Part shown: positions 1 through 64,000 of the stretch, in pieces
Layout of the letters: every line of letters starts with the position of its first letter
How positions within the stretch are numbered: position 1 is the first letter of the stretch
Assembly: GCF_003635115.1 (NCBI RefSeq)
Contig: NZ_RBXJ01000001.1
Coordinates: 868,001-932,000, forward strand
DNA length: 64,000 nucleotides
Reading direction: 5' to 3'
From: Microbacterium sp. AG1240
GTDB taxonomy: Bacteria; Actinomycetota; Actinomycetes; Actinomycetales; Microbacteriaceae
Notes under the pieces: generated by a model
The model's input: only the letters and a program-made list of their open reading frames with translations
Database searches by the model: none
Told to the model about the DNA's origin: nothing
Program-made: the position numbers and the translations under genes

Positions 1-56
1 ATGTGACTGCATCGATCTCCGAACCCGGAGGTCATACCCCCGTTCTGGAGGACTTT

Positions 57-1175
57 GTGAACACGACGAAGAAGGCCGTTCTCAGCGGTCTCGCGATGGT
101 CGGTACCCTCGCGCTGCTGACCGCCTGTGGATCCGCGCCGGACGCCGCCGCACCCGCCGAGAGCGGCAGCGCCGCAACGGTGGTCGACGGGTTCAAGCCC
201 TGCATGGTCTCGGACGAGGGCGGATTCGACGACAAGTCGTTCAACCAGCTCGGCTTCGAGGGCCTGGAGCGCGCCGCGAACGAACTGGGCGTCGAGGTCA
301 CCAAGACCGAGTCCGCCTCGGCCTCGGACTACGCCTCGAACCTCGACGGTCTCGTCGCGGCCAACTGCACCTTCATCGTCTCGGTCGGCTTCAACCTGAG
401 CGCTCCGACGGTGGAGGCGGCTCTGGCCAACCCCGACATCGAGTTCGCGATCATCGACGACGCCGCAGACAACGACTTCGACGGCACCACCGACGCGCCG
501 AACATCAAGCCGCTGCTCTTCGACACCGCGCAGGCTGCCTTCCTCGGCGGCTACACCGCCGCTTCCTACACGCAGACCGGCAAGGTCGGCACCTTCGGCG
601 GAGCGAAGATCCCGCCGGTGACGATCTTCATGGACGGCTTCCAGAGCGGCGTCGAGTACTACAACTCGCAGAAGGGCACCGACGTCCAGGTCGTGGGCTG
701 GGACTCGGCCACGCAGGAGGGCCAGTTCACCAACGCGTTCGCCGCCAACGACGTCGCCAAGCAGCTCGCCCAGGGCATCATCGACCAGGACGTCGACGTG
801 CTGCTGCCCGTCGGCGGCCCGATCTACCAGTCGGCCGCGCAGGCCATCCGTGACTCGGGCGGCAACATCGCGCTGCTCGGCGTCGACGCGGACGTCTACG
901 AGACCGACCCGTCGGTCGCCGACCTGCTGCTGGTCTCGATCCTCAAGGGCATGGACGTCGCCGTCCACGAGGCCGCGATGGAGGCCGCCGCCGGCGGGTT
1001 CGACACCACCCCGTTCGTCGGCGTGCTGGACAACGACGGCGTGGGCATCTCGAGCTTCCACGACTTCGAGAACGAGGTCGCACTCGGCCTCTCCGACGAG
1101 CTGGAGACGATCCGTCAGGGCATCATCGACGGCACGATCGACGCCGAATCGGTGTCTTCGCCCGCCCAGGGCTGA
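57..1175 (+). CDS. BMP-family nucleoside-binding lipoprotein of an ABC importer
   Basis: Extracytoplasmic substrate-binding lipoprotein of the basic membrane protein (BmpA/Med) family, which delivers nucleosides to an ABC permease. The GTG at 57 has GGAGG five bases upstream (47-51), so it is preferred over the in-frame GTG at 3. This gives 372 residues: a basic N-terminus, a hydrophobic stretch and the lipobox LTAC with Cys24 as the lipidated residue. The mature part opens with the family block VSDEGGFDDKSFNQLGFEG. The ATPase, two permeases and three nucleoside-salvage enzymes follow in the same direction, so nucleoside import is the natural role; the exact ligand is inferred. A strong hairpin after the stop probably makes this gene more abundant than the transporter genes. 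Confidence 0.93.
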   Translation: MNTTKKAVLSGLAMVGTLALLTACGSAPDAAAPAESGSAATVVDGFKPCMVSDEGGFDDKSFNQLGFEGLERAANELGVEVTKTESASASDYASNLDGLVAANCTFIVSVGFNLSAPTVEAALANPDIEFAIIDDAADNDFDGTTDAPNIKPLLFDTAQAAFLGGYTAASYTQTGKVGTFGGAKIPPVTIFMDGFQSGVEYYNSQKGTDVQVVGWDSATQEGQFTNAFAANDVAKQLAQGIIDQDVDVLLPVGGPIYQSAAQAIRDSGGNIALLGVDADVYETDPSVADLLLVSILKGMDVAVHEAAMEAAAGGFDTTPFVGVLDNDGVGISSFHDFENEVALGLSDELETIRQGIIDGTIDAESVSSPAQG

Positions 1176-1181
1176 TCCCGC

Positions 1182-1223
1182 CACGACCACGGCCAGCCGG
1201 TGATCCGGCTGGCCGTGGTCGTG
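1182..1223 (+). terminator. 19-bp perfect hairpin after the binding-protein gene
   Basis: Arms at 1182-1200 and 1205-1223 are perfectly complementary over 19 bp around the loop TGAT. No T-run follows, the usual look of actinobacterial terminators. It lies between the binding protein and its ATPase, so it would attenuate transcription rather than end the locus. Confidence 0.75.
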
Positions 1224-1289
1224 CCCGGCCTCGCGCCACCCGCTTCCCTCGCCCGGGCCGCCGGCCTCCTGCCGCCCCGTCCTCTCGAT

Positions 1290-1301
1290 TAGATTGACGT
1301 C
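1290..1301 (+). promoter_or_regulatory. Leaderless-type promoter of the transporter ATPase gene
   Basis: TAGATT (1290-1295) is followed by exactly six bases and then the ATG at 1302, and no Shine-Dalgarno sequence is present. Transcription starting about 7 bases after the -10 would begin at the start codon. The -35 is not recognisable. Confidence 0.5.
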
Positions 1302-2812
<1,511 letters not shown>

Positions 2813-2816
<4 letters not shown>

Positions 2817-4093
2817 CCGACACCTCCTCCGAGCTTCCCGCGGCCACCGGACCGCTGGCGGGCCAGACGCCGTCCTCGCCCCCGGCGCCGCGGCAGAACG
2901 CCTTCGTCGCCGACCTCCTACGGGGCAACGTCGTCACCACGGTGCTGGCCATCGTGCTGTCGATGCTGATCGGCGGCCTGCTCGTGGCCCTGACCGATCA
3001 GAACGTGATCCGCACCGCCGGCTACTTCTTCGCCCGCCCCGGCGACATGCTCGGCGCCGTATGGGACGCCTTCGCGGGCACCTACTCCGCGCTCTTCCGC
3101 GGCGCGATCTACAACTACGACGCACCCGACTTCCTCCGGGCCATCAAACCGCTCACCGACACGCTGAACTTCGCCACGCCGCTGATCGCCGCCGGCCTCG
3201 GCGTCGGACTCGCGTTCCGCGTCGGTCTGTTCAACATCGGTGGCCGCGGTCAGCTGCTCATCGGTGCCGCGACGGCCGCGTTCGTCGCGTTCTCGGTCGA
3301 CGCGCCGCTGTGGATCCACCTGCCGCTGACCATCCTCGCCGGCCTTGCCGGAGGGGCCGTTTGGGGCGGCATCGTCGGTGTGCTCAAAGCCCGTACCGGT
3401 GCGCACGAGGTGATCCTCACGATCATGCTCAACTTCGTCGCCTTCTACTTCGTGTCGTGGCTGCTCTCGACACCGGGACTGCTCATGCGGCCGGGCGGAT
3501 CGCAGCCGATCTCCCAGGCCACCCCCGTCACGGCGCAGTTCCCGGCGATCTTCCCGGCGCCGCTCACGGTCAACTGGGGCTTCCTCGTCGCGATCCTGGC
3601 CACGGTCTTCGTCTGGTGGCTCATCGAGCGGTCCTCGCTCGGTTTCCGCATGCGGGCCGTGGGCGAGAACCCGCACGCGGCCCGTGCGTCGGGCGTGAAG
3701 GTCGGCCGCATCCTCATCTACGCGATGGCTCTCGCCGGTGCCCTCGCCGGACTCGCCGGCGTCAACCAGATCTCGGGCACGATCACGAGCGGTTTCGGTA
3801 ACGGCATCGACGCCGGTATCGGCTTCGACGCCATCACCGTGGCGTTGCTCGGCCGCAGCCGGGCGTGGGGCGTCTTCGCCGCGGGCATCCTGTTCGGCGC
3901 CCTGAAGGCGGGGAGCTTCACGATGCAGATCACGGAGAACATCCCGGTCGACATCGTGCTCGTCGTGCAGGCGCTGATCGTGCTGTTCATCGCCGCCCCG
4001 CCGCTCGTGCGGACGATCTTCTTCCTCCCGAAAGACCCCGCGACGCCCACCCGGCGAACGCGCCGCGCCGCACGGAAGGCGGTGTCGGCATGA
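2813..4093 (+). CDS. Nucleoside ABC transporter permease, first subunit
   Basis: Polytopic membrane protein of 426 residues of the BPD_transp_2 (RbsC/NupP-like) type, forming half of the transmembrane channel. After a Pro/Ala-rich cytoplasmic N-terminus (about 35 residues) come roughly ten hydrophobic segments, with the family block [18 protein letters not shown] in the centre. Its ATG overlaps the ATPase stop and its stop overlaps the next permease start, so the three proteins are translationally coupled. The C-terminus is basic and cytoplasmic. Confidence 0.92.
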
Positions 4094-5376
4094 GCGCCGC
4101 CACGGTCAAGGACAACGCCCCCGTCGACACGGGCCTCGAGATGTCGCGTCAGCGCAGCTGGAAGGGTTCGATCACGTTCGGCGTGGCGACGATCCTCCTC
4201 CTGCTGCTCGCGCTGCCCGCCGGACGCACCGGTGTCAGCACGTACCGCCTCGCCGACCGCGCGTCGTCGTGGACCGCGCCCGACATCCTCGTGCCCACCT
4301 GGCCGACGGTGCTGGTGTGCGCGCTCCTCCTCGCCCTCGCGACGGCGTACTCGGTCTGGGCGACGCTGCGCTACCGACGCCCGGGGCTGTGGCTGGCCAT
4401 CGTCGTCGCGCTGGTGGGCGTCTTCGGATTCCTCACCTGGTCGGCTGCGGACGGCCTCGTGCCCGTCACCGGTCTGCTCTTCGGTGCGATCTCGCTCTCG
4501 GTACCGCTCGTCTTCGGAGCGCTCGGCGGCGTGATCGGCGAGCGGGTGGGCGTGGTCAACGTCGCGATCGAGGCCCAGTTCCTCCTCGCGGCCTTCACGA
4601 GTGCGCTGGTCGGCACGATCACCGGAAGCTACGTGCTGGGTCTGATCGCGGCCATCTTCGCCGGTGCCCTCGTCGGAGCCGTCCTCGGTCTGTTCGCCAT
4701 CCGCTATCTCGTCGACCAGGTGATCGTCGGAGTCGTGCTGAACGTGCTCATCACGGGCCTCACGAGCTTCCTCCACGGCGCGATCATGGTGCCCAACGGC
4801 GCCACCCTGAACAGCCCGCCGCGCTTCCCGCGCTGGGCCATCCCCGGGCTCAGCGAGATCCCGGTGCTCGGTCCCGTGCTGTTCAACCAGACTCTCATCG
4901 TCTACCTCATGTACATCGCGGTCCCCGCCGTCGCATGGGGGCTCTACAAGACGCGCTGGGGCCTGCGCCTGCGCGCCGTGGGCGAGCACCCCCAGGCCGC
5001 CGACACCGTCGGTATCAAGGTCAACCCGACCCGCTTCTGGAACCTGCTGCTGGCCGGAGGCATCGCGGGCATCGGCGGCGCGTACTTCACCCTCGGCGCC
5101 GTCGGCAGCTTCGACAAGGAGATGACCAACGGTCTCGGGTTCATCGCCCTCGCCGCGGTGATCTTCGGCGGGTGGGATCCGGTGCGCGCGACGCTCGCGG
5201 CGCTGCTGTTCGGGTTCGCCACCAACCTCCAGACCCTGCTCGGCAACCTCGGGTCGCCTATCCCGGGCGACTTCCTGGCGATGCTGCCCTACCTGGTGAC
5301 CATCTTCGCGGTGGTGGGCCTGGCGGGCCGTGTCCGGGGTCCGGCCGCCGCCGGCAAGCCCTACATCAAGGGCTGA
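4090..5376 (+). CDS. Nucleoside ABC transporter permease, second subunit
   Basis: Second channel subunit, 428 residues from the ATG at 4090, which overlaps the preceding TGA (ATGA). The reading frame stays open upstream to 3865, but that part lies in another frame of the first permease and looks non-coding. The central block GERVGVVNVAIEAQFLLAA and the later LRLRAVGEHPQAADTVGI match this permease family. It pairs with the first permease as a heterodimer. A 66-base gap and a fresh ribosome-binding site separate it from cdd. Confidence 0.92.
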   Translation: MSAATVKDNAPVDTGLEMSRQRSWKGSITFGVATILLLLLALPAGRTGVSTYRLADRASSWTAPDILVPTWPTVLVCALLLALATAYSVWATLRYRRPGLWLAIVVALVGVFGFLTWSAADGLVPVTGLLFGAISLSVPLVFGALGGVIGERVGVVNVAIEAQFLLAAFTSALVGTITGSYVLGLIAAIFAGALVGAVLGLFAIRYLVDQVIVGVVLNVLITGLTSFLHGAIMVPNGATLNSPPRFPRWAIPGLSEIPVLGPVLFNQTLIVYLMYIAVPAVAWGLYKTRWGLRLRAVGEHPQAADTVGIKVNPTRFWNLLLAGGIAGIGGAYFTLGAVGSFDKEMTNGLGFIALAAVIFGGWDPVRATLAALLFGFATNLQTLLGNLGSPIPGDFLAMLPYLVTIFAVVGLAGRVRGPAAAGKPYIKG

Positions 5377-5442
5377 CCTGACCTCGCCGCGGCATCCGAT
5401 CAACGGCGTGCCGAAGCATCCGACTCACGACAAGAAGGACAG

Positions 5443-5844
5443 ATGACCGACATCGATTGGGACGAGCTGCGCACTGTGGCCACCGATGCCATGCACCACG
5501 CGTACGCGCCGTACTCCCGCTTCAAGGTGGGGGCCGCGGCCCTCGTCAGCGACGGGCGCATCGTGTCGGGGTGCAACGTCGAGAACGCCTCCTACGGTGT
5601 GACCCTCTGCGCCGAGTGCGGACTCGTGAGCGAGCTGCACCGCTCCGGCGGCGGCCAGTTGGTCGCCTTCGTGTGCGTCGACGGCGACGGGCGCACGCTC
5701 ATGCCGTGCGGCCGGTGCCGGCAGCTGCTCTTCGAGCACGCCATCCCGGGCATGCTGCTCGAGACCGTGTCGGGGATCCGCACGATCGACGAGGTGCTGC
5801 CCGATGCCTTCGGCCCGCGCGACCTCGAGGAGGCGGCCCGATGA
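5443..5844 (+). CDS. cdd: Cytidine deaminase
   Basis: Deaminates cytidine and deoxycytidine to uridine and deoxyuridine in pyrimidine salvage. The 133-residue length is that of the small homotetrameric enzymes. The zinc site is complete: Cys56 and catalytic Glu58 in CAE, then Cys89 and Cys92 in PCGRC. A purine-rich site (AAGGAC) precedes the ATG. The stop overlaps the thymidine phosphorylase start by 4 bases. The order cdd-deoA-add matches M. tuberculosis Rv3315c-Rv3313c. Confidence 0.96.
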   Translation: MTDIDWDELRTVATDAMHHAYAPYSRFKVGAAALVSDGRIVSGCNVENASYGVTLCAECGLVSELHRSGGGQLVAFVCVDGDGRTLMPCGRCRQLLFEHAIPGMLLETVSGIRTIDEVLPDAFGPRDLEEAAR

Positions 5845-7142
5845 GCGCGGAGTCGGAGGTGCACCCCCACGACGCCGTCGACATCATCCGCGCCAAGCGC
5901 GACGGCCAGGCCGTGCCCGAGCCCGCGCTGCGCTGGATGATCGAGCACTACACGAAGGGCTACGTCTCCGACGCGCAGATGTCGTCGTTCGCGATGGCCG
6001 TGCTCCTCAACGGCATGTCGCGCGACGAGATCCGGGTCATGACCGACGCCATGATCGCCTCGGGCGAGCGCATGGAGTTCTCCTCCCTCGGCAAGCGCAC
6101 CGTCGACAAGCACTCGACCGGGGGAGTGGGCGACAAGATCACCCTTCCGCTGGCGCCGCTGGTCGCCGCGTTCGGCGTCGCCGTGCCGCAGCTGTCGGGT
6201 CGCGGCCTCGGACACACCGGGGGCACGCTCGACAAGCTCGAGTCGATCCCCGGGTGGCGCGCGGCCCTGTCGAACGACGAGATGCTCGCGCAGCTGCGCG
6301 ACGTCGGCGCCGTCATCTGCGCGGCCGGTTCGGGCCTCGCCCCGGCCGACAAGAAGCTCTACGCCCTGCGCGACGTCACGGGCACGGTCGAGGCGATCCC
6401 GCTGATCGCGTCGAGCATCATGTCGAAGAAGATCGCCGAGGGCACGGACGCGCTCGTGCTCGACGTGAAGTTCGGCTCCGGCGCCTTCATGCAGGACATC
6501 GACCGGGCGCGTGAGCTGGCCCGCACCATGGTGGCTCTGGGCACCGACTCGGGCGTGTCGACCACGGCGCTCCTCACCGACATGAACACGCCCCTGGGCC
6601 GTGCGATCGGCAACGCCAACGAGGTGCGCGAGTCGGTCGAGGTGCTCGCCGGCGGCGGACCGGCCGACGTCGTCGAGCTCACCCTCGCCCTCGCCCGCGA
6701 GATGCTGGCCCTCGCGGGGCACCCCGATGCCGACGTCGAGGCGGCGCTGTCCGACGGCCGCGCGATGGACGCCTGGCGCGCGATGATCATCGCGCAGGAC
6801 GGCGATCCGGATGCGGCGCTCCCCACGCCCCGCGAGACGCACGTCGTCACCGCCGAGCGCGCCGGCATCGTGCAGCGCGTGGACGCGCTGCCCTTCGGCG
6901 TCGCCGCCTGGCGGCTGGGTGCCGGGCGCGCCCGAGCCATCGACCCCGTCATCCACGCTGCGGGCATCGACCTGCACGTCAAGCCCGGCGATCGGGTGAC
7001 GGCTGGTCAACCGCTGTTCACCCTGTCGGCCGATGATGAGAAGCGGTTCGGCCGCGCTCTCGAGGCCGTCGCGGGAGCATGGGAGATCGCCGACTCGGCG
7101 GTCGACGTGCTGCCACTGGTCCGTGAGCGCATCACGGCCTGA
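5841..7142 (+). CDS. deoA: Thymidine phosphorylase
   Basis: Cleaves thymidine/deoxyuridine with phosphate to the base and deoxyribose-1-phosphate. From the ATG at 5841, which overlaps the cdd stop, the protein has 433 residues, normal for the family; the upstream open frame is the antisense-rich frame of cdd and is left out. Visible signatures are the glycine-rich phosphate-binding KHSTGGVGDKITLP, the SGRGLGHTGGTLDKLESIPG block, and the C-terminal PYNP domain ending near VLPLVRERI. It acts directly downstream of the deaminase encoded before it. Confidence 0.95.
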   Translation: MSAESEVHPHDAVDIIRAKRDGQAVPEPALRWMIEHYTKGYVSDAQMSSFAMAVLLNGMSRDEIRVMTDAMIASGERMEFSSLGKRTVDKHSTGGVGDKITLPLAPLVAAFGVAVPQLSGRGLGHTGGTLDKLESIPGWRAALSNDEMLAQLRDVGAVICAAGSGLAPADKKLYALRDVTGTVEAIPLIASSIMSKKIAEGTDALVLDVKFGSGAFMQDIDRARELARTMVALGTDSGVSTTALLTDMNTPLGRAIGNANEVRESVEVLAGGGPADVVELTLALAREMLALAGHPDADVEAALSDGRAMDAWRAMIIAQDGDPDAALPTPRETHVVTAERAGIVQRVDALPFGVAAWRLGAGRARAIDPVIHAAGIDLHVKPGDRVTAGQPLFTLSADDEKRFGRALEAVAGAWEIADSAVDVLPLVRERITA

Positions 7143-7167
7143 CCGAACCCGCGCACAGGAGGAAGCC

Positions 7168-8283
7168 ATGTCGATCGATCAGCACGGAGACGCCCGCCTC
7201 GAGGGGATGTCGCTCCGCGGCCTGCCCAAGGTGTCGTTGCACGACCATCTCGATGGAGGGGTGCGCCCCGACACCATCGCCGAGCTCGCCGATGCGGCAG
7301 GTGTCGATCTCCCCGTCGACGACGGAGACGACCTCGCCGACTGGTTCGCCGAGAAGGGGGACTCGGGGTCGCTCGTGGAGTACCTCAAGACCTTCGACCT
7401 CACGACCGGCGTCATGCAGACGCGCGAGAACCTGACGCGCGTCGCACGCGAGTTCGTCGAAGACCTCGCCGCCGACGGCGTGATCTACGGCGAGGTCCGC
7501 TGGGCTCCCGAGCAGCACCTCGCCGGCGGGCTCTCGCTCGACGACGTCGTCGACGCCGTGCAGGAGGGGATCGAGGAGGGCGAGGATGCCGCGGAGGCAG
7601 CGGGTCGCGACATCCGCGTCGGCCAGCTGATCTCGGGCATGCGCCACACCCAACGCGTCCGTGAGCTCGCCGAGCTCGCCGTGTCGTGGCGAGGGCGCGG
7701 AGTGGTCGGGTTCGACATCGCCGGCCCCGAGGACGGGTACCTCCCCGCCCTGCACCGCGACGCCTTCGACTACCTCGCGCGGGAGTTCTTCCCGACGACG
7801 GTGCACGCCGGAGAGGCGGCCGGGCTCGACAGCATCCGTTCCGCCCTTCTCGACGGCCGTGCGCTGCGTCTGGGCCACGGTGTGCGGCTCGCATCCGACC
7901 TGAACGTCATCGAGCGCTCGGGCGAGGAGGTCATGGTGCAGTTCGGCGATCTCGCCCGCTGGGTGCGCGACCGCGAGATCACCCTGGAGCTCTCCCCGTC
8001 GTCGAACCTGCAGACCGGTGCGATCGAGGCGTGGGGCACCGCGATCGAGGACCACCCGTTCGATCTGCTCTACCAGCTCGGCTTCTCGGTCACGGTGAAC
8101 GTCGACAACCGCACGATGAGCCGCACGAGCCTGACGCGCGAGCTCTCCCTGCTCGTCGACGCCTTCGGCTACGACCTCGGCGACCTCGAGGCTTTCCAGC
8201 TCAACGCCGCCGCGGGTGCCTTCCTGCCGGTCGAGGAGCGCGAGGAGCTCATCGAACTCATCGCCGCCGGCTTCGGCGCCTGA
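7168..8283 (+). CDS. add: Adenosine deaminase
   Basis: Hydrolytic deamination of (deoxy)adenosine to (deoxy)inosine, which feeds the purine nucleoside phosphorylase encoded at 19.4 kb. The ATG at 7168 sits behind AGGAGGA, giving 371 residues; the open frame upstream to 7033 is not used. Metal ligands His25 and His27 are in SLHDHLDGG, the TVHAGEAAG block carries the next His and the catalytic Glu, and VNVDNRTMSRTSLTREL holds the late Asp. Last gene of the nucleoside run; a nested hairpin follows. Confidence 0.94.
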   Translation: MSIDQHGDARLEGMSLRGLPKVSLHDHLDGGVRPDTIAELADAAGVDLPVDDGDDLADWFAEKGDSGSLVEYLKTFDLTTGVMQTRENLTRVAREFVEDLAADGVIYGEVRWAPEQHLAGGLSLDDVVDAVQEGIEEGEDAAEAAGRDIRVGQLISGMRHTQRVRELAELAVSWRGRGVVGFDIAGPEDGYLPALHRDAFDYLAREFFPTTVHAGEAAGLDSIRSALLDGRALRLGHGVRLASDLNVIERSGEEVMVQFGDLARWVRDREITLELSPSSNLQTGAIEAWGTAIEDHPFDLLYQLGFSVTVNVDNRTMSRTSLTRELSLLVDAFGYDLGDLEAFQLNAAAGAFLPVEEREELIELIAAGFGA

Positions 8284-8300
8284 CCTCCGCCCCGGCTGCT

Positions 8301-8377
8301 GACCGCGAGACCGCTTCTGCGCACCGAGACCCCGACATTCTGACGGGGTCTCGCCGCGCGGATCGGGTCTCGCGGTC
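8301..8377. terminator. Nested bidirectional hairpin between convergent genes
   Basis: An inner perfect 10-bp stem (8325-8334 with 8344-8353) sits within an outer perfect 12-bp stem (8301-8312 with 8366-8377). It lies between the stops of the convergent add and hydrolase genes and is symmetrical, so it can terminate both transcripts. Confidence 0.7.
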
Positions 8378-8392
8378 TTGCGTGGGCTCCGG

Positions 8393-9181
8393 TCAGGGGA
8401 GCGCGGCGAGGAACGGGGCGATCGCGTCGGTCAGGGCGGCGGTCATGTCGGCGTCGGAGATCGTCGGGGTGCCGTCGCCGGCCTGCGGACCGTAGTCGCC
8501 GAACGAGGCGTGGGAGGCGCCGGCGATCTCGACGAACCGGGCATCGGCGGGCAGATCGCCCCTCGCGTCGGCGATCTTCTGCGGGGTGGAGAGACCGTCG
8601 TCGGAGCCCGCGAGGCTCAGCACGGGAAGACCGGAACCGCTGAGGTCGTTGGCGCAGTACGAGGCGAACAGCACGAGCGCGTCGGCGTCGGAGGCGAGCT
8701 GGCACGCCCGGACGCCTCCGAGCGAGTGCCCGCCCACCGCCCACGCCTCGACGTCGGGGGCGAGCGAGGTGAAGGCGTCGAGCGGGCGCGGGTCGAAGAA
8801 CGCGAGGTTCAACCACGGCCGGGTGATGACGACGGTCACGCCGTCGTCGACGACCAGCCGGGAGAGCTTCGCCGCATACGCCCACGGGTCGACCTTCGCG
8901 CCCGGGATGAAGACGAGCCCGACATCGCTGCCGCCGCCGGCGGGCGCGAGCACGATGCCCGCGCCGTCGTCGGCGACCGTGATCGCGGGATCGCTCGTGA
9001 CCGCGTCGAGCGGACCGGCCTCGGCGGCCATGACGCCGACCTGGCTCCAGACGACGACGCCGATGATCAGCGCCACGACGAGGCCGCCGATGATGCCAAG
9101 GGTCCAGCGCAGTGCCCGGAACCGACGACGCCGGCGCGGGGGAGTGCCCCCGGCCGGCGTCGCGTCGTGCGGATCGGTCAC
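8393..9181 (-). CDS. Membrane-anchored alpha/beta hydrolase
   Basis: A 262-residue protein with an Arg-rich N-terminus, one transmembrane helix at about residues 24-46 and an extracytoplasmic alpha/beta-hydrolase domain. Triad candidates are the Ser of GGHSLGGVRA, the Asp of LAGSDDGLS and the His of AGASHASFGDYG. It starts with GTG one base after the mtlD stop, so it is the last gene of the mannitol operon by position, though its substrate is unknown and mannitol metabolism does not obviously need it. It resembles the PF12695-type hydrolases common in Microbacteriaceae. Confidence 0.8.
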   Translation of the reverse strand: MTDPHDATPAGGTPPRRRRRFRALRWTLGIIGGLVVALIIGVVVWSQVGVMAAEAGPLDAVTSDPAITVADDGAGIVLAPAGGGSDVGLVFIPGAKVDPWAYAAKLSRLVVDDGVTVVITRPWLNLAFFDPRPLDAFTSLAPDVEAWAVGGHSLGGVRACQLASDADALVLFASYCANDLSGSGLPVLSLAGSDDGLSTPQKIADARGDLPADARFVEIAGASHASFGDYGPQAGDGTPTISDADMTAALTDAIAPFLAALP

Positions 9182-9182
9182 G

Positions 9183-10337
9183 TCAGGCTGCCAGCTCCGC
9201 CTGCCGCGCGGCGACCTGCGCCTCGATGCGGGCGAAGAGCGGATGCTGCGCGTCGAGGCCCGTCACCGACGCCGTGAACTCCGCGGCCGACTGCTCACGC
9301 AGCATCCGCTGGAGATCGACGGCCTGTGCGTCCTCCTGATCGGAGAACTTCAGAGCCGCGGCGATCGCGGCGACGAGGGCATCGACGGGGAGGCCGCGGT
9401 CGACGGCCTCGGCGGCCGGGCCGACGAAGCGCTCGTGTCGCGAGAGCTTGCGCAGCGGCTGCCGCCCGACGCGCCACACCGTGTCGGGGAGCGCGGGGTT
9501 GCGGAACCGCTGCAGGATCGTCGCGCGGTACTCGTGCTGCGTCGCGGCGTCGAGCTCGTGCTTCACGATGAGCAGCTCGGAGGTCTCGCGCAGCGCGCTC
9601 TCGACCTTCTCGGCGATCGCCGGGTCGGCGAGGGCGTCGGAGATGCGCTCGATCCCCGCTTCGGCGCCGAAATACGCCGTGGTGGCGTGCCCGGTGTTGA
9701 CCGTGAAGAGCTTGCGCTCGATGTACGGCGTCAGGTCATCGACGAAGTGCGCCCCCGGGATGCGGGGAGGGTTGTCGCCGAACGGCGCTCGCTCGATGGC
9801 CCACTCGAAGAACGGCTCGACCGTCACGTCGATGCCGTCGCCCGGAGACTGGGCGGGCACGATCCGGTCGACGGCCGTGTTGGCGAAGACGGCGCGGGCG
9901 GAGACGGCGTCCCACGCATCTCCCGCGGCGTTCGCCATCTCTTCGCGGAGGGTGTCGGTCGCGCCGATCGCGTTCTCGCACGCCATGATCTGCAGCGGCG
10001 GCGACGCGGGGTCGCGAAGGCCCAGGCCCGCCACGATGTGCGGCGCGACGAACTTCAGGATCGTCGGGCCGACGGCCGTGGTGACCACGTTCGCCCCGGC
10101 GATCTCGTCGACGAGCGCCGCAGCGTCGGTGGCGCTGTTGATCGCGCGGAAGCCGGTGACGACGGTGTCGACGCCGCCCTCGCCGACCTCGTGCACCGTG
10201 TACTCGGACGCATCGTTGATCGCATCGACCAGGGACGCCGCGACGTCGGAGAACACGAGGTCGTAACCGCCCTGGTGCAGGAGCACGCCGACGAAGCCAC
10301 GGCCGATGTTGCCCGCGCCGAAGTGGACGGCCTTCAT
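9183..10337 (-). CDS. mtlD: Mannitol-1-phosphate 5-dehydrogenase
   Basis: Oxidises mannitol-1-phosphate, made by the PTS during uptake, to fructose-6-phosphate with NAD+. The 384-residue protein starts with the family's Rossmann motif MKAVHFGAGNIGRGFVG and has the central block ERKLFTVNTGHATTAYFG, with the KxxxxNxxHxxxA-like arrangement of long-chain mannitol dehydrogenases. Its ATG overlaps the mtlF stop (ATGA), so EIIA and the dehydrogenase are made together. Confidence 0.96.
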   Translation of the reverse strand: MKAVHFGAGNIGRGFVGVLLHQGGYDLVFSDVAASLVDAINDASEYTVHEVGEGGVDTVVTGFRAINSATDAAALVDEIAGANVVTTAVGPTILKFVAPHIVAGLGLRDPASPPLQIMACENAIGATDTLREEMANAAGDAWDAVSARAVFANTAVDRIVPAQSPGDGIDVTVEPFFEWAIERAPFGDNPPRIPGAHFVDDLTPYIERKLFTVNTGHATTAYFGAEAGIERISDALADPAIAEKVESALRETSELLIVKHELDAATQHEYRATILQRFRNPALPDTVWRVGRQPLRKLSRHERFVGPAAEAVDRGLPVDALVAAIAAALKFSDQEDAQAVDLQRMLREQSAAEFTASVTGLDAQHPLFARIEAQVAARQAELAA

Positions 10338-10774
10338 GCGTCGTTGACCGCGGCGAGGGCCTGGTAGAGCGCCTCGGGGGCGTCGGCCTGCTTCAGGCGG
10401 GCGACCTCGTCCTCGTCGGAGAAGAGGATCGCGATCTGCGAGAGGATCTCGAGGTGCTCGTCGCCCTTGCCGGCGATGCCGATGACGAAGGTCACCGGCT
10501 CCCCGCCCCAGTCGACGCCGCCGTCGTACCGGACCACCGAGAGCGCGGAGTCGAGGATGGCGTCCTTCGTCTCGTTGGTGCCGTGGGGGATGGCGAGCTC
10601 GTTGCCCATGTAGGTCGAGACGGTCTCCTCGCGCTGCTGCATCGCGTCGAAGTACTCCGACGTCACGGCGCCGGCCGATTCGAGGATGTCGGCGGCCTCC
10701 TTCATCGCCTCTTCACGGGTCGCACTGCCGCTGTGGATGCGCACCTGGCCGATGCTGAGAACGTCGCGTGGCAT
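10334..10774 (-). CDS. mtlF: PTS mannitol-specific EIIA component
   Basis: Cytoplasmic phosphocarrier of 146 residues that passes phosphate from HPr to the EIIB domain of MtlA. The active-site histidine is His64 in ELAIPHGTNE. It is a separate protein here, as in Gram-positive bacteria, not fused to EIICB as in E. coli. It lies 103 bases downstream of mtlA, with a strong hairpin in that gap, and overlaps mtlD by 4 bases. Confidence 0.95.
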   Translation of the reverse strand: MPRDVLSIGQVRIHSGSATREEAMKEAADILESAGAVTSEYFDAMQQREETVSTYMGNELAIPHGTNETKDAILDSALSVVRYDGGVDWGGEPVTFVIGIAGKGDEHLEILSQIAILFSDEDEVARLKQADAPEALYQALAAVNDA

Positions 10775-10828
10775 GTCGTTCGCCTTTCGTTTCGAGGGGT
10801 CGGATGCCGAAGCATCCGTGGGTGAAAG

Positions 10829-10866
10829 CCTACGAGGCCGGGGCTTCGCGCGCCCGGCCTCGTAGG
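10829..10866 (-). terminator. Intercistronic 14-bp hairpin between mtlA and mtlF
   Basis: Arms 10829-10842 and 10853-10866 pair perfectly over 14 bp with a 10-base loop. It starts 11 bases after the mtlA stop on the coding strand and no run of T follows immediately. It may attenuate read-through into mtlF-mtlD or protect the upstream mRNA's 3' end. A second small hairpin (10801-10818, 7-bp stem, loop CGAA) lies just upstream of mtlF. Confidence 0.6.
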
Positions 10867-10877
10867 AGTGATCTTTC

Positions 10878-12488
10878 TTACTTGTCGTCGTGCTGGTCGC
10901 GCACGAGTTCCACGACCTCGTCGTACTTCGGCGAGTTCATGAAGTTGTCGACCGACACGTGGATCGAACCGGGCGTCTGCTTGCGCGCGCGGTCGGTCAG
11001 CTGAGCCTGGGTGATCACCAGATCGGCCGACGGGTCGAGGTTCGCGATGGCCTTGTTGGTCACCGTGACGTCGGCGAGACCGGCCTTCTTGAACTTGTTG
11101 CGCAGCACGCTCGCACCCATCGCCGACGAGCCCATTCCGGCGTCGCACGCGAAGACCACGTTCTGGATCTGCTTCGTGGCGACGATGCCGCCGCCGAGCG
11201 CTCCACCGGTCTCCTCCTCGGTCTCGAGGCGGTCGACGGCCTCCTCGGCCTCGCGAACCGCTTCGCGGTCGCGGCCGTCCGACGCACGGAGCGCGTCGAG
11301 AGCGGCGGACGACTTGCCCTTGTTCGCCGACGTCTTCGAGATGGCGGCGGAGAAGGCGTCGCCCTCGGCGAGCAGGTCGCGCTTGCGGGAGGCGCGCAGG
11401 ATGATCGCCGAGATGAGGAACGTCACCGCGGCCGACAGCACCACGGACAGGATCACCGCGAAGTACCGGTTGTCGGCCACCTGGGCGAGCACCGCGAGGA
11501 TGCTGCCGGGAGCCGCGGGGGCGCGGAGCTGGCCGCCCAGCAGCAGGTTGGTCGTGACGCCCGTCATGCCGCCGCCGATGAGGGCGAGGATGAGGGTCGG
11601 CTTCATGAGCGCGTACGGGAAGTACACCTCGTGGATGCCGCCGAAGAACTGGATGATCGCCGCACCGGGAGCGGACGCACGCGCCGCGCCGAGCCCGAAG
11701 AACGTGAACGCGAGCAGCAGGCCGACGCCGGGGCCGGGGTTGGCTTCGAGCAGGAAGAGGATCGACCCGCCGGTGTCGCTGTCGGCCGCCTGCTGGATGC
11801 CCAGCGGGGTCAGCACGCCGTGGTTGATGGCGTTGTTGAGGAAGAGCACCTTGGCGGGCTCGATCAGGATGCTCGTCAGCGGCAGCAGGCCCGTGTCGAC
11901 CAGGAAGTTCACCGCGGTGCTGAGCACGTTCATGAGGCCGTTGATGAGGAACGCCAGCGGGTAGAACCCGACGATCGCCATCACGAAGCCCCAGATGCCG
12001 GCCGAGAACATGTTGACCAGCATCTCGAAGCCGGCCTTGATCTTGCCGTCCCAGAGCTTGTCGAGCTGCTTCATCGTCCACGCGGCGAGCGGGGCCATGA
12101 TCATCGCGCCGATGAACATGTTGATCTCACCGAGCTGGTTGTCGGCGGGGAGGGTCAGGTTGACCTGTGCGATGAGGTAGTCGGAGCCGGCGATGACGCC
12201 GAACGTGGCGATCGCACCCACCACACCGCCGCGCACGGCGTAGACCAGGTGGCCGCCGAGATAGGCGATGAGCACCGGTAGCAGGTAGTGGATGAAGGGG
12301 CCGACGATCGTGGCGAGCTGGTCGTTGGGCGTCCAGCCCTTCTCGATGAAGAAGGCCGTGAAGATACCCCAGGCGATGAGCGCGGGGATGAGGGGCATGA
12401 TCATGCCCGAGAGGAACGTGCCGAAGCGCTGCACCGCGACGCGTGCGCCGCCGGTGCTGCTCGTCACGTCTTTCGACGTCGTCGTCAT
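10878..12488 (-). CDS. mtlA: PTS mannitol transporter subunit EIICB
   Basis: Membrane permease that imports mannitol and phosphorylates it. The real start is the ATG at 12488, whose TGA overlap with the ptsI stop (ATGA) fixes it; the frame stays open far upstream across ptsI but that is a shadow. The 536 residues comprise an EIIC membrane domain (about 1-345, starting RFGTFLSGMIMPLIPALIAW), a charged linker, and a C-terminal EIIB domain with phospho-Cys in VVFACDAGMGSSAMGA. EIIA is supplied by mtlF downstream. Confidence 0.95.
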   Translation of the reverse strand: MTTTSKDVTSSTGGARVAVQRFGTFLSGMIMPLIPALIAWGIFTAFFIEKGWTPNDQLATIVGPFIHYLLPVLIAYLGGHLVYAVRGGVVGAIATFGVIAGSDYLIAQVNLTLPADNQLGEINMFIGAMIMAPLAAWTMKQLDKLWDGKIKAGFEMLVNMFSAGIWGFVMAIVGFYPLAFLINGLMNVLSTAVNFLVDTGLLPLTSILIEPAKVLFLNNAINHGVLTPLGIQQAADSDTGGSILFLLEANPGPGVGLLLAFTFFGLGAARASAPGAAIIQFFGGIHEVYFPYALMKPTLILALIGGGMTGVTTNLLLGGQLRAPAAPGSILAVLAQVADNRYFAVILSVVLSAAVTFLISAIILRASRKRDLLAEGDAFSAAISKTSANKGKSSAALDALRASDGRDREAVREAEEAVDRLETEEETGGALGGGIVATKQIQNVVFACDAGMGSSAMGASVLRNKFKKAGLADVTVTNKAIANLDPSADLVITQAQLTDRARKQTPGSIHVSVDNFMNSPKYDEVVELVRDQHDDK

Positions 12489-14194
12489 TTGACCGCTTCT
12501 TTCTGTCGTGCGGAGGCGGCCTGCGCCGCCTCGCGTGCTGTGGCCGCGCCGTCGGCGGCCAGTGCTGCCTCGGCGATGCGTCGGGCATCGTCGAGAGTGT
12601 GGGTGAGGAGGGTGGCGCGCACGTCGGCCAGGGCCGTCGGCGCCATCGAGAGCGTGGTCGCGCCGAGACCGACGAGCACCACGGCCAGCAGCGGGTCGGC
12701 CGCCGCTTCGCCGCAGATGCCGACGGGCTTGCCCGCCGCCGCTCCGGCCGCTCCCACCTCGCGCACCAGGCGGAGCACCGCGGGGTGCCACGGATCCTGG
12801 AACGATGCCACCGAGCCGAGCAGGCGGTCGGCGGCGAGCGTGTACTGCGTGAGGTCGTTCGTGCCGATCGAGGCGAAGTCGGCGTGGCGGAAGATGCGGT
12901 CGGCCAGGAGCGCCGACGAGGGCACCTCGACCATGACGCCCGCGGTCTTGAGCCCGTAGTCCTTCGCGAGCGAGACGAAGTACTCGGTCTCCTCGACCGT
13001 CGAGACCATGGGTGCCATGACCCACAGATCGGCCGGTCCTTCGGGAGAGCGTCGCGTCGCCGCATCCGCCTCCGCGAGCGCGGTGAGCTGCTCGCGCAGG
13101 ATGTCCTCGCTCGCGCGGAGGGCGCGCAGGCCGCGGAGGCCGAGCGCCGGGTTCTCTTCGTGCGCGTCGTTGAGGAACGGCAGGGGCTTGTCGGCGCCGG
13201 CGTCGAGCATGCGCACGACGACCTTCTTGCCGGGGAATGTCGCCAGCAGCTCGGTGTAGGCCGCGCGCTGCTCCTCGACGGTGGGGGCCGAGCTCGAGCT
13301 GAGGAAGAGGAACTCCGTGCGGAACAGGCCGACGCCCTCGGCGCCCAGCTCGACCGCCTCGGAGGCGCCGCCGGGCTTGCCGAGGTTCGCCAGCAGCGGC
13401 ACGGCGGTGCCGTCGGCCAGAGCGCCCGGGGTGATGGGGGCGGATGCTGCGGCCGCACGGTCGGCGGCGCGGGTCAGTGCCCGGGCGAGCTCGTCGTCGG
13501 ACGGCGAGGTCACGACGAGGTTGGCCGCGGCATCGACGATCACCGTCTCGCCCTCGGTGAGGCTCGCGGCATTCGCGGCGCCGACGACGGCGACGATGGA
13601 CTTCTCGCGGGCGAGGATGGCCGTGTGCGAGGTCGGGCCGCCCTCGGTGGTGATCAGCGCGAGCACCTTGTCGAGGTCGAGCAGCGCGGTGTCGGCCGGG
13701 GCGAGGTCTTTCGCGACGAGCACGAACGGGTGCCCGGGGTCGGGGATGCCGGGGGCGGCGACGCCCCGGAGGCGGGCGATGACGCGCTGGGCGACGTCGT
13801 CGAGGTCGGCGGCGCGCTCGCCGAGGTAACCGCCGAGCGCGGTGAGCTGCTCGCGGAACGACGCGAAGGCGTCGTGGACGGCCCACTCGCCGGTCTTGCC
13901 GGCCTGCAGGCGGGTGTCGACCTCGGCTTCGAGGGTCGGGTCCTCGGCCATCATCGCCTGGGCCTCCAGCACGTCGCGGGCGGCGCCGCCCGCGGTGTTG
14001 CCGCGCTCTTCGAGCTCGCGCGCGACGGCGGCGACAGCCTCGCGGACGCGCGACGATTCCTCGTCGACGCTCAGCTCGCTGGGGGCGTCCTTCGGAGCCG
14101 GGAGGGGCTCCGCCATGCGTGCGACCGGCCCCTGAGCGACGCCCAGGCCGATTCCGACTCCGCGAAGTTCCGTCATGGTCTCGGTTCCCGTCAT
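12485..14194 (-). CDS. ptsI: Phosphoenolpyruvate-protein phosphotransferase (PTS enzyme I)
   Basis: First enzyme of the PTS relay; takes phosphate from PEP and passes it to HPr. The 569 residues have the order expected: an HPr-binding helical N-terminus, the swivelling phosphohistidine domain with His190 in TEGGPTSHTAIL, and the PEP-binding TIM barrel ending in GICGEAAADPLLA. The start at 14194 overlaps the HPr stop; an in-frame ATG six codons later is an alternative. Enzyme I is usually encoded with HPr elsewhere, so its place inside the mannitol operon is notable. Confidence 0.95.
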   Translation of the reverse strand: MTGTETMTELRGVGIGLGVAQGPVARMAEPLPAPKDAPSELSVDEESSRVREAVAAVARELEERGNTAGGAARDVLEAQAMMAEDPTLEAEVDTRLQAGKTGEWAVHDAFASFREQLTALGGYLGERAADLDDVAQRVIARLRGVAAPGIPDPGHPFVLVAKDLAPADTALLDLDKVLALITTEGGPTSHTAILAREKSIVAVVGAANAASLTEGETVIVDAAANLVVTSPSDDELARALTRAADRAAAASAPITPGALADGTAVPLLANLGKPGGASEAVELGAEGVGLFRTEFLFLSSSSAPTVEEQRAAYTELLATFPGKKVVVRMLDAGADKPLPFLNDAHEENPALGLRGLRALRASEDILREQLTALAEADAATRRSPEGPADLWVMAPMVSTVEETEYFVSLAKDYGLKTAGVMVEVPSSALLADRIFRHADFASIGTNDLTQYTLAADRLLGSVASFQDPWHPAVLRLVREVGAAGAAAGKPVGICGEAAADPLLAVVLVGLGATTLSMAPTALADVRATLLTHTLDDARRIAEAALAADGAATAREAAQAASARQKEAVK

Positions 14195-14466
14195 GCTGCG
14201 TCGTGGTCGGTGGTCAGGAGTTCGGCGAGGGCGTCGACCGTCGCCTCGGCGTGGGGGCCGTCGGCCGTGATCGTGACGTAGTCGCCCTGATCGAGCCCGA
14301 GGGCGATCACCCCGAGGATGCTGGCGGCGTTCACCGGGGCGCCCGCGTCCTTGGCGATCGTGACGGGGATGCCGGAGTCTTTCGCGGCCTGCGCGAACAG
14401 CTTCGCGGGGCGGGCGTGCAGTCCGTGGGACGAGCCGATCCTCACCGTGCGGGTGATCTGGGGCAT
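14191..14466 (-). CDS. ptsH: Phosphocarrier protein HPr
   Basis: A 91-residue phosphocarrier between enzyme I and EIIA. The start at 14466 has AAAGGA upstream; the longer open frame to 14799 is unlikely. His17 in GLHARPAKLF is the catalytic histidine. Ser49 in VNAASILGV matches the regulatory serine position of Gram-positive HPr, but with an altered surrounding sequence, so HPr-kinase control is uncertain. It overlaps ptsI by 4 bases and follows the EIIB-like gene by 13 bases. Confidence 0.95.
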   Translation of the reverse strand: MPQITRTVRIGSSHGLHARPAKLFAQAAKDSGIPVTIAKDAGAPVNAASILGVIALGLDQGDYVTITADGPHAEATVDALAELLTTDHDAA

Positions 14467-14479
14467 GGGTGGTCCTTTC

Positions 14480-14818
14480 TCAGGCGTCGAGGGGGTCGGT
14501 GGCGCGTGCCGGGGAGCTCTGCACGGCCTGCTCGACCAGGTCGAGGGTCCGCACGCCGGACAGGTCGGTGAAGACGTCATCCGGGAGGAGGACGACCACG
14601 ACGTCACGGGCCGCAGCATCCCTCTCGATCCTCTCGAGCGAGTCGGCCATGTGGGGTCCGACCAGCACGATGTCGGCGGCGTCCAGATCGATCGGGAGCG
14701 ATCTGTCGGTGCCGGCGAACGCGGTGTAGGGAAGGCCGCGGTCATGAGCGGCGTGCCGCACGCGTTGCGCGACGAAGGTGCTCGACGCACCCGCACCACA
14801 GACCACGAGGATCCTCAT
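14480..14818 (-). CDS. Stand-alone PTS EIIB (lactose/cellobiose-type fold)
   Basis: First gene of the mannitol operon: 112 residues from an ATG preceded by AAGGAGG. The N-terminus MRILVVCGAGASSTFVAQRV is the P-loop of lactose/chitobiose-family EIIB proteins, with Cys7 as phosphorylation site, and VLVGPHMADSLERI fits the rest of that fold. MtlA already carries its own mannitol EIIB domain and no matching EIIC or EIIA is next to it. It may serve a distant permease or act as a phosphorylation-sensing partner of the divergent MtlR-type regulator; both ideas are inference. Confidence 0.85.
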   Translation of the reverse strand: MRILVVCGAGASSTFVAQRVRHAAHDRGLPYTAFAGTDRSLPIDLDAADIVLVGPHMADSLERIERDAAARDVVVVLLPDDVFTDLSGVRTLDLVEQAVQSSPARATDPLDA

Positions 14819-14981
14819 CGATCCGCCTCCTTCTCGCCCATTCTTGTGAGAACGCTGGGAGACGACAACCAGGTTCGTTTCCCACCCCCCGGAATGAACG
14901 CTGGTGGGCCGCCGCCCGGGGGGTCGGCGCGTGATTGACTGGGAGGGCTTCCGCGACACGACGGCGGACGTGGAGGACGAC
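14819..14981. promoter_or_regulatory. Divergent control region of the mannitol operon and regulator
   Basis: This 163-base interval holds the promoters for the leftward mannitol operon and the rightward regulator. On the minus strand TTGTCG, 17 bases, then AAGAAT (near 14840-14870) is a weak -35/-10 candidate. CCCACC (14881-14886) and GGTGGG (14903-14908) form a short inverted repeat between the two genes and could be an operator. None of this is certain by eye. Confidence 0.4.
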
Positions 14982-16907
14982 GTGACACGAGCGAGACAGG
15001 ATCGCCTGCTCGCCCTGCTGACCCGGAACGGCGAGTGGGAGACGGCGGCGACCCTCGCCGACTCCCTGGGCGTGACGCCGCGCAGCATCCGGTCGTACGT
15101 CAACGCCGTCAACGCCCGCGTTCCCGACGGGACGGCGATCGAGTCGGGACCGTCGGGCTACCGGGCGGGGGCGGATGCGGCGGCCGCCCAGCGAGCGGGC
15201 AGTGCGCCGGAGGCGGGCACCCCCCGCGACCGGCTCCACACGCTCGTGCGCGCGCTCCTGGACTCGCCCGACGGCATCGACGTGTTCGAGACCGCCGATG
15301 CCCTGCACGTCAGCACCGCCACCCTCGACGCCGACCTGGCCCGGGTGCGCGGGCTCCTCGGCGGCACCGAGCTGACGCTCGAGCGCTCCGCGTCGACCGC
15401 GCGGTTGCGCGGCACCGAGATGGCCCAGCGGCGGCTCCTGAGCAAGCTCGCCCACGACGAGATGGATGCGGGGCTGTTCGACCTCGCAGCGCTGCGCCGC
15501 ACCCTCGGGGAGGGGTCGGTCGGTGCCCGCGCGTTCGGACCGTTCAAGTCCGAGCTCGTGGCGGAACTGGGCACGATGGGTTACTTCGTCAACGAGTTCG
15601 GGATCGGCGATGTCGTGATGCACATCGCGATCGCCGCCGACCGCATCACCCGCGACCGCGCACTCGAACGCGCGTCGACCGACAGCTCCGCCGCCCACTC
15701 CGAGGTCGCGGGCCTCCTCGACCGGCTCACTCTCCGGCACCTCGGCGTGCAGCTGGGCACCGGCGACCGCGAGCACCTCGCCACCCTCGTGCTCACCCGG
15801 GTCGTCGCCCCCGGCGCGCCCTCGGCCGATGACGCGCGCGCGCGACTCGATCCCGAGGTCGAAGCATCCGTGCGTGCCGTCGTCGAGCAGGCCGCCGCCG
15901 ACTTCCTCGTCGACATCGCGCACGAGGACTTCATCCTCCGCCTCGCCCTCCACGTGCAGAACCTGCTGCACCGCGCGAGGGAGCAGGCGTGGTCGCGCAA
16001 CCCCCTGACGCGCTCGCTGAAGTCGACGTATCCGATGATCTTCGACGTCGCCGTCTACATCGCCAGCGGTCTGCAGCGGAGCCTGGGCATCCCCATCCAG
16101 GACGATGAGATCGCCTACATCGCGATGCACGTCGGTGGGCGCCTGGAGCGCAGCAGGCGAGCCGACCAGCTGCTGACGGCGACGATCGTGTGCCCCGGGT
16201 ACTACGAGCTGCACGAGCTGCTGCGCTCGAGCGTCGACCGCTCGCTCGGCCAGGCCATCGAGGTCGTCGGCGTCGAGACCCGCGTCGATCCCGACTGGGA
16301 GTCGATCGACACCGACCTCGTTCTCTCCACGATCGACCCGGCACGCCCGAGCGACCGCATCGTGCGGATCCAGCCGTTCCTCACCGACAGCGACGTGGAA
16401 CGGGTGCAGGCGGCGGCCGGCCGTATCCGGCGCGGGCGGCGCCTCGCGCGGCTGCGCACCGAGCTCGAGCGCTATTTCGACCCGACCGCGTTCATCCGCG
16501 GCATCGACGCGGCCGAGGGGGAGTCGGGGGTGATCCGAGAGCTCGGGTCGCTGCTCGTGGCGCAGTCGGTCATCGACGACGACTACGTCGAGCGGGCGAT
16601 CGACCGCGAGGCGCTCTCGTCGACCGCCTTCACCGACGCGCTCGCCGTGCCCCACGCGATGGACATGACCGCCTCGCGCACGCGGATCGCGATCGGCATC
16701 GCCGATTCCTCGATCCCGTGGGGCGAGGGCCGCGTGCAGGTGGTCGCTCTCGTGGCGTTCAGCGAAACCGACCGCGAGGCGTTCCAGACCGTGTTCGAGC
16801 AGTTCGTCGAGGTGTTCAGCGAGCGCGACAGCGTGCAGCGGATCGTGCGGCGCGGCACCGACTTCGCGGCCTTCCTCGACGAGCTGGTCGCCGTCATCGA
16901 CGGCTGA
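14982..16907 (+). CDS. mtlR: PRD-containing MtlR-type transcriptional activator
   Basis: Sugar-responsive activator controlled by PTS phosphorylation. The GTG at 14982 with GGAGG at 14972-14976 gives 641 residues; starts further upstream lack such a site. Domains in order: a winged helix-turn-helix (TLADSLGVTPRSIRSYV), a second HTH, two PRD domains with candidate phospho-His in VVMHIAIAADR and YIAMHVGGRLER, a GatB-like EIIB domain with Cys in IVCPGYYELHELL, and a C-terminal EIIA-like domain with His in LAVPHAMDMT. It is transcribed away from the mannitol operon, as expected for its regulator. Confidence 0.88.
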   Translation: MTRARQDRLLALLTRNGEWETAATLADSLGVTPRSIRSYVNAVNARVPDGTAIESGPSGYRAGADAAAAQRAGSAPEAGTPRDRLHTLVRALLDSPDGIDVFETADALHVSTATLDADLARVRGLLGGTELTLERSASTARLRGTEMAQRRLLSKLAHDEMDAGLFDLAALRRTLGEGSVGARAFGPFKSELVAELGTMGYFVNEFGIGDVVMHIAIAADRITRDRALERASTDSSAAHSEVAGLLDRLTLRHLGVQLGTGDREHLATLVLTRVVAPGAPSADDARARLDPEVEASVRAVVEQAAADFLVDIAHEDFILRLALHVQNLLHRAREQAWSRNPLTRSLKSTYPMIFDVAVYIASGLQRSLGIPIQDDEIAYIAMHVGGRLERSRRADQLLTATIVCPGYYELHELLRSSVDRSLGQAIEVVGVETRVDPDWESIDTDLVLSTIDPARPSDRIVRIQPFLTDSDVERVQAAAGRIRRGRRLARLRTELERYFDPTAFIRGIDAAEGESGVIRELGSLLVAQSVIDDDYVERAIDREALSSTAFTDALAVPHAMDMTASRTRIAIGIADSSIPWGEGRVQVVALVAFSETDREAFQTVFEQFVEVFSERDSVQRIVRRGTDFAAFLDELVAVIDG

Positions 16908-16926
16908 CGCCCGCTCGGGCGGGTTC

Positions 16927-16986
16927 GGGGCGCCTTTCTCCGGCTGGGGCGCGATATTCCGCGCCCCAGGGAGAAGATCGCGCCCC
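16927..16986. terminator. Nested hairpin terminator between mtlR and acetyltransferase
   Basis: The inner stem pairs 16946-16953 with 16960-16967 (8 bp) around the loop ATATTC. An outer stem pairs 16927-16933 with 16980-16986, and TTCTCC/GGAGAA pair in between. It lies between convergent stops at 16907 and 16994 and can act in both directions. Confidence 0.7.
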
Positions 16987-16993
16987 GATCGGG

Positions 16994-17572
16994 TCAGCTC
17001 GCGAGGCGCGCCTCGAGGCCGCGGCGGACGCCGGGCCACTCTCCGGGCAGGATCGAATACACGACCGTGTCACGCAGGATGCCGTCCCCGTCCACGCGGT
17101 GGTTGCGCAGCACGCCGTCCTGGCGTGCGCCGAGGCGCTCGATCGCCGCGCGGGACTGACGGTTGTGCCAGTGCGTGCGGAACTCCACCGCGATCGCGTC
17201 GCAGGCCTCGAAGGCGTGGCCCAGCAGCAGCAGCTTGGCCGCGCTGTTGACGGCGGTGCGCTGCACGCGGGGTGAGAGCCAGGTGTGGCCGATCTCGACG
17301 TGACGGTTCGCCTGGTCGATATTGCAGTACGTCGTCATGCCGACCGCGGTGCCGTCGGGGAGCACCACGGCCCAGGGGTTCATCGAGCCGCTCTCGCGCG
17401 TCGCCAGCCGGGCCGCGATCTCGGCGGCCACATCGCCGGGGGTGGGGACGCTGGTGTACCAGGCGTGTTCGAGACCGGATGCTGCGACCTCGAGGTCTTC
17501 CGTGTGACCGGCCGACAGCGGCTCTAGCCGCACGCGCGCGTTCTCGAGGGTGACGGGTTCGACCAGATCCAT
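16994..17572 (-). CDS. GNAT-family N-acetyltransferase (RimJ/RimL-like)
   Basis: A 192-residue acetyl-CoA-dependent acetyltransferase. It begins with the LENARVRLEPLSAGH pattern of RimJ/RimL-type enzymes, and the acetyl-CoA-binding half includes IGHTWLSPRVQRTAVN followed by a late RAAIERLGARQDGVLRNH block. The acceptor (protein N-terminus, amino acid or antibiotic) cannot be told. It has its own leaderless-type -10 and is separated from the upstream mutase gene by 86 bases. Confidence 0.85.
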   Translation of the reverse strand: MDLVEPVTLENARVRLEPLSAGHTEDLEVAASGLEHAWYTSVPTPGDVAAEIAARLATRESGSMNPWAVVLPDGTAVGMTTYCNIDQANRHVEIGHTWLSPRVQRTAVNSAAKLLLLGHAFEACDAIAVEFRTHWHNRQSRAAIERLGARQDGVLRNHRVDGDGILRDTVVYSILPGEWPGVRRGLEARLAS

Positions 17573-17584
17573 GCGACGAGCCTA
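17573..17584 (-). promoter_or_regulatory. Leaderless-type promoter of the acetyltransferase gene
   Basis: On the minus strand TAGGCT (17584-17579) is followed by exactly six bases and the ATG at 17572. There is no ribosome-binding site. Confidence 0.5.
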
Positions 17585-17658
17585 GGGCTCGCCCGCGCGA
17601 CGCCGGGCGCCCGCAGCATCCGCCTATCCCGGCGGGTCGATGCCGAACGAGGCCAGCG

Positions 17659-19371
17659 TCAGCGCACGGCGTCGAGCATTTCGCGAGCGCCCGCGGCGAG
17701 CTCCGCGAGGCGTTTGCGCGCCTTCTTCTCGGTCGTGGCGCGCACGTCGAGGTAGAGCTTCAGCTTCGGCTCGGTGCCGCTCGGGCGCACGATGAGGCGG
17801 GAGCCGTCCTCGAGCGAGAAGCGCAACACGTCGCCGGGCGGCAGGTCGCCGAGTCCGTCGCGCAGGTCGTCGACCCGGGATGCGGCGACCCCGCCGACCG
17901 TCTTCGGCAGGTCGTCGCGCAACGTCGCCATCATGGCGGCGATCTCGGCCACGTCGTCGACGCGGACGGAGATCTGGTCGCTCGCGAACGCGCCGAAGGT
18001 CTCTCGGAACTCCGAGAGAACGTCGGCGATGGTCTGACCGTCTTCTCGTGCCTGGCCGACGAGACCGAGCATCGCGACGGCGGCGGAGATGCCGTCCTTG
18101 TCGCGCACCGTGCCGGGGTTGACGAGGTACCCGAGGGCCTCCTCGTACCCGAAGACGAGACCGGGGGCGCGGGAGATCCACTTGAAGCCCGTCAGGGTCT
18201 CGCGGAAACCCAGGCCGTAGTGCTCCGCGATGCGCCCGAGCCCGGGCGAGGAGACGAGCGAGCAGGCCAGCGTCGCCGACGGGTCGCGGGGCACGCCGTT
18301 CTGGTCCACGGCGGCGCGGGCCGCCCGCCAGCCGAGCAGCAGCCCGACGTCGTTGCCGCTGAGCATCCGCCAGCCGCCCTCCGCCGAAGCATCCGGGATC
18401 GCCACCGCCAGGCGGTCGGCGTCGGGGTCGTTGGCGATGATCAGGTCGGCGGAGTTCTGCCGCGCGGTCTCGTAAGCCAGGTCGAGGGCGCCCGGCTCTT
18501 CGGGATTGGGGAACGCCACCGTGGGGAATGCGCCGTCGGGGTGCAGCTGCGCTTCGACGGGGATGGGCGCCGGATACCCGGCCGCCTCGACGATGCGAGA
18601 GAGGGTCTCCCATCCGACGCCGTGCATCGCGGTGTACACCCAGCGCAGTCCGTCCGCGCCGACGGGGGCGGGGGAGACGGCCGCGGTGGCCGTGACGTAG
18701 GCCTCCACGAGCGACTCGTCGGCGTTGGAGTACCCGACGGAACGGGGGAGTTCGCCGAGCTCGGTGGTGTCGGCGATCCGCTGGATGTGCGCCGCGATCG
18801 CCGAGTCGCTCGGCGAGACGATCTGCGCGCCGTCGTCGTCGCCGCCGAGGTAGACCTTGTAGCCGTTGTCGTCGGGCGGGTTGTGGCTGGCGGTGACCAT
18901 GACGCCGGCCGACGCGCCGAGGTGGCGGACGGCGAAGGCGAGCACGGGAGTGGGGAGCATCCGCGGCAGGAGGATCGCGTGGAGTCCGGCACCGGCGAAG
19001 ATCTCGGCCGAGTCACGGGCGAACACGTCGGAGTTGCGGCGACCGTCGTAGCCGATGACGACCGACGGCGCATCGCCTCCACCGGCGCGCTCGAGCAGGA
19101 ACGCGGCCAGGCCCGCGGCTGCTTGCGCCACCAGCACGCGGTTCATGCGGTTGGGCCCGGCGCCCAGCGCGCCGCGGAGTCCCGCGGTGCCGAACGCGAG
19201 TCGCTGCGAGAAGCGGTTCGTCAGCTCGGCGGCGGCCGCAGCATCCGCCTCCTCGGTGCGGCTGATCAGCGTGCGCAGCTCGTCGCGGGTCTGTCCGTCG
19301 GGATCCTGCGCCAACCAGGCGCGGGCCGCCTCCAGCAGGTCGTCGGTGCGCGACGCCGCGTCGGCGCTCAC
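17659..19371 (-). CDS. Phospho-sugar mutase (PGM2/phosphopentomutase-like)
   Basis: A 570-residue alpha-D-phosphohexomutase-superfamily enzyme. The phosphoserine loop is VTASHNPPDDNGYKVY, the metal loop is NDPDADRLAVAI, and the sugar-binding loop reads GYEEALGYLV followed by RDKDGISAA. That last loop resembles the FEEAIGY form of human PGM2, a phosphopentomutase, more than the GEESG form of PMM/PGM. It starts with GTG overlapping the PNP stop (GTGA), so conversion of ribose-1-phosphate released by PNP to ribose-5-phosphate is a reasonable role. The M. tuberculosis counterpart by position is pmmB (Rv3308), also next to deoD. Substrate preference is inferred. Confidence 0.88.
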   Translation of the reverse strand: MSADAASRTDDLLEAARAWLAQDPDGQTRDELRTLISRTEEADAAAAAELTNRFSQRLAFGTAGLRGALGAGPNRMNRVLVAQAAAGLAAFLLERAGGGDAPSVVIGYDGRRNSDVFARDSAEIFAGAGLHAILLPRMLPTPVLAFAVRHLGASAGVMVTASHNPPDDNGYKVYLGGDDDGAQIVSPSDSAIAAHIQRIADTTELGELPRSVGYSNADESLVEAYVTATAAVSPAPVGADGLRWVYTAMHGVGWETLSRIVEAAGYPAPIPVEAQLHPDGAFPTVAFPNPEEPGALDLAYETARQNSADLIIANDPDADRLAVAIPDASAEGGWRMLSGNDVGLLLGWRAARAAVDQNGVPRDPSATLACSLVSSPGLGRIAEHYGLGFRETLTGFKWISRAPGLVFGYEEALGYLVNPGTVRDKDGISAAVAMLGLVGQAREDGQTIADVLSEFRETFGAFASDQISVRVDDVAEIAAMMATLRDDLPKTVGGVAASRVDDLRDGLGDLPPGDVLRFSLEDGSRLIVRPSGTEPKLKLYLDVRATTEKKARKRLAELAAGAREMLDAVR

Positions 19372-20201
19372 AGCGCCTCGATGACGCGCGCGAGCAGGGC
19401 GGAGATCACGGGCTCGGCCTCACGGCCGGCCTCGAGCACCTCTTCGTGGCTCAACGGCGTGGTCTGGATACCGGCGGCGAGGTTCGTGATGAGCGAGAAG
19501 CCGAGGATCTCCATGCCCGCCTGGCGGGCGGCGATCGCCTCGAGAGCGGTCGACATGCCGACGATGTGGCCGCCGATGGTCTTGGCCATCTGCACCTCGG
19601 CGGGCGTCTCGTAGTGGGGGCCGCGGAACTGGCAGTACACGCCCTCGTCGAGAGTCGGGTCGATCGTGCGTGCGAGGTCGCGCAGCCTCGGGGAGTACAG
19701 GTCGGTCAGATCGACGAAGGTCGCTCCCTCGAGGGGCGAGGCGGCGGTGAGGTTGATGTGGTCGCTGATGAGCACCGGCTGCCCGGGCGTCCACGTCTCG
19801 CGGATACCACCGGCGCCGTTGGTGAGGATCATGGTGGACGCGCCGGATGCTGCGGCCGTGCGCACGCTGTGGACGACCCGGCGCACGCCGTGGTTCTCGT
19901 AGAAGTGCGTGCGGGCTCCGATCACGAGCACGTGCTTACCCGCGGGGGTGCGGACGCTCCGCAGCGTGCCGACGTGCCCGGCGAGAGCCGGAGCGCTGAA
20001 CCCGGTGACCTCCGTCGCAGGGAACGATGCGACGTTCTCGCCGATGAGCTCGGCGGCGCGTCCCCACCCGCTTCCGAGAGTGACGGCGATGTCGTGGCGC
20101 TCGACGCCGGTGAGGCGTGCGATGTCGGCGGCGGCGGTGGCGGCGATCTCGAACGGATCGGCCGTGGGGTCATCGAGAGGGTTCTCGGCAGATGAGGACA
20201 T
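19368..20201 (-). CDS. Purine-nucleoside phosphorylase (trimeric type)
   Basis: Phosphorolysis of (deoxy)inosine and (deoxy)guanosine to the base and pentose-1-phosphate. The 277 residues follow the trimeric PNP family: phosphate-binding VTLGSGWGRA, the His of GARTHFYENHG, NGAGGIRETWTPG, and the late base-binding QFRGPHYETPAEVQ and GFSLITNLAAGI segments. It takes the inosine made by Add and passes the sugar phosphate to the mutase encoded downstream. A leaderless-type promoter precedes it. Confidence 0.95.
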   Translation of the reverse strand: MSSSAENPLDDPTADPFEIAATAAADIARLTGVERHDIAVTLGSGWGRAAELIGENVASFPATEVTGFSAPALAGHVGTLRSVRTPAGKHVLVIGARTHFYENHGVRRVVHSVRTAAASGASTMILTNGAGGIRETWTPGQPVLISDHINLTAASPLEGATFVDLTDLYSPRLRDLARTIDPTLDEGVYCQFRGPHYETPAEVQMAKTIGGHIVGMSTALEAIAARQAGMEILGFSLITNLAAGIQTTPLSHEEVLEAGREAEPVISALLARVIEAL

Positions 20202-20213
20202 GAGCCCACTCTA
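20202..20213 (-). promoter_or_regulatory. Leaderless-type promoter of the PNP operon
   Basis: On the minus strand TAGAGT (20213-20208) is six bases before the ATG at 20201, with no Shine-Dalgarno sequence. Confidence 0.5.
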
Positions 20214-20263
20214 GGAATCGCCGCGTTTCGTCGCCACACGCGACGCGCGACAGAATGGAGTAC

Positions 20264-21715
20264 ATGTCCTCTCTCAGCTTCGAGCGAACCCAGCGCGTCG
20301 CCATCATCGGCGGTGGCCCCGGCGGTTACGAAGCGGCGCTCGCCGCCGCCCAGCTCGGAGCCGAGGTGACCCTCGTCGAGCGCGCGAGCGTCGGTGGCGC
20401 CGCGGTCATGACCGACGTCGTGCCGTCGAAGACCCTCATCGCCACGGCCGATGCCGCGGTCGCGATCAAGGGCGCGAGCGCCCTGGGGGTTCAGCTGTTC
20501 GCGAAGGGTGGCGACGGCAAGCCGCTGCAGCCCGAGGTCGCCATCAACCTCGCGGCCGTGAACACCCGGCTGCTCTCCCTCGCCCGCCAGCAGTCCGACG
20601 ACATGCGTGCCTCGCTCGTGGAGGCCGGTGTGCGCATCGTCTCCGGGCACGGTCGCCTCGAGGGCGACTCCGCCGTCGTGATCGCCACCGAGCCGGGCGG
20701 CACCGACTTCGACCGCGTCGAGGCCGACACGCTGCTCGTCTCCGTCGGTTCGTCGCCGCGCGAGCTGCCCTCCGCCAAGCCCGATGGCGACCGCATCCTC
20801 ACCTGGACCCAGCTCTACGGCATGCGTTCGCTGCCGAAGCACCTGATCGTCGTCGGCTCCGGCGTCACCGGTGCCGAGTTCGCCTCGGCCTACATGAACC
20901 TCGGGTCGAAGGTCACGCTCGTCTCCAGCCGCGACCAGGTGCTCCCCGGAGAGGACTCCGACGCCGCGGCCGTGCTCGAGAAGGTGTTCGAGCGCGGCGG
21001 CATGACGCTGCTGTCGAAGGCGCGCGCCGAGAGCGTGGTGAACACCGGCGACGGCGTCGTCGTGACCCTCGCCGACGGGCGGACGGTCGAGGGAAGCCAC
21101 TGCCTCATGGCGGTCGGCTCGATTCCCAACACCGCCGGCATCGGACTCGAGGAGGCCGGCGTGCAGCTGACCTCGTCGGGCAACATCCGGGTGAACCGTG
21201 TCGCGCGCACCTCCGTGCCGAACATCTACGCGGCCGGCGACTGCACCACGTTCGTGCCGCTGGCGTCGGTCGCCTCCATGCAGGGCCGCACCGCGATCTT
21301 CCACGCGCTGGGCGACGTGGTCATCCCGCTCGAGCGCCGCCGCATCTCGGCGAACATCTTCACCGCACCCGAGATCGCCACCGTCGGCTGGTCGGAGCAG
21401 GACATCGCCGACGGACGTATCGACGGGGTCGTGCGCAAGCTCCCGCTCTCGGCGAACCCGCGCGCGAAGATGCAGGGCATCAAAGACGGCTTCGTCAAGA
21501 TCATCGCCCGGCAGGGGAGCGGTACCGTCATCGGCGGCGTCATCGTCGGCCCCCGCGCGTCGGAGCTCATCTACCCGATCGCGATCGCCGTCGAACGACG
21601 TCTCACGATCGACCAGGTCTCCCGTGTGTTCGCCGTCTATCCGTCGCTGTCGGCGAGCATCACCGATGCGACCCGGGCGATGCACGTCGTCGACCGCAAC
21701 GACCTCGACTCCTGA
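20264..21715 (+). CDS. LpdA-type FAD-dependent NAD(P)H:quinone reductase
   Basis: Two-dinucleotide-binding flavoprotein of the class I pyridine nucleotide-disulfide family, 483 residues from the ATG at 20264 (another in-frame ATG lies at 20255). The N-terminal FAD motif is VAIIGGGPGGYEAALAAAQLG and the NAD(P) motif is IVVGSGVTGAEFASAYMNLG. Where lipoamide dehydrogenases have the redox CxxxxC, this protein reads GGAAVMTDVVPSKT with no cysteine, so it cannot be a disulfide reductase. That matches M. tuberculosis LpdA (Rv3303c), a quinone reductase encoded near the same purine genes. Confidence 0.88.
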   Translation: MSSLSFERTQRVAIIGGGPGGYEAALAAAQLGAEVTLVERASVGGAAVMTDVVPSKTLIATADAAVAIKGASALGVQLFAKGGDGKPLQPEVAINLAAVNTRLLSLARQQSDDMRASLVEAGVRIVSGHGRLEGDSAVVIATEPGGTDFDRVEADTLLVSVGSSPRELPSAKPDGDRILTWTQLYGMRSLPKHLIVVGSGVTGAEFASAYMNLGSKVTLVSSRDQVLPGEDSDAAAVLEKVFERGGMTLLSKARAESVVNTGDGVVVTLADGRTVEGSHCLMAVGSIPNTAGIGLEEAGVQLTSSGNIRVNRVARTSVPNIYAAGDCTTFVPLASVASMQGRTAIFHALGDVVIPLERRRISANIFTAPEIATVGWSEQDIADGRIDGVVRKLPLSANPRAKMQGIKDGFVKIIARQGSGTVIGGVIVGPRASELIYPIAIAVERRLTIDQVSRVFAVYPSLSASITDATRAMHVVDRNDLDS

Positions 21716-21803
21716 GGCGAGGCGGCCGCGCGCCGCCTCCGCCCGTCCCTGCGCCGGCGCGCCCGCGCTCGCTTCCGTGCGCTCCGTCCCTGCCGGCGGC
21801 ACT

Positions 21804-21977
21804 AACTCAGGATGAAAGGGCTGCCATCTGCGCGACACGCCGCCTGGGCGGCCGTGTCGCCGCGCTCATCCTGAGTTCGTGCGGGGAGAGGTCTTCTCCC
21901 GGTCGCCGGCGGGCCGGCGTAGGCCGGCTCTGCACACCCATCCGCGCAGCCGCACCCCGGCCCGGCGGGTGGGACAG
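21804..21977. repeat. Palindromic module, copy 1
   Basis: Arms AACTCAGGATGA (21804-21815) and TCATCCTGAGTT (21866-21877) are perfect inverted repeats. Inside, GCGACACG pairs with CGTGTCGC, so the whole 74 bases can fold. A second hairpin, GGGAGA with TCTCCC, occupies 21884-21900. A 36-base tail at 21942-21977 is repeated exactly in copy 2. Confidence 0.85.
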
Positions 21978-22076
21978 TTCGGCGGATGGCTCGCTCCGCC
22001 CGGTGGCCGCTCCGTATCCGCCCCGTGTCTGCCGCCGATGCGTCCGTCCCTCTCGGCTCCGCCCGCCCATCGCACC

Positions 22077-22249
22077 AACTCAGGATGAGAGGGGTGCCCT
22101 ATTGGCGACACGCCGCGCGGGCGGTTGTGCCGCCGCGTTCATCCTGAGTTCGTGCGGGGAGAGGTGTTCTCCCGGCCGACGGCGGGCTGTCCTGGCCGCC
22201 CCGGCAGGTCCACCCGCGCAGCCGCACCCCGGCCCGGCGGGTGGGACAG
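22077..22249. repeat. Palindromic module, copy 2
   Basis: Same layout as copy 1, shifted by 273 bp: arms at 22077-22088 and 22139-22150, small hairpin at 22157-22173 and the identical 36-base tail at 22214-22249. The loop sequence between the main arms differs between copies while the arms do not. Related tail fragments recur near 22325 and 22395. Confidence 0.85.
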
Positions 22250-22458
22250 CCCGGAGGCTGGGGCGGCCCGGCACATACCACCGGCGGCTGGGGCGGCGCG
22301 GCGCGTACCCCGCAGCCGCAGCCTCACCCGCAGCCGCACCCCGGCCCGGCGCGCGCGGCAGACCGGCGGCTGGGGCGGCGCGTACCCCGGCTCCGCACCC
22401 GCAGCCGCACCCCGGCTCGGCGCGCAGGCACCCTCCGCGCCCAGGCCGGCGTGGCACC

Positions 22459-22469
22459 AACTCAGGATG
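22459..22469. repeat. Truncated third copy of the palindrome arm
   Basis: AACTCAGGATG recurs, preceded by CACC as in copy 2, but no matching TCATCCTGAGTT follows. The copy looks cut off after its left arm. Confidence 0.65.
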
Positions 22470-22532
22470 GTCTCACCGCGGGAGCGGAAAGACGCAGGTG
22501 TGGGCGGGCCCGCGCAGCATCCCCTTGAGTAC

Positions 22533-22562
22533 GGGCCGGGCCGGGCCGGGCCGGGCCGGGCC
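22533..22562. repeat. Six tandem GGGCC pentamers
   Basis: GGGCC is repeated six times without interruption, followed by CGGGCCC. The repeat ends about 50 bases after the stop codon of the carboxylase gene. Confidence 0.9.
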
Positions 22563-22614
22563 CGGGCCCAGGGACGAGGGGAGGCGGGTCGCGCGGGGCG
22601 AGGGGGCGGCCGGG

Positions 22615-24375
22615 CTACGCGATCGTGAGCAGCGTGTGACCGGCCGAGACGGTGGCGCCGGGGGTGGCGTCGATCGAGCCGATGACGCCGTCCTTGTGGG
22701 CCTGGATGGGCTGCTCCATCTTCATCGCCTCGAGCACGACGACGAGGTCGCCCTTGACGACCTGCTGTCCCTCTTCGACGGCGATCTTCACGATTGTGGC
22801 CTGCATGGGCGATTTGACCGTGTCACCGGTCGCGCCCGAGACGCCGGATGCTGCGTGCGCGCGCCGCGAGGGAGGGGCCGCCACGGGGCGTCCGGCCGGG
22901 GCCGCGGCCACGCGATCGGGGAGGTTCACCTCGAGGCGCTTGCCGCCGACCTCGACGACCACCGTGTGTCGTGCGGCCGGCACGGCGGGAGCGTCGAGCT
23001 CGCCGTCCCACGCCGGGATGTCGTTGACGAACTCGGTCTCGATCCAGCGGGTGAAGACGCCGAAGCGGCCGTCCTCGGCTGTGAAGGCGGGCTCGCGCAC
23101 GACCTTGCGGTGGAACGGCAGCACCGTCGGCAGGCCCGCGACCTCGAACTCGTCGAGCGCGCGACGCGCCCGCTCGAGGGCCTCGGCGCGGTCGCGGCCG
23201 GTGACGATGATCTTGCCGAGGAGCGAGTCGAAGGCACCGCTGACGCTGTCGCCGGCGGTGACGCCCGAGTCGAGGCGGATGCCGGGGCCGCCGAAGGTCT
23301 TGAAGACGTGGATCGGGCCCGGCTGGGGAAGGAAGCCTCGGCCCGGGTCTTCACCGTTGATGCGGAACTCGATCGAGTGGCCGGTCGGAACGGGGTCGCC
23401 GTAGTCGAGCTCCCCGCCCTCGGCGAGACGGAACTGCTCGCGCACCAGGTCGATGCCCGTGATCTCCTCGGAGACCGGGTGCTCGACCTGCAGGCGGGTG
23501 TTGACCTCGAGGAACGAGATCGTGCCGTCGGCACCGATGAGGAACTCGCACGTTCCCGCCCCGACGTATCCGACCTCGCGGAGGATCGCCTTCGACGCGC
23601 TGTAGAGGATGTCGTTCTGCTCCGGGGTGAGGAACGGCGCGGGCGCCTCCTCGACGAGCTTCTGATGACGGCGCTGCAGCGAGCAGTCGCGCGTGGAGAC
23701 GACGACGACGTTGCCCGCGGCATCCGCCAGGCACTGCGTCTCGACGTGGCGCGGCTTGTCGAGGTACTTCTCGACGAAGCACTCGCCGCGCCCGAAGGCG
23801 GTGATCGCCTCGCGGGTGGCCGAGTCGAACATCTCGGGGATCTCTTCGGCGGTGCGCGCGACCTTCAGGCCGCGCCCGCCGCCGCCGTAGGCCGCCTTGA
23901 TGGCGATCGGGAGTCCGTGCACGTCGGCGAAGGCGACGACCTCGGAGGCATCGGCGACGGGACCGGGCGTGCCCGGAGCCAGCGGCGCGCCGACCTTCTC
24001 GGCGACGTGTCGCGCGGTGACCTTGTCGCCGAGCGCTTCGATGGCGTCGGGCGAGGGGCCGATCCACACCAGGCCTGCGCCGATGACGGCGCGGGCGAAG
24101 TCGGCGTTCTCGGCGAGGAAGCCGTAGCCGGGGTGCACGGCGTCGGCACCGGAGCGTCGGGCGATCGAGAGGATCTTCTCGATCGAGAGGTAGGTCTCGG
24201 CGCTGGTGGCGCCCTCGAGGGCATAGGCCTCGTCGGCGAGACGCGCGTGGAGGGCGTCGCGGTCCTGGTCGGCGTAGACGGCGACGGACGCTTTGCCCGA
24301 GTCGCGCGCCGCGCGGATGACACGAACGGCGATCTCGCCGCGGTTCGCGATGAGCACCTTGGCGATCTTCGGCAT
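22615..24375 (-). CDS. Acyl-CoA carboxylase alpha subunit (biotin carboxylase + BCCP)
   Basis: Carboxylates its own biotin and presents it to the beta subunit (29.9 kb) to make malonyl- or methylmalonyl-CoA. The ATG at 24375 gives 586 residues. The N-terminal biotin carboxylase begins [18 protein letters not shown]; the ATP-grasp part has [14 protein letters not shown] and the active-site [14 protein letters not shown]. The C-terminal biotinyl domain has Lys552 in LEAMKMEQP. It corresponds to M. tuberculosis AccA3. A TAGGCT lies seven bases before the ATG, so translation may be leaderless or nearly so. BirA, which attaches the biotin, is encoded at 32.7 kb. Confidence 0.95.
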
Positions 24376-24455
24376 AAGAGTCAGCCTATCGACGGTCTGG
24401 GGAAGGCCTTTAGCGCCACTCCACAAGAAAATGGGTGAAACGTGTCGGGTGTCTC

Positions 24456-25091
24456 TCACCGGTTCCAGAGAGAGGTCCACTCCACGTCGAGTCGGCGCAC
24501 GAGCACGCGCAGTGTCGACAGCGACATCCCGACCACGGTGGAGGGGTCGCCGTCGATCCGGTCGATGAACGCACCGCCCAGGCTGTCGACGGTGAAGGCC
24601 CCCGCGACCTGCAGCGGTTCGCCGGTCGCGACGTACGCGGCCACCTCGTCGTCGGTGACGTCGGCGGAGAAGGTCACGGATGCTTCGGCCACCGCGAATG
24701 CCTCGCGCGGCGCTTCGCCGGGCACGACGCGGAAGACGCTGTGGCCCGAGTGCAGCACGCCGGTGGCTCCCCGCATCCGATTCCACCGGGCGATCGCGGT
24801 GTCGGCGGTGTACGGCTTCCCGAGGATCTCGTCGCCGAGCGCGAACATCGAGTCGCCGCCGATCACGATGCCGTCGAAGGCGGGGTCGATTCTCTCGGCC
24901 ACATCGGCGGCCTTCCGGCGTGCGAGCAGCAGAACGTGCTCGGGCGCGGACAGGCGCCGTGCCTCGGCCGCCTCGACCTGGGCGACGGCCGCCTCCTCAT
25001 CGACCTCCGGAGCCATGGTCTCGGGTTCGATCCCCGCCTGACGCAGGAGCATCAGTCGGGCCGGGGAGGTGGAGGCGAGGCAGACGCGCAT
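24456..25091 (-). CDS. maf: Maf-family nucleotide pyrophosphatase
   Basis: House-cleaning pyrophosphatase that hydrolyses non-canonical or pyrimidine nucleoside triphosphates. From the ATG at 25091 it has 211 residues with the family start [20 protein letters not shown], the catalytic-region [18 protein letters not shown] (Asp as general base), and the C-terminal [19 protein letters not shown]. The frame is open further upstream but the leaderless -10 fixes the start. It lies 80 bases upstream of accA; Maf also neighbours accD5-accE5 in M. tuberculosis. Confidence 0.92.
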
Positions 25092-25103
25092 GCCTCGACG
25101 GTA
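25092..25103 (-). promoter_or_regulatory. Leaderless-type promoter of maf
   Basis: On the minus strand TACCGT (25103-25098) stands six bases before the ATG at 25091. Confidence 0.45.
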
Positions 25104-25164
25104 CCCGGGCGATCCGCGACGCGTCGCGGTCGCCGCGGCGGTCGCGACGTGAAAAGCTCGGGGG

Positions 25165-26439
25165 ATGCAATCAGGAGATCTCGTCGACCTCGACGTCACG
25201 GGGGTCGCCCACGGCGGCGTCTTCGTGGCCAGACACGAAGGCCGGGTCGTGTTCGTCCCCGACGCCATCCCCGGCGAGCGGGTGCGCGCACGGCTCACCG
25301 ACACGTCGAAGTCGTCGTTCTGGCGGGCCGAGGCCCTGGAGATCCTGGATGCGTCGCCCGACCGTCGTGCGCACGTCTGGGGCGCGGCCGACATCTCGGT
25401 CGCTCCGGAGCGCCGCGCCGGGGGCGCCGACTTCGGTCACATCGCGCTCGCCCGTCAGCGGCAGCTGAAGCTCGACGTCTTCGCCGACGCCCTGCAGCGC
25501 ATCGGGCGATTCACCGACTTCCCCGTGACGATGGAGGAGCCCTCGGCCGGCGCGCTCACGGCCGAGACCGCCGACGGCACCGGGTGGCGCACCCGCGTCA
25601 GCCTCCACGTCGACGACGAGGGCCGCGTCGGCCCCTACGCTCCGCGCAGCAACACGGTCATCGAGGTCGACGACCTTCCGCTCGCGACCGCGGCCGTCGA
25701 ACGCGCAGCCCTCGGCCTGCGCTCCGGAGCCTCCGGCCGCATCGACCTGGTGCAGCCCGCGGACGGCCGCGTGCGCGTGCTCGCCCGACCCGACTCCGAG
25801 CGCCGCGCGCCGGGCATGCCGGAGGTCGTCGTCGAGCGCGTCGGCGACCGCGAGTTCCGAGTCGACGACCGGGGCTTCTGGCAGGTGCACCGCCTGGCCG
25901 CGAACACCCTCACCCGCATGGTGAGCGAGGAGCTCGGCCGGATCGATCCCGACGCCTGGCACCTCGACCTCTACGGCGGAGTCGGACTCTTCGCCGCGAC
26001 GCTCGGCGACCTCGGCGGCCCGACGACGCGGGTGACGTCGGTCGAGTCCGACGCACGTGCCACCGAGCACGCCGGTGAGAACCTCGCGGAGTGGGTCGGA
26101 GCCCGGGCCGAGACCGCACGCGTCGACCGCTTCGTCTCGAAGCTCTCGGCCGAAGCATCCCCCCGTGAGCGCGAGCGGCTCTCGCAGGGCGTCGTGCTCC
26201 TCGACCCGCCGCGCGCCGGAGCCGGTCGCGAGGTCGTGCGGGGGATCGCCGCACTCTCGCCCGCGGTCATCGCCTACGTCGCCTGCGATCCGGTGGCCCT
26301 CGCTCGCGACCTCCGCACGTTCGCCGACCTCGGCTACTCCGCCCGTCGCGGGGTGCGTGCCGTCGACCTGTTCCCGAACTCCCACCACGTCGAGGCGCTC
26401 GCCGTGCTGGAGCGCGACACGGATACGATGTCGGCATGA
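25165..26439 (+). CDS. TrmA/RlmD-type RNA (uracil-C5) methyltransferase
   Basis: SAM-dependent m5U methyltransferase of rRNA or tRNA, 424 residues. The N-terminal TRAM domain (about 1-60) reads DLDVTGVAHGGVFVARHEGRV. The catalytic domain has GFWQVH, the SAM loop LDLYGGVGLFAATL, the LLDPPRAGAGREV motif, catalytic Cys in AYVACDPVALARDL and the terminal HHVEALAVLER with the proton-abstracting Glu. The iron-sulfur cysteines of RlmD are not obvious. It diverges from maf with 73 bases between starts, and its stop overlaps the next start (ATGA). Target uridine cannot be told. Confidence 0.9.
   Translation: MQSGDLVDLDVTGVAHGGVFVARHEGRVVFVPDAIPGERVRARLTDTSKSSFWRAEALEILDASPDRRAHVWGAADISVAPERRAGGADFGHIALARQRQLKLDVFADALQRIGRFTDFPVTMEEPSAGALTAETADGTGWRTRVSLHVDDEGRVGPYAPRSNTVIEVDDLPLATAAVERAALGLRSGASGRIDLVQPADGRVRVLARPDSERRAPGMPEVVVERVGDREFRVDDRGFWQVHRLAANTLTRMVSEELGRIDPDAWHLDLYGGVGLFAATLGDLGGPTTRVTSVESDARATEHAGENLAEWVGARAETARVDRFVSKLSAEASPRERERLSQGVVLLDPPRAGAGREVVRGIAALSPAVIAYVACDPVALARDLRTFADLGYSARRGVRAVDLFPNSHHVEALAVLERDTDTMSA
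26424..26435 (+). promoter_or_regulatory. Possible leaderless promoter of the response regulator
   Basis: TACGAT (26424-26429) is six bases before the ATG at 26436, inside the end of the methyltransferase gene. Because the two genes overlap by 4 bases the site may be fortuitous, or it may allow independent expression of the signalling genes. Confidence 0.35.
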
Positions 26440-27098
26440 CGCGAGTCGCGCTGATCGACGATCACGAGTCGGTGCGACTCGGCCTGGAGGCCGCCTGCGC
26501 CGGCGAAGAATCGACCGCGGTGGTCTTCTCCGGAAGCAACGTGACCGAATACCTGCAGTGGCGTCTGGCCGGCGATGAATCGCCCGCCGACGTCGTCGTG
26601 CTCGACCTCACGCTCGGCGACGGCACGACGGTCGCCGAGAACGTGCAGCGTCTCGTGGGCGACGGATCGAGCGTGCTGATCCACAGCGTCGCCGACCGCC
26701 CCGCCGCCGTGCGCGAGGCGTTGTCGTCGGGGGCCGCCGGAATCGTGAGCAAGGCGTCGCCGATCCACGAAGTGATCGGCGCCATCCTCACGGTCGCTCG
26801 TGGTGAGCTGTTGAACAACGTCGAGTGGGCCAGTGCCGTCGAGGGCGACCGCGAGTTCGCCGACGCACAGCTGTCCGTGCGCGAGCGCGAGGTGTTGCGG
26901 CTCTACGCGGCCGGGCTCCCGCTCAAGGTCGTCGCCGATCGGCTGGGTGTGGCGTATTCAACTGCCAAGGAGAACATCACCCGGGTCAGGGTCAAGTACG
27001 TCGAGGTCGGCAGGCCCGCCCCGACGAAGATCGACCTGCGACTGCGGGCCATGGAGGACGGCATCATCGGTCCGTCCGACGGAGAACGCCATGGCTGA
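26436..27098 (+). CDS. LuxR/NarL-family response regulator
   Basis: A 220-residue regulator. The receiver domain (1-125) has the acidic pair in ALIDDHESVRLG, phospho-acceptor Asp57 in VVVLDLTLGDG and the conserved Lys in GIVSKASP. The C-terminal LuxR helix-turn-helix has LSVREREVLRLYAAGLPLKVVADRLGVA with the recognition helix around STAKENITRVR. It is followed, with an 8-base overlap, by its presumed histidine kinase. The signal and target genes are unknown. Confidence 0.92.
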   Translation: MTRVALIDDHESVRLGLEAACAGEESTAVVFSGSNVTEYLQWRLAGDESPADVVVLDLTLGDGTTVAENVQRLVGDGSSVLIHSVADRPAAVREALSSGAAGIVSKASPIHEVIGAILTVARGELLNNVEWASAVEGDREFADAQLSVREREVLRLYAAGLPLKVVADRLGVAYSTAKENITRVRVKYVEVGRPAPTKIDLRLRAMEDGIIGPSDGERHG

Positions 27099-28344
27099 AG
27101 CGGGCAGGTCGGTGCTCAACGAGGCGTGGGGGCGCATCCCTCACACTCGTGAGACCGCGGAAGGATACGGATCCTTCACCCGCACCCGCATCGAGCGCGT
27201 CAGCGAGCTGCTGATCGGTTCGGGCAGCTTCGTGTTCGCGCTGCAGGCGTTCGTCGCGGCCCTGGGCCCGGGCGACGAGCGCGACGGCTGGCACACGCCG
27301 CTGGTCGCGGCCGTCTTCCTTCCCCTCGCCGCGATGATCGTGGCGTGCTTGGTGGGCCGATTCGCGCGGGTCTTCGCGGGTGTGTTCGTCGTCGTCTACA
27401 TCGCGGTGCTCGCGCTCTGGCCGATCGCGACGGTGGGGTCGCAGCCGTCACCGACCGAAGAGCCGTGGACCTTCTATCTGCTGACGGTGGCCACCGCCGC
27501 CACCGTCGTCGCCCTCCCGCTCTCCCTGCAGATCGCCGTGAACATCGCGGCGCCGCTGCTGTTCGGGCTCACCCGCCTCATCCAGGGCGACTTCGACGAC
27601 GCTTTCTTCGTGCCCGTCGGGCTCGACGTGTCGTTCGCCATCATCCTCGGCAGCGTCCTGGTGGTGCTGGGGTGGACGTACCGCTCCGTCGCCGCGAACG
27701 TCGACGAGACCCGGGCGCGCGCGGTCGCGAGCTACGCCGCGGCCGCGGCCGCAGCGGCCACCGAACGCGAGCGCGTGGCGGTCGCAGCCCTCATGCACGA
27801 CAGTGTGCTCGGCGCTCTCCTCGCCGCCGAACGCGCCGGCACGCCGCGCGAGCGCACGCTCGCCGTCAGCATGGCCCGGGAGGCCCTCACCCGCCTTGCT
27901 AATGCCGAGAAGGACGCGTGGGAGGGCAGTGACGAACCGGTGGATGCTGCGCACCTGGCCGACGAGATCGAGGCGGCCGCGCGCGAGATGGGCGTCGACA
28001 CCGCCGTCGTGCGTCGGCTCGACGACGAGACGCCGCGTGTTCCGGGACGCGTCGCGCGTGCGCTGGTGCTTGCGGCCATGCAGGCCGTCGCCAACGCCGT
28101 GCAGCACGCCGACGCCGCGGGGCTCCGGGTGGAGTTGCGCGGACGCGCGGAACCCGGCGGCGTCACGGTGCGGGTGCGCGACGCGGGCGGCGGGTTCGAC
28201 ATCGACCTCATCCCCGACGACCGTCTGGGTATCCGCGGGTCGATCCAGGCGCGCGTGACCGCGGTCGGCGGGCGCACCGAGATCGAATCGGGGGCGACCG
28301 GCACGACCGTCACCCTCCACTGGGAAAGCGGTGATCGCTGGTGA
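27091..28344 (+). CDS. Membrane sensor histidine kinase (HisKA_3 type)
   Basis: Starts at the ATG at 27091, overlapping the regulator's stop by 8 bases; 417 residues. About six transmembrane segments span residues 40-195 with no sizeable external sensor domain. Then comes an alanine-rich helix and the dimerisation/phosphoacceptor motif RERVAVAALMHDSVLGALL with His236, followed by an ATPase domain with N box AMQAVANAVQHADAAG and glycine boxes RDAGGGF and RLGIRGSI. It is an intramembrane-sensing kinase by layout and the cognate partner of the preceding regulator. Confidence 0.9.
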   Translation: MAEAGRSVLNEAWGRIPHTRETAEGYGSFTRTRIERVSELLIGSGSFVFALQAFVAALGPGDERDGWHTPLVAAVFLPLAAMIVACLVGRFARVFAGVFVVVYIAVLALWPIATVGSQPSPTEEPWTFYLLTVATAATVVALPLSLQIAVNIAAPLLFGLTRLIQGDFDDAFFVPVGLDVSFAIILGSVLVVLGWTYRSVAANVDETRARAVASYAAAAAAAATERERVAVAALMHDSVLGALLAAERAGTPRERTLAVSMAREALTRLANAEKDAWEGSDEPVDAAHLADEIEAAAREMGVDTAVVRRLDDETPRVPGRVARALVLAAMQAVANAVQHADAAGLRVELRGRAEPGGVTVRVRDAGGGFDIDLIPDDRLGIRGSIQARVTAVGGRTEIESGATGTTVTLHWESGDRW

Positions 28345-29363
28345 CCGTCCGCGGAATCGTCTCCGTCATCGGAGTGGCCTTCACGGCCTACCTCGCCGCC
28401 CGCGGGCTGTTGTTCACCGGCGCCGTCCAGACGCCCTGGGTGACCTACCTCGCGTTGACCCTCTATCTCGTCGTCACGTGGACGGTGATCTTCTGGGGTT
28501 ATCGGCCGGGCGCGGCCTCGACCGGCGCCGTCCCGCGCGCCACCCTCCCGCTGTGGCTCGCCCTCCTCTCCCTGGTCGCGGCGATCGTCGTCCCCAACGC
28601 GATCCTCTGGGCCGTGCCGGTCGAATCGCGCAGTCTCCCGTTCGCGACCTGGTTCATCGGCGGCATCGGTGCGCTGATGACGGTGGTCATGGTGCGCCGT
28701 CGCCCGGTCACCGCGTGGATCGGCGTAGGACTCATGTCGGTGTCGGCCATCCTGTGGCTCGGTCCGCTCGCTGCGCTGAGCCTCGGCCTGCCGGGCTCGA
28801 TCGTGTGGGTCGCCGCCGCCCAGTTGCTCATGTACGCCCTCGACCGGGCTGCCCGCGACACAGAGCAGCTCGCGAGCCTGCAGCAGGCGGCCTCCGCGTG
28901 GCAGGCCTCACAGGTGGGGCGCCAGCGCGAGCGCCGTGTGCAGGTGCAGCGCGCCCTCCAGGCCGCGGGGCCCGTGCTGGGCCGCACGATCGAGACCGGT
29001 GGCAACCTGCGGCCGGAGGAGCGCGTCGACGCACGTCTGGCCGAGGGTCGCCTGCGCGACGAACTGCGGGGCCGCCGTCTTCTCGACGACGCCGTGCGGG
29101 CCGAGCTGGAGGCCGTGCGTCGTCGCGGCTCCGCGGTGACCATGTTCGACGAGGGAGGCCTGGAAGACCTCGACGACGCCGCGCTGGCGATCGTTCGCGC
29201 CGAGCTCGCCGAGACGCTGCGTGACGCCGCATCCACCCGTCTGATCATCCGCACCTCGCCGCACGCGCAGATCGCCATCACCGTCGTCGGGCGGTCCGGC
29301 GACGGGGAGAGCCTGTCCGACGAGGACAGCGTCGACCTCTGGCGCGAGATCCGTAGACCCTGA
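28341..29363 (+). CDS. Six-helix membrane protein of a two-component operon, function unknown
   Basis: A 340-residue protein whose GTG overlaps the kinase stop (GTGA), so it is made with the two-component pair. Residues 1-180 hold about six transmembrane helices like the kinase before it. A long charged helix (about 185-265) and a compact C-terminal part follow, ending RLIIRTSPHAQIAITVVGRSG, which loosely recalls the end of a kinase ATPase domain. No phospho-His motif, N box or glycine boxes are seen. It could be a degenerate kinase that binds the true one; that is inference. Confidence 0.75.
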   Translation: MTVRGIVSVIGVAFTAYLAARGLLFTGAVQTPWVTYLALTLYLVVTWTVIFWGYRPGAASTGAVPRATLPLWLALLSLVAAIVVPNAILWAVPVESRSLPFATWFIGGIGALMTVVMVRRRPVTAWIGVGLMSVSAILWLGPLAALSLGLPGSIVWVAAAQLLMYALDRAARDTEQLASLQQAASAWQASQVGRQRERRVQVQRALQAAGPVLGRTIETGGNLRPEERVDARLAEGRLRDELRGRRLLDDAVRAELEAVRRRGSAVTMFDEGGLEDLDDAALAIVRAELAETLRDAASTRLIIRTSPHAQIAITVVGRSGDGESLSDEDSVDLWREIRRP

Positions 29364-29374
29364 CGCGCGGAAGT

Positions 29375-29426
29375 CTTCTCCTCCACCGTCCCGGTAGGGG
29401 AGGGGTCCGGGACGGTGGAAGAGAAG
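29375..29426. terminator. 20-bp hairpin terminator after the two-component operon
   Basis: Arms 29375-29394 and 29407-29426 pair over 20 bp with one mismatch; the loop is 12 bases. It starts 12 bases after the stop at 29363. Confidence 0.8.
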
Positions 29427-29434
29427 AAAGAGAA

Positions 29435-29467
29435 GGCGAGGGGCGGCGAAGCCGCCCGCCCCTCGCC
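29435..29467. terminator. Second GC-rich hairpin in the same convergent gap
   Basis: GGCGAGGGGC at 29435 pairs with GCCCCTCGCC ending at 29467, with a short inner GGC-GAA-GCC hairpin. It lies back to back with the preceding hairpin and could stop transcription from the carboxylase side. Confidence 0.55.
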
Positions 29468-29473
29468 GTGCGA

Positions 29474-29556
29474 ACGGTTACCCGAAAACCGTCCGCGGGA
29501 CCGATCCTGGCTCTAATGAGCAGGTCGGCCGAACGCGTAATGCGTTCCAGCTCATT
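29474..29556. repeat. Cluster of inverted repeats in an AT-richer patch
   Basis: ACGGTT (29474) pairs with AACCGT (ending 29492). AATGAGC (29515-29521) pairs with GCTCATT (29550-29556) around an inner perfect GAACGC/GCGTTC hairpin (29531-29536, 29542-29547) with loop GTAAT. The surroundings up to about 29615 are visibly richer in A and T than neighbouring DNA. No gene is supported here. Confidence 0.6.
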
Positions 29557-29625
29557 CAGTATCTGCGACCCCAACGCCCGCGTCTGTAGGTACTTCGGGG
29601 GACAAATGCTTAGCCTGTCGCCGGC

Positions 29626-29859
29626 TCAGCCGCTGAAGCCGCCCCACCGGCGTTCGCGGTCAAGGGGTCGGCGCAGGCCGCGTGCCGACAGCTCCCAGCG
29701 CGAACGTGCGGGGGCGACGATCGCGGGTTCGGCGGACTCCTCGAGGTAGGCGCCGCCGACGACCGCGATCAGGGCGGCGAGCTCTTCGTCGGTCGGGTTT
29801 CCGCGGCGCACCCGGATGTCGGGCGGCGTCGCATCGCCGGCCGCCGTGCTCTCGCTCAC
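29626..29859 (-). CDS. Acyl-CoA carboxylase epsilon subunit
   Basis: Small 77-residue subunit that stabilises the actinobacterial alpha-beta carboxylase complex, like AccE5. It starts with GTG overlapping the beta-subunit stop (GTGA). The core [20 protein letters not shown] and the C-terminal [14 protein letters not shown], with the conserved Trp, are the family hallmarks. Its presence supports a propionyl/acetyl-CoA carboxylase of the AccD5 type. Confidence 0.9.
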
Positions 29860-31445
29860 AGGGGGATGTTCCCGTGCTTCTTGGCCGGCTGGGTCGCGCG
29901 CTTGTTGCGGAGGGCACGCAGGGCCTTCGCGATCGACACGCGCGTCTGCGCGGGTTCGATGATGCTGTCCAGCTCGCCGCGCTCGGCGGCGAGGAACGGC
30001 GAGGCGACGTTGTACGTGTACTCGCTCGCGAGACGCGCCCGCACAGCGGCGACGTCTTCGCCGGCCTCCTCGGCGCGCTTGATCTCGCCGCGGTAGAGGA
30101 TGTTGACGGCGCCCTGCCCGCCCATGACGGCGATCTCGGCGGTCGGCCAGGCGAGGTTGATGTCGGCGCCGAGCTGCTTCGAGCCCATGACGATGTACGC
30201 GCCGCCGTAGGCCTTGCGGAGGATGACGGTCACCAGGGGCACGGTCGCCTCGGCGTAGGCGTAGAGCAGCTTCGCGCCACGGCGGATGACACCGGTCCAC
30301 TCCTGGTCGGTGCCGGGCAGGTAGCCGGGCACGTCGACGAGGGTGACGATCGGCACCGAGAACGCGTCGCAGAACCTCACGAAGCGGCTCGCCTTCTCGC
30401 CGGCCTCGATGTTGAGCGTGCCGGCCATCTGCGACGGCTGGTTCGCGATGATGCCGACCGTGCGCCCCTCGACGCGGCCGAACCCGATCACGATGTTCGG
30501 GGCGAACAGCGGCTGCACTTCGAGGAACTCGCCGTCGTCCATCAGGCGACCGATCACGGTGTTGATGTCGTAGGGCTGGTTGGGGGAGTCGGGGATGACG
30601 GTGTTGAGCGACCGGTCAGCATCCGTCGTCTCGAACTCGAAACCGGTGTCGAACACGGGGGTCTCGGCCATGTTGTTGTCGGGGAGGAACCCGAGCAGGG
30701 TGCGCGCGTAGTCGATCGCGTCGTCTTCGTCTTCGGCGAGGTAGTGCGCGACGCCCGAGCGGGTGTTGTGCGTGTAGGCGCCGCCGAGCTCCTCCATGCC
30801 GACGTCCTCGCCGGTGACGGTTTTGATGACGTCGGGGCCGGTGACGAACATCTGGCTCGTCTTGTCGACCATGATCACGAAGTCGGTGAGGGCGGGGGAG
30901 TACACCGCACCGCCGGCCGCCGGGCCCATGATGAGCGAGATCTGGGGGATGACGCCCGAGGCCGCGGTGTTCAGGCGGAAGATCTCGCCGTACTTGCCGA
31001 GGGCGACGACGCCCTCTTGGATGCGAGCGCCGCCGGAGTCGAGGATGCCGATGATGGGGATGCCGCTGCGCAGCGCGAGTTCCATGACCTTGATGATCTT
31101 GTCGCCGGCCGCCTCGCCGAGCGAGCCGCCGAAGGTGGAGAAGTCCTGCGCGTAGACGGCGACGGTGCGGCCGTGGATCGTTCCCGTGCCGGTCACGACG
31201 GAGTCGCCGTAGGGGCGTGACTTGTCCATGCCGAACGCCGTCGTGCGGTGGCGGACGTACTCGTCGAGCTCGACGAACGAGCCCGGATCGACGAGCAGGG
31301 CGATGCGCTCGCGGGCGGTGAACTTGCCCTTCGCGTGCTGCTTGGCCTGGGCGGCGGCCTCGGCGTCGACGACCGCCTCCTGGTACCTCGTGCGGAGGTC
31401 GGCGATCTTGCCGGCGGTGGTCGCGTGGTCGGGCTGCTCTGTCAC
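29856..31445 (-). CDS. Acyl-CoA carboxylase beta (carboxyltransferase) subunit
   Basis: Moves the carboxyl group from biotin to acetyl- or propionyl-CoA. The GTG at 31445 gives 529 residues, the length of AccD5/PccB; an upstream in-frame start at 31496 is less likely because TAGTGT lies seven bases before the GTG. The crotonase-type halves carry [14 protein letters not shown] with [17 protein letters not shown] (oxyanion glycines) and [15 protein letters not shown] with [16 protein letters not shown]. Biotin is provided by the alpha subunit at 22.6 kb. Confidence 0.95.
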
Positions 31446-31531
31446 GCGTTCCACACTAGCGGCGGGCTCCCTCTCGGCCTTGGAGGGTGCGCACAACGAC
31501 TCGCCGAATCCCCTGTCGTCCAGCGCACGTC

Positions 31532-31603
31532 GGTGAGTTCGGCGCGATTCGGTGCGTATTGCTGTTCAAGGTCACCGAAGAGCGCCGAACTGACCGATTC
31601 GGG
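31532..31603. repeat. Hairpin element A, 3' side of the DUF559 gene
   Basis: Outer arms 31536-31545 and 31582-31591 (10 bp) and inner arms 31548-31554 and 31573-31579 (7 bp) are perfect; GGT/ACC at 31532 and 31595 extend the stem past one mismatch. It contains CGATTCGGTGCGT (31545-31557) and, starting 50 bases later, CGATTCGGG (31595-31603), both shared with element B at the same spacing. Confidence 0.8.
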
Positions 31604-31612
31604 TGGGGCGGG

Positions 31613-32458
31613 TCACCGCGCGAGGTGAAGATTCTGCGCCATGGCGGCCAGGATGGTGGCCTCCACCCGGGGCCAGTCGTCGACGATCTCGCGGTAATCG
31701 AAACGCAGCACGGTGTATCCGAGCAACCGCAGCCGGCGGTCGTGGGCGATGTCGGATCGACGTTGTCTCGGATCGGAGTGGTGGGCGAAGCCATCGATCT
31801 GCACGACGAGCCTCGCACCGATGAGCCCGTCGACATGATGGCCGTCGATCTTGACCTGCTGTCGTACCAGGACGCCTCGCCTCCGCATCCGTGAGACGAA
31901 GTAGGTCTCGAGGCCGGAGTGCGACAGAGCGGTGGTCTCGTCGCGGAGCGCCCGAGCCCGCTCGCCGCGCCAGTCGATCGCCCCGATGCTCTCGACAGTG
32001 ATGAGGCGGGCGCGCACCGCTGATTCCCAGATCGCGAGGGCTTGTTCGTGAGGACGACAGACCGCGACGGCGGCGAGCATGTTCTCGACCGCATCGATGA
32101 GAAGCCGCCGGGGGCGCGCAATGATGCCGGCGCCCCAGTGTCCGTGTGCGGCGGGTGGTGACCTGCGCGCTCCTCTTGGCACCGCCAGGTGGACCGTGGG
32201 GTCGTCGTCGGCCCGCCAGAGCGTGCGCAGCGACGCCGCGGAGACGCACGTCACCGCGCAGCCGGTTTGGGCGGCGACCAGCAGTTCCGGGGGTGCGCCG
32301 GGAAGCAGCACCCAGTCGCGGCCCGCTCGCACCAGCCTTTCCCTCTGGACGGCCGCACGAATGGCGTCGGGGCGCCACCCCGCTTCGCGCACCTCCGCAA
32401 GATGGATATAACCTCGCGCGGCGACGAGTGGCCGTAATGATCTCGTGCTCGAACCCAT
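31613..32458 (-). CDS. DUF559 (Vsr/restriction-like nuclease fold) protein
   Basis: A 281-residue protein from the ATG at 32458; longer starts up to 32548 are possible. The N-terminal half (LRPLVAARGYIHLAEVREAGW, then RLVRAGRDWVLLPG) looks like the winged-helix region of AbiEi-type antitoxins. The C-terminal DUF559 domain, related to Vsr endonucleases, has VKIDGHHVDGLIGARLVVQIDG, then DIAHDRRLRLLGYTVLRFDYREI; the Asp and the VxIDG strand suit a PD-(D/E)xK-like site. Such proteins are frequent in Actinobacteria but their role is not settled. It is flanked on both sides by copies of the same hairpin element. Confidence 0.8.
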   Translation of the reverse strand: MGSSTRSLRPLVAARGYIHLAEVREAGWRPDAIRAAVQRERLVRAGRDWVLLPGAPPELLVAAQTGCAVTCVSAASLRTLWRADDDPTVHLAVPRGARRSPPAAHGHWGAGIIARPRRLLIDAVENMLAAVAVCRPHEQALAIWESAVRARLITVESIGAIDWRGERARALRDETTALSHSGLETYFVSRMRRRGVLVRQQVKIDGHHVDGLIGARLVVQIDGFAHHSDPRQRRSDIAHDRRLRLLGYTVLRFDYREIVDDWPRVEATILAAMAQNLHLAR

Positions 32459-32570
32459 CCGCCCACCGTTGCGGCGTGCTCGCGGTGTGCGGATGCAGGA
32501 GGGGGCGAATGGGGAGAGATTCTCTCGCAGACCGGCTGGGGAGGACACGTCCCCTCTTTCCTCTCTGCGG

Positions 32571-32640
32571 TGAAATCGGCCCGATTCGGTGCGTGTCTAC
32601 CTGGACGCGCACCGACTCCGGCCGATTTCAACGATTCGGG
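32571..32640. repeat. Hairpin element B, 5' side of the DUF559 gene
   Basis: Outer arms 32571-32581 and 32620-32630 (11 bp) are perfect. Inner arms 32586-32597 and 32604-32615 pair over 12 bp with one G-T wobble around a 6-base loop. CGATTCGGTGCGT is at 32582-32594 and CGATTCGGG at 32632-32640, the same 50-base spacing and orientation as element A. The outer stem differs from A on both strands in a matching way. Confidence 0.8.
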
Positions 32641-32695
32641 CGGCGACGGCGGCGCACGGCTGTCAACCGCGGATGCTGCGCGGCGCGCGTCCGCG

Positions 32696-32707
32696 TAGGG
32701 TGTGGCC
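32696..32707 (+). promoter_or_regulatory. Leaderless-type promoter of birA
   Basis: TAGGGT (32696-32701) is six bases before the ATG at 32708. No ribosome-binding site is present. Confidence 0.5.
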
Positions 32708-33502
32708 ATGCCGATCCCCGCCGAGGGCTACCCGCTCGCCGCCGCCGTCAGTCCGCGCCTGCAGGTGGTCGAGACCACCGATTCGACCAACGCCGACGCG
32801 GTCGCCGCCGCATCCGCCGCCCCCGAGGGCTGGCCGCACCTGGCCGCACTCGTCACGACCGACCAGCGCGCCGGTCGCGGGCGGATGGGTCGCATGTGGA
32901 CCGCGCCCCCGGGCACCGCCCTCGCCGTCTCGGTGCTGGTGCGGGTCGAGGGGCTCCCCGCCGCGTCGCGCGGGTGGATCCCGCTCATCGCGGGGGCGGC
33001 CATGACCCGCGCGGTGGCAGCGCAGCTGAAGGGCACCGGCAACACCGCCCAGCTGAAGTGGCCCAACGACGTGCTCGTCGACGGCGCGAAGATCTGCGGC
33101 ATCCTCGCCGAAGCCCTTCCCGGCACGATGGATGCGGTCGTCGTCGGCGCCGGCGTCAACACCCACATGACGCGCGCCGACCTGCCCGTCTCGACCGCGA
33201 CGTCGTTCGCCGCCGTCGGGGCCGAGTGCGACGACGACCGGCTGCTGGCCGACTTCCTTCGCGCGCTCGACGAGCAGCTGAGCGCGCTCATGGCGGCCGG
33301 CGGTGATGCCTCCGCGGCGAACGTGCGAGGCGAGGTGGAGAGCCTCTGCGCGACGCTCGGCCGCGACGTCGTCGTGTCGCTGCCCGACGACAGGGCGCTC
33401 CACGGCCGCGCGCAGCGCATCGACCCCGAGGGTCGCCTCGTCGTCGTCGTCGACGGTGTGGAGACGTCGGTCGCGGCCGGCGACGTGCAGCACGTGCGTT
33501 GA
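32708..33502 (+). CDS. birA: Biotin--[acetyl-CoA-carboxylase] ligase
   Basis: Activates biotin to biotinyl-AMP and attaches it to the carboxylase alpha subunit. The 264-residue protein lacks the N-terminal DNA-binding domain of E. coli BirA, so it is an enzyme and not a repressor. Seen are VVETTDSTNADAV, the biotinyl-AMP loop TDQRAGRGRMGR, KWPNDVLVDGAKICGIL with the catalytic Lys, and an SH3-like C-terminal domain ending VAAGDVQHVR. Its nearness to the carboxylase genes matches M. tuberculosis birA-accD5-accE5. Confidence 0.95.
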   Translation: MPIPAEGYPLAAAVSPRLQVVETTDSTNADAVAAASAAPEGWPHLAALVTTDQRAGRGRMGRMWTAPPGTALAVSVLVRVEGLPAASRGWIPLIAGAAMTRAVAAQLKGTGNTAQLKWPNDVLVDGAKICGILAEALPGTMDAVVVGAGVNTHMTRADLPVSTATSFAAVGAECDDDRLLADFLRALDEQLSALMAAGGDASAANVRGEVESLCATLGRDVVVSLPDDRALHGRAQRIDPEGRLVVVVDGVETSVAAGDVQHVR

Positions 33503-33577
33503 GTGCCCCGCCGCCTCGTTGAGCGGCGTGCCGCGTGGGATCACCCCGACGTCGGCGGGGAGGGTGACAATGAGAGC

Positions 33578-34132
33578 GTGACCCAGCCGACGACCCTCGG
33601 GGGGCGCCCGCTGATGCCGGCGCCCGGCGCACCGACGCCCGAGCTGCGTGTGGCGCGGTTCCGGCCGCGCGCGACACGGCTGTTCTGGTCGGCCGTCGTG
33701 CTCATCGCCGTCGCCGGAGCGGTCGGGTACTTCTTCGACAACCTGCGCGAGCCGTTCGCCGACTGGATGCTGCTGAGCGCCGCCGGTGCGGTCGTGCTCC
33801 TCCTCGTCGTGCTCCCGTTCCTCAGCTGGTGGGCGCAGCGCTACACGATCACCACCCGCCGCGTGATCGCCCGGTCGGGCCCGTTCGGCCGTCGCCGAGC
33901 CGAGCTGTCGCACGTGCGCGGCTACACGGTGCAACTCAAGCGCGGAATCCTGCAGCGCATCGGCGGCGGGGGAACCCTGGTGCTGTCGAACGGCGTCGAT
34001 GCGCCCGTGCGGCTGCGTCGTATCGCGAACGTCGCCCTCGTCTACGAAGTGCTGGTCGACCAGGTCGAGGTCAACCAGATCCTGGCCCACCGCGACTCGC
34101 AGAGCCTGACCCCTCCGCCGCTGCCCTCCTGA
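33578..34132 (+). CDS. Bacterial PH (bPH2/YdbS-like) membrane protein
   Basis: From the GTG at 33578 (184 residues) the protein has a Pro-rich N-terminus, two transmembrane helices at about 40-60 and 70-90, and a PH-like domain (QRYTITTRRVIARSGPFGRRRAELSHVRGYTV). GACAAT lies six bases before the GTG, and the earlier in-frame start at 33503 has no support. Position between birA and purK equals M. tuberculosis Rv3278c. The molecular function is unknown. Confidence 0.85.
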   Translation: MTQPTTLGGRPLMPAPGAPTPELRVARFRPRATRLFWSAVVLIAVAGAVGYFFDNLREPFADWMLLSAAGAVVLLLVVLPFLSWWAQRYTITTRRVIARSGPFGRRRAELSHVRGYTVQLKRGILQRIGGGGTLVLSNGVDAPVRLRRIANVALVYEVLVDQVEVNQILAHRDSQSLTPPPLPS

Positions 34133-34187
34133 CCGCCGAGCGCGAGTGCGCCAAGATGGGAGCGACGGACTCGAACGAGGGAGTGGC

Positions 34188-35324
34188 ATGACGCTGCGTG
34201 TGGGTGTGGTCGGCGGTGGCCAGTTGGCGCGGATGATGATCGCGCCCGCGGTCGAACTCGGCATCGAGGTGCGCGTGCTGGCCGAGGAGACCGGTATGTC
34301 TGCTGCGCTGGCGGCGACGGCGGTCGGCGATTACCGCGACGCCGAGACGGTGCTCGCGTTCGCCCGCGACGTCGACGTCATCACGTTCGACCACGAGCAC
34401 GTGCCGCAGGAGGTTCTCGCGGCGCTCGTCGACGCCGGCGTCGCCGTGCATCCCGGTCCGAACGCCCTCGCCGTCGCCCAGGACAAGCTGGTGCTGCGCG
34501 CCCGCATGGCCGAGCTCGGTATGCCGCAGCCCGACTGGGCCGCGGTCTCCGACGCCGCACAGCTGCAGGAGTTCATCGACGCCCACGGCGGGCGCGCGGT
34601 CGTGAAGACCCCCCGCGGCGGCTATGACGGCAAGGGGGTGCGCGTCGTCTCGGCCGCCACGGAGGCTGCCGACTGGTTCGCCGCACTCGCCGAAGACGCG
34701 CGCGGGGGCGAGCTGCTGGTGGAGGAGCTCGTCGACTTCTCGCGCGAGCTCGCCCAGCAGATCGCGCGTCGCCCGTCGGGCGGCATGCGGGCATTCCCGC
34801 TCGTGGAGACGGTGCAGCGCGACGGCGTGTGCGTGGAGGTCGTCGCCCCGGCGCCCCGGGCGAGCGAGCGTCTGGCGCTCGCAGCGGAGGACGTCGGGAT
34901 GGCGATCGCCGAGGGGATCGGGGTCACCGGGATGCTGGCGGTCGAGCTGTTCGAGACGGTCGACGGCCGCATCCTCGTCAACGAGCTCGCCATGCGCCCG
35001 CACAACAGCGGGCACTGGACCCAGGACGGCGCCGTGACGAGCCAGTTCGAGCAGCACCTGCGCGCCGTGCTCGATCTGCCGTTCGGGGCGACCGAGGCGA
35101 CCCGCCCCTGGACCGTGATGGTCAACATCCTCGGCGGCCCCGCGCAGGGCGGGCTCGACGAGCGCTTCGACGCGGCGATGGCATCGCACCCCGCGGCCAA
35201 GATCCACACCTACGGCAAGGCTCCGCGGCCCGGCCGGAAGGTGGGGCACGTCACCGTGGCCGGCGACGATCTCGACGACGTCGTCTACGAGGCGCGCGCC
35301 GCAGCATCCGTGTTCCTGGACTGA
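34188..35324 (+). CDS. purK: 5-(carboxyamino)imidazole ribonucleotide synthase
   Basis: ATP-dependent carboxylation of aminoimidazole ribonucleotide in purine synthesis; its product goes to PurE (37.6 kb). The ATG at 34188 follows GAGGGAG and gives 378 residues. It is an ATP-grasp protein: N-terminal RVGVVGGGQLARMMIAPAVE, VVKTPRGGYDGKGVRVV as ATP loop, and the metal/active region ILVNELAMRPHNSGHWT. Convergent with the next gene at a distance of 4 bases. Confidence 0.96.
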   Translation: MTLRVGVVGGGQLARMMIAPAVELGIEVRVLAEETGMSAALAATAVGDYRDAETVLAFARDVDVITFDHEHVPQEVLAALVDAGVAVHPGPNALAVAQDKLVLRARMAELGMPQPDWAAVSDAAQLQEFIDAHGGRAVVKTPRGGYDGKGVRVVSAATEAADWFAALAEDARGGELLVEELVDFSRELAQQIARRPSGGMRAFPLVETVQRDGVCVEVVAPAPRASERLALAAEDVGMAIAEGIGVTGMLAVELFETVDGRILVNELAMRPHNSGHWTQDGAVTSQFEQHLRAVLDLPFGATEATRPWTVMVNILGGPAQGGLDERFDAAMASHPAAKIHTYGKAPRPGRKVGHVTVAGDDLDDVVYEARAAASVFLD

Positions 35325-35328
35325 CCCG

Positions 35329-35721
35329 CTACCCCTGGCCGCTGATGCTGTCAGCGGCGATCGTGAGGATGATGCGCTGCTGGTCGCGTCCGCCGTACCA
35401 GGGGTAGGGCTGACCGGTGTACTTCTGCGACAGGGCCTCGATGCTCTCGGCCCCGCCTTCGGTCGTCATGTCGACGACCCTGCCGCGCACCTGCATGTAG
35501 CGGAACGGGTTCGACGGATCCTGGATCGCGACCGCCACGCGCGGATCGCGCTCGACGTTGCGCACCTTCACGAACCCGACGACCGTGTTGATCACGACGT
35601 GGTCGCCGTCGGTGTCGACCCACGTCTCGGTCACCTGAGGCGACCCGTCGGGCATGATCGTGGACAGGAAGCAGGGGCTCGGCTGGCGCAGCAGGTCGAG
35701 CAGGGCATCGGGCAGTGTCAT
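35329..35721 (-). CDS. PPOX-class F420- or flavin-dependent oxidoreductase
   Basis: A 130-residue split-barrel flavin/F420-binding protein, close to the F420-dependent group by length and by the sequence CFLSTIMPDGSPQVTETWV. VRNVERDPRVAVAIQDPSNPFRY and the terminal PYPWYGGRDQQRIIL are typical of that subgroup. GAGGAG stands before its ATG. Substrate unknown; which cofactor it uses cannot be settled from sequence alone. Confidence 0.87.
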   Translation of the reverse strand: MTLPDALLDLLRQPSPCFLSTIMPDGSPQVTETWVDTDGDHVVINTVVGFVKVRNVERDPRVAVAIQDPSNPFRYMQVRGRVVDMTTEGGAESIEALSQKYTGQPYPWYGGRDQQRIILTIAADSISGQG

Positions 35722-35758
35722 CGGGTCTCCTCGAGGGGTGGGGTCTCAGTCTGAGCCC

Positions 35759-36658
35759 TCACCGGGCGTGGGGGTCGCCCGACGCGCGATCGAGCATCGC
35801 GCGCACCGTTCCAGCGATCTGTCCGAAGTGCCGCATGTGGACGTTGTGGAACCGATCGCCCGAGAGGTGATGGGTCGCATTCGGGTAACGCGACGCGACC
35901 GCGTCGTGCATCGTGATCCACCCCCGGCCGTAGGTGCCGCTGGTGATCAGCGCCACCGGGAGGTCGCCGTGCACCGCGTCTGCGAGTTCGGCCGCCGCCG
36001 CCACCGTTCCGGGGAGCACCGCGCGCATCTCCGCGACCGCGTCGCCGAGGAAGAGGGCGACCACGGCGCTGTGCCATTCGTCGCGTGCGCGGGGCTGGAG
36101 GGCCGCGAGGAAAGGCCCGCGTCCGGGGTAGAGGGGCAGCGTGTTGCGGCGAACCAGGCGCGCGAAGAGGGGAGCGGGCAGCATCCGCCGTGCCGCGGCG
36201 ATGCCCCCGACGTAGAAGCGGTACCCCCGTCGGCGCACCGGGTCGGAGGCGAGCAGATCGGGAGTCGCGTCGAGCATCACGAGCCCGGCGACCCGAGCGG
36301 GGTGCCGCGCGGTGAAGACGCGTGCGATCAGCGCGCCGAACGAGTGACCGACCAGCAGCACCGGGGAGTGCGGCGCGAGTGCCGCGATCACGCCCTCGAG
36401 CTCCGCGACGAGGCCGTCGATCGTGCGCGGGGAGCCGGGGGCGCTCGCTCCGATCCCCGAGCGCTCGTACGAGATCACGCGGGTCGTGCGCGAGAGGAGC
36501 GTCTGGAGAGGCAGCCACGATCGGGCGGTGTCGCCCGCCCCGGTGAGGAGCACCACCACCGGTGCGCCCACCGGCGAGGAGCCCGTGTCGAAGGCCTCGA
36601 CCCGTCGGCCGTCGACGTCGACGAACGCCCGATCGAGGGGTTCGACGAGGGTATCCAT
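35759..36658 (-). CDS. Alpha/beta hydrolase
   Basis: A 299-residue cytoplasmic alpha/beta-hydrolase. The nucleophile elbow is LLVGHSFGALIARVF; the early VVVLLTGAGDTARSW carries the oxyanion region and HHLSGDRFHNVHMRHFG the candidate catalytic His. The strand after the elbow has VMLDATPDLL. Its -10-like TAGACT is 8 bases before the ATG. It precedes the PPOX gene by 37 bases on the same strand. Substrate unknown. Confidence 0.85.
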   Translation of the reverse strand: MDTLVEPLDRAFVDVDGRRVEAFDTGSSPVGAPVVVLLTGAGDTARSWLPLQTLLSRTTRVISYERSGIGASAPGSPRTIDGLVAELEGVIAALAPHSPVLLVGHSFGALIARVFTARHPARVAGLVMLDATPDLLASDPVRRRGYRFYVGGIAAARRMLPAPLFARLVRRNTLPLYPGRGPFLAALQPRARDEWHSAVVALFLGDAVAEMRAVLPGTVAAAAELADAVHGDLPVALITSGTYGRGWITMHDAVASRYPNATHHLSGDRFHNVHMRHFGQIAGTVRAMLDRASGDPHAR

Positions 36659-36796
36659 CGCCGAGCAGTCTAGGCAGCGGGCCCGGCGGTCGAACCGGGC
36701 GCCCGTGCGACGCCGGCGACCGCAGGATGGGCCGGTGCGTCGACGCGGGGCGGTCGGGCCGGTCGACTACTGTCGAGCACGACCCCAGGAGGCGCC

Positions 36797-37420
36797 ATGT
36801 TCCGCAGCCGTTCGACGATCGGCGTGACCACCCTGCTGCTCGCCGTCGTGCTCTCCGGATGCGTCGCCGAACCGGCGACCACCCCGTCCGAGGCGCCGAC
36901 CTCGTCTATGCCGACATCGTCGGTGACCGAAGAGGCGACACCGACGCCCACGGTCTCCGAGACTCCGGCAGGCATCGCCCTGCCCGGCGACTGCGCGCAG
37001 GTCTACTCACCGTCGATGCTGTCGTCGCTGCAGCAGGAGGGCCTGCCCCTTAATGATCCGGCCGTGACGATGCTGGCGACGCAGAACGCCGCGCTCCTGG
37101 GCGACCTCGAGACCCTGCCCACCCTGCGCTGCTCGTGGGGGGCGCCCGGCACCGTCGGGATCACGACGAACGTCACCGTCGTCGACGCGGCGCAGGCCGC
37201 GGCGATCGAGACGGAGCTCGCCGAAAGCGGGTTCGGTTGCGGTGACCAGGGCGGTGCGAGGATCTGCAGCCTGGAACAGCGCGGGGTGAGCCTCGACGAC
37301 GTCCCGTACGTCCGCGGAGAGACCCACGCGCTCCGGGGGAACGTCTGGGTGGCGACCTCTTGGCTGAACCGCCCCCTCGACGGGTACGTCGAAGACATCC
37401 TCGCCACACTGGGAGCCTGA
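36797..37420 (+). CDS. Secreted lipoprotein with Ser/Thr/Pro linker, function unknown
   Basis: A 207-residue predicted lipoprotein: MFRSRSTIGV, a hydrophobic stretch and lipobox LSGC with Cys22. Residues 23-62 are Thr/Ser/Pro/Glu-rich, a flexible wall-spanning linker. The globular part (from PGDCAQVYSPSML) has four cysteines in the pattern expected for two disulfides, recalling DUF3558-like lipoproteins but without clear identity. AGGAGG precedes the ATG. Confidence 0.78.
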   Translation: MFRSRSTIGVTTLLLAVVLSGCVAEPATTPSEAPTSSMPTSSVTEEATPTPTVSETPAGIALPGDCAQVYSPSMLSSLQQEGLPLNDPAVTMLATQNAALLGDLETLPTLRCSWGAPGTVGITTNVTVVDAAQAAAIETELAESGFGCGDQGGARICSLEQRGVSLDDVPYVRGETHALRGNVWVATSWLNRPLDGYVEDILATLGA

Positions 37421-37552
37421 CCGCTCCGCGGTGCGGCATGGGCCCGCGAGTCAGGCCTGTCGACGGCAGCGAGGGGGTGCGCAGCATCCGAGTCGCTCCC
37501 GACTGCCGCGCGTTGCGGTGATCTTCCAGCGATGCGTCCTAGCCTTGTGGGC

Positions 37553-38068
37553 GTGACCCGACCGCTGCATTCTTCCGACGCGCCCGTGGTCGGCGTCGTC
37601 ATGGGCTCCGACTCCGATTGGCGGGTGATGGCGGATGCTTCGCAAGCCCTCACCGACTTCGGGATCGCGCACGAGGTCGAGGTCGTCTCGGCCCACCGCA
37701 CGCCCGACAAACTGCTGAGGTACGGCCGCGAGGCGCGCGGACGCGGTCTTCGCGTCGTCGTCGCCGGGGCCGGCGGCGCGGCGCACCTTCCGGGCATGCT
37801 CGCCTCTGTCACCGCTCTTCCCGTCATCGGCGTGCCGGTGCAGCTCGCGACGCTCGACGGCCTGGATTCGCTGCTGAGCATCGTGCAGATGCCCGCCGGT
37901 ATCCCGGTCGCCACCGTCTCGATCAACGGGGCCAAGAACGCCGGGCTCCTCGCCGCCCGCATCCTCGGAGCCGGGGATCCCTCGATCGCCGACCGCGTGG
38001 AGGCCTTCGCGCGCGACCTCGAAGCGCAGGTCGAGGAGAAGAACCGCCGGTTGAAGGAGTCGCTGTGA
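37553..38068 (+). CDS. purE: 5-(carboxyamino)imidazole ribonucleotide mutase
   Basis: Converts N5-CAIR made by PurK to CAIR. Starting at the GTG at 37553 (171 residues); TAGCCT lies seven bases before it, and the ATG at 37532 lacks support. Family motifs are [31 protein letters not shown] with the active-site His, and [16 protein letters not shown]. Its stop overlaps the GTG of the LCP gene. In this window purK and purE are split by three unrelated genes. Confidence 0.95.
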
Positions 38069-39531
38069 GCGTTGCGAGCCCGCCGCTTCAGCGCCCCGTG
38101 CGCAAGAGCGTCATCGAGTCGCGTCCGATCCGCAACCCCGACGTGACATCGGCCAGCATGATGACCACGCGGGGATGGTGGCTCGTCGCACTCAACTTCC
38201 TGCTGCCGGGCTCCGCCCAGGTGCTCGCCGGGAGCCGCAAGCTCGGGCGCTTCGGACTCGGCGCGACGGTCTTCATGTGGCTGCTCCTGGTCTTCGCGGG
38301 TCTGGGGGCGCTGCTCTGGCCCTCCGGAACCTTCAGCATCGCGTCGGGGGCCTGGTTGCCCGCACCCCTGTCGCTCCTGCGTCCGATCCCGCTCCTCATC
38401 GTGCAGGGGCTCTTCATCGCCTACGCGGTGCTCTGGATCGTTCTCACCGTCGATACGCTGCGTCTCGTGCGGCTCGTGCGGGTCAAGACCCTCTCGCGTA
38501 TCGGGATTCCCGTCCTCGCCATCATCCTCGCCGCCGCCTCGTCGACCACCGCGGCCTACGGTGCGCAGGTCGCCGGCTCGACACGTGACGCCCTGGGTGC
38601 GATCTTCGGCTCCTCGGCCGCGGTCGAGCCCCCCACCGACGGGTATTACAACATCCTGCTGCTGGGGGCCGACAGTGGCGAAGGCCGCGACTCGATGCGG
38701 TTCGACAGCATCTCCGTCGTCTCGGTCAACGCCGACACCGGCGCCACCACCATCACCGGCATCCCGCGCGACCTCGGGCACTTCCCGTTCGCGCCCGGGC
38801 CGATGCAAGACCTCTACCCCGACGTGCACGAGGGCAAGTCGAGCGCGACCTGCGGCTGGGGGAGCGGCATCAACCAGCTGCGCACCGAGGTGGAGGTGTG
38901 CCGCGACGGCACCGCCCTCTACCCCGACGCCGTCGCCAACGGCTCCGAGCCCGGCGTCGAGGCGACCAAGGACGCCGCCGAGGGGCTCCTCGGCATCCGC
39001 ATCCCTTACTACGTCTTCATCGACATGCACGGTTTCGCCGCCATGATCGACGCCCTCGGCGGCGTCGACATCACCGTCGACCAGCGCCTGCCCAAGGGCG
39101 GCGGCCCGCAGTACCCGGGCGAACCGGCGGACGAGTGGGCGATCGGCTGGATCGAGCCCGGCGCGCAGCACATGGACGGCGACACCGCCCAGTGGTACGC
39201 CCGTTCCCGCTACACGACGAACGACTGGGACCGGATGCTGCGTCAGCGTCAGCTGCAGGAGGCGATCCTCGAGCAGTTCACGCCCGAGACCGTGCTCACA
39301 CGCTTCCAGAACGTGGCGGCGGCCGGCACGAACCTCGTGCAGACCGACCTGCCGCAGGGGCTGCTGCCGGCCCTCGTCGACCTCGCCCTGAAAGCGAAGG
39401 AGCAGCCGGTCACGACGATCGAGCTGACCCCCGAGGCGCATCAGATCTCGCAGGACTCGCCCGACGTGGAGTACATCCGGCAGCTCATCGACAGCACGCT
39501 GCATCCGCCGACCCCGGAGCCGACCGAGTGA
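38065..39531 (+). CDS. LytR-CpsA-Psr (LCP) cell-wall glycopolymer ligase
   Basis: Attaches polyprenyl-linked glycopolymers to peptidoglycan on the outside of the membrane. From the GTG overlapping purE, 488 residues. About four transmembrane helices (residues 35-165) precede the extracellular LCP domain, more than the single helix of many LCP proteins. The domain has [21 protein letters not shown], the GIPRDL motif, [19 protein letters not shown] and [18 protein letters not shown]. It lies next to a glycosyltransferase and the polysaccharide locus, so it likely ligates that polymer; position matches M. tuberculosis CpsA (Rv3267). Confidence 0.92.
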
Positions 39532-40622
39532 CGGTCGCGCTGCGCGTCATCCTCGACCAGCTCGTCGCCCCCACGGCCCCCGCACTCGCCGAGGCGTCGG
39601 GCGAGCTCGTCCGTGCCCTGGCCGAGACCGCGCCGTCGGGCTGCGTCGTCGAGGGGATCGTGCCCTCTCCCGGGCTCGACGACGAGGATGCCGCGGGTCT
39701 GGCCGACGTGCACCGGCTCGCCCTCGCGCGCCGCGAGCTCGCCGCGTCGTGGCAGCTCGGGATCGCCCCCGGGGTCGGGAAGGGCATGATCCACTCGCCC
39801 ACGCTGCTGGCGCCCCTCGTGCGGCACGACCGGGTCAACGACACGCACCAGCTCGTCGCGACCGTGTGGGACCTCCGTGCCTGGGAGGCGCCCGAGACCC
39901 TCTCGCGCACCGAGGTCGTCTGGCACAAGGCGATGCTCAAGCGTGCCGAGAAGCACGCCGACGCGATCGTGGTTCCCACCCATGCACTCGCCTCGAAGCT
40001 CGGCGACCTGGGCCGGTTCGACCGGCGCGTGCGCGTCATCTCCGGCGCCGCGCCCGCGGGGTTCCGGGTGCCCAACGACCACGTCGGGCGCCTCCGCGCA
40101 CTCGACCTGCCCTCGTCGTTCCTCGTCACGGCAGGTGGCGCGACGGAGTCGGACGCCCTCGGGCACGCCTTCCGCGCCGTCGCCGAGTCGAACGAGTCGA
40201 ACGACGTCGTCGTGCTCGACTGCCCCGAGGGCGAGGAGCCGGCCGTCGTCGAGATCGCGGCGGCCGCGGGGCTGTCAGCCTCGCGCGTGCACGTCCGCGG
40301 CGCACTCGACACGTGGGACCGCGCTGCCGTCCTGGGAGGCGCGAGCGTGTTCCTCGCGCCGTCGACGCGGTCGGACTGGCCGTGGCGCCTCGTCGAGGCG
40401 CTGGCGCTGGGCGTGCCGATCGTCGCCGCGGACGCGCCCGTGCATCGCGAGGTGCTCGTCGACGCGGGAATCGTCGTGGGGCAGGAAGAGCTCGGTGCCG
40501 CGCTGGTGCGGGCCACCGGCGATGCGGCCGACCGGCTGGGGGTATTGTCCCGCGATCGGGCGCAGGCCTTCTCGTGGCGCGAATCGGCCGAGCGCGTCTG
40601 GGCGCTTCACGCCGACCTCTGA
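39528..40622 (+). CDS. Glycosyltransferase, GT4-like
   Basis: A 364-residue GT-B protein whose GTG overlaps the LCP stop (GTGA). The N-terminal half includes HQLVATVWDLRAWEAPETLS and DAIVVPTHALASKLG; the C-terminal nucleotide-sugar half has LGGASVFLAPSTRSDWPW followed by RLVEALALGVPIVAADAPVHREV, the E-x7-E-like region of GT4 enzymes. Donor and acceptor are unknown. Its coupling to the LCP ligase suggests cell-wall polymer assembly. Confidence 0.87.
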   Translation: MTVALRVILDQLVAPTAPALAEASGELVRALAETAPSGCVVEGIVPSPGLDDEDAAGLADVHRLALARRELAASWQLGIAPGVGKGMIHSPTLLAPLVRHDRVNDTHQLVATVWDLRAWEAPETLSRTEVVWHKAMLKRAEKHADAIVVPTHALASKLGDLGRFDRRVRVISGAAPAGFRVPNDHVGRLRALDLPSSFLVTAGGATESDALGHAFRAVAESNESNDVVVLDCPEGEEPAVVEIAAAAGLSASRVHVRGALDTWDRAAVLGGASVFLAPSTRSDWPWRLVEALALGVPIVAADAPVHREVLVDAGIVVGQEELGAALVRATGDAADRLGVLSRDRAQAFSWRESAERVWALHADL

Positions 40623-40636
40623 TCCGCCTTCGCTGA

Positions 40637-41365
40637 TCAGTTGCGCATCAGAGCAACAGCATCCTTGCTCGCACCGTCGTACCTGACCTTGCCATCGCGG
40701 AGAAGGATTCCCCGTTCGCAGAGGTCAGAGACCATATCGAGGTCGTGGCTGACGACGACGAGGGTCTTCCCCCTCGCGTGGAGTTCGCGGATACGCGCGA
40801 GGCACTTCTGCTGGAAGGGCTCGTCGCCGACCGAGAGGATCTCGTCGATGAGAAGGATGTCGACCTCGGTGTGGATGGCGACGGAGAAAGCCAGCCTCAG
40901 GAACATCCCCGACGAGTAGTGCTTCACCTCCGTGTCGATGAACTGTTCGATCTCGCTGAACGCGACGATCTCGTCGTAGCGCTCTTCCGTCTCTTTCTTG
41001 CTCATGCCCAGGATCGCGGCGTTGAGGAAGATGTTCTCCCGCCCGGAGAGGTCGGGGTGGAAGCCCGCACCGACCTCGATCAGCCCCGCGACGCGACCTC
41101 GCGTGAGCACGCGCCCGGTGTCGGGGAGGAGGACTCCCGAGATGAGCTTCAACATCGTCGATTTGCCTGAGCCGTTATAGCCCAGAAGAGCGATCGACTC
41201 GCCCTGGCCCACCTCGAAGGAGACGCCGTCCAAGGCGTGGAACTTGGTGGTCAACGGCTTACGGCGAACCGCCGCGACGAAGGTCTCTTTGATGGAGTGC
41301 GTGTGCCGGAGTTTGAACTCCTTGTGCACGCCGTCCACCACGATGCGACTGTTCGATGTCGTCAC
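40637..41365 (-). CDS. Polysaccharide ABC exporter ATP-binding protein (Wzt/TagH-like)
   Basis: Cytoplasmic ATPase of a glycan exporter, 242 residues from the GTG at 41365; a TTG at 41386 is an alternative. Walker A is GYNGSGKST (62-70), signature YSSGMFLRLAF, Walker B ILLIDEILSVGDEPF, then VVSHDLDMV. The early IKETFVAAVRRKP and VAGLIEVGAGFHPDLSGREN segments are specific to the O-antigen/teichoic-acid exporter group. There is no C-terminal carbohydrate-binding domain. The permease stops 4 bases before this start. Confidence 0.92.
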   Translation of the reverse strand: MTTSNSRIVVDGVHKEFKLRHTHSIKETFVAAVRRKPLTTKFHALDGVSFEVGQGESIALLGYNGSGKSTMLKLISGVLLPDTGRVLTRGRVAGLIEVGAGFHPDLSGRENIFLNAAILGMSKKETEERYDEIVAFSEIEQFIDTEVKHYSSGMFLRLAFSVAIHTEVDILLIDEILSVGDEPFQQKCLARIRELHARGKTLVVVSHDLDMVSDLCERGILLRDGKVRYDGASKDAVALMRN

Positions 41366-41369
41366 GGGC

Positions 41370-42224
41370 TCAGAGATCCTGTGCAAAACGTCCCTCCAAC
41401 CGCCGGAACACCAGCTGGCCGATCACGAGAAGAGCGAGGGAGAGCACTGCGCCGATCCCCGCGAAAAGCCACATGTCGGGGATCAATTGTCCGTTCACCG
41501 GCCCCAGGGGGAACCAGATGCCGAAATGGAACAGCTCGACCGCCGCCGTGATCGGATTCATCCGGTACAGCACGAACAGCCAATCCGGAACCTTCTCCTG
41601 GACCATCTCCCACTGATACATCACGGGCGAGGCCCATACCGCGCACATGGTGATGATCTCCACGAAGCTCTGAGCATCGCGGAAGGTCACGTTCACGGCC
41701 CCGAAAAGCAGGCCGAGCCCGGTGGCCAGCATGGCGACGATGATCAGGCCGAGCAGGAGGGCCGCGATGTGCAATGCCGATGGCGCCCAGCCGAAGAAGA
41801 CGGCGATCACCGTGACGACGACGATCTGCGGCAGGATGTTGACGGCCGCGACCAGGACACTCGCGACGGGGAACATCTCCCGGGGCAGGTAGATCTTCTT
41901 GATCAGAGCCGCGTTGTCGACCAGCGAGCGGGTGCCGTTGGTGAAGGCCTCGCTGAAGAACGTGACGACAGTGATGCCCGCGAGAAGGTAGAGCGGGAAG
42001 TACTCCACGCGCCCGTTCATTCCGAGGAAGACACCGATGGCGAGGTAGAAGACGACGAACTGCACGAGCGGTTTGACGTACGACCACATCCACCCGAGCA
42101 CGGACCCGCGATAGCGGATGCCGATCTCCTTGCGGACGATCAGCGAAAGGAGATACCGCCGGCGGAAGACGTCTGCCAGCCCGACGCTTCTGCCGGGAGC
42201 GACGAATGAGGACTGATCGGACAT
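41370..42224 (-). CDS. Polysaccharide ABC exporter permease (Wzm/TagG-like, ABC-2)
   Basis: A 284-residue ABC-2 permease with about six transmembrane helices. Its amphipathic start VFRRRYLLSLIVRKEIGIRYRGSVLGWMWSYV (in parts) is the typical N-terminal gate helix and first membrane segment, and VFRRLEGRFAQDL ends it. AAAGAAG precedes the ATG. The 86 bases upstream separate it from the rhamnose genes and contain a -10-like TACAGT, so the exporter pair may have its own promoter. Confidence 0.92.
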   Translation of the reverse strand: MSDQSSFVAPGRSVGLADVFRRRYLLSLIVRKEIGIRYRGSVLGWMWSYVKPLVQFVVFYLAIGVFLGMNGRVEYFPLYLLAGITVVTFFSEAFTNGTRSLVDNAALIKKIYLPREMFPVASVLVAAVNILPQIVVVTVIAVFFGWAPSALHIAALLLGLIIVAMLATGLGLLFGAVNVTFRDAQSFVEIITMCAVWASPVMYQWEMVQEKVPDWLFVLYRMNPITAAVELFHFGIWFPLGPVNGQLIPDMWLFAGIGAVLSLALLVIGQLVFRRLEGRFAQDL

Positions 42225-42310
42225 GGGTCTTCTTTCACGGCGCGCGGGCGCGCGGTCATCTACTGTAATCGCGATCGGCTGTGCGCTCGCACCACAGCGC
42301 GCCGCGCGGG

Positions 42311-43726
42311 TCAGGCGGAGCTCTTCACCCAGCCTGCGGTCAGCTCGCCCGCGTCGGCGGCGGTGAATCCCGTGGCGGTGATGCGGGCGAGGTCGAGGGT
42401 GCTGTTACGAGGGCGCGGGGAGACGGGGCCCGTGGCGTTCTCGAAGTAGGTGGTGGTGTTCACGGGGGTGACGCGATCGGGGTCGTGTCCGGTGAGTCGG
42501 TAGACATCGCGGGCTATGTCGTACCAGGTGGTCGGCTCGCCGGTGTTGGTGACGTTGTAGGTGCCGTAGGGGGCGCGAGTGTCGAGGAGGTGTCGGATGG
42601 CGTCGGCGATGGTCGGGGTGAAGGTGAGCCGGCCATGCTGGTCGTTGACGACGGTGGGGTTGATTCCGCGTTCGGCGAGGGTGGCCATCGTGCGGACGAA
42701 GTTGTTGCCGTTGCCGATGACCCAGCTGGTGCGGACGATGTAGTGGCGGGGAGCGGTGGCGACCGCGGCGTCGCCGGCGGCCTTCGTCTGTCCGTAGACG
42801 CCGAGCGGTGCGACGGGGTCGGTTTCGCTGTAGGCGCCGTCTTTCGTGCCGTCGAACACGTAGTCGCTGGAGACGTGGACGAGGGTGATGCCGTTGTGGG
42901 CGGCGATCGTGGCGAGGTTGGTCACGGCGGTGACGTTGGCCGCCCACGCGGCGGCGCGCCCCTCGGGGGTTTCGGCGGTATCGACGGCGGTGTAGGCGGC
43001 GGCGTTGATGATGGTGTCGTAGTCGCGCCACCGTCGGGCCGTGCCGAGGTCGGGGTCGGTGAGGTCGAGGGTGTCGCGGGTGGTGTATTCGACGTGGGGT
43101 GCGTCTCCGAGGGCGTCGCGGAGGGCGGCGCCGAGTTGCCCGTTCGAGCCGGTGACGAGGATCTTCGCCGGGGGCATGGGGGTCACGTCCTGCAAACGCG
43201 GGTGTGCCTTGTCTTTGTCGCTGATCTCGACCTGGTCCAGCGGGATCGGCCAGGCGATGGCGGCGGTTTCGTCGGCGAGGTTGAGGAAGGTGTAGGAGGC
43301 GGTGGGCGACCAGTGGTCGTTGACGAGGTAGGTGTAGGCGGTGTTCTCGTCGAGGGTCTGGTAGCTGTTCCCGACGCCGCGGGGGACGAAGATCGCCTTC
43401 GAGGGGTCGAGCTCGGTCGTGTACACGGCGCCGAACGTTTCTCCTTCGCGGAGGTCGACCCAGGCGCCGAAGATCCGGCCGGTCGCGACGGACACCCACT
43501 TGTCCCAGGGTTCGGCGTGGATGCCGCGGGTGGTGCCGGTGGCGTCGTTGAAGGAGATGTTGTTCTGCACCGGGCCGAAATCCGGCAGACCGAGGGCGGT
43601 CATCTTCTCGCGCTGCCAGTTCTCTTTGAACCAGCCGCGCGCGTCTCCGTGGACGGGGAGGTCGAAGACCACCAGTCCGGGAATCGGGGTTTCGGTGACG
43701 GAGAGCGGCTTGGCGTACTCGGTCAT
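42311..43726 (-). CDS. Fused dTDP-4-dehydrorhamnose 3,5-epimerase / reductase (RmlC-RmlD)
   Basis: A bifunctional 471-residue protein from the ATG at 43726. Residues 1-185 are the RmlC cupin (DLPVHGDARGWFKENWQ, then TGTTRGIHAEPWDKWVSV with the catalytic His and FVPRGVGNSYQTL). Residues 195-471 are the RmlD short-chain reductase (KILVTGSNGQLGAALRDAL, the TAVDTAE pattern, HVSSDYVFDGT and YGQTKAAGD with Tyr/Lys). Together they turn dTDP-4-keto-6-deoxyglucose into dTDP-L-rhamnose. This fusion is known in Actinobacteria. It follows rmlB by 5 bases. Confidence 0.95.
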   Translation of the reverse strand: MTEYAKPLSVTETPIPGLVVFDLPVHGDARGWFKENWQREKMTALGLPDFGPVQNNISFNDATGTTRGIHAEPWDKWVSVATGRIFGAWVDLREGETFGAVYTTELDPSKAIFVPRGVGNSYQTLDENTAYTYLVNDHWSPTASYTFLNLADETAAIAWPIPLDQVEISDKDKAHPRLQDVTPMPPAKILVTGSNGQLGAALRDALGDAPHVEYTTRDTLDLTDPDLGTARRWRDYDTIINAAAYTAVDTAETPEGRAAAWAANVTAVTNLATIAAHNGITLVHVSSDYVFDGTKDGAYSETDPVAPLGVYGQTKAAGDAAVATAPRHYIVRTSWVIGNGNNFVRTMATLAERGINPTVVNDQHGRLTFTPTIADAIRHLLDTRAPYGTYNVTNTGEPTTWYDIARDVYRLTGHDPDRVTPVNTTTYFENATGPVSPRPRNSTLDLARITATGFTAADAGELTAGWVKSSA

Positions 43727-43731
43727 CGGGG

Positions 43732-44733
<1,002 letters not shown>

Positions 44734-45603
44734 TCACTTTCCTCGCTTCAACAGATCCAACAGGTACGTCCCGTACCCCGACTTCACGAGCCTGCCCGCA
44801 CGCTCTTCCAGCTCCGTGTCGGAGAGGAAACCCTGCCGCCACGCGACTTCCTCGGGCACCCCGATGCGCATCCCGGTGCGCCGCTCCATGGTGCGGACGT
44901 ACTCGCCGGCGTCCATCATCTGATCGAACGTGCCGGTATCCAGCCACGCCGTCCCCCGGGGGAGGACCTCGACCTGCAGCTTTCCGGCCTGAAGATACGC
45001 ACGGTTCACGTCGGTGATCTCGTACTCGCCCCGCGGCGACGGCGACAGGTTCCGGGCGATCTCGATCACATCGTTGTCGTAGAAGTACAACCCCGGGACG
45101 GCGTAATTGCTCTTCGGGGTGGCGGGCTTCTCCTCGAGGGACACCGCACGCCCCGCCGCATCGAACTCGACCACGCCGTACGCCGACGGCTCGGCGACGT
45201 AGTACGCGAACACCGCGCCCCCGTCGACGTCCGCGTACCGGGACAACTGCGACCCCAGACCGGGCCCGTACAGCAGGTTGTCACCCAGAACGAGCGCGAC
45301 CTTGTCATCGCCGATATGGTCCGCGCCGATCGTGAACGCCTGCGCCAACCCATCCGGCGACGGCTGCGCCGCGAACGACAGATTGATCCCGAACTTCGAC
45401 CCGTCACCCAGGAGCCGCTCGAAGTGCTCGGCATCGTGCGGCGTCGTGATCACCAGAATGTCGCGGATACCCGCCAACATCAGCGTCGACAACGGGTAAT
45501 ACACCATCGGCTTGTCGTACACCGGGATCAACTGCTTCGACACACCCAGAGTGATCGGATGCAACCGCGTGCCAGAACCACCGGCGAGAATTATGCCCTT
45601 CAC
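44734..45603 (-). CDS. rmlA: Glucose-1-phosphate thymidylyltransferase
   Basis: First step to dTDP-rhamnose, also a general source of dTDP-glucose. The 289 residues begin [20 protein letters not shown] with the nucleotide-binding GGxGTR and the [16 protein letters not shown] signature; the [11 protein letters not shown] and GTAWLDTGT segments fit the active site. It starts with GTG and leads the leftward operon rmlA-rmlB-rmlCD. An 85-base divergent gap separates it from the secreted protein gene. Confidence 0.96.
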
Positions 45604-45688
45604 CCGTCAATCGTGCCACACCGGGCTCGCCGGCTCTGGCGTGTCGAGCCCGTATCGCCGTGCGCCCGCCGGGGTTGTCCGCAAGAAT

Positions 45689-47761
45689 ATGCCGGTGAGA
45701 TCTAACACAGCGCGGTCGCGTCCGCTTCGGTTGTTCCTGGCGTTCGTTGCGACGCTCGCGCTCATCGGTGCGACGCCGAACGTCGCCGTGGCTGCTGTCG
45801 GATCGCAGACAGCCCCCGCCGCTGTCGGGACGCAGTCCACCGTCGGCCCGCGGCAGGTGCAGTCCGCCGCCGATCTCTCGCAGTTCCGCCCGGGGAACAT
45901 CATCTCGAACGCGGTCTTCTATGACTCCACGACGATGTCTGAGGCGCAGATCGATGCGTTCCTTCGCGCCCGCGTTCCGAACTGCCAGTCCGGCTACGTC
46001 TGCCTCAAGGACTTCCGCCAGGACACCGTCACCCGAACGGCCGACGCGTACTGCGGCCGGTATGACGGTGGAACGGCTGAGTCGGCGGCGCGCATCATCC
46101 AGAAGGTGGCTGCCGCGTGCGGTATCAACCCGCAGGTGATCCTGACAACGCTCCAGAAGGAACAAGGTCTCGTCACGCACACGTGGCCGTCGGACTGGCG
46201 TTACACGATCGCGATGGGACAGGGGTGCCCGGATACGGCCGCGTGCGATACGAGGTACTACGGGTTCTACAACCAGGTGTACGGCGCCGCACGGCAGTTC
46301 AAGCTGTACGGGCAGAGTACGTACTTCACCTGGTACGCACCGGGCAAGACGTGGAACGTGCAGTTCAACCCGAACCAGTCGTGCGGTTCTTCGCCGGTGT
46401 ACATCGAGAACCAGGCCACGGCGAATCTCTACTACTACACGCCGTATCAGCCCAACGCGGCGGCGCTCCGTGCAGGCTACGGCGAGGGCGACGGGTGCTC
46501 GAGTTACGGCAACCGCAACTTCTACAACTACTTCTCGGACTGGTTCGGCAGCCTTCAGACGCGATACGCCCCGATCGTGAAGTCCGCCTCGTCGCCCGCG
46601 ATGTACTTCGTGACGGAGGGCGTCAAGCACTACATCCCGGACGAGGCCACTCTGCGGGTGCTCATGTCGGCGTTGCCCACGGTGTCCACCGTTCCTGATG
46701 CGTACCTCGCCTCGGTGCCGGCCGGCAGGGACGCCTCGCGCTATATTCACGACGCCCGCAGCGGCGCGCTGTATCTTCTCGAGAGCGACGGCACCAAGCA
46801 CTGGTTCTCCAGCGGCGACCTCATCGCCCGGTTCGGGTACTCGTTCGGTGACTACGTCAATCTGTCGCCCTCGCACGTCGACGCTTTCCGCACCGGTGAT
46901 GCCGTCGGCGACTATTTCAAGGCGGAGGGGTCCGCCGACTACTACGTCTGGCGAGAGAACCAGAAGCGCTACGTCGTCGACGATTGGGCGTGGGCCGAGC
47001 TCACCGGCTCCCGGCCGACGTACGTGGCGACCATGAAGCCCGCGTCGGCGGCCGGTATTGCACTCGGGCGTCCGGTCCTGGCCTCCGGGATCCTCGCCAA
47101 GGAGCAGTCCACGCCGAACGTCTACCTCACGGGGACGGCGGCCGAGTTGGTCTACGTCGATTCGTTCGACACCGCCCGCGACGCGGGCGTGACGCGTTAC
47201 CGGATCTACCCCGACGGCACTTTGAGCGGGTTCACGAAGTCGAACGTGACCTTGGGCCCGGTTCTGACCTGCAGCGGCTCCGTCTTCGCTCTCGGGGGAA
47301 CGGGCATCGTCCCCGTCAACGGCACAGTCCCGTCCGCGGCGGCCCCGGCTCTTCCGGAATCCGTCTGCGCCGTCCTTCCGCGCAGGGGTAGCGCCGTCAG
47401 CGCTCCGTTCTTCGTCAAGAACCCGGCTGCGGACCCCGTGCTCCTCTATACCGACGGAACCCTGCGGCACGTTCGTGATCAGCAGACGCTCCAGCGACTC
47501 AACGCCGGACGGCCCCTGGTCTTCCTCTCCTGGTCGGCAGCCTCGATCGCGCGCGTCCCGTCGGGAGCCCCGTATCTGACCGATGGATCGTTCGTGCAGT
47601 TCGGCGATCCGGACGTGTTCTACGTCACCGGTGGAGTGCTCAGACTCGTTCCGGACGTGGAGACGCTCACGCGCCTTGCGAGCCCGCGCTGGCCCGTCGT
47701 GGAACGGCTGCCGGAATCCTTCCGCGCCTCGTACACGTTCGGCCCGGCGATGCCCCGCTGA
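45689..47761 (+). CDS. Secreted lysozyme-like / repeat-domain protein
   Basis: A 690-residue exported protein, start at 45689 (a GTG two codons later is also possible). Residues 1-35 are a signal peptide ending AVA. Residues about 60-240 form a Cys-rich conserved domain of actinobacterial surface proteins; LTTLQKEQGLVTHTWPS with Glu158 looks like a lytic-transglycosylase-type catalytic site, followed by GCPDTAACDTRYYGFYNQVYGAA. From residue 290 on, five or six degenerate repeats of about 60-70 residues (forms like VKHYIPDEATLRVL, TKHWFSSGDLIARFG) may build a propeller or wall-binding array. It diverges from the rhamnose operon, hinting at a role in the same envelope polymer. Confidence 0.78.
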   Translation: MPVRSNTARSRPLRLFLAFVATLALIGATPNVAVAAVGSQTAPAAVGTQSTVGPRQVQSAADLSQFRPGNIISNAVFYDSTTMSEAQIDAFLRARVPNCQSGYVCLKDFRQDTVTRTADAYCGRYDGGTAESAARIIQKVAAACGINPQVILTTLQKEQGLVTHTWPSDWRYTIAMGQGCPDTAACDTRYYGFYNQVYGAARQFKLYGQSTYFTWYAPGKTWNVQFNPNQSCGSSPVYIENQATANLYYYTPYQPNAAALRAGYGEGDGCSSYGNRNFYNYFSDWFGSLQTRYAPIVKSASSPAMYFVTEGVKHYIPDEATLRVLMSALPTVSTVPDAYLASVPAGRDASRYIHDARSGALYLLESDGTKHWFSSGDLIARFGYSFGDYVNLSPSHVDAFRTGDAVGDYFKAEGSADYYVWRENQKRYVVDDWAWAELTGSRPTYVATMKPASAAGIALGRPVLASGILAKEQSTPNVYLTGTAAELVYVDSFDTARDAGVTRYRIYPDGTLSGFTKSNVTLGPVLTCSGSVFALGGTGIVPVNGTVPSAAAPALPESVCAVLPRRGSAVSAPFFVKNPAADPVLLYTDGTLRHVRDQQTLQRLNAGRPLVFLSWSAASIARVPSGAPYLTDGSFVQFGDPDVFYVTGGVLRLVPDVETLTRLASPRWPVVERLPESFRASYTFGPAMPR

Positions 47762-47785
47762 CCGGGGCGACGCGCCCCGCCCGCC

Positions 47786-47797
47786 TAGAATGAGAGC
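47786..47797 (+). promoter_or_regulatory. Leaderless-type promoter of the glycosyltransferase operon
   Basis: TAGAAT (47786-47791) is six bases before the ATG at 47798; no ribosome-binding site is present. Confidence 0.55.
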
Positions 47798-48535
47798 ATG
47801 CCCACGTCGCTCGCCGATCTTCTGATCATCGTCCCGGCCTGGAACGAAGAGGGGAACGTCGGCAACACGGTTCGAGAGATCCGCAGCGAGCTTCCGGCCG
47901 CTCACGTGCTCGTGGTCGACGACGGATCCACCGACTCCACGGCGATGGTGGCGAAGGCGGCGGGGGCACGTGTCTTGGTCTTGCCGTTCAACCTGGGAGT
48001 CGGCGGAGCCATGCGGGCGGGATACGTCTTCGCGCAGCGGCACGGCTTCGCCCGTGCGATCCAGGTCGACGCCGACGGGCAGCACAACCCCCGCGACATC
48101 GTTTCGGTTCTCGAGGGGCTCGATCGTGCCGACATCTCGATCGGAGCGCGTTTTGCCGAGGTCGGGGAGTTCTCGGCGCGCGGGCCTCGGCGATGGGCGA
48201 TGGTCTTCCTCGCCTCCATCTTGTCGCGCGTCGCCAAGACCCGACTCACGGACGTGACCAGTGGCTTCCGTGCCGCGAATCGTCACGCCATCGATCAGTA
48301 CGTTCGGTACTACCCGGCGGAGTACCTCGGAGACACCATCGACAGCCTCGTGGCGGCCGCGCATGTCGGGCTCACGGTGACCCAGGTGCCTGTGGCGATG
48401 AGACCGCGACAGGGAGGTCGTCCCAGCCAGGGCGCCCTCGGATCGACGATCTACCTTCTCCGATCGGTTTTCGCGCTGATGCTCGCGATCATGCGTCGAC
48501 CGACCGGACCGACCAGCCCGGGAGCGCGCGCATGA
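47798..48535 (+). CDS. GT2 glycosyltransferase (dolichol-phosphate mannosyltransferase-like)
   Basis: A 245-residue GT-A enzyme of the DPM/polyprenyl-phosphate type. LLIIVPAWNEEGNVGNTV opens the fold, VVDDGSTDSTAMVA binds the nucleotide, QVDADGQHNPRD holds the metal-binding DxD, and VTSGFRAANRHAI follows. No C-terminal membrane helices are evident. Its stop overlaps the DUF2304 gene (ATGA), a frequent pairing in which the small membrane protein probably supplies the anchor. Confidence 0.92.
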   Translation: MPTSLADLLIIVPAWNEEGNVGNTVREIRSELPAAHVLVVDDGSTDSTAMVAKAAGARVLVLPFNLGVGGAMRAGYVFAQRHGFARAIQVDADGQHNPRDIVSVLEGLDRADISIGARFAEVGEFSARGPRRWAMVFLASILSRVAKTRLTDVTSGFRAANRHAIDQYVRYYPAEYLGDTIDSLVAAAHVGLTVTQVPVAMRPRQGGRPSQGALGSTIYLLRSVFALMLAIMRRPTGPTSPGARA

Positions 48536-48924
48536 TGGTTTTCGGGGCGATCCTGCTCGCCATCGCGCTGGTCGTCGCGGTCGTCACCATGCTCCTGCGT
48601 CGCCAGTTGCGCGAGAAGTACGCCGTGCTCTGGCTCATCATCGGTGCGGCCGTGCTCGTCCTCGGGATCTTCCCCCAGCTGCTGATGTGGGCGACGGTAT
48701 CCCTCGGATTCCAGCTGCCCGCGAATCTTCTCTTCACCCTGGCGATCCTTCTCCTGCTGGGGGTAGCGCTGCACCTCTCGTGGGAGCAGTCCCAGGCTGA
48801 GGAAGAGATTCGTCGCCTGGCCGAGGAGGTCGCGGTGCTTCGAGAGAGCGTCGAGCGGATCGAGGCTGCCTTCGACGCCGTCTCCGCCGACGACAGCGAT
48901 CCCTCGGACGGCCCCGACCGGTGA
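48532..48924 (+). CDS. DUF2304 small membrane protein
   Basis: A 130-residue protein with three transmembrane helices (about 1-22, 31-52 and 58-80) and a charged coiled-coil tail (EQSQAEEEIRRLAEEVAVL) reaching into the cytoplasm. It matches the DUF2304 family, usually next to polyprenyl-phosphate glycosyltransferases as here. Role as membrane partner of the enzyme encoded before it is inferred. It overlaps both neighbours by 4 bases. Confidence 0.88.
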   Translation: MMVFGAILLAIALVVAVVTMLLRRQLREKYAVLWLIIGAAVLVLGIFPQLLMWATVSLGFQLPANLLFTLAILLLLGVALHLSWEQSQAEEEIRRLAEEVAVLRESVERIEAAFDAVSADDSDPSDGPDR

Positions 48925-49874
48925 TGACCGGGCCTCGCACGCGACCGTCGGCCGTCATCGCGACCTTCCGTCCCCCGGAGGCGCTCGCCGACCTGGTCGC
49001 CGTGCTCGCCCGTGATTGCGACGTGGTCGTAGTCGACGACGGCAGCGGGTCCGGATCGGACGCCGTCTACGAGGCGGCGGAGTACGCCGGCGCCCAGGTC
49101 GTTCGTCACGAAGAGAACCGGGGGATAGCGCACGCGCTGAACATCGGAGTGCAGCGGGCGCTGTCATCGGGCGCCGATGCCGTCTTCACGTTCGATCAGG
49201 ACTCCTCACCGGCGGACGATTTCATCGAGCAGATGAGCGACGCCCTCTCACGGGCGCGCGAATCCATATCCTCGTCGGTCGCCGCGATCGTCCCCGAGTT
49301 CTTCGCCGATACGGCTCAGTCGCGTGGGGCGGACCTCGCGCCCGGTCTATGCCGAGCGAGGAAAGTCATCCAGTCGGGAATGCTCGTTCCGCGCGAAGCG
49401 TGGAACGCGCTCGGCGCACTGCGCGATGATTACTTCATCGACCTCGTCGACACGGAGTTCGAGATGCGAGCACTGACCCACGGGTGGGAGGTTCTCGCAG
49501 CGCGGGGCGTGTCGATGCCGCATTCGCTCGGACGCATGATCCGGTTGCGCCTGGCTCCGGGGCTGCAGGTCACGACGTCGGTCAGCACCCCGTTCCGTTA
49601 CTTCTACCGTGCCCGAAACCGTGTGGTGCTCAGCCGTTCCTACGCGCGGCGGGCCCCGGTGAGGGTGCTTTCGGATGCTGGTGTCGATCTCGCCTACTTC
49701 GTCGTCGCCGTTCTCGGGGCGCGACCGCGCCGGTCCCTCGCGCACATCATCGTTCGAGGCCTGGGCGCCGGGTTCCGGGGCACCATGGGTCGTTTACCCG
49801 CTCGTCTCTCGAACGTGGCCGACGGCGTGCGGTGGAGCGGCGTCGAGGTCAGTCGCGACGGCGTCGCGCACTGA
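48921..49874 (+). CDS. GT2 glycosyltransferase (rhamnosyltransferase-like)
   Basis: A 317-residue GT-A enzyme starting GTG at 48921 or ATG at 48924. SAVIATFRPPEALADLV, VVVVDDGSGSGSDAV, HEENRGIAHALNIGV and TFDQDSSPADDF give the order typical of bacterial rhamnosyltransferases; DDYFIDLVDTEFEMRA is the acceptor/base region. dTDP-rhamnose from the adjacent genes is the likely donor, inferred. Its 3' end overlaps the opposite-strand glycosyltransferase by 26 bases. Confidence 0.88.
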   Translation: MMTGPRTRPSAVIATFRPPEALADLVAVLARDCDVVVVDDGSGSGSDAVYEAAEYAGAQVVRHEENRGIAHALNIGVQRALSSGADAVFTFDQDSSPADDFIEQMSDALSRARESISSSVAAIVPEFFADTAQSRGADLAPGLCRARKVIQSGMLVPREAWNALGALRDDYFIDLVDTEFEMRALTHGWEVLAARGVSMPHSLGRMIRLRLAPGLQVTTSVSTPFRYFYRARNRVVLSRSYARRAPVRVLSDAGVDLAYFVVAVLGARPRRSLAHIIVRGLGAGFRGTMGRLPARLSNVADGVRWSGVEVSRDGVAH

Positions 49875-50844
49875 CCGTCCCGCACAACCAGCTCGCCAGG
49901 TACTGCACGGCGAATCCGCGGGGAACATAGCCGTCCCTGACGGCGACGCGGAGGTTGGGAAGCAGAGCCCGCAGTCGCCGTCGTGGGCCGAAGCTGCGTT
50001 CGAGGACGCCCAGCGACGCGGCGTCGTGCCGTCGTCGGGCTAGGGTCGCCGTCATTGCCTCGCGCCAGCCCACATAGACGTTGTACGTGGTGCGCACGAC
50101 CGCGAGAACGTCGTCACCGCCCTCCGCGCTGCGACTCATCTTTCGTGCGTTCCGCCATGACTGGAGGACGGAGGGGCGTGAGGGCATGGAGGTCGGATCA
50201 CCGAAGACGTTCGCGGAATGCTGCACGTAGTCCTGCACCACGTCAGTCGTGATGTGCGTGCCCGATGTCGCTGCGGCGCACACGGCCAACCAGTGATCGT
50301 GCGCTGCTGCCCTCGTGCTCAGTCGTGGGAAGGGGAGGGCGAGGTCCAGCACCTCGCGGCGGAGCACGCTCAGCGAACCGGTGAACTGGTTGCTGAGTAT
50401 CAGACGCTCGAGCGAGCCGTTGCGCCGTTCGGTCGTGCCGAGGACCTCACCGGACGGGTATTGGACGAGGCGGGCCTGACCGGAGACCATTCCGTGCGTC
50501 GCAAGGTGGGGGAGCAGCACCTCCAGCTTCTCGGGGTACCACCAGTCGTCCTGATCGGCGAGGGCAATCCATTCCGTCTGGGGCGGCACGGACAGGAGGC
50601 CGCGTTCGAAGTTGAGATAGAACCCGAGCCGCACCCCTCCCGTGTCGACGACGGCGAAACGACCGTCGCCCGGGGCGGCCTCATCAAGGAGGGCGCGGAT
50701 CGGTGCGGGGTCGCTGTCAGGAGAGATCACACAGGTGAAATCGGCGACGGTCTGCGCGGCGATGGATCGGATCTGCCGTCGGAAGAGCTCCGGGTCGGGC
50801 TCATAGACGGCCATCACGATGGCGCCCGGTGTGGGACGGAGCAT
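49849..50844 (-). CDS. GT2 glycosyltransferase
   Basis: A 331-residue GT-A protein. GAIVMAVYEPDPELFRRQI opens the domain, LALADQDDWWYPEKLE contains the metal-binding DQDD common in rhamnosyl- and glucosyltransferases, and AAHDHWLAV follows. GGGAGGA precedes its ATG. It is transcribed opposite to both flanking glycosyltransferase genes, divergent from one and overlapping the other tail to tail. Confidence 0.87.
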   Translation of the reverse strand: MLRPTPGAIVMAVYEPDPELFRRQIRSIAAQTVADFTCVISPDSDPAPIRALLDEAAPGDGRFAVVDTGGVRLGFYLNFERGLLSVPPQTEWIALADQDDWWYPEKLEVLLPHLATHGMVSGQARLVQYPSGEVLGTTERRNGSLERLILSNQFTGSLSVLRREVLDLALPFPRLSTRAAAHDHWLAVCAAATSGTHITTDVVQDYVQHSANVFGDPTSMPSRPSVLQSWRNARKMSRSAEGGDDVLAVVRTTYNVYVGWREAMTATLARRRHDAASLGVLERSFGPRRRLRALLPNLRVAVRDGYVPRGFAVQYLASWLCGTVSARRRRD

Positions 50845-50963
50845 CGATCGTCCTCCCGATTGAGTTGCATGGCGGCGCCTCTCGGCGCTGTGGATAGTCT
50901 AGATGGCGCGGGCGAGCTGCACGGAATGCGCCGTCGATCGCGCATCCGACCGGAGGACACACA

Positions 50964-51740
50964 GTGGACACCACTTCCGCGCCGACAGGCCCCCGTGTCT
51001 CGGTCTGCATGGCGGTGTACAACGGCGCACGGTGGCTCACGCCGCAGTTGGAGTCCATTCTCGACGAGCTCCGGTCCGACGACGAGATCGTGATCGTCGA
51101 TGATGCGAGCACAGATGACAGCGTCGCCCTCATCGAGACGCTCGCCGATCCACGAGTGCGCATACTGAGGCACGAGACCAATCGTGGGTATGTGGCGACA
51201 TTCGAGCATGCTCTCTCGCTCGCGACGCGCGACGTCATCCTGCTCTCCGATCAAGACGACGTCTGGGTCCACGGGCGCCGCGATCTCCTCTGCGCTGCCG
51301 TGGAATCTGCTGACGTCGCGGCATCCGACCTCGTCCTCCTGGGCGACGGTGCACCCCTCCCGCACCCTCTGACGAGGCGCCCGTGGCGGCTAGGACGATC
51401 CCGGCCGTCCGATCGAATCCGCCGGCAGCTGACGATCTGGGCGGGCGTTGCACCGTACTTCGGCTGCGCGATGGCGGTGCGCCGAGAGTTCCTCCCGACG
51501 GTGCTACCGTTTCCGACCTTCCTCACGGAGTCGCACGATCTGTGGATCGCCACGGCCGCCAACGCGGCGGCCTCGCTCGAGCACGTCCACTCGCCTTCGG
51601 TTCAGCGGCGGTTGCATGAGGCGAACGCGTCGCCCTCGCGTCCCCGCGGAGTCCGTGCGGTGCTTCGCGCTCGGGTCATGCTCGTGCGATGCTCGGTGGA
51701 AGCCGTGCGCCGCACCCGGCGGTCCAGGCGCGGGGCTTAG
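50964..51740 (+). CDS. GT2 glycosyltransferase, short form
   Basis: A 258-residue GT-A protein from a GTG preceded by GGAGG. VSVCMAVYNGARWLTPQLESI, VIVDDASTDDSVALI and ILLSDQDDVWVHGRRD are classic. The protein ends after LTESHDLWIATAANAAASL and a short basic tail, shorter than its relatives. It stands alone on the plus strand between two leftward genes; donor and acceptor unknown. Confidence 0.87.
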   Translation: MDTTSAPTGPRVSVCMAVYNGARWLTPQLESILDELRSDDEIVIVDDASTDDSVALIETLADPRVRILRHETNRGYVATFEHALSLATRDVILLSDQDDVWVHGRRDLLCAAVESADVAASDLVLLGDGAPLPHPLTRRPWRLGRSRPSDRIRRQLTIWAGVAPYFGCAMAVRREFLPTVLPFPTFLTESHDLWIATAANAAASLEHVHSPSVQRRLHEANASPSRPRGVRAVLRARVMLVRCSVEAVRRTRRSRRGA

Positions 51741-51741
51741 C

Positions 51742-52650
51742 TCATCGTCCGAAAGCGTTCCGCGCCGCCGCGGAGGAAGCGGCGGAGTCGCGTGCCCTGA
51801 CTGCTCCCGGAAGTGCTGCGGCGGAATGGAGTCTCGACGATGGACGCAGCGCCGCCCACCACGCCGCTTTGCGCCATCCGCGGGTGCGCGCACGGGAGCT
51901 GATCTCGCGGTGGAAGCGAGCTTCGTCTCGGAACCGGACGCCGTCGGAGATCGCCGTCTGCGACAGGCTCGATCCATGCCGCCGGTACGCGAACGACGGC
52001 GTACCGTTCATGTACATCACGGTCCCTCCATCGAAGGCGACGTCGAGGATGAAAGCCAGGTCGAGGATGATCGGCAGGTCCAGTCGGAAGGGGATCTGCT
52101 TGAGTCGGGCGGTGCGGATGGCCAGTGAGGGCCAGTAGAGCCAGTTGCCGCGGACGAGGCTGGAGACGAGGCCCTCGCCCACCAGACGCACCGGTCCCGC
52201 CGTCGGCGACGGCGCCAACACGGTCTTCACACGATCGGCCAGTGGCCTGTGGGTATCGCCGTTCTCATCGATCACGACGACGGCCGGGGCGAAGATATCG
52301 ACGTCGGGGAAGCGCGAGACGAAGTCTCGGAGCGACCGGACGTAATCGGGGAGAAGACGGTCGTCCGAGCCCAGGATCGTGGTGTAGTCCGCGGAGGCCA
52401 GCTCGGCGCAGCGACGGAAATTCTCCGTGATGCCGATGTTGCTGTCGTTACGCAGGTACTGCACTCGTTCGTCGTCGAGTTCGGCGAAGAACGCGGGTAC
52501 CTCCGTGCTCGGGTATGCATCATCGATGACGGTCAACCGCCATCCCGGGTCGCTTTGTTCGAGAACGCTTCGCACCGCCTCGAACAGAAGCTCCGGCGGC
52601 CCCCAGAAAGGGAGCATGATGTCGACCACGACGCGGTCGCCCGTCATCAT
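51742..52650 (-). CDS. GT2 glycosyltransferase
   Basis: A 302-residue GT-A protein; the ATG at 52650 overlaps the stop of the DUF6541 gene (ATGA), and a second ATG follows directly. VDIMLPFWGPPELLFEAV, VIDDAYPSTEVPAFFAEL and TTILGSDDRLLPDYV (metal-binding SDD) are visible, and the C-terminal 40 residues are Ala/Arg-rich. Coupling to the large membrane protein suggests they act in the same step. Confidence 0.87.
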   Translation of the reverse strand: MMTGDRVVVDIMLPFWGPPELLFEAVRSVLEQSDPGWRLTVIDDAYPSTEVPAFFAELDDERVQYLRNDSNIGITENFRRCAELASADYTTILGSDDRLLPDYVRSLRDFVSRFPDVDIFAPAVVVIDENGDTHRPLADRVKTVLAPSPTAGPVRLVGEGLVSSLVRGNWLYWPSLAIRTARLKQIPFRLDLPIILDLAFILDVAFDGGTVMYMNGTPSFAYRRHGSSLSQTAISDGVRFRDEARFHREISSRARTRGWRKAAWWAALRPSSRLHSAAALPGAVRARDSAASSAAARNAFGR

Positions 52651-54578
52651 GCGCAACCGACGATGCGGTACAGGCGCGCGTCGCCCTCCTGGTCGACGAG
52701 CTCGACCGCCGTCGAGGCGGCGAGTCGGCTGAATCCGGGATACGGGTGATTGCCGCCGTGTACCTCGCGGGTGCCGAAGTCGAGGACGTACCGGACCCTC
52801 GTGTCGTCGACCGCCCGGCAGACCGACCCGCCCGGCACAGCACGGTCGAGACCGTCGTTGATGGCGGTCATCTCGCTCGTGATGTCCATGAGCGTATGGG
52901 GCTGGAGGACCTTCCGCCCGCTGATGGCGTAGGCCAGCCCGGCACCCGTCCACGGGCTTCCCGCGATCACCGCGTCCGGTTCCACCTCGTCGTCGAGTCG
53001 CCGCATGAGGGCCATCTCGTCGGCCGAGACCAGGGGGGAGTCGGCATTCAGCGTGTAATTCGCCTGCGCCGTATCGATGGGCGTCCTCATAGGCAGGAGC
53101 GCTGCGACGACGGCGATGAGCAGGACGCCCGCGGTCGCGACCGCCCGGAGAGGGCCGCGCAGCCGCGCCCGTCGAGCCGCGCCCCGCACACCCGACGATA
53201 GGAGCAGTGCACCCGCGCCGGCGAGAGGGACGACCGCCGTCGGCAGGATCGCTGCGACCCGGGGGAGGTTGTTGTACCAGCTGCCCGTCAGCACGTCGCG
53301 AACGTCGAGGTAGGGGAGCGCGGCCACGACGACGTACAGACCGCCGACGGCCAGGAGCGCGGCAACCGCATACAGGGGGGCGCGGCGACGCGCCCGCAGG
53401 GCCCAGACGACTCCCGCGATCATGAGAATGGCAACGAGCAGCGCGAGCGGCGCGCGGTAGGGAGACGCGAAGGACACCTCTCCCAGTGCTTGGGCGACGG
53501 TCATCTCGGGCTCCCACGTCCGAGCTGCAGCCGGCGGGCGCAGGACCCACCACACGGCCGCGGCGACGACCGCGTAGGTACCGACGAGCAGCACGACGAG
53601 GACGCGCTGTCCGCTCGAGCGCGAGCCGTTCCACGCCCGGACGGCGGTGAACACGATTCCCACCGAGAAGAAGACGATCCACGCCACGAGAGCGCCGGGG
53701 TGCGCGATGGCCAGGCCGGGCAATGTTCCGAGGGTGCCGACCACGGTCAACGCCATGGGCAGACGTCCGGGAGAGGTGATCCGCAGTGCCCGTAGCGCAA
53801 GCGCGAGCGCGGCGGGGAGGACGGCCAGCCCCATGTGCAGTGGATAAAGCACGCCGTAATCGATCATCAGCAGGGGAAACGACGCCGACCCGATGATGGC
53901 CAGTCCTGCGCCGAGGGCGGTGCTGCGCCCGCGCCCGAAGAGCTCGGACGTCAGCCACATCGCTCCCGCCGGCCAGGCGAGCGCGGAGAACACGAGGGCC
54001 ATGGCATTGGCAGCGACGGGGATGGAGGCTCCGGTCGCCTGCACGACCAGTGCGGCCACCGCGTGCCATGCGGTGGGGTAGAACCACATTCCGCCGCTCG
54101 TGCTCGTCATGGAACCGACGAACAACGGCGACGCATTCCCGTTGTCCAACGCATACCGCACGGCGTTCAGATGGAAGATGTTGTCGAACGTCTGAGAGAT
54201 GTTGTCGGGGGCACCGACGACGACGACGACCTGTGCTGCGACGACGATCCCTGCCGCTACCACCGCGGCGACGACCCAGTGTCCTCGATTCACCGGCTGC
54301 GACGCACGGAACCGCCAGCCGCGATTGGCGGCGAACCGTACTGCGACGATCACGGCTGCGAACACGACCGTCACGAGGACGACGGGTAGCGGCGACCAGG
54401 AGAGTCCGATGAGCGGGGCGGCGACGGAGGCCGTGCTGACGACGGTGACTCCGAACGGGAAGGCAGCGGCCCACGACCCGAGCCCGCGCAATCCCATGAC
54501 GACGGCGAGCACAATTCCGGGAAGGACCACCACGGCCGCTGTGAGGGCGCCGGCGATGGCGAGATCAATCCAGGTCAT
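52647..54578 (-). CDS. DUF6541-type polytopic membrane protein (GT-C-like)
   Basis: A 643-residue protein with about thirteen transmembrane segments and an extracytoplasmic C-terminal domain (from about residue 500). The first long loop, VVVGAPDNISQTFDNIFHLNA, carries an Asp-rich stretch where GT-C enzymes keep catalytic acids, and GMWFYPTAWHAVAALV follows. This resembles the actinobacterial DUF6541 family, proposed as polyprenyl-phosphate-sugar-dependent transferases; activity is inferred. A polymerase role is also possible, since no clear Wzy is present. Confidence 0.8.
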   Translation of the reverse strand: MTWIDLAIAGALTAAVVVLPGIVLAVVMGLRGLGSWAAAFPFGVTVVSTASVAAPLIGLSWSPLPVVLVTVVFAAVIVAVRFAANRGWRFRASQPVNRGHWVVAAVVAAGIVVAAQVVVVVGAPDNISQTFDNIFHLNAVRYALDNGNASPLFVGSMTSTSGGMWFYPTAWHAVAALVVQATGASIPVAANAMALVFSALAWPAGAMWLTSELFGRGRSTALGAGLAIIGSASFPLLMIDYGVLYPLHMGLAVLPAALALALRALRITSPGRLPMALTVVGTLGTLPGLAIAHPGALVAWIVFFSVGIVFTAVRAWNGSRSSGQRVLVVLLVGTYAVVAAAVWWVLRPPAAARTWEPEMTVAQALGEVSFASPYRAPLALLVAILMIAGVVWALRARRRAPLYAVAALLAVGGLYVVVAALPYLDVRDVLTGSWYNNLPRVAAILPTAVVPLAGAGALLLSSGVRGAARRARLRGPLRAVATAGVLLIAVVAALLPMRTPIDTAQANYTLNADSPLVSADEMALMRRLDDEVEPDAVIAGSPWTGAGLAYAISGRKVLQPHTLMDITSEMTAINDGLDRAVPGGSVCRAVDDTRVRYVLDFGTREVHGGNHPYPGFSRLAASTAVELVDQEGDARLYRIVGCA

Positions 54579-54719
54579 TCATATGTCTTTCGCTCGGCGC
54601 GCGGGGCCCGGAGGGCTCGAACTCGGCGCATATCGGCACCGAGCCCGCAGGGAAGAATAACGGACCAAGATCGGCGGACTCCGAGAGGCAGCGCCGCAGG
54701 TTCTCGAATCGAGGTCAAC

Positions 54720-54731
54720 TAGTCTCTTCGG
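54720..54731 (+). promoter_or_regulatory. Leaderless-type promoter of the flippase operon
   Basis: TAGTCT (54720-54725) is six bases before the GTG at 54732. It lies at the end of a 153-base divergent gap shared with the DUF6541 gene, which also holds a GGGCTCG/CGAGCCC inverted repeat. Confidence 0.5.
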
Positions 54732-55970
54732 GTGGCCACTCTCATCCGACGTCTTGCCGGATTCTCCACACTTCCTTTCATCTCGGCCATCCTGCCCTTC
54801 GTGGCCATCCCCATCGTGGGGCGAGCCAGCGGAGAGGATGGCTGGGTCGCATTCAATGTCGGTCAAGCCGTCGGCACGTACGCCGCCGCGGTCGGCTATG
54901 TCGGGTGGAACGCTCTGGGCACACCGATGGTCGCCGTCGAGACATCGGGTCGAGCCCGCCACGAGCTCTATGGTCGGTCGTTCTACGCGCGCCTGCCGAT
55001 CATCGCCGTCGTAGCCGTGGGCGCTGCCATCATCGGCGCCCTTCTCGCGCCCGGGGCGACGGTCGGCGTCGCCGTGACGTTCGCCATCGCCGGGGCGCTG
55101 GGCGGTTTCGGAGTGAGCTGGTACGCGGTCGGGGTCTCGTCGATCTCGATCATCGTCTGGTTCGAGATCGTGCCGCGGGCGATCGCCACGGCGATCGCCA
55201 TCGGCCTGCTCCTGTGGACGGGCGACGTGGTCTGGTACGGCGTCGCCATGATCGTGGCGGCGGTGGCGGGGGTCCTCGCGTTCCATCTCGTCCACCTTCG
55301 ACGGTTCTTCCCGAGGTGGGTGGGCTGGCGACGAGTCCGGTCGGACATTCAGGGGCTGCGCTCCGCCTGGGGTGTCGAGGTGGTCGGGAACCTCTATTCG
55401 AACGCACCCGTGCCCATCGTCGCGGCGACGTCGTCGCCCGCCGCCTCGGCATCTTACGGATCGAGCGACCGCATCTATCGTTACGGTCTGCTCGGTGTGG
55501 TCGCCATGGGGAACGCCCTGCAGGGGTGGGCGCTCGAGGCACGCGGCCATCATCGCCGCTCGCGCAATCTCGCGTCCATCGGGATCATGCTCGCCCTCGG
55601 ACTGGTGGGGTTCGCCTTTCTCGTCTTCCTCGGAGTTCCCGCCAGTCAACTCATCTTCGGGCAGGAGCTGGCAGCCGACCCCGCCATGCTGTTCTGGCTA
55701 GGGGTGTCCTACATCGCGATATCCACCTCGACGCCGTTGATACGCAACGTGCTGCTGCCGGCACGGCGGGAGGGTGCGGTTCTGTGGGTCACGACGGCGA
55801 GTGCGATCCTCGGCTTGTCGGGGATGCTGGTCGGCGGCATCGCGTTCGGCCCGGTCGGAGTCGCTGCGGGCCTCGCCCTCAGCGAGGTGTTCACGCTGCT
55901 CTGCTGCGTCTGGTATTCCCGGCGGACGGGACTGGCAGAGCCGCTCACTTCCGAGGCGGCGTCGCGGTGA
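54732..55970 (+). CDS. Oligosaccharide flippase (Wzx/MOP-like)
   Basis: A 412-residue integral membrane protein with roughly twelve hydrophobic segments, starting GTG. LAGFSTLPFISAILPFVAIP at the N-terminus, the central WGVEVVGNLYSNAPVPIVAA and the overall layout fit lipid-linked oligosaccharide flippases of the MOP superfamily. It would translocate undecaprenyl-linked repeat units. It overlaps the next glycosyltransferase by 4 bases (GTGA). Confidence 0.85.
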   Translation: MATLIRRLAGFSTLPFISAILPFVAIPIVGRASGEDGWVAFNVGQAVGTYAAAVGYVGWNALGTPMVAVETSGRARHELYGRSFYARLPIIAVVAVGAAIIGALLAPGATVGVAVTFAIAGALGGFGVSWYAVGVSSISIIVWFEIVPRAIATAIAIGLLLWTGDVVWYGVAMIVAAVAGVLAFHLVHLRRFFPRWVGWRRVRSDIQGLRSAWGVEVVGNLYSNAPVPIVAATSSPAASASYGSSDRIYRYGLLGVVAMGNALQGWALEARGHHRRSRNLASIGIMLALGLVGFAFLVFLGVPASQLIFGQELAADPAMLFWLGVSYIAISTSTPLIRNVLLPARREGAVLWVTTASAILGLSGMLVGGIAFGPVGVAAGLALSEVFTLLCCVWYSRRTGLAEPLTSEAASR

Positions 55971-57082
55971 GCACCGACGAGACTGTCTCGGACGTCCACT
56001 TCCTGCTTCCTGCCCCGGCCCTGACCCCCATCGGCGGGTACAAGGTGGTGTACGAGTATGCCGACGCGCTCGTCAGCCGAGGTGTCGATGTGACGGTCTG
56101 GCACAGCTCGATCTTCAACGCATTCGAGAGTGGGCGGTTCTCGAGGTATCGGGCCGCGATCCTGGCGGCGGGTCTGTGGCGACGCCGTCTGACCGGGCGC
56201 GCGACCACTTCCATCCCCTGGTACCGGCTCGATCCGCGCGTACGAGTGAAGGTCACCTCCGCCAGGCCCCGACCGAAGCTGGGGCGGCGCTCTGTGGTCG
56301 TCGCGACGGCGGTGCAGACCACCGATCACGTCGCTGAGGTGGCCCGCCGTGCGGGCGCGACGTCTCTCGCCCTCATCCAGCACTTCGAGACGTGGGCGGC
56401 TCCCGAGGACGTCATCCGTCGCGCCTGGGCACGCGTTGACGAGCGAATAGTCATCGCGCCCTGGCTCGCCGAGCTGTGTTCGCAGGCGGGTCTGTCCAGC
56501 GTCCTGCTGACGAACGCGCTCGACGTCGATTCGTTTCCGACCGGTGCTCCGCTCGCGCAACGTCGCCCCATGGTGATGTCGCTTCTTTCTCCTCACGGGT
56601 ACAAGCGGCCCGACGTCGTTGCGCACGCACTCGGCGCCGTGCGCGCCGGCCGCCCGGACGCGCGGGTGGTCGCCTTCGGTATCGATCCTGTCCCACCGCG
56701 TCCGCTCGCCCCCGGCGTGGAGTATGTATGCGACCCCTCGCCTGAGGTGCTGCGGGAGCTCTATCGGTCTGCCTCCGTCTATCTCTGCGGGAGCGATGCA
56801 GAGGGGTGGCATCTCCCGCCCGCGGAGGCGACTCTCTCCGGGGCGGCCGTGGTGTCCACCGATATCGGCGGTGTCCGAGCCTCGATGGGTGATGAGGCGC
56901 TCTACGGTCCGCCCGGTGATGGCGAGGCCCTGGCCTCGCTCGCCGAACGCGTGCTGGAGAATCCGGATGCCGCTCAGCTGCGCGTCGACACCGCGGCTGC
57001 ACGGATCCGGTCGGTGACGTACGGGGAGAACACCCGGGCGCTGCTCGACATCGCTGCGGCCGTTCGGAAGCGCCAAAGCTGA
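55967..57082 (+). CDS. Glycosyltransferase, GT4-like
   Basis: A 371-residue GT-B enzyme from the GTG overlapping the flippase stop. The N-terminal domain starts DVHFLLPAPALTPIGGYKVVYEYA (in part), with the glycine turn for acceptor binding. The C-terminal donor domain has PMVMSLLSPHGYKRPDVV, SASVYLCGSDAEGWHLPPAEA and AAVVSTDIGGVRASMGDEA, the E-x7-E region. Sugar specificity is unknown. Confidence 0.88.
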   Translation: MSTDETVSDVHFLLPAPALTPIGGYKVVYEYADALVSRGVDVTVWHSSIFNAFESGRFSRYRAAILAAGLWRRRLTGRATTSIPWYRLDPRVRVKVTSARPRPKLGRRSVVVATAVQTTDHVAEVARRAGATSLALIQHFETWAAPEDVIRRAWARVDERIVIAPWLAELCSQAGLSSVLLTNALDVDSFPTGAPLAQRRPMVMSLLSPHGYKRPDVVAHALGAVRAGRPDARVVAFGIDPVPPRPLAPGVEYVCDPSPEVLRELYRSASVYLCGSDAEGWHLPPAEATLSGAAVVSTDIGGVRASMGDEALYGPPGDGEALASLAERVLENPDAAQLRVDTAAARIRSVTYGENTRALLDIAAAVRKRQS

Positions 57083-57114
57083 AAATGCGCGGCGGGGCGG
57101 CCGTCTAGACTTGA

Positions 57115-58287
<1,173 letters not shown>

Positions 58288-58304
58288 AGCCAGGGAGAGC
58301 ATCG

Positions 58305-60209
58305 ATGGACAACGCAGAGAACTACGTCACCGTCAATCGCGTCGTGTTCCCCACTGAAGGGGTCGCGGAGGTCTCGGCGCTCTACGTCGATACGGGGGCG
58401 GGCGACGGATCGCAGCCGGGCGCCGACTACGAGATCAATGGGCGACGATCCATCACGGTGTACGCCCACCGCCGCATCTCGCTGAGCACCTATTTCAACG
58501 CGTTCCCCGCGAGCTATTGGCAGCGCTGGACGAGCGTCCGGTCCGTTCGGCTGGTCGTGACGCTCCGCGGTCAGGGTCTCCTCTCCGTGTACAAGTCGAG
58601 TGCGCGCGGTCGAGCCTCCGCCGTGGCGTCGCAGCAGTTCGACGACGAGACCGTGTCGTTCGAGCTCCCGGTGCTCTCGTTCGTCGACGGCGGGAACTAC
58701 TGGTTCGACATCGCGTGCGCGCAGTCCGAGGCGACTCTCGAGAGTGCCGAGTGGCAGGTGGCTGCCCCCGAGGCGAAGGCACCCGGCACGGTTTCGGTGG
58801 GCATCACGACGTACAACCGCCCCTCGTACTGCCTCAACCAGCTCCTCACGATCGGTGCCGACACCGACATCGCCAGCGTCCTCGACACGGTGTACGTGAT
58901 CGATCAGGGCACCGATCTCGTCGAGGATCAGCCGCGTTTCGGCGAGGCCGCCGAGCAGCTCGGCGAACATCTCTCGGTGCTGCGGCAGGCCAACCTGGGC
59001 GGGTCCGGCGGGTTCTCGCGTGCGATGCTCGAAACGCTGACGGAGGGCCGCAGCGACTACGTCCTCCTCCTCGACGATGACGCGATCTCCGAGCCCGAAG
59101 CGATCATGAGGGCGGTGCGCTTCGCCGACTTCGCGACGGTGCCGACGATCGTCGGAGGGGGGATGCTCCACCTCGACGAGCGGTCCGTCCTCTACACCCA
59201 GGGTGAGGTCTGGGATACCCGCAAGTCGTGGATGTCGGCCTCGGGCGAGAGCGAATACGACCACGACTTCGCCGAAGACACCCTTCGTGAGACACCGGAG
59301 CTCCACCGTCGCCTCGCGGCCGACTTCAACGGCTGGTGGATGTGCCTGATTCCGACGCATATCCTCCGTGACATCGGTCTCTCGCTACCCGTGTTTCTGA
59401 AGTTCGACGACATCGAGTACTCGCTGAGAGCAGCGCAGAGCGGCTACCCGACGGTGTGTCTTCCCGGCGTCGCCGTCTGGCACATGGCCTGGCACGACAA
59501 GGACCCGACGAGGACGTGGGAGGAGTACTTCATCCACCGCAACCGCGTCATCACCGGCCTCCTCCGCTCACCGGTCCCGCGCGGCGGCTACCTGCCGCTG
59601 CATTCGTTCCTCGGCGACGTCAAGCTCCTGTTCATGCTGCAGTACTCGACCGTGCGGCTGCGTCACCAGGCTCTGCGCGACGCGTTCGCCGGCCCGGATG
59701 CGCTGCCGGGCTGGCTCGCGACCAAGCAGGGCGACGCGAGACGTCTTCGCGCCGATTTCGTGGATGCCACCGTCGTCGAGGACTTCTCGACCCTGCCGCC
59801 CGTCCGCCGTTCGTCACGCGTGATGCTGGGCGCCGTCCGCCGCCCGACCAACCCCGTCGCGGCGGTCGTCCTCGCCCTGCGCGTGGCGGTGAGGCAGCTC
59901 TTCATCCGCGAATCGGAGGGCAGCCATCGCAACCCGGAGCGCATCATCGCTGCGCCTGACATCACCTGGTGGCGGTTCGCCGACATCGACTCCGCCCTCG
60001 TCACCTCGCCGGACGGAGTGGGCGTCGCCTGGTACCAGCGCGACCGTTCCGCGATGCGACGGTTCCTCTTCGACAGCGTGCGCCTGAACATGCGATTGGC
60101 CCGTCGATGGGCGCGTCTGGCCGACGAGTACGGTCGGGAGGCGCCGAAGATCACGTCTCCCGAGCAGTGGCGGTCGATCTTCGCAGGAGACGTGACCACC
60201 ACAAAGTGA
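58305..60209 (+). CDS. GlfT2-like galactofuranosyltransferase
   Basis: A 634-residue enzyme, nearly the length of mycobacterial GlfT2, which polymerises galactofuranose chains. The start at 58305 has GGGAGAG upstream. Residues 1-160 form the beta-sandwich N-domain; the GT-A domain has VSVGITTYNRPSYC, RQANLGGSGGFSRAM, the triple Asp in VLLLDDDAISEP, FDDIEYSLRAAQSGY, and VAVWHMAWHDKDPTRTWEEYF with the metal-binding His. The helical C-terminus (about 450-634) is as in GlfT2. Chain type is inferred from family and the adjacent glf. Confidence 0.92.
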   Translation: MDNAENYVTVNRVVFPTEGVAEVSALYVDTGAGDGSQPGADYEINGRRSITVYAHRRISLSTYFNAFPASYWQRWTSVRSVRLVVTLRGQGLLSVYKSSARGRASAVASQQFDDETVSFELPVLSFVDGGNYWFDIACAQSEATLESAEWQVAAPEAKAPGTVSVGITTYNRPSYCLNQLLTIGADTDIASVLDTVYVIDQGTDLVEDQPRFGEAAEQLGEHLSVLRQANLGGSGGFSRAMLETLTEGRSDYVLLLDDDAISEPEAIMRAVRFADFATVPTIVGGGMLHLDERSVLYTQGEVWDTRKSWMSASGESEYDHDFAEDTLRETPELHRRLAADFNGWWMCLIPTHILRDIGLSLPVFLKFDDIEYSLRAAQSGYPTVCLPGVAVWHMAWHDKDPTRTWEEYFIHRNRVITGLLRSPVPRGGYLPLHSFLGDVKLLFMLQYSTVRLRHQALRDAFAGPDALPGWLATKQGDARRLRADFVDATVVEDFSTLPPVRRSSRVMLGAVRRPTNPVAAVVLALRVAVRQLFIRESEGSHRNPERIIAAPDITWWRFADIDSALVTSPDGVGVAWYQRDRSAMRRFLFDSVRLNMRLARRWARLADEYGREAPKITSPEQWRSIFAGDVTTTK

Positions 60210-60247
60210 GGCACGGGCGCCTGCGGCGGCCGCGAGTCGCGGCAGGC

Positions 60248-60280
60248 TAGCCTCTTCCGAGGCGGAACGCCGCCTTCGGA
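60248..60280 (+). promoter_or_regulatory. Candidate promoter and leader hairpin of the acyltransferase gene
   Basis: TAGCCT (60248-60253) is a -10 candidate. A stem, 60256-60265 with 60270-60280 (10 bp with one bulged T, loop AACG), would form in the short leader just before the purine-rich site and the ATG at 60296. Confidence 0.35.
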
Positions 60281-60295
60281 GTAGAGGGATCGAGC

Positions 60296-62410
60296 ATGGC
60301 GACACCGGCCGTCGAAGCGCCGTCGAGCGAGCCCGCTGAGCGCACCCGGGCGTTCCGCACCGATATCCAGTCGCTTCGCGCCCTCGCCATCGCGGCGGTC
60401 GTGCTCAACCACCTCTGGCCACTGCGCTTCACCGGCGGTTACGTCGGGGTCGATGTCTTCTTCGTGATCTCCGGCTTCCTCATCACCGGGCACCTCCTCG
60501 CGGAGATCGGCCGCACGGGTCGCGTGCGCCTCGGCCGGTTCTACGCCCGCCGCGTCCGCCGTCTCCTCCCGGCAGCCCTCCTGGTGCTCGCGGCGGCCGC
60601 CGCGCTCGCGTATGTCTTCCTGCCGTACCCGCGGTGGGAGCGCAACGCGGCCGAGATCGCCGCGGCGGCGCTCTACGTCGAGAACTGGGTGCTCACGGGC
60701 TTCTCCGTGAACTACTCGGCAGCGAACGAGGCGGCCAGCACGGTGCAGCACTATTGGTCGCTGTCCGTGGAGGAGCAGTTCTACGTCATCTGGCCCGTGC
60801 TGCTGCTGGCGCTCGCCGGGTGGGGTGTCCGCCGCGCGGCCGACCGCCGTCGCCGGGCGCTCCTGCTCATCTCCGTGGTCGCGGTCGCGTCCTTCGCGGC
60901 GAGCGTCATCTACACGCAGCTGGCGCCGAGCGCGGCCTACTTCGTCACCTTCACCAGAATGTGGGAGTTCGCGCTGGGCGGGCTGGTCGCGGTCTTGGCT
61001 TCGCGCATCCGGCTGCCTCGAAGAGCGGCGGATCTGCTGTCGCTCCTGGGGTTCACCGGGATCGTGCTCTCGGTCTTCCTCTTCGGGCCCGAGACTCCGT
61101 TCCCGGGATGGACGGCACTCCTCCCCGTGCTCTCGACCGTTGCCGTGATCGTGGCGGGGACGGGCCACGATCGGCTCGTCCATTCCGCGGTGACGGGCGC
61201 GAGGCCCGTGCAGTGGGTGGGCGACGTCTCGTACTCGCTCTACCTCTGGCACTGGCCCCTCATCGTCGTGGCGCCGTTCGTGCTCGCGGGCCCCCTGTCG
61301 ACGGTGTCGAAGATCGGCGTGCTCGTCATCTCGCTGTTGCTCGCCTGGGTGACGCACCGTCTCGTCGAACGACCCGCCCAGCGGTGGCGGTGGTGGTCGA
61401 CGTCGACCCGCCGGGCCTTCGCCGGGATGGCGGTGGGGATGATCGTTGTCCTCACGGCGGCGGGCTCGTTGCACGCCGCCTACGCCCAGCAGAGTTCGTA
61501 CGATCTGCCCGACGGCCCGCTCCGGGCGGGAGCGTGCGTCGGACCGGCGGCGATCGCGGATGCGGCGTCCTGCCCCGATGCGTTCGGACCTCCGGAGTCG
61601 GCCGTCATCACCGGCGCGCACGTCTACTGGTGGGCGCCCGAGGTCTGCCGGCCTCTCGACCGGATGGTCTACGACGACCGCGCGACGACGACGCTGTGCG
61701 ACTTCTCGCGCGGGGGGAGCGACGCCACAGACGTATGGCTCGTCGGCGATTCGCACGCCGAGCAGTGGCAAGGCCCCCTCCTCGACATCGCCGAGAAGCG
61801 AGGATGGCGTCTGACGATCAGCCACTTCGGCGGCTGTCCGGCCGCGGACGTGCCCTTCGCGGGGTTCCGTACGCTCTGGGGTCCGCCGGAGGTCGCGGTC
61901 TGCCGCACCTGGTCGAGGGATGTGTCGGCGGCGGTCGTGGAGAGTCGCCCCGATCTGGTCTTCACCTCCATGGCGGGCCGCTTCGAGCTGCTCGAGGGCG
62001 ATCTTCCACCCGAACTCGCTCAGGAACGGTTCGCCGACGGCCTCGTCGCGGATTGGGACGCCTGGGCCGACGCGGGGTCGCGCGTGTTCGCCATCGTCGA
62101 TCCGCCGCTCAACGGCGACGTCCGCGATCCCGATTGCGTTCTGCTCAATCCGCAGCATCCGCTCGAGTGCGCTCGGCCCCGCGCGGTCGCACTGCCTCCG
62201 GGCGATCCGCTTCCGCTGGCCGTCGAGAAAGCGGGCAGGCCGGAGGTACGCCTCATCGACCTCACGGACGCGTTCTGCGACGACCGGTCGTGCTTCGCCG
62301 TGATCGGTGGGGAACCGGTGTATTACGACGCCGACCACGTGAGCCGGCGGTACTCGCGCATGCTGGCCGACCGGTTCGAGAGCGCCGTCGATAGCGCCCC
62401 CGGCACCTGA
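60296..62410 (+). CDS. OafA/YrhL-type acyltransferase with SGNH domain
   Basis: A 704-residue membrane acyltransferase that O-acylates surface glycans. Residues 20-380 are the acyltransferase-3 domain with about eleven transmembrane helices; DIQSLRALAIAAVVLNHLW carries the catalytic-region His, and GYVGVDVFFVISGFLITG follows. The periplasmic SGNH domain (from about 430) has Ser in WLVGDSHAEQWQGP and Asp/His in YYDADHVSRRYS. This is the full two-domain layout. Convergent with the next gene at 7 bases. Confidence 0.93.
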   Translation: MATPAVEAPSSEPAERTRAFRTDIQSLRALAIAAVVLNHLWPLRFTGGYVGVDVFFVISGFLITGHLLAEIGRTGRVRLGRFYARRVRRLLPAALLVLAAAAALAYVFLPYPRWERNAAEIAAAALYVENWVLTGFSVNYSAANEAASTVQHYWSLSVEEQFYVIWPVLLLALAGWGVRRAADRRRRALLLISVVAVASFAASVIYTQLAPSAAYFVTFTRMWEFALGGLVAVLASRIRLPRRAADLLSLLGFTGIVLSVFLFGPETPFPGWTALLPVLSTVAVIVAGTGHDRLVHSAVTGARPVQWVGDVSYSLYLWHWPLIVVAPFVLAGPLSTVSKIGVLVISLLLAWVTHRLVERPAQRWRWWSTSTRRAFAGMAVGMIVVLTAAGSLHAAYAQQSSYDLPDGPLRAGACVGPAAIADAASCPDAFGPPESAVITGAHVYWWAPEVCRPLDRMVYDDRATTTLCDFSRGGSDATDVWLVGDSHAEQWQGPLLDIAEKRGWRLTISHFGGCPAADVPFAGFRTLWGPPEVAVCRTWSRDVSAAVVESRPDLVFTSMAGRFELLEGDLPPELAQERFADGLVADWDAWADAGSRVFAIVDPPLNGDVRDPDCVLLNPQHPLECARPRAVALPPGDPLPLAVEKAGRPEVRLIDLTDAFCDDRSCFAVIGGEPVYYDADHVSRRYSRMLADRFESAVDSAPGT

Positions 62411-62417
62411 CGGGCGG

Positions 62418-63419
62418 TCAGGCGGGGGACTCGACGGCGTCGGCGAGAGGAGGCATCGGCCGCCACGACCGATCGCTTGCGATCTTCCGCCCGTCGCGCA
62501 GACCTCGCGCCAGATGGCTCGTGCCGCGGATCGTTCTCTCGACCAGCACGAGTCGGATCAGCTCCTTGGCGAGCGTGAGCGCGGTGCCGGCGGCGAACGG
62601 CAGGGGTTTGTACGCGCCGTGCGCTCGGTAGTACTGCTTCAAGTAGGCCCGGTTGCGCATGATGTAGTACCGGTAGGCGTTGCTCGACGCGTTCATGTGC
62701 CGCACGCCGAAGTCGTGCTGCTTGATCTCGCGGGTGCGGCGCAGTACGAAGTCGTCGACGATGACCGACGTCGTCACTCGGGACGCGAGCCAGCCGTACA
62801 TCTGGTCGTCCCAGTAGATGAAGAACCGGGGGTCGGGCAGTCCGATCTCGCGCACGATGTCGCGGTGGATGAACATCCCCTCGAAGCATCCGGAGTTCAT
62901 CTCCTTGAACCCGGATGCGTCGAACCCCGCGGGTGCGAACGGGATGGGGATCGCCATCGACTCCGCGACGCGGTACTGCCAGTAGAAGGCACTGCCGTCG
63001 TAGTCGTAACGCCGGCCCTGGATGCTGCGGAAGCGGGGTGTCCATCTGCCCATGCGGGCGAGGCCGTCGGGGATGACCTCCACGTCGTCGTCCATCAGCC
63101 ACATCCACTCGGATCCCAGCTCGTAGGCGACGCGCATGCCTTCGCTGAAGCCGCCCGACCCGCCGGTGTTCGTGTCGAGGCGGCGGTAGACGAGCTCGGT
63201 GCCCACCTGCTCGCGCAGCGCCTCGATGACCTCCGTCGTGTCGTCGGTGGAGGCGTTGTCGATGACGACGACGTGACCGGGTTTGGGATCCATCCGCCCG
63301 ATGCTCTCGAGAAGCCGGGTGAGCAGGTGCGACCGGTTGTAGGTGACGATCGCGATGGTCGCGGACGACGGATCGAACGCTTCGGACTCGGGCACGGATG
63401 AGCGGGAGGAGGCGTTCAT
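62418..63419 (-). CDS. GT2 glycosyltransferase, GlfT1-like
   Basis: A 333-residue GT-A enzyme. TIAIVTYNRSHLLTRLLESI, VVIDNASTDDTTEVIEAL, TNTGGSGGFSEGM and MWLMDDDVEVIPDGL share the GGxGGF and triple-Asp pattern of galactofuranosyl- and related transferases; FFIYWDDQMYGWLASRV resembles the FDDxEYxxR region. An initiating galactofuranosyltransferase role beside GlfT2 would make sense but is inferred. Its -10-like TAGGAT lies ten bases before the ATG. Confidence 0.87.
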   Translation of the reverse strand: MNASSRSSVPESEAFDPSSATIAIVTYNRSHLLTRLLESIGRMDPKPGHVVVIDNASTDDTTEVIEALREQVGTELVYRRLDTNTGGSGGFSEGMRVAYELGSEWMWLMDDDVEVIPDGLARMGRWTPRFRSIQGRRYDYDGSAFYWQYRVAESMAIPIPFAPAGFDASGFKEMNSGCFEGMFIHRDIVREIGLPDPRFFIYWDDQMYGWLASRVTTSVIVDDFVLRRTREIKQHDFGVRHMNASSNAYRYYIMRNRAYLKQYYRAHGAYKPLPFAAGTALTLAKELIRLVLVERTIRGTSHLARGLRDGRKIASDRSWRPMPPLADAVESPA

Positions 63420-63446
63420 ATCGTGCTCGATCCTAACCGAGGCACC

Positions 63447-64000
63447 TCAGGAGACCTGGCCGGGCGCCTCTCCGCGTTCGATCGCCATGCTCTGCTCGGC
63501 GGGCCCGACCCCGATGAGGGGCGCCTGCTTGATCTTCGCGCCGAGCAGCACGAGCAGCATCCATCCCCACAGCAGGAGCACGCCGGGTTCGGCGACGCCT
63601 TCGACGAGAAGGAGCGCGGCGAGGAGCGTCGGGAGGAGCGAAAGGGGGGAGTAGGGGCGGTCGGCGCGCAGGTCGAAGCGGGGGCGATCGATCGCGAAGA
63701 ACCAGGCGCGCCAGATGAAGGCGAGCAGCGTGAGAGCCAGGAGCACCACCCCGACCGGGCCGAGGTGAGCGAAGACCTGGGCCCACGCACCCTCCGCTCG
63801 GGCGAGTTCGGCACCGAAGGCGATCCAGACGACGGCGCCGCCGGCGAGGCCCGCCGTGGCGTACAGGAGGTAGTAGCGGGTGCGCTCGCCGGGGTGGGTT
63901 GCGGTGCGCATGAGGAGCACGGTCGTGAGGACGAGGGTCACGCCGGCGACGGCGAGGAGCGAGACGGTCGAGCCCGAGCGGACGAGGATGAACGCCGCGA
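63447..64000 (-). CDS. Integral membrane protein, 5' end outside the window
   Basis: The minus-strand frame is open to the window edge, so the gene starts beyond 64000; an internal GTG at 63941 is not trusted because the preceding codons (AAFILVRSGSTVSLLAVAGV) encode another hydrophobic segment. The visible 184 residues contain about five membrane helices and end PLIGVGPAEQSMAIERGEAPG. I do not recognise the family. It stops 27 bases upstream of the glycosyltransferase on the same strand. Confidence 0.7.
   Translation of the reverse strand, partial: AAFILVRSGSTVSLLAVAGVTLVLTTVLLMRTATHPGERTRYYLLYATAGLAGGAVVWIAFGAELARAEGAWAQVFAHLGPVGVVLLALTLLAFIWRAWFFAIDRPRFDLRADRPYSPLSLLPTLLAALLLVEGVAEPGVLLLWGWMLLVLLGAKIKQAPLIGVGPAEQSMAIERGEAPGQVS

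Follow-up and report, generated by a model that had tools for sequence, protein, structure and literature searches.

A DUF559 gene in the Microbacterium window analysed here (the whole stretch of DNA, 64,000 nt long) stands between two copies of one palindrome. An earlier note on this DNA had read the arrangement as a self-contained cassette, comparable in layout to REP elements with their RAYT transposases or to a homing unit. The locus raises the question of whether the gene and the palindromes belong together, which of them moves, and what the protein would do at the palindromes.

The gene and its protein

The gene lies on the minus strand at 31613..32458, with accD-like and birA-like neighbours (acyl-CoA carboxylase subunit and biotin ligase). 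Its longest open frame reaches a GTG at 32548; the ATG at 32458, which gives a protein of 281 aa, is the more likely start. The C-terminal part of the protein matched Pfam DUF559 (PF04480; 39.7 bits, gathering score 20.6, 4.8e-10). Up to E 1, the only Pfam matches were DUF559, MTES_1575 and AbiEi_4, and an HUH/Y1 tyrosine transposase domain was absent from them. According to PMC3710099, it was a large fusion protein that gave the MTES_1575 REase its name. An NCBIfam search with the protein gave no match, and an Rfam search of the window returned nothing at gathering score.

In the predicted structural model, a winged helix is followed by a Vsr-fold nuclease domain. The best solved relative of the nuclease domain (31622..31921, minus strand, about aa 180-279) was the catalytic domain of I-Bth0305I (Z 13.3, rmsd 2.3, 96 aligned), and Vsr matched with Z 10.3 and 9.7. 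The model, built from four sequences, is of middling quality (mean pLDDT 59.5) and unreliable in the middle; its better parts are the two terminal domains, the ten-residue blocks of the nuclease domain having pLDDT 56-91. Of the earlier comparison with a homing unit, this result supports the catalytic fold, which is of the homing-endonuclease type. The N-terminal domain (32294..32458, minus strand, about aa 1-55) is weakly AbiEi-like: the PADLOC AbiEi profile matched this part with E 3e-4, and 6y8q matched the N-terminal model with a probability of 0.85 but an rmsd of 11.5. Pfam AbiEi_4 was below cut-off in the window protein, where it was placed in the nuclease part, and was found in three of ten homologs, above cut-off in one. 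No DUF1814 toxin gene is among the two neighbours of the gene at the window locus.

The acidic residues E184, D210 and D236 are conserved in all 95 aligned homologs, and D222 in 92. The dN/dS values of nine orthologous pairs, drawn from seven DUF559 genes, were 0.12-0.35, indicating purifying selection. Since dN/dS is low and the acidic residues are kept, the DUF559 proteins appear to be maintained and are probably active enzymes.

Two matching palindromes at the ends of the gene

Hairpin A (31530..31597, plus strand, 68 bp) lies 3' of the gene and hairpin B (32568..32633, plus strand, 66 bp) 5' of it; both are imperfect palindromes. Hairpin A carries TCGGTG at 31530 and 31549, CACCGA at 31573 and GACCGA at 31592. 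The two elements are spaced as the earlier note had described: the 13-mer CGATTCGGTGCGT starts at 31545 in A and at 32582 in B, a start-to-start distance of 1037, and the 9-mer CGATTCGGG begins exactly 50 nt after it in both. Within their own genome (G000), A and B are the only places where the exact 13-mer is followed by CGATTCGG. The outer stems do pair perfectly, as had been claimed, and each full palindrome has several unpaired positions.

The changes matched between the arms had been taken as the signature of a selected structure. We analysed 15 copies of the A/B family from three genomes, using 500 shuffles and slid versions for comparison. Paired cells made up 84.6%, against 79.2% in shuffles (0/500 reached 84.6%), and the covariation score was 0.192 against 0.110 (0/500), with slid versions at 0.096 or less; both measures lay above every slid version and all 500 shuffles. 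Cells changed on both sides numbered 23, against 14.7 in shuffles (3/500). Two of the five measures, the pairs changed on both sides (264/500) and the further pair types (174/500), were within the shuffled range, so that the claim of selection holds by percentage paired and covariation score and not by these two counts. Across the 15 copies the motif cores are (nearly) invariant, and the spacer positions vary, often together with their partners. Because the copies within one genome would all be seen by one protein and yet the spacers covary, the pattern would speak for a folded hairpin rather than for an ordinary operator in double-stranded form.

Bracketing of DUF559 genes across Microbacterium

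We sampled 95 DUF559 loci from 36 genomes, including all six loci of G000; these are 95 of 167 matches, taken mostly from the top of the list. Upstream and downstream flanks matched with more than 40 bits at 69/95 loci and in none of 197 control windows, and with more than 35 bits at 75/95 loci and in one of the 197, the controls being overlapping windows slid along the 64-kb window of one genome, at positions regardless of genes. Every sampled genome (36/36) had at least one locus over 40 bits. Against mismatched flanks, whose top scores were due to host genes in common, 70/95 loci were above the 99th percentile, and for 59 of the 95 the locus's own downstream flank was the single best of the 95, about one being expected. 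The A/B pair itself, at 36.5 bits, is under both the 40-bit and the 99th-percentile lines, and is one of the 26 loci with 40 bits or less. The 69 pairs over 40 bits comprise 53 direct and 16 inverted ones; the "same orientation" reported for A and B is correct for these two and for the 53, and does not extend to the 16.

The bracketing by A and B is one case of a broad DUF559 pattern in the genus, and both the proposed link between hairpin and DUF559 gene and the REP/RAYT-like layout gain support from it. On our reading, the gene together with A and B would belong to a diverse system of two parts that is present in Microbacterium and probably in other Actinomycetes as well. Among loci sampled class-wide, 11/29 scored over 40 bits; all control windows come from the Microbacterium genome, six of the class-wide contigs are short, and some of the loci over 40 bits (L209, L219) may not be hairpins. 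No matching hairpin pair was found at the Mycetocola locus L166. At four loci (L054, L069, L109, L112) two like hairpins stand in tandem on one side of the gene, recalling small arrays.

Such palindromes might be ordinary transcription terminators or insulators that are alike on both sides by chance. A short GGATGCC...GGCATCC palindrome does recur in several loci (L058, L089, L130), and the pairs of L058 and L130 score and yet resemble ordinary terminators. However, pairs over 40 bits were found in 0/197 control windows, and a motif repeated at 18 or 19 nt with gene-specific sequence is foreign to terminators; we consider this explanation very improbable.

For the motif repeat we examined 81 hairpins, each 54 nt or longer, at 55 loci. 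The left arm repeated a 6-mer exactly at a distance of 18 nt in 16/81 and of 19 nt in 13/81, and at 17 or 20 nt in 0/81; shuffled arms gave about 0.6%. From the counts at 18 and 19 nt, each arm shows a gene-specific motif two times in about a third of the hairpins; in the rest the repeat is imperfect or missing. In the A/B family the repeated 6-mer is TCGGTG. Most hairpin pairs have a private sequence of their own, which differs from gene to gene. The two hairpins of one locus matched with a median of 52.7 bits (17/21 over 40, at loci with both detected), against a median of 16.6 bits for hairpins at one site in different species (6/87 pairs over 40), which diverge though their proteins are about 50% identical. 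Hairpin similarity rises with protein identity (0/2000 permutations), weakly overall (Spearman 0.18), and the four pairs with N-terminal identity above 60% all have similar hairpins, each pair coming from one site. Plain linkage could also give such a correlation; the telling evidence is the match within a locus.

Residence, loss and reversal of the genes

Most of the loci (87/95, in 22 groups) are at a site common to another sampled locus, sites being grouped by single linkage with one matching flank sufficient. Proteins at one site had an identity of 0.53 when their genes pointed the same way (156 pairs) and of 0.50 when they pointed in opposite ways (41 pairs), against a background of 0.31 (4260 pairs), and both gene orientations were seen in 4/22 site groups. 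Of 72,556 plasmid records, 2 bore a relative detectable by tblastn, 50,697 phage records yielded none, viral contigs gave no relative of the window protein, and none of 25 loci had a tRNA gene as insertion target. Because of site residence a freely moving cassette was rejected, and the self-contained cassette of the earlier note, taken as mobile, is not supported: a unit that moves to new sites, the trait of insertion sequences, is not what these shared sites and the near absence from plasmids and phages display.

We surveyed the accD-birA site in the 30 genomes whose BirA matched best. A DUF559 gene is present there in nine, 13 have accD within 300 nt and no DUF559 gene, and eight have neither accD nor DUF559 inside 1.5 kb. 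Among the 13, L148 retains a hairpin-like remnant (by eye), L160 has another palindrome and L156 is masked; no palindrome was found in the other ten. From the site, orientation and empty-allele data, the DUF559 genes appear to have been at their sites for long, with frequent loss and an occasional reversal.

Long residence at a site, the I-Bth0305I fold and the gene-less hairpin-like sequence at an orthologous site (L148) would also be consistent with a homing-like or addictive selfish gene, whose nuclease would cut gene-less hairpin alleles and be held at its site by repair from the occupied allele. Against this, occupied alleles have intact hairpins, and self-cutting would require a protection rule; moreover, fully empty alleles are common, as at the 10/30 accD-birA sites with accD close and no DUF559 gene or palindrome found. 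We hold this explanation to be improbable.

Empty sites do exist, as the earlier note had proposed to check, and the one read in detail fits deletion better than insertion. At C2:138 kb, G000 has a cassette and its relative G224 is empty, and one edge of the cassette coincides with the outer side of a hairpin, which is how a classical transposon with hairpin ends might appear. But the empty allele keeps a 14-nt hairpin end and the distant relatives G188, G134 and G037 have a homologous cassette at the site. Because of these two observations loss is the likelier cause of the difference, and insertion was set aside. Together with the shared sites and the scarcity of plasmid or phage relatives, they leave the transposon, a reading already disfavoured, as the least probable of all those weighed here.

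Two further sites were noted. In G089 (L236), downstream of the gene that flanks the C2:138 kb cassette in G000, a palindrome with a 19-nt motif repeat was seen by eye at a site where other species have a cassette. G224 holds at C1:1780628-1783882 a decayed relative of the L038 cassette, with about 96 nt of the gene left between matching flanks in which the positions of both hairpins are included.

Gene-less copies of the A/B family

A covariance model was built from the A and B copies in three genomes, with the gene-less copy s1 of G000 added, these training copies being found again, and nine genomes were searched with it; 150 first-look candidates were scored per genome, and weaker matches are outside the count. 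Besides A and B, G000 contains four copies: s1 (C4:203122), s2 (C4:212677), s3 (C1:940819) and s4 (C2:412224). G224 has orthologs of all four, and G050 has one intact copy, s2, its s1 and s3 being decayed and its s4 site rearranged. Clear gene-less copies (E <1e-3) were found in 3/3 genomes with the A/B pair and in 0/6 other relatives, a small and related sample; four of these six had weak covariance matches with E 0.006 to 0.45. Copies are scattered, a pattern which the earlier note had set against a link to DUF559 genes, but clear ones are confined to three of the nine genomes, those with A and B.

No DUF559 gene was found in 2-kb stretches around s1-s4. When the four were tested as debris of a lost local cassette, they matched none of the 95 sampled loci. 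The element is absent at the s4 site in G155 and at the s3 site in G290; in the other combinations of site and relative, one flank or none was readable. No target-site duplication came to light, and recent dispersal was not seen, because G000 and G224 have the four sites in common. It is the hairpins, it seems, that disperse, the gene staying at its site. Two other hairpin families also have gene-less copies in G224; one of them, the L038 family, has two there, one of which (L193) has flanks like a DUF559 site of other species.

A fifth gene-less match in G000, C3:487590 (E 0.008), was dropped before counting because it lies inside a long frame (an ABC transporter ATPase by eye) and has a poor right arm; its G224 ortholog C2:109816, which at E 1.5e-4 would pass 1e-3, was dropped too. 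In the s4 region of G050 (L291/L180, C3:281-282 kb), a DUF559 gene about 1 kb away has a long-loop palindrome upstream (by eye), and because of this gene s4 may be what is left of a local cassette since lost. In G050 the window gene itself (L165:4091-4972) looks frame-shifted near its C-terminus, possibly through an assembly error, and A and B are intact beside it. With the decay of s1 and s3 in this genome, the frame-shift is a first hint that gene-less copies may go with an intact cognate gene.

The positions of the gene-less copies, judged by open frames, bear on the main rival, an AbiEi-like autoregulation. On this account the winged helix would act at the upstream palindrome as a repressor of its own gene, the downstream copy would block antisense transcription or allow looping, the gene-less copies would be the operators of a small regulon, and the nuclease would have a separate defence or toxin activity. 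As described in PMC7319586, AbiEi binds its own promoter at two 23-bp inverted repeats and Rv2827c does so at four, and neither bound the repeats of the other. The weak N-terminal resemblance to AbiEi agrees with such a role, and the gene-less copies at divergent and promoter-proximal positions favour it: s2 lies between divergent genes, and s1 between co-directional genes, 37 bp upstream of a start codon. In contrast, s3 and s4 lie tight between convergent genes, 13-20 bp from their stop codons, most loci keep a matching downstream hairpin, and the spacer pairs covary though pairing is needless in a double-strand operator. Downstream copies, convergent sites and pairing favour a REP-like reading, and we regard AbiEi-like autoregulation as unlikely, though deserving more weight than the other alternatives.

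Known systems and a proposed mechanism

The closest parallel to this arrangement is that of RAYT and REP, which resembles it in having a gene between two palindromes, cognate gene-less palindromes elsewhere and joint diversification. According to PMC2817692, RAYT genes are always between two REPs, coevolve with them and evolve fast, and the Stenotrophomonas cases have 37-427 perfect palindrome copies per genome. The DUF559 loci of the window and of most sampled relatives have the same layout of two matching palindromes, which are presumably cognate to the protein. The parts differ. RAYT is an HUH tyrosine transposase, whereas the DUF559 protein is predicted to combine a Vsr fold with a winged helix; its palindromes are mostly 60-88 nt long with a repeated motif, and lack the GT(A/G)G head of REPs, which was absent directly before A and B when their flanks were inspected by eye on both strands. 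Gene-less copies of the A/B family number four, where REPs reach tens to hundreds, a genome has several paralogs with mostly different hairpins, and the pairs are mostly direct, unlike the inverted REPs.

With the type IV toxin-antitoxin system AbiE the window locus shares a predicted N-terminal winged helix and inverted repeats beside its own gene. It has, however, a C-terminal nuclease where AbiEi has its antitoxin domain, no adjacent toxin at the window gene, and repeats that stand at either end of the gene and also occur in other places. The likeness to I-Bth0305I, a Vsr-like homing endonuclease, is in the catalytic fold; the DUF559 gene differs in occupying conserved intergenic sites, as far as seen not an intron or intein, with palindromes at both ends. 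Integron attC sites, too, are imperfect palindromes next to a single gene, each arm having two boxes, and resemble these hairpins in that respect, although here the box sequence varies by gene. A DUF559 domain is also found in the Vsr-like protein VsrA of Caulobacter, for which T:G mismatch repair after cytosine methylation has been proposed; the text of PMC12907096 available to us does not mention flanking palindromes.

Since a DNA-binding domain and a nuclease are joined in one protein whose gene has private palindromes at both ends, the protein would most simply be predicted to recognise these palindromes. We propose a dedicated nuclease-palindrome system that works in the manner of RAYT and REP with an unrelated enzyme and unrelated palindromes, a proposal for and against which we find the chances evenly balanced. 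In this system the winged helix would recognise a private motif (here TCGGTG) that occurs about four times in a palindrome of ~60-90 bp, and the Vsr-fold nuclease would act on the palindrome, probably in its extruded hairpin form. Its action would keep the two flanking copies alike, would now and then flip the gene between them, and would now and then seed gene-less copies in other intergenic sites. The small number of such copies (four), the 26/95 loci at 40 bits or below and the two covariation measures within the shuffled range count against this system.

More tentatively, and with somewhat less than even confidence, we suggest that these loci may form a new class of element: site-resident, fast-diversifying winged-helix/Vsr-fold nucleases, several per genome, each with private hairpins that it would recognise, keep alike, flip around and copy in trans. 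This would be an equivalent of REP/RAYT with a separate origin in Actinomycetes, where it would derive from a nuclease of the homing type.

Significance

DUF559 genes were found in 39/39 genomes of the genus and in 41/59 genomes of the class that were searched. We found no open-licence paper that ties them to flanking palindromes, and the parts of PMC2817692, PMC7319586 and PMC3710099 consulted do not mention such palindromes. Our findings point to an undescribed partnership of protein and palindrome. If each DUF559 gene has its own hairpin pair, these genes would offer a large natural set of protein-DNA specificity pairs and a handle on the role of such Vsr-fold proteins. If the proposed system is true, it would be a second, independent case of a protein with dispersed cognate palindromes, and a new lineage would become available for the question raised by REP and RAYT, why such pairs are kept over such long times.
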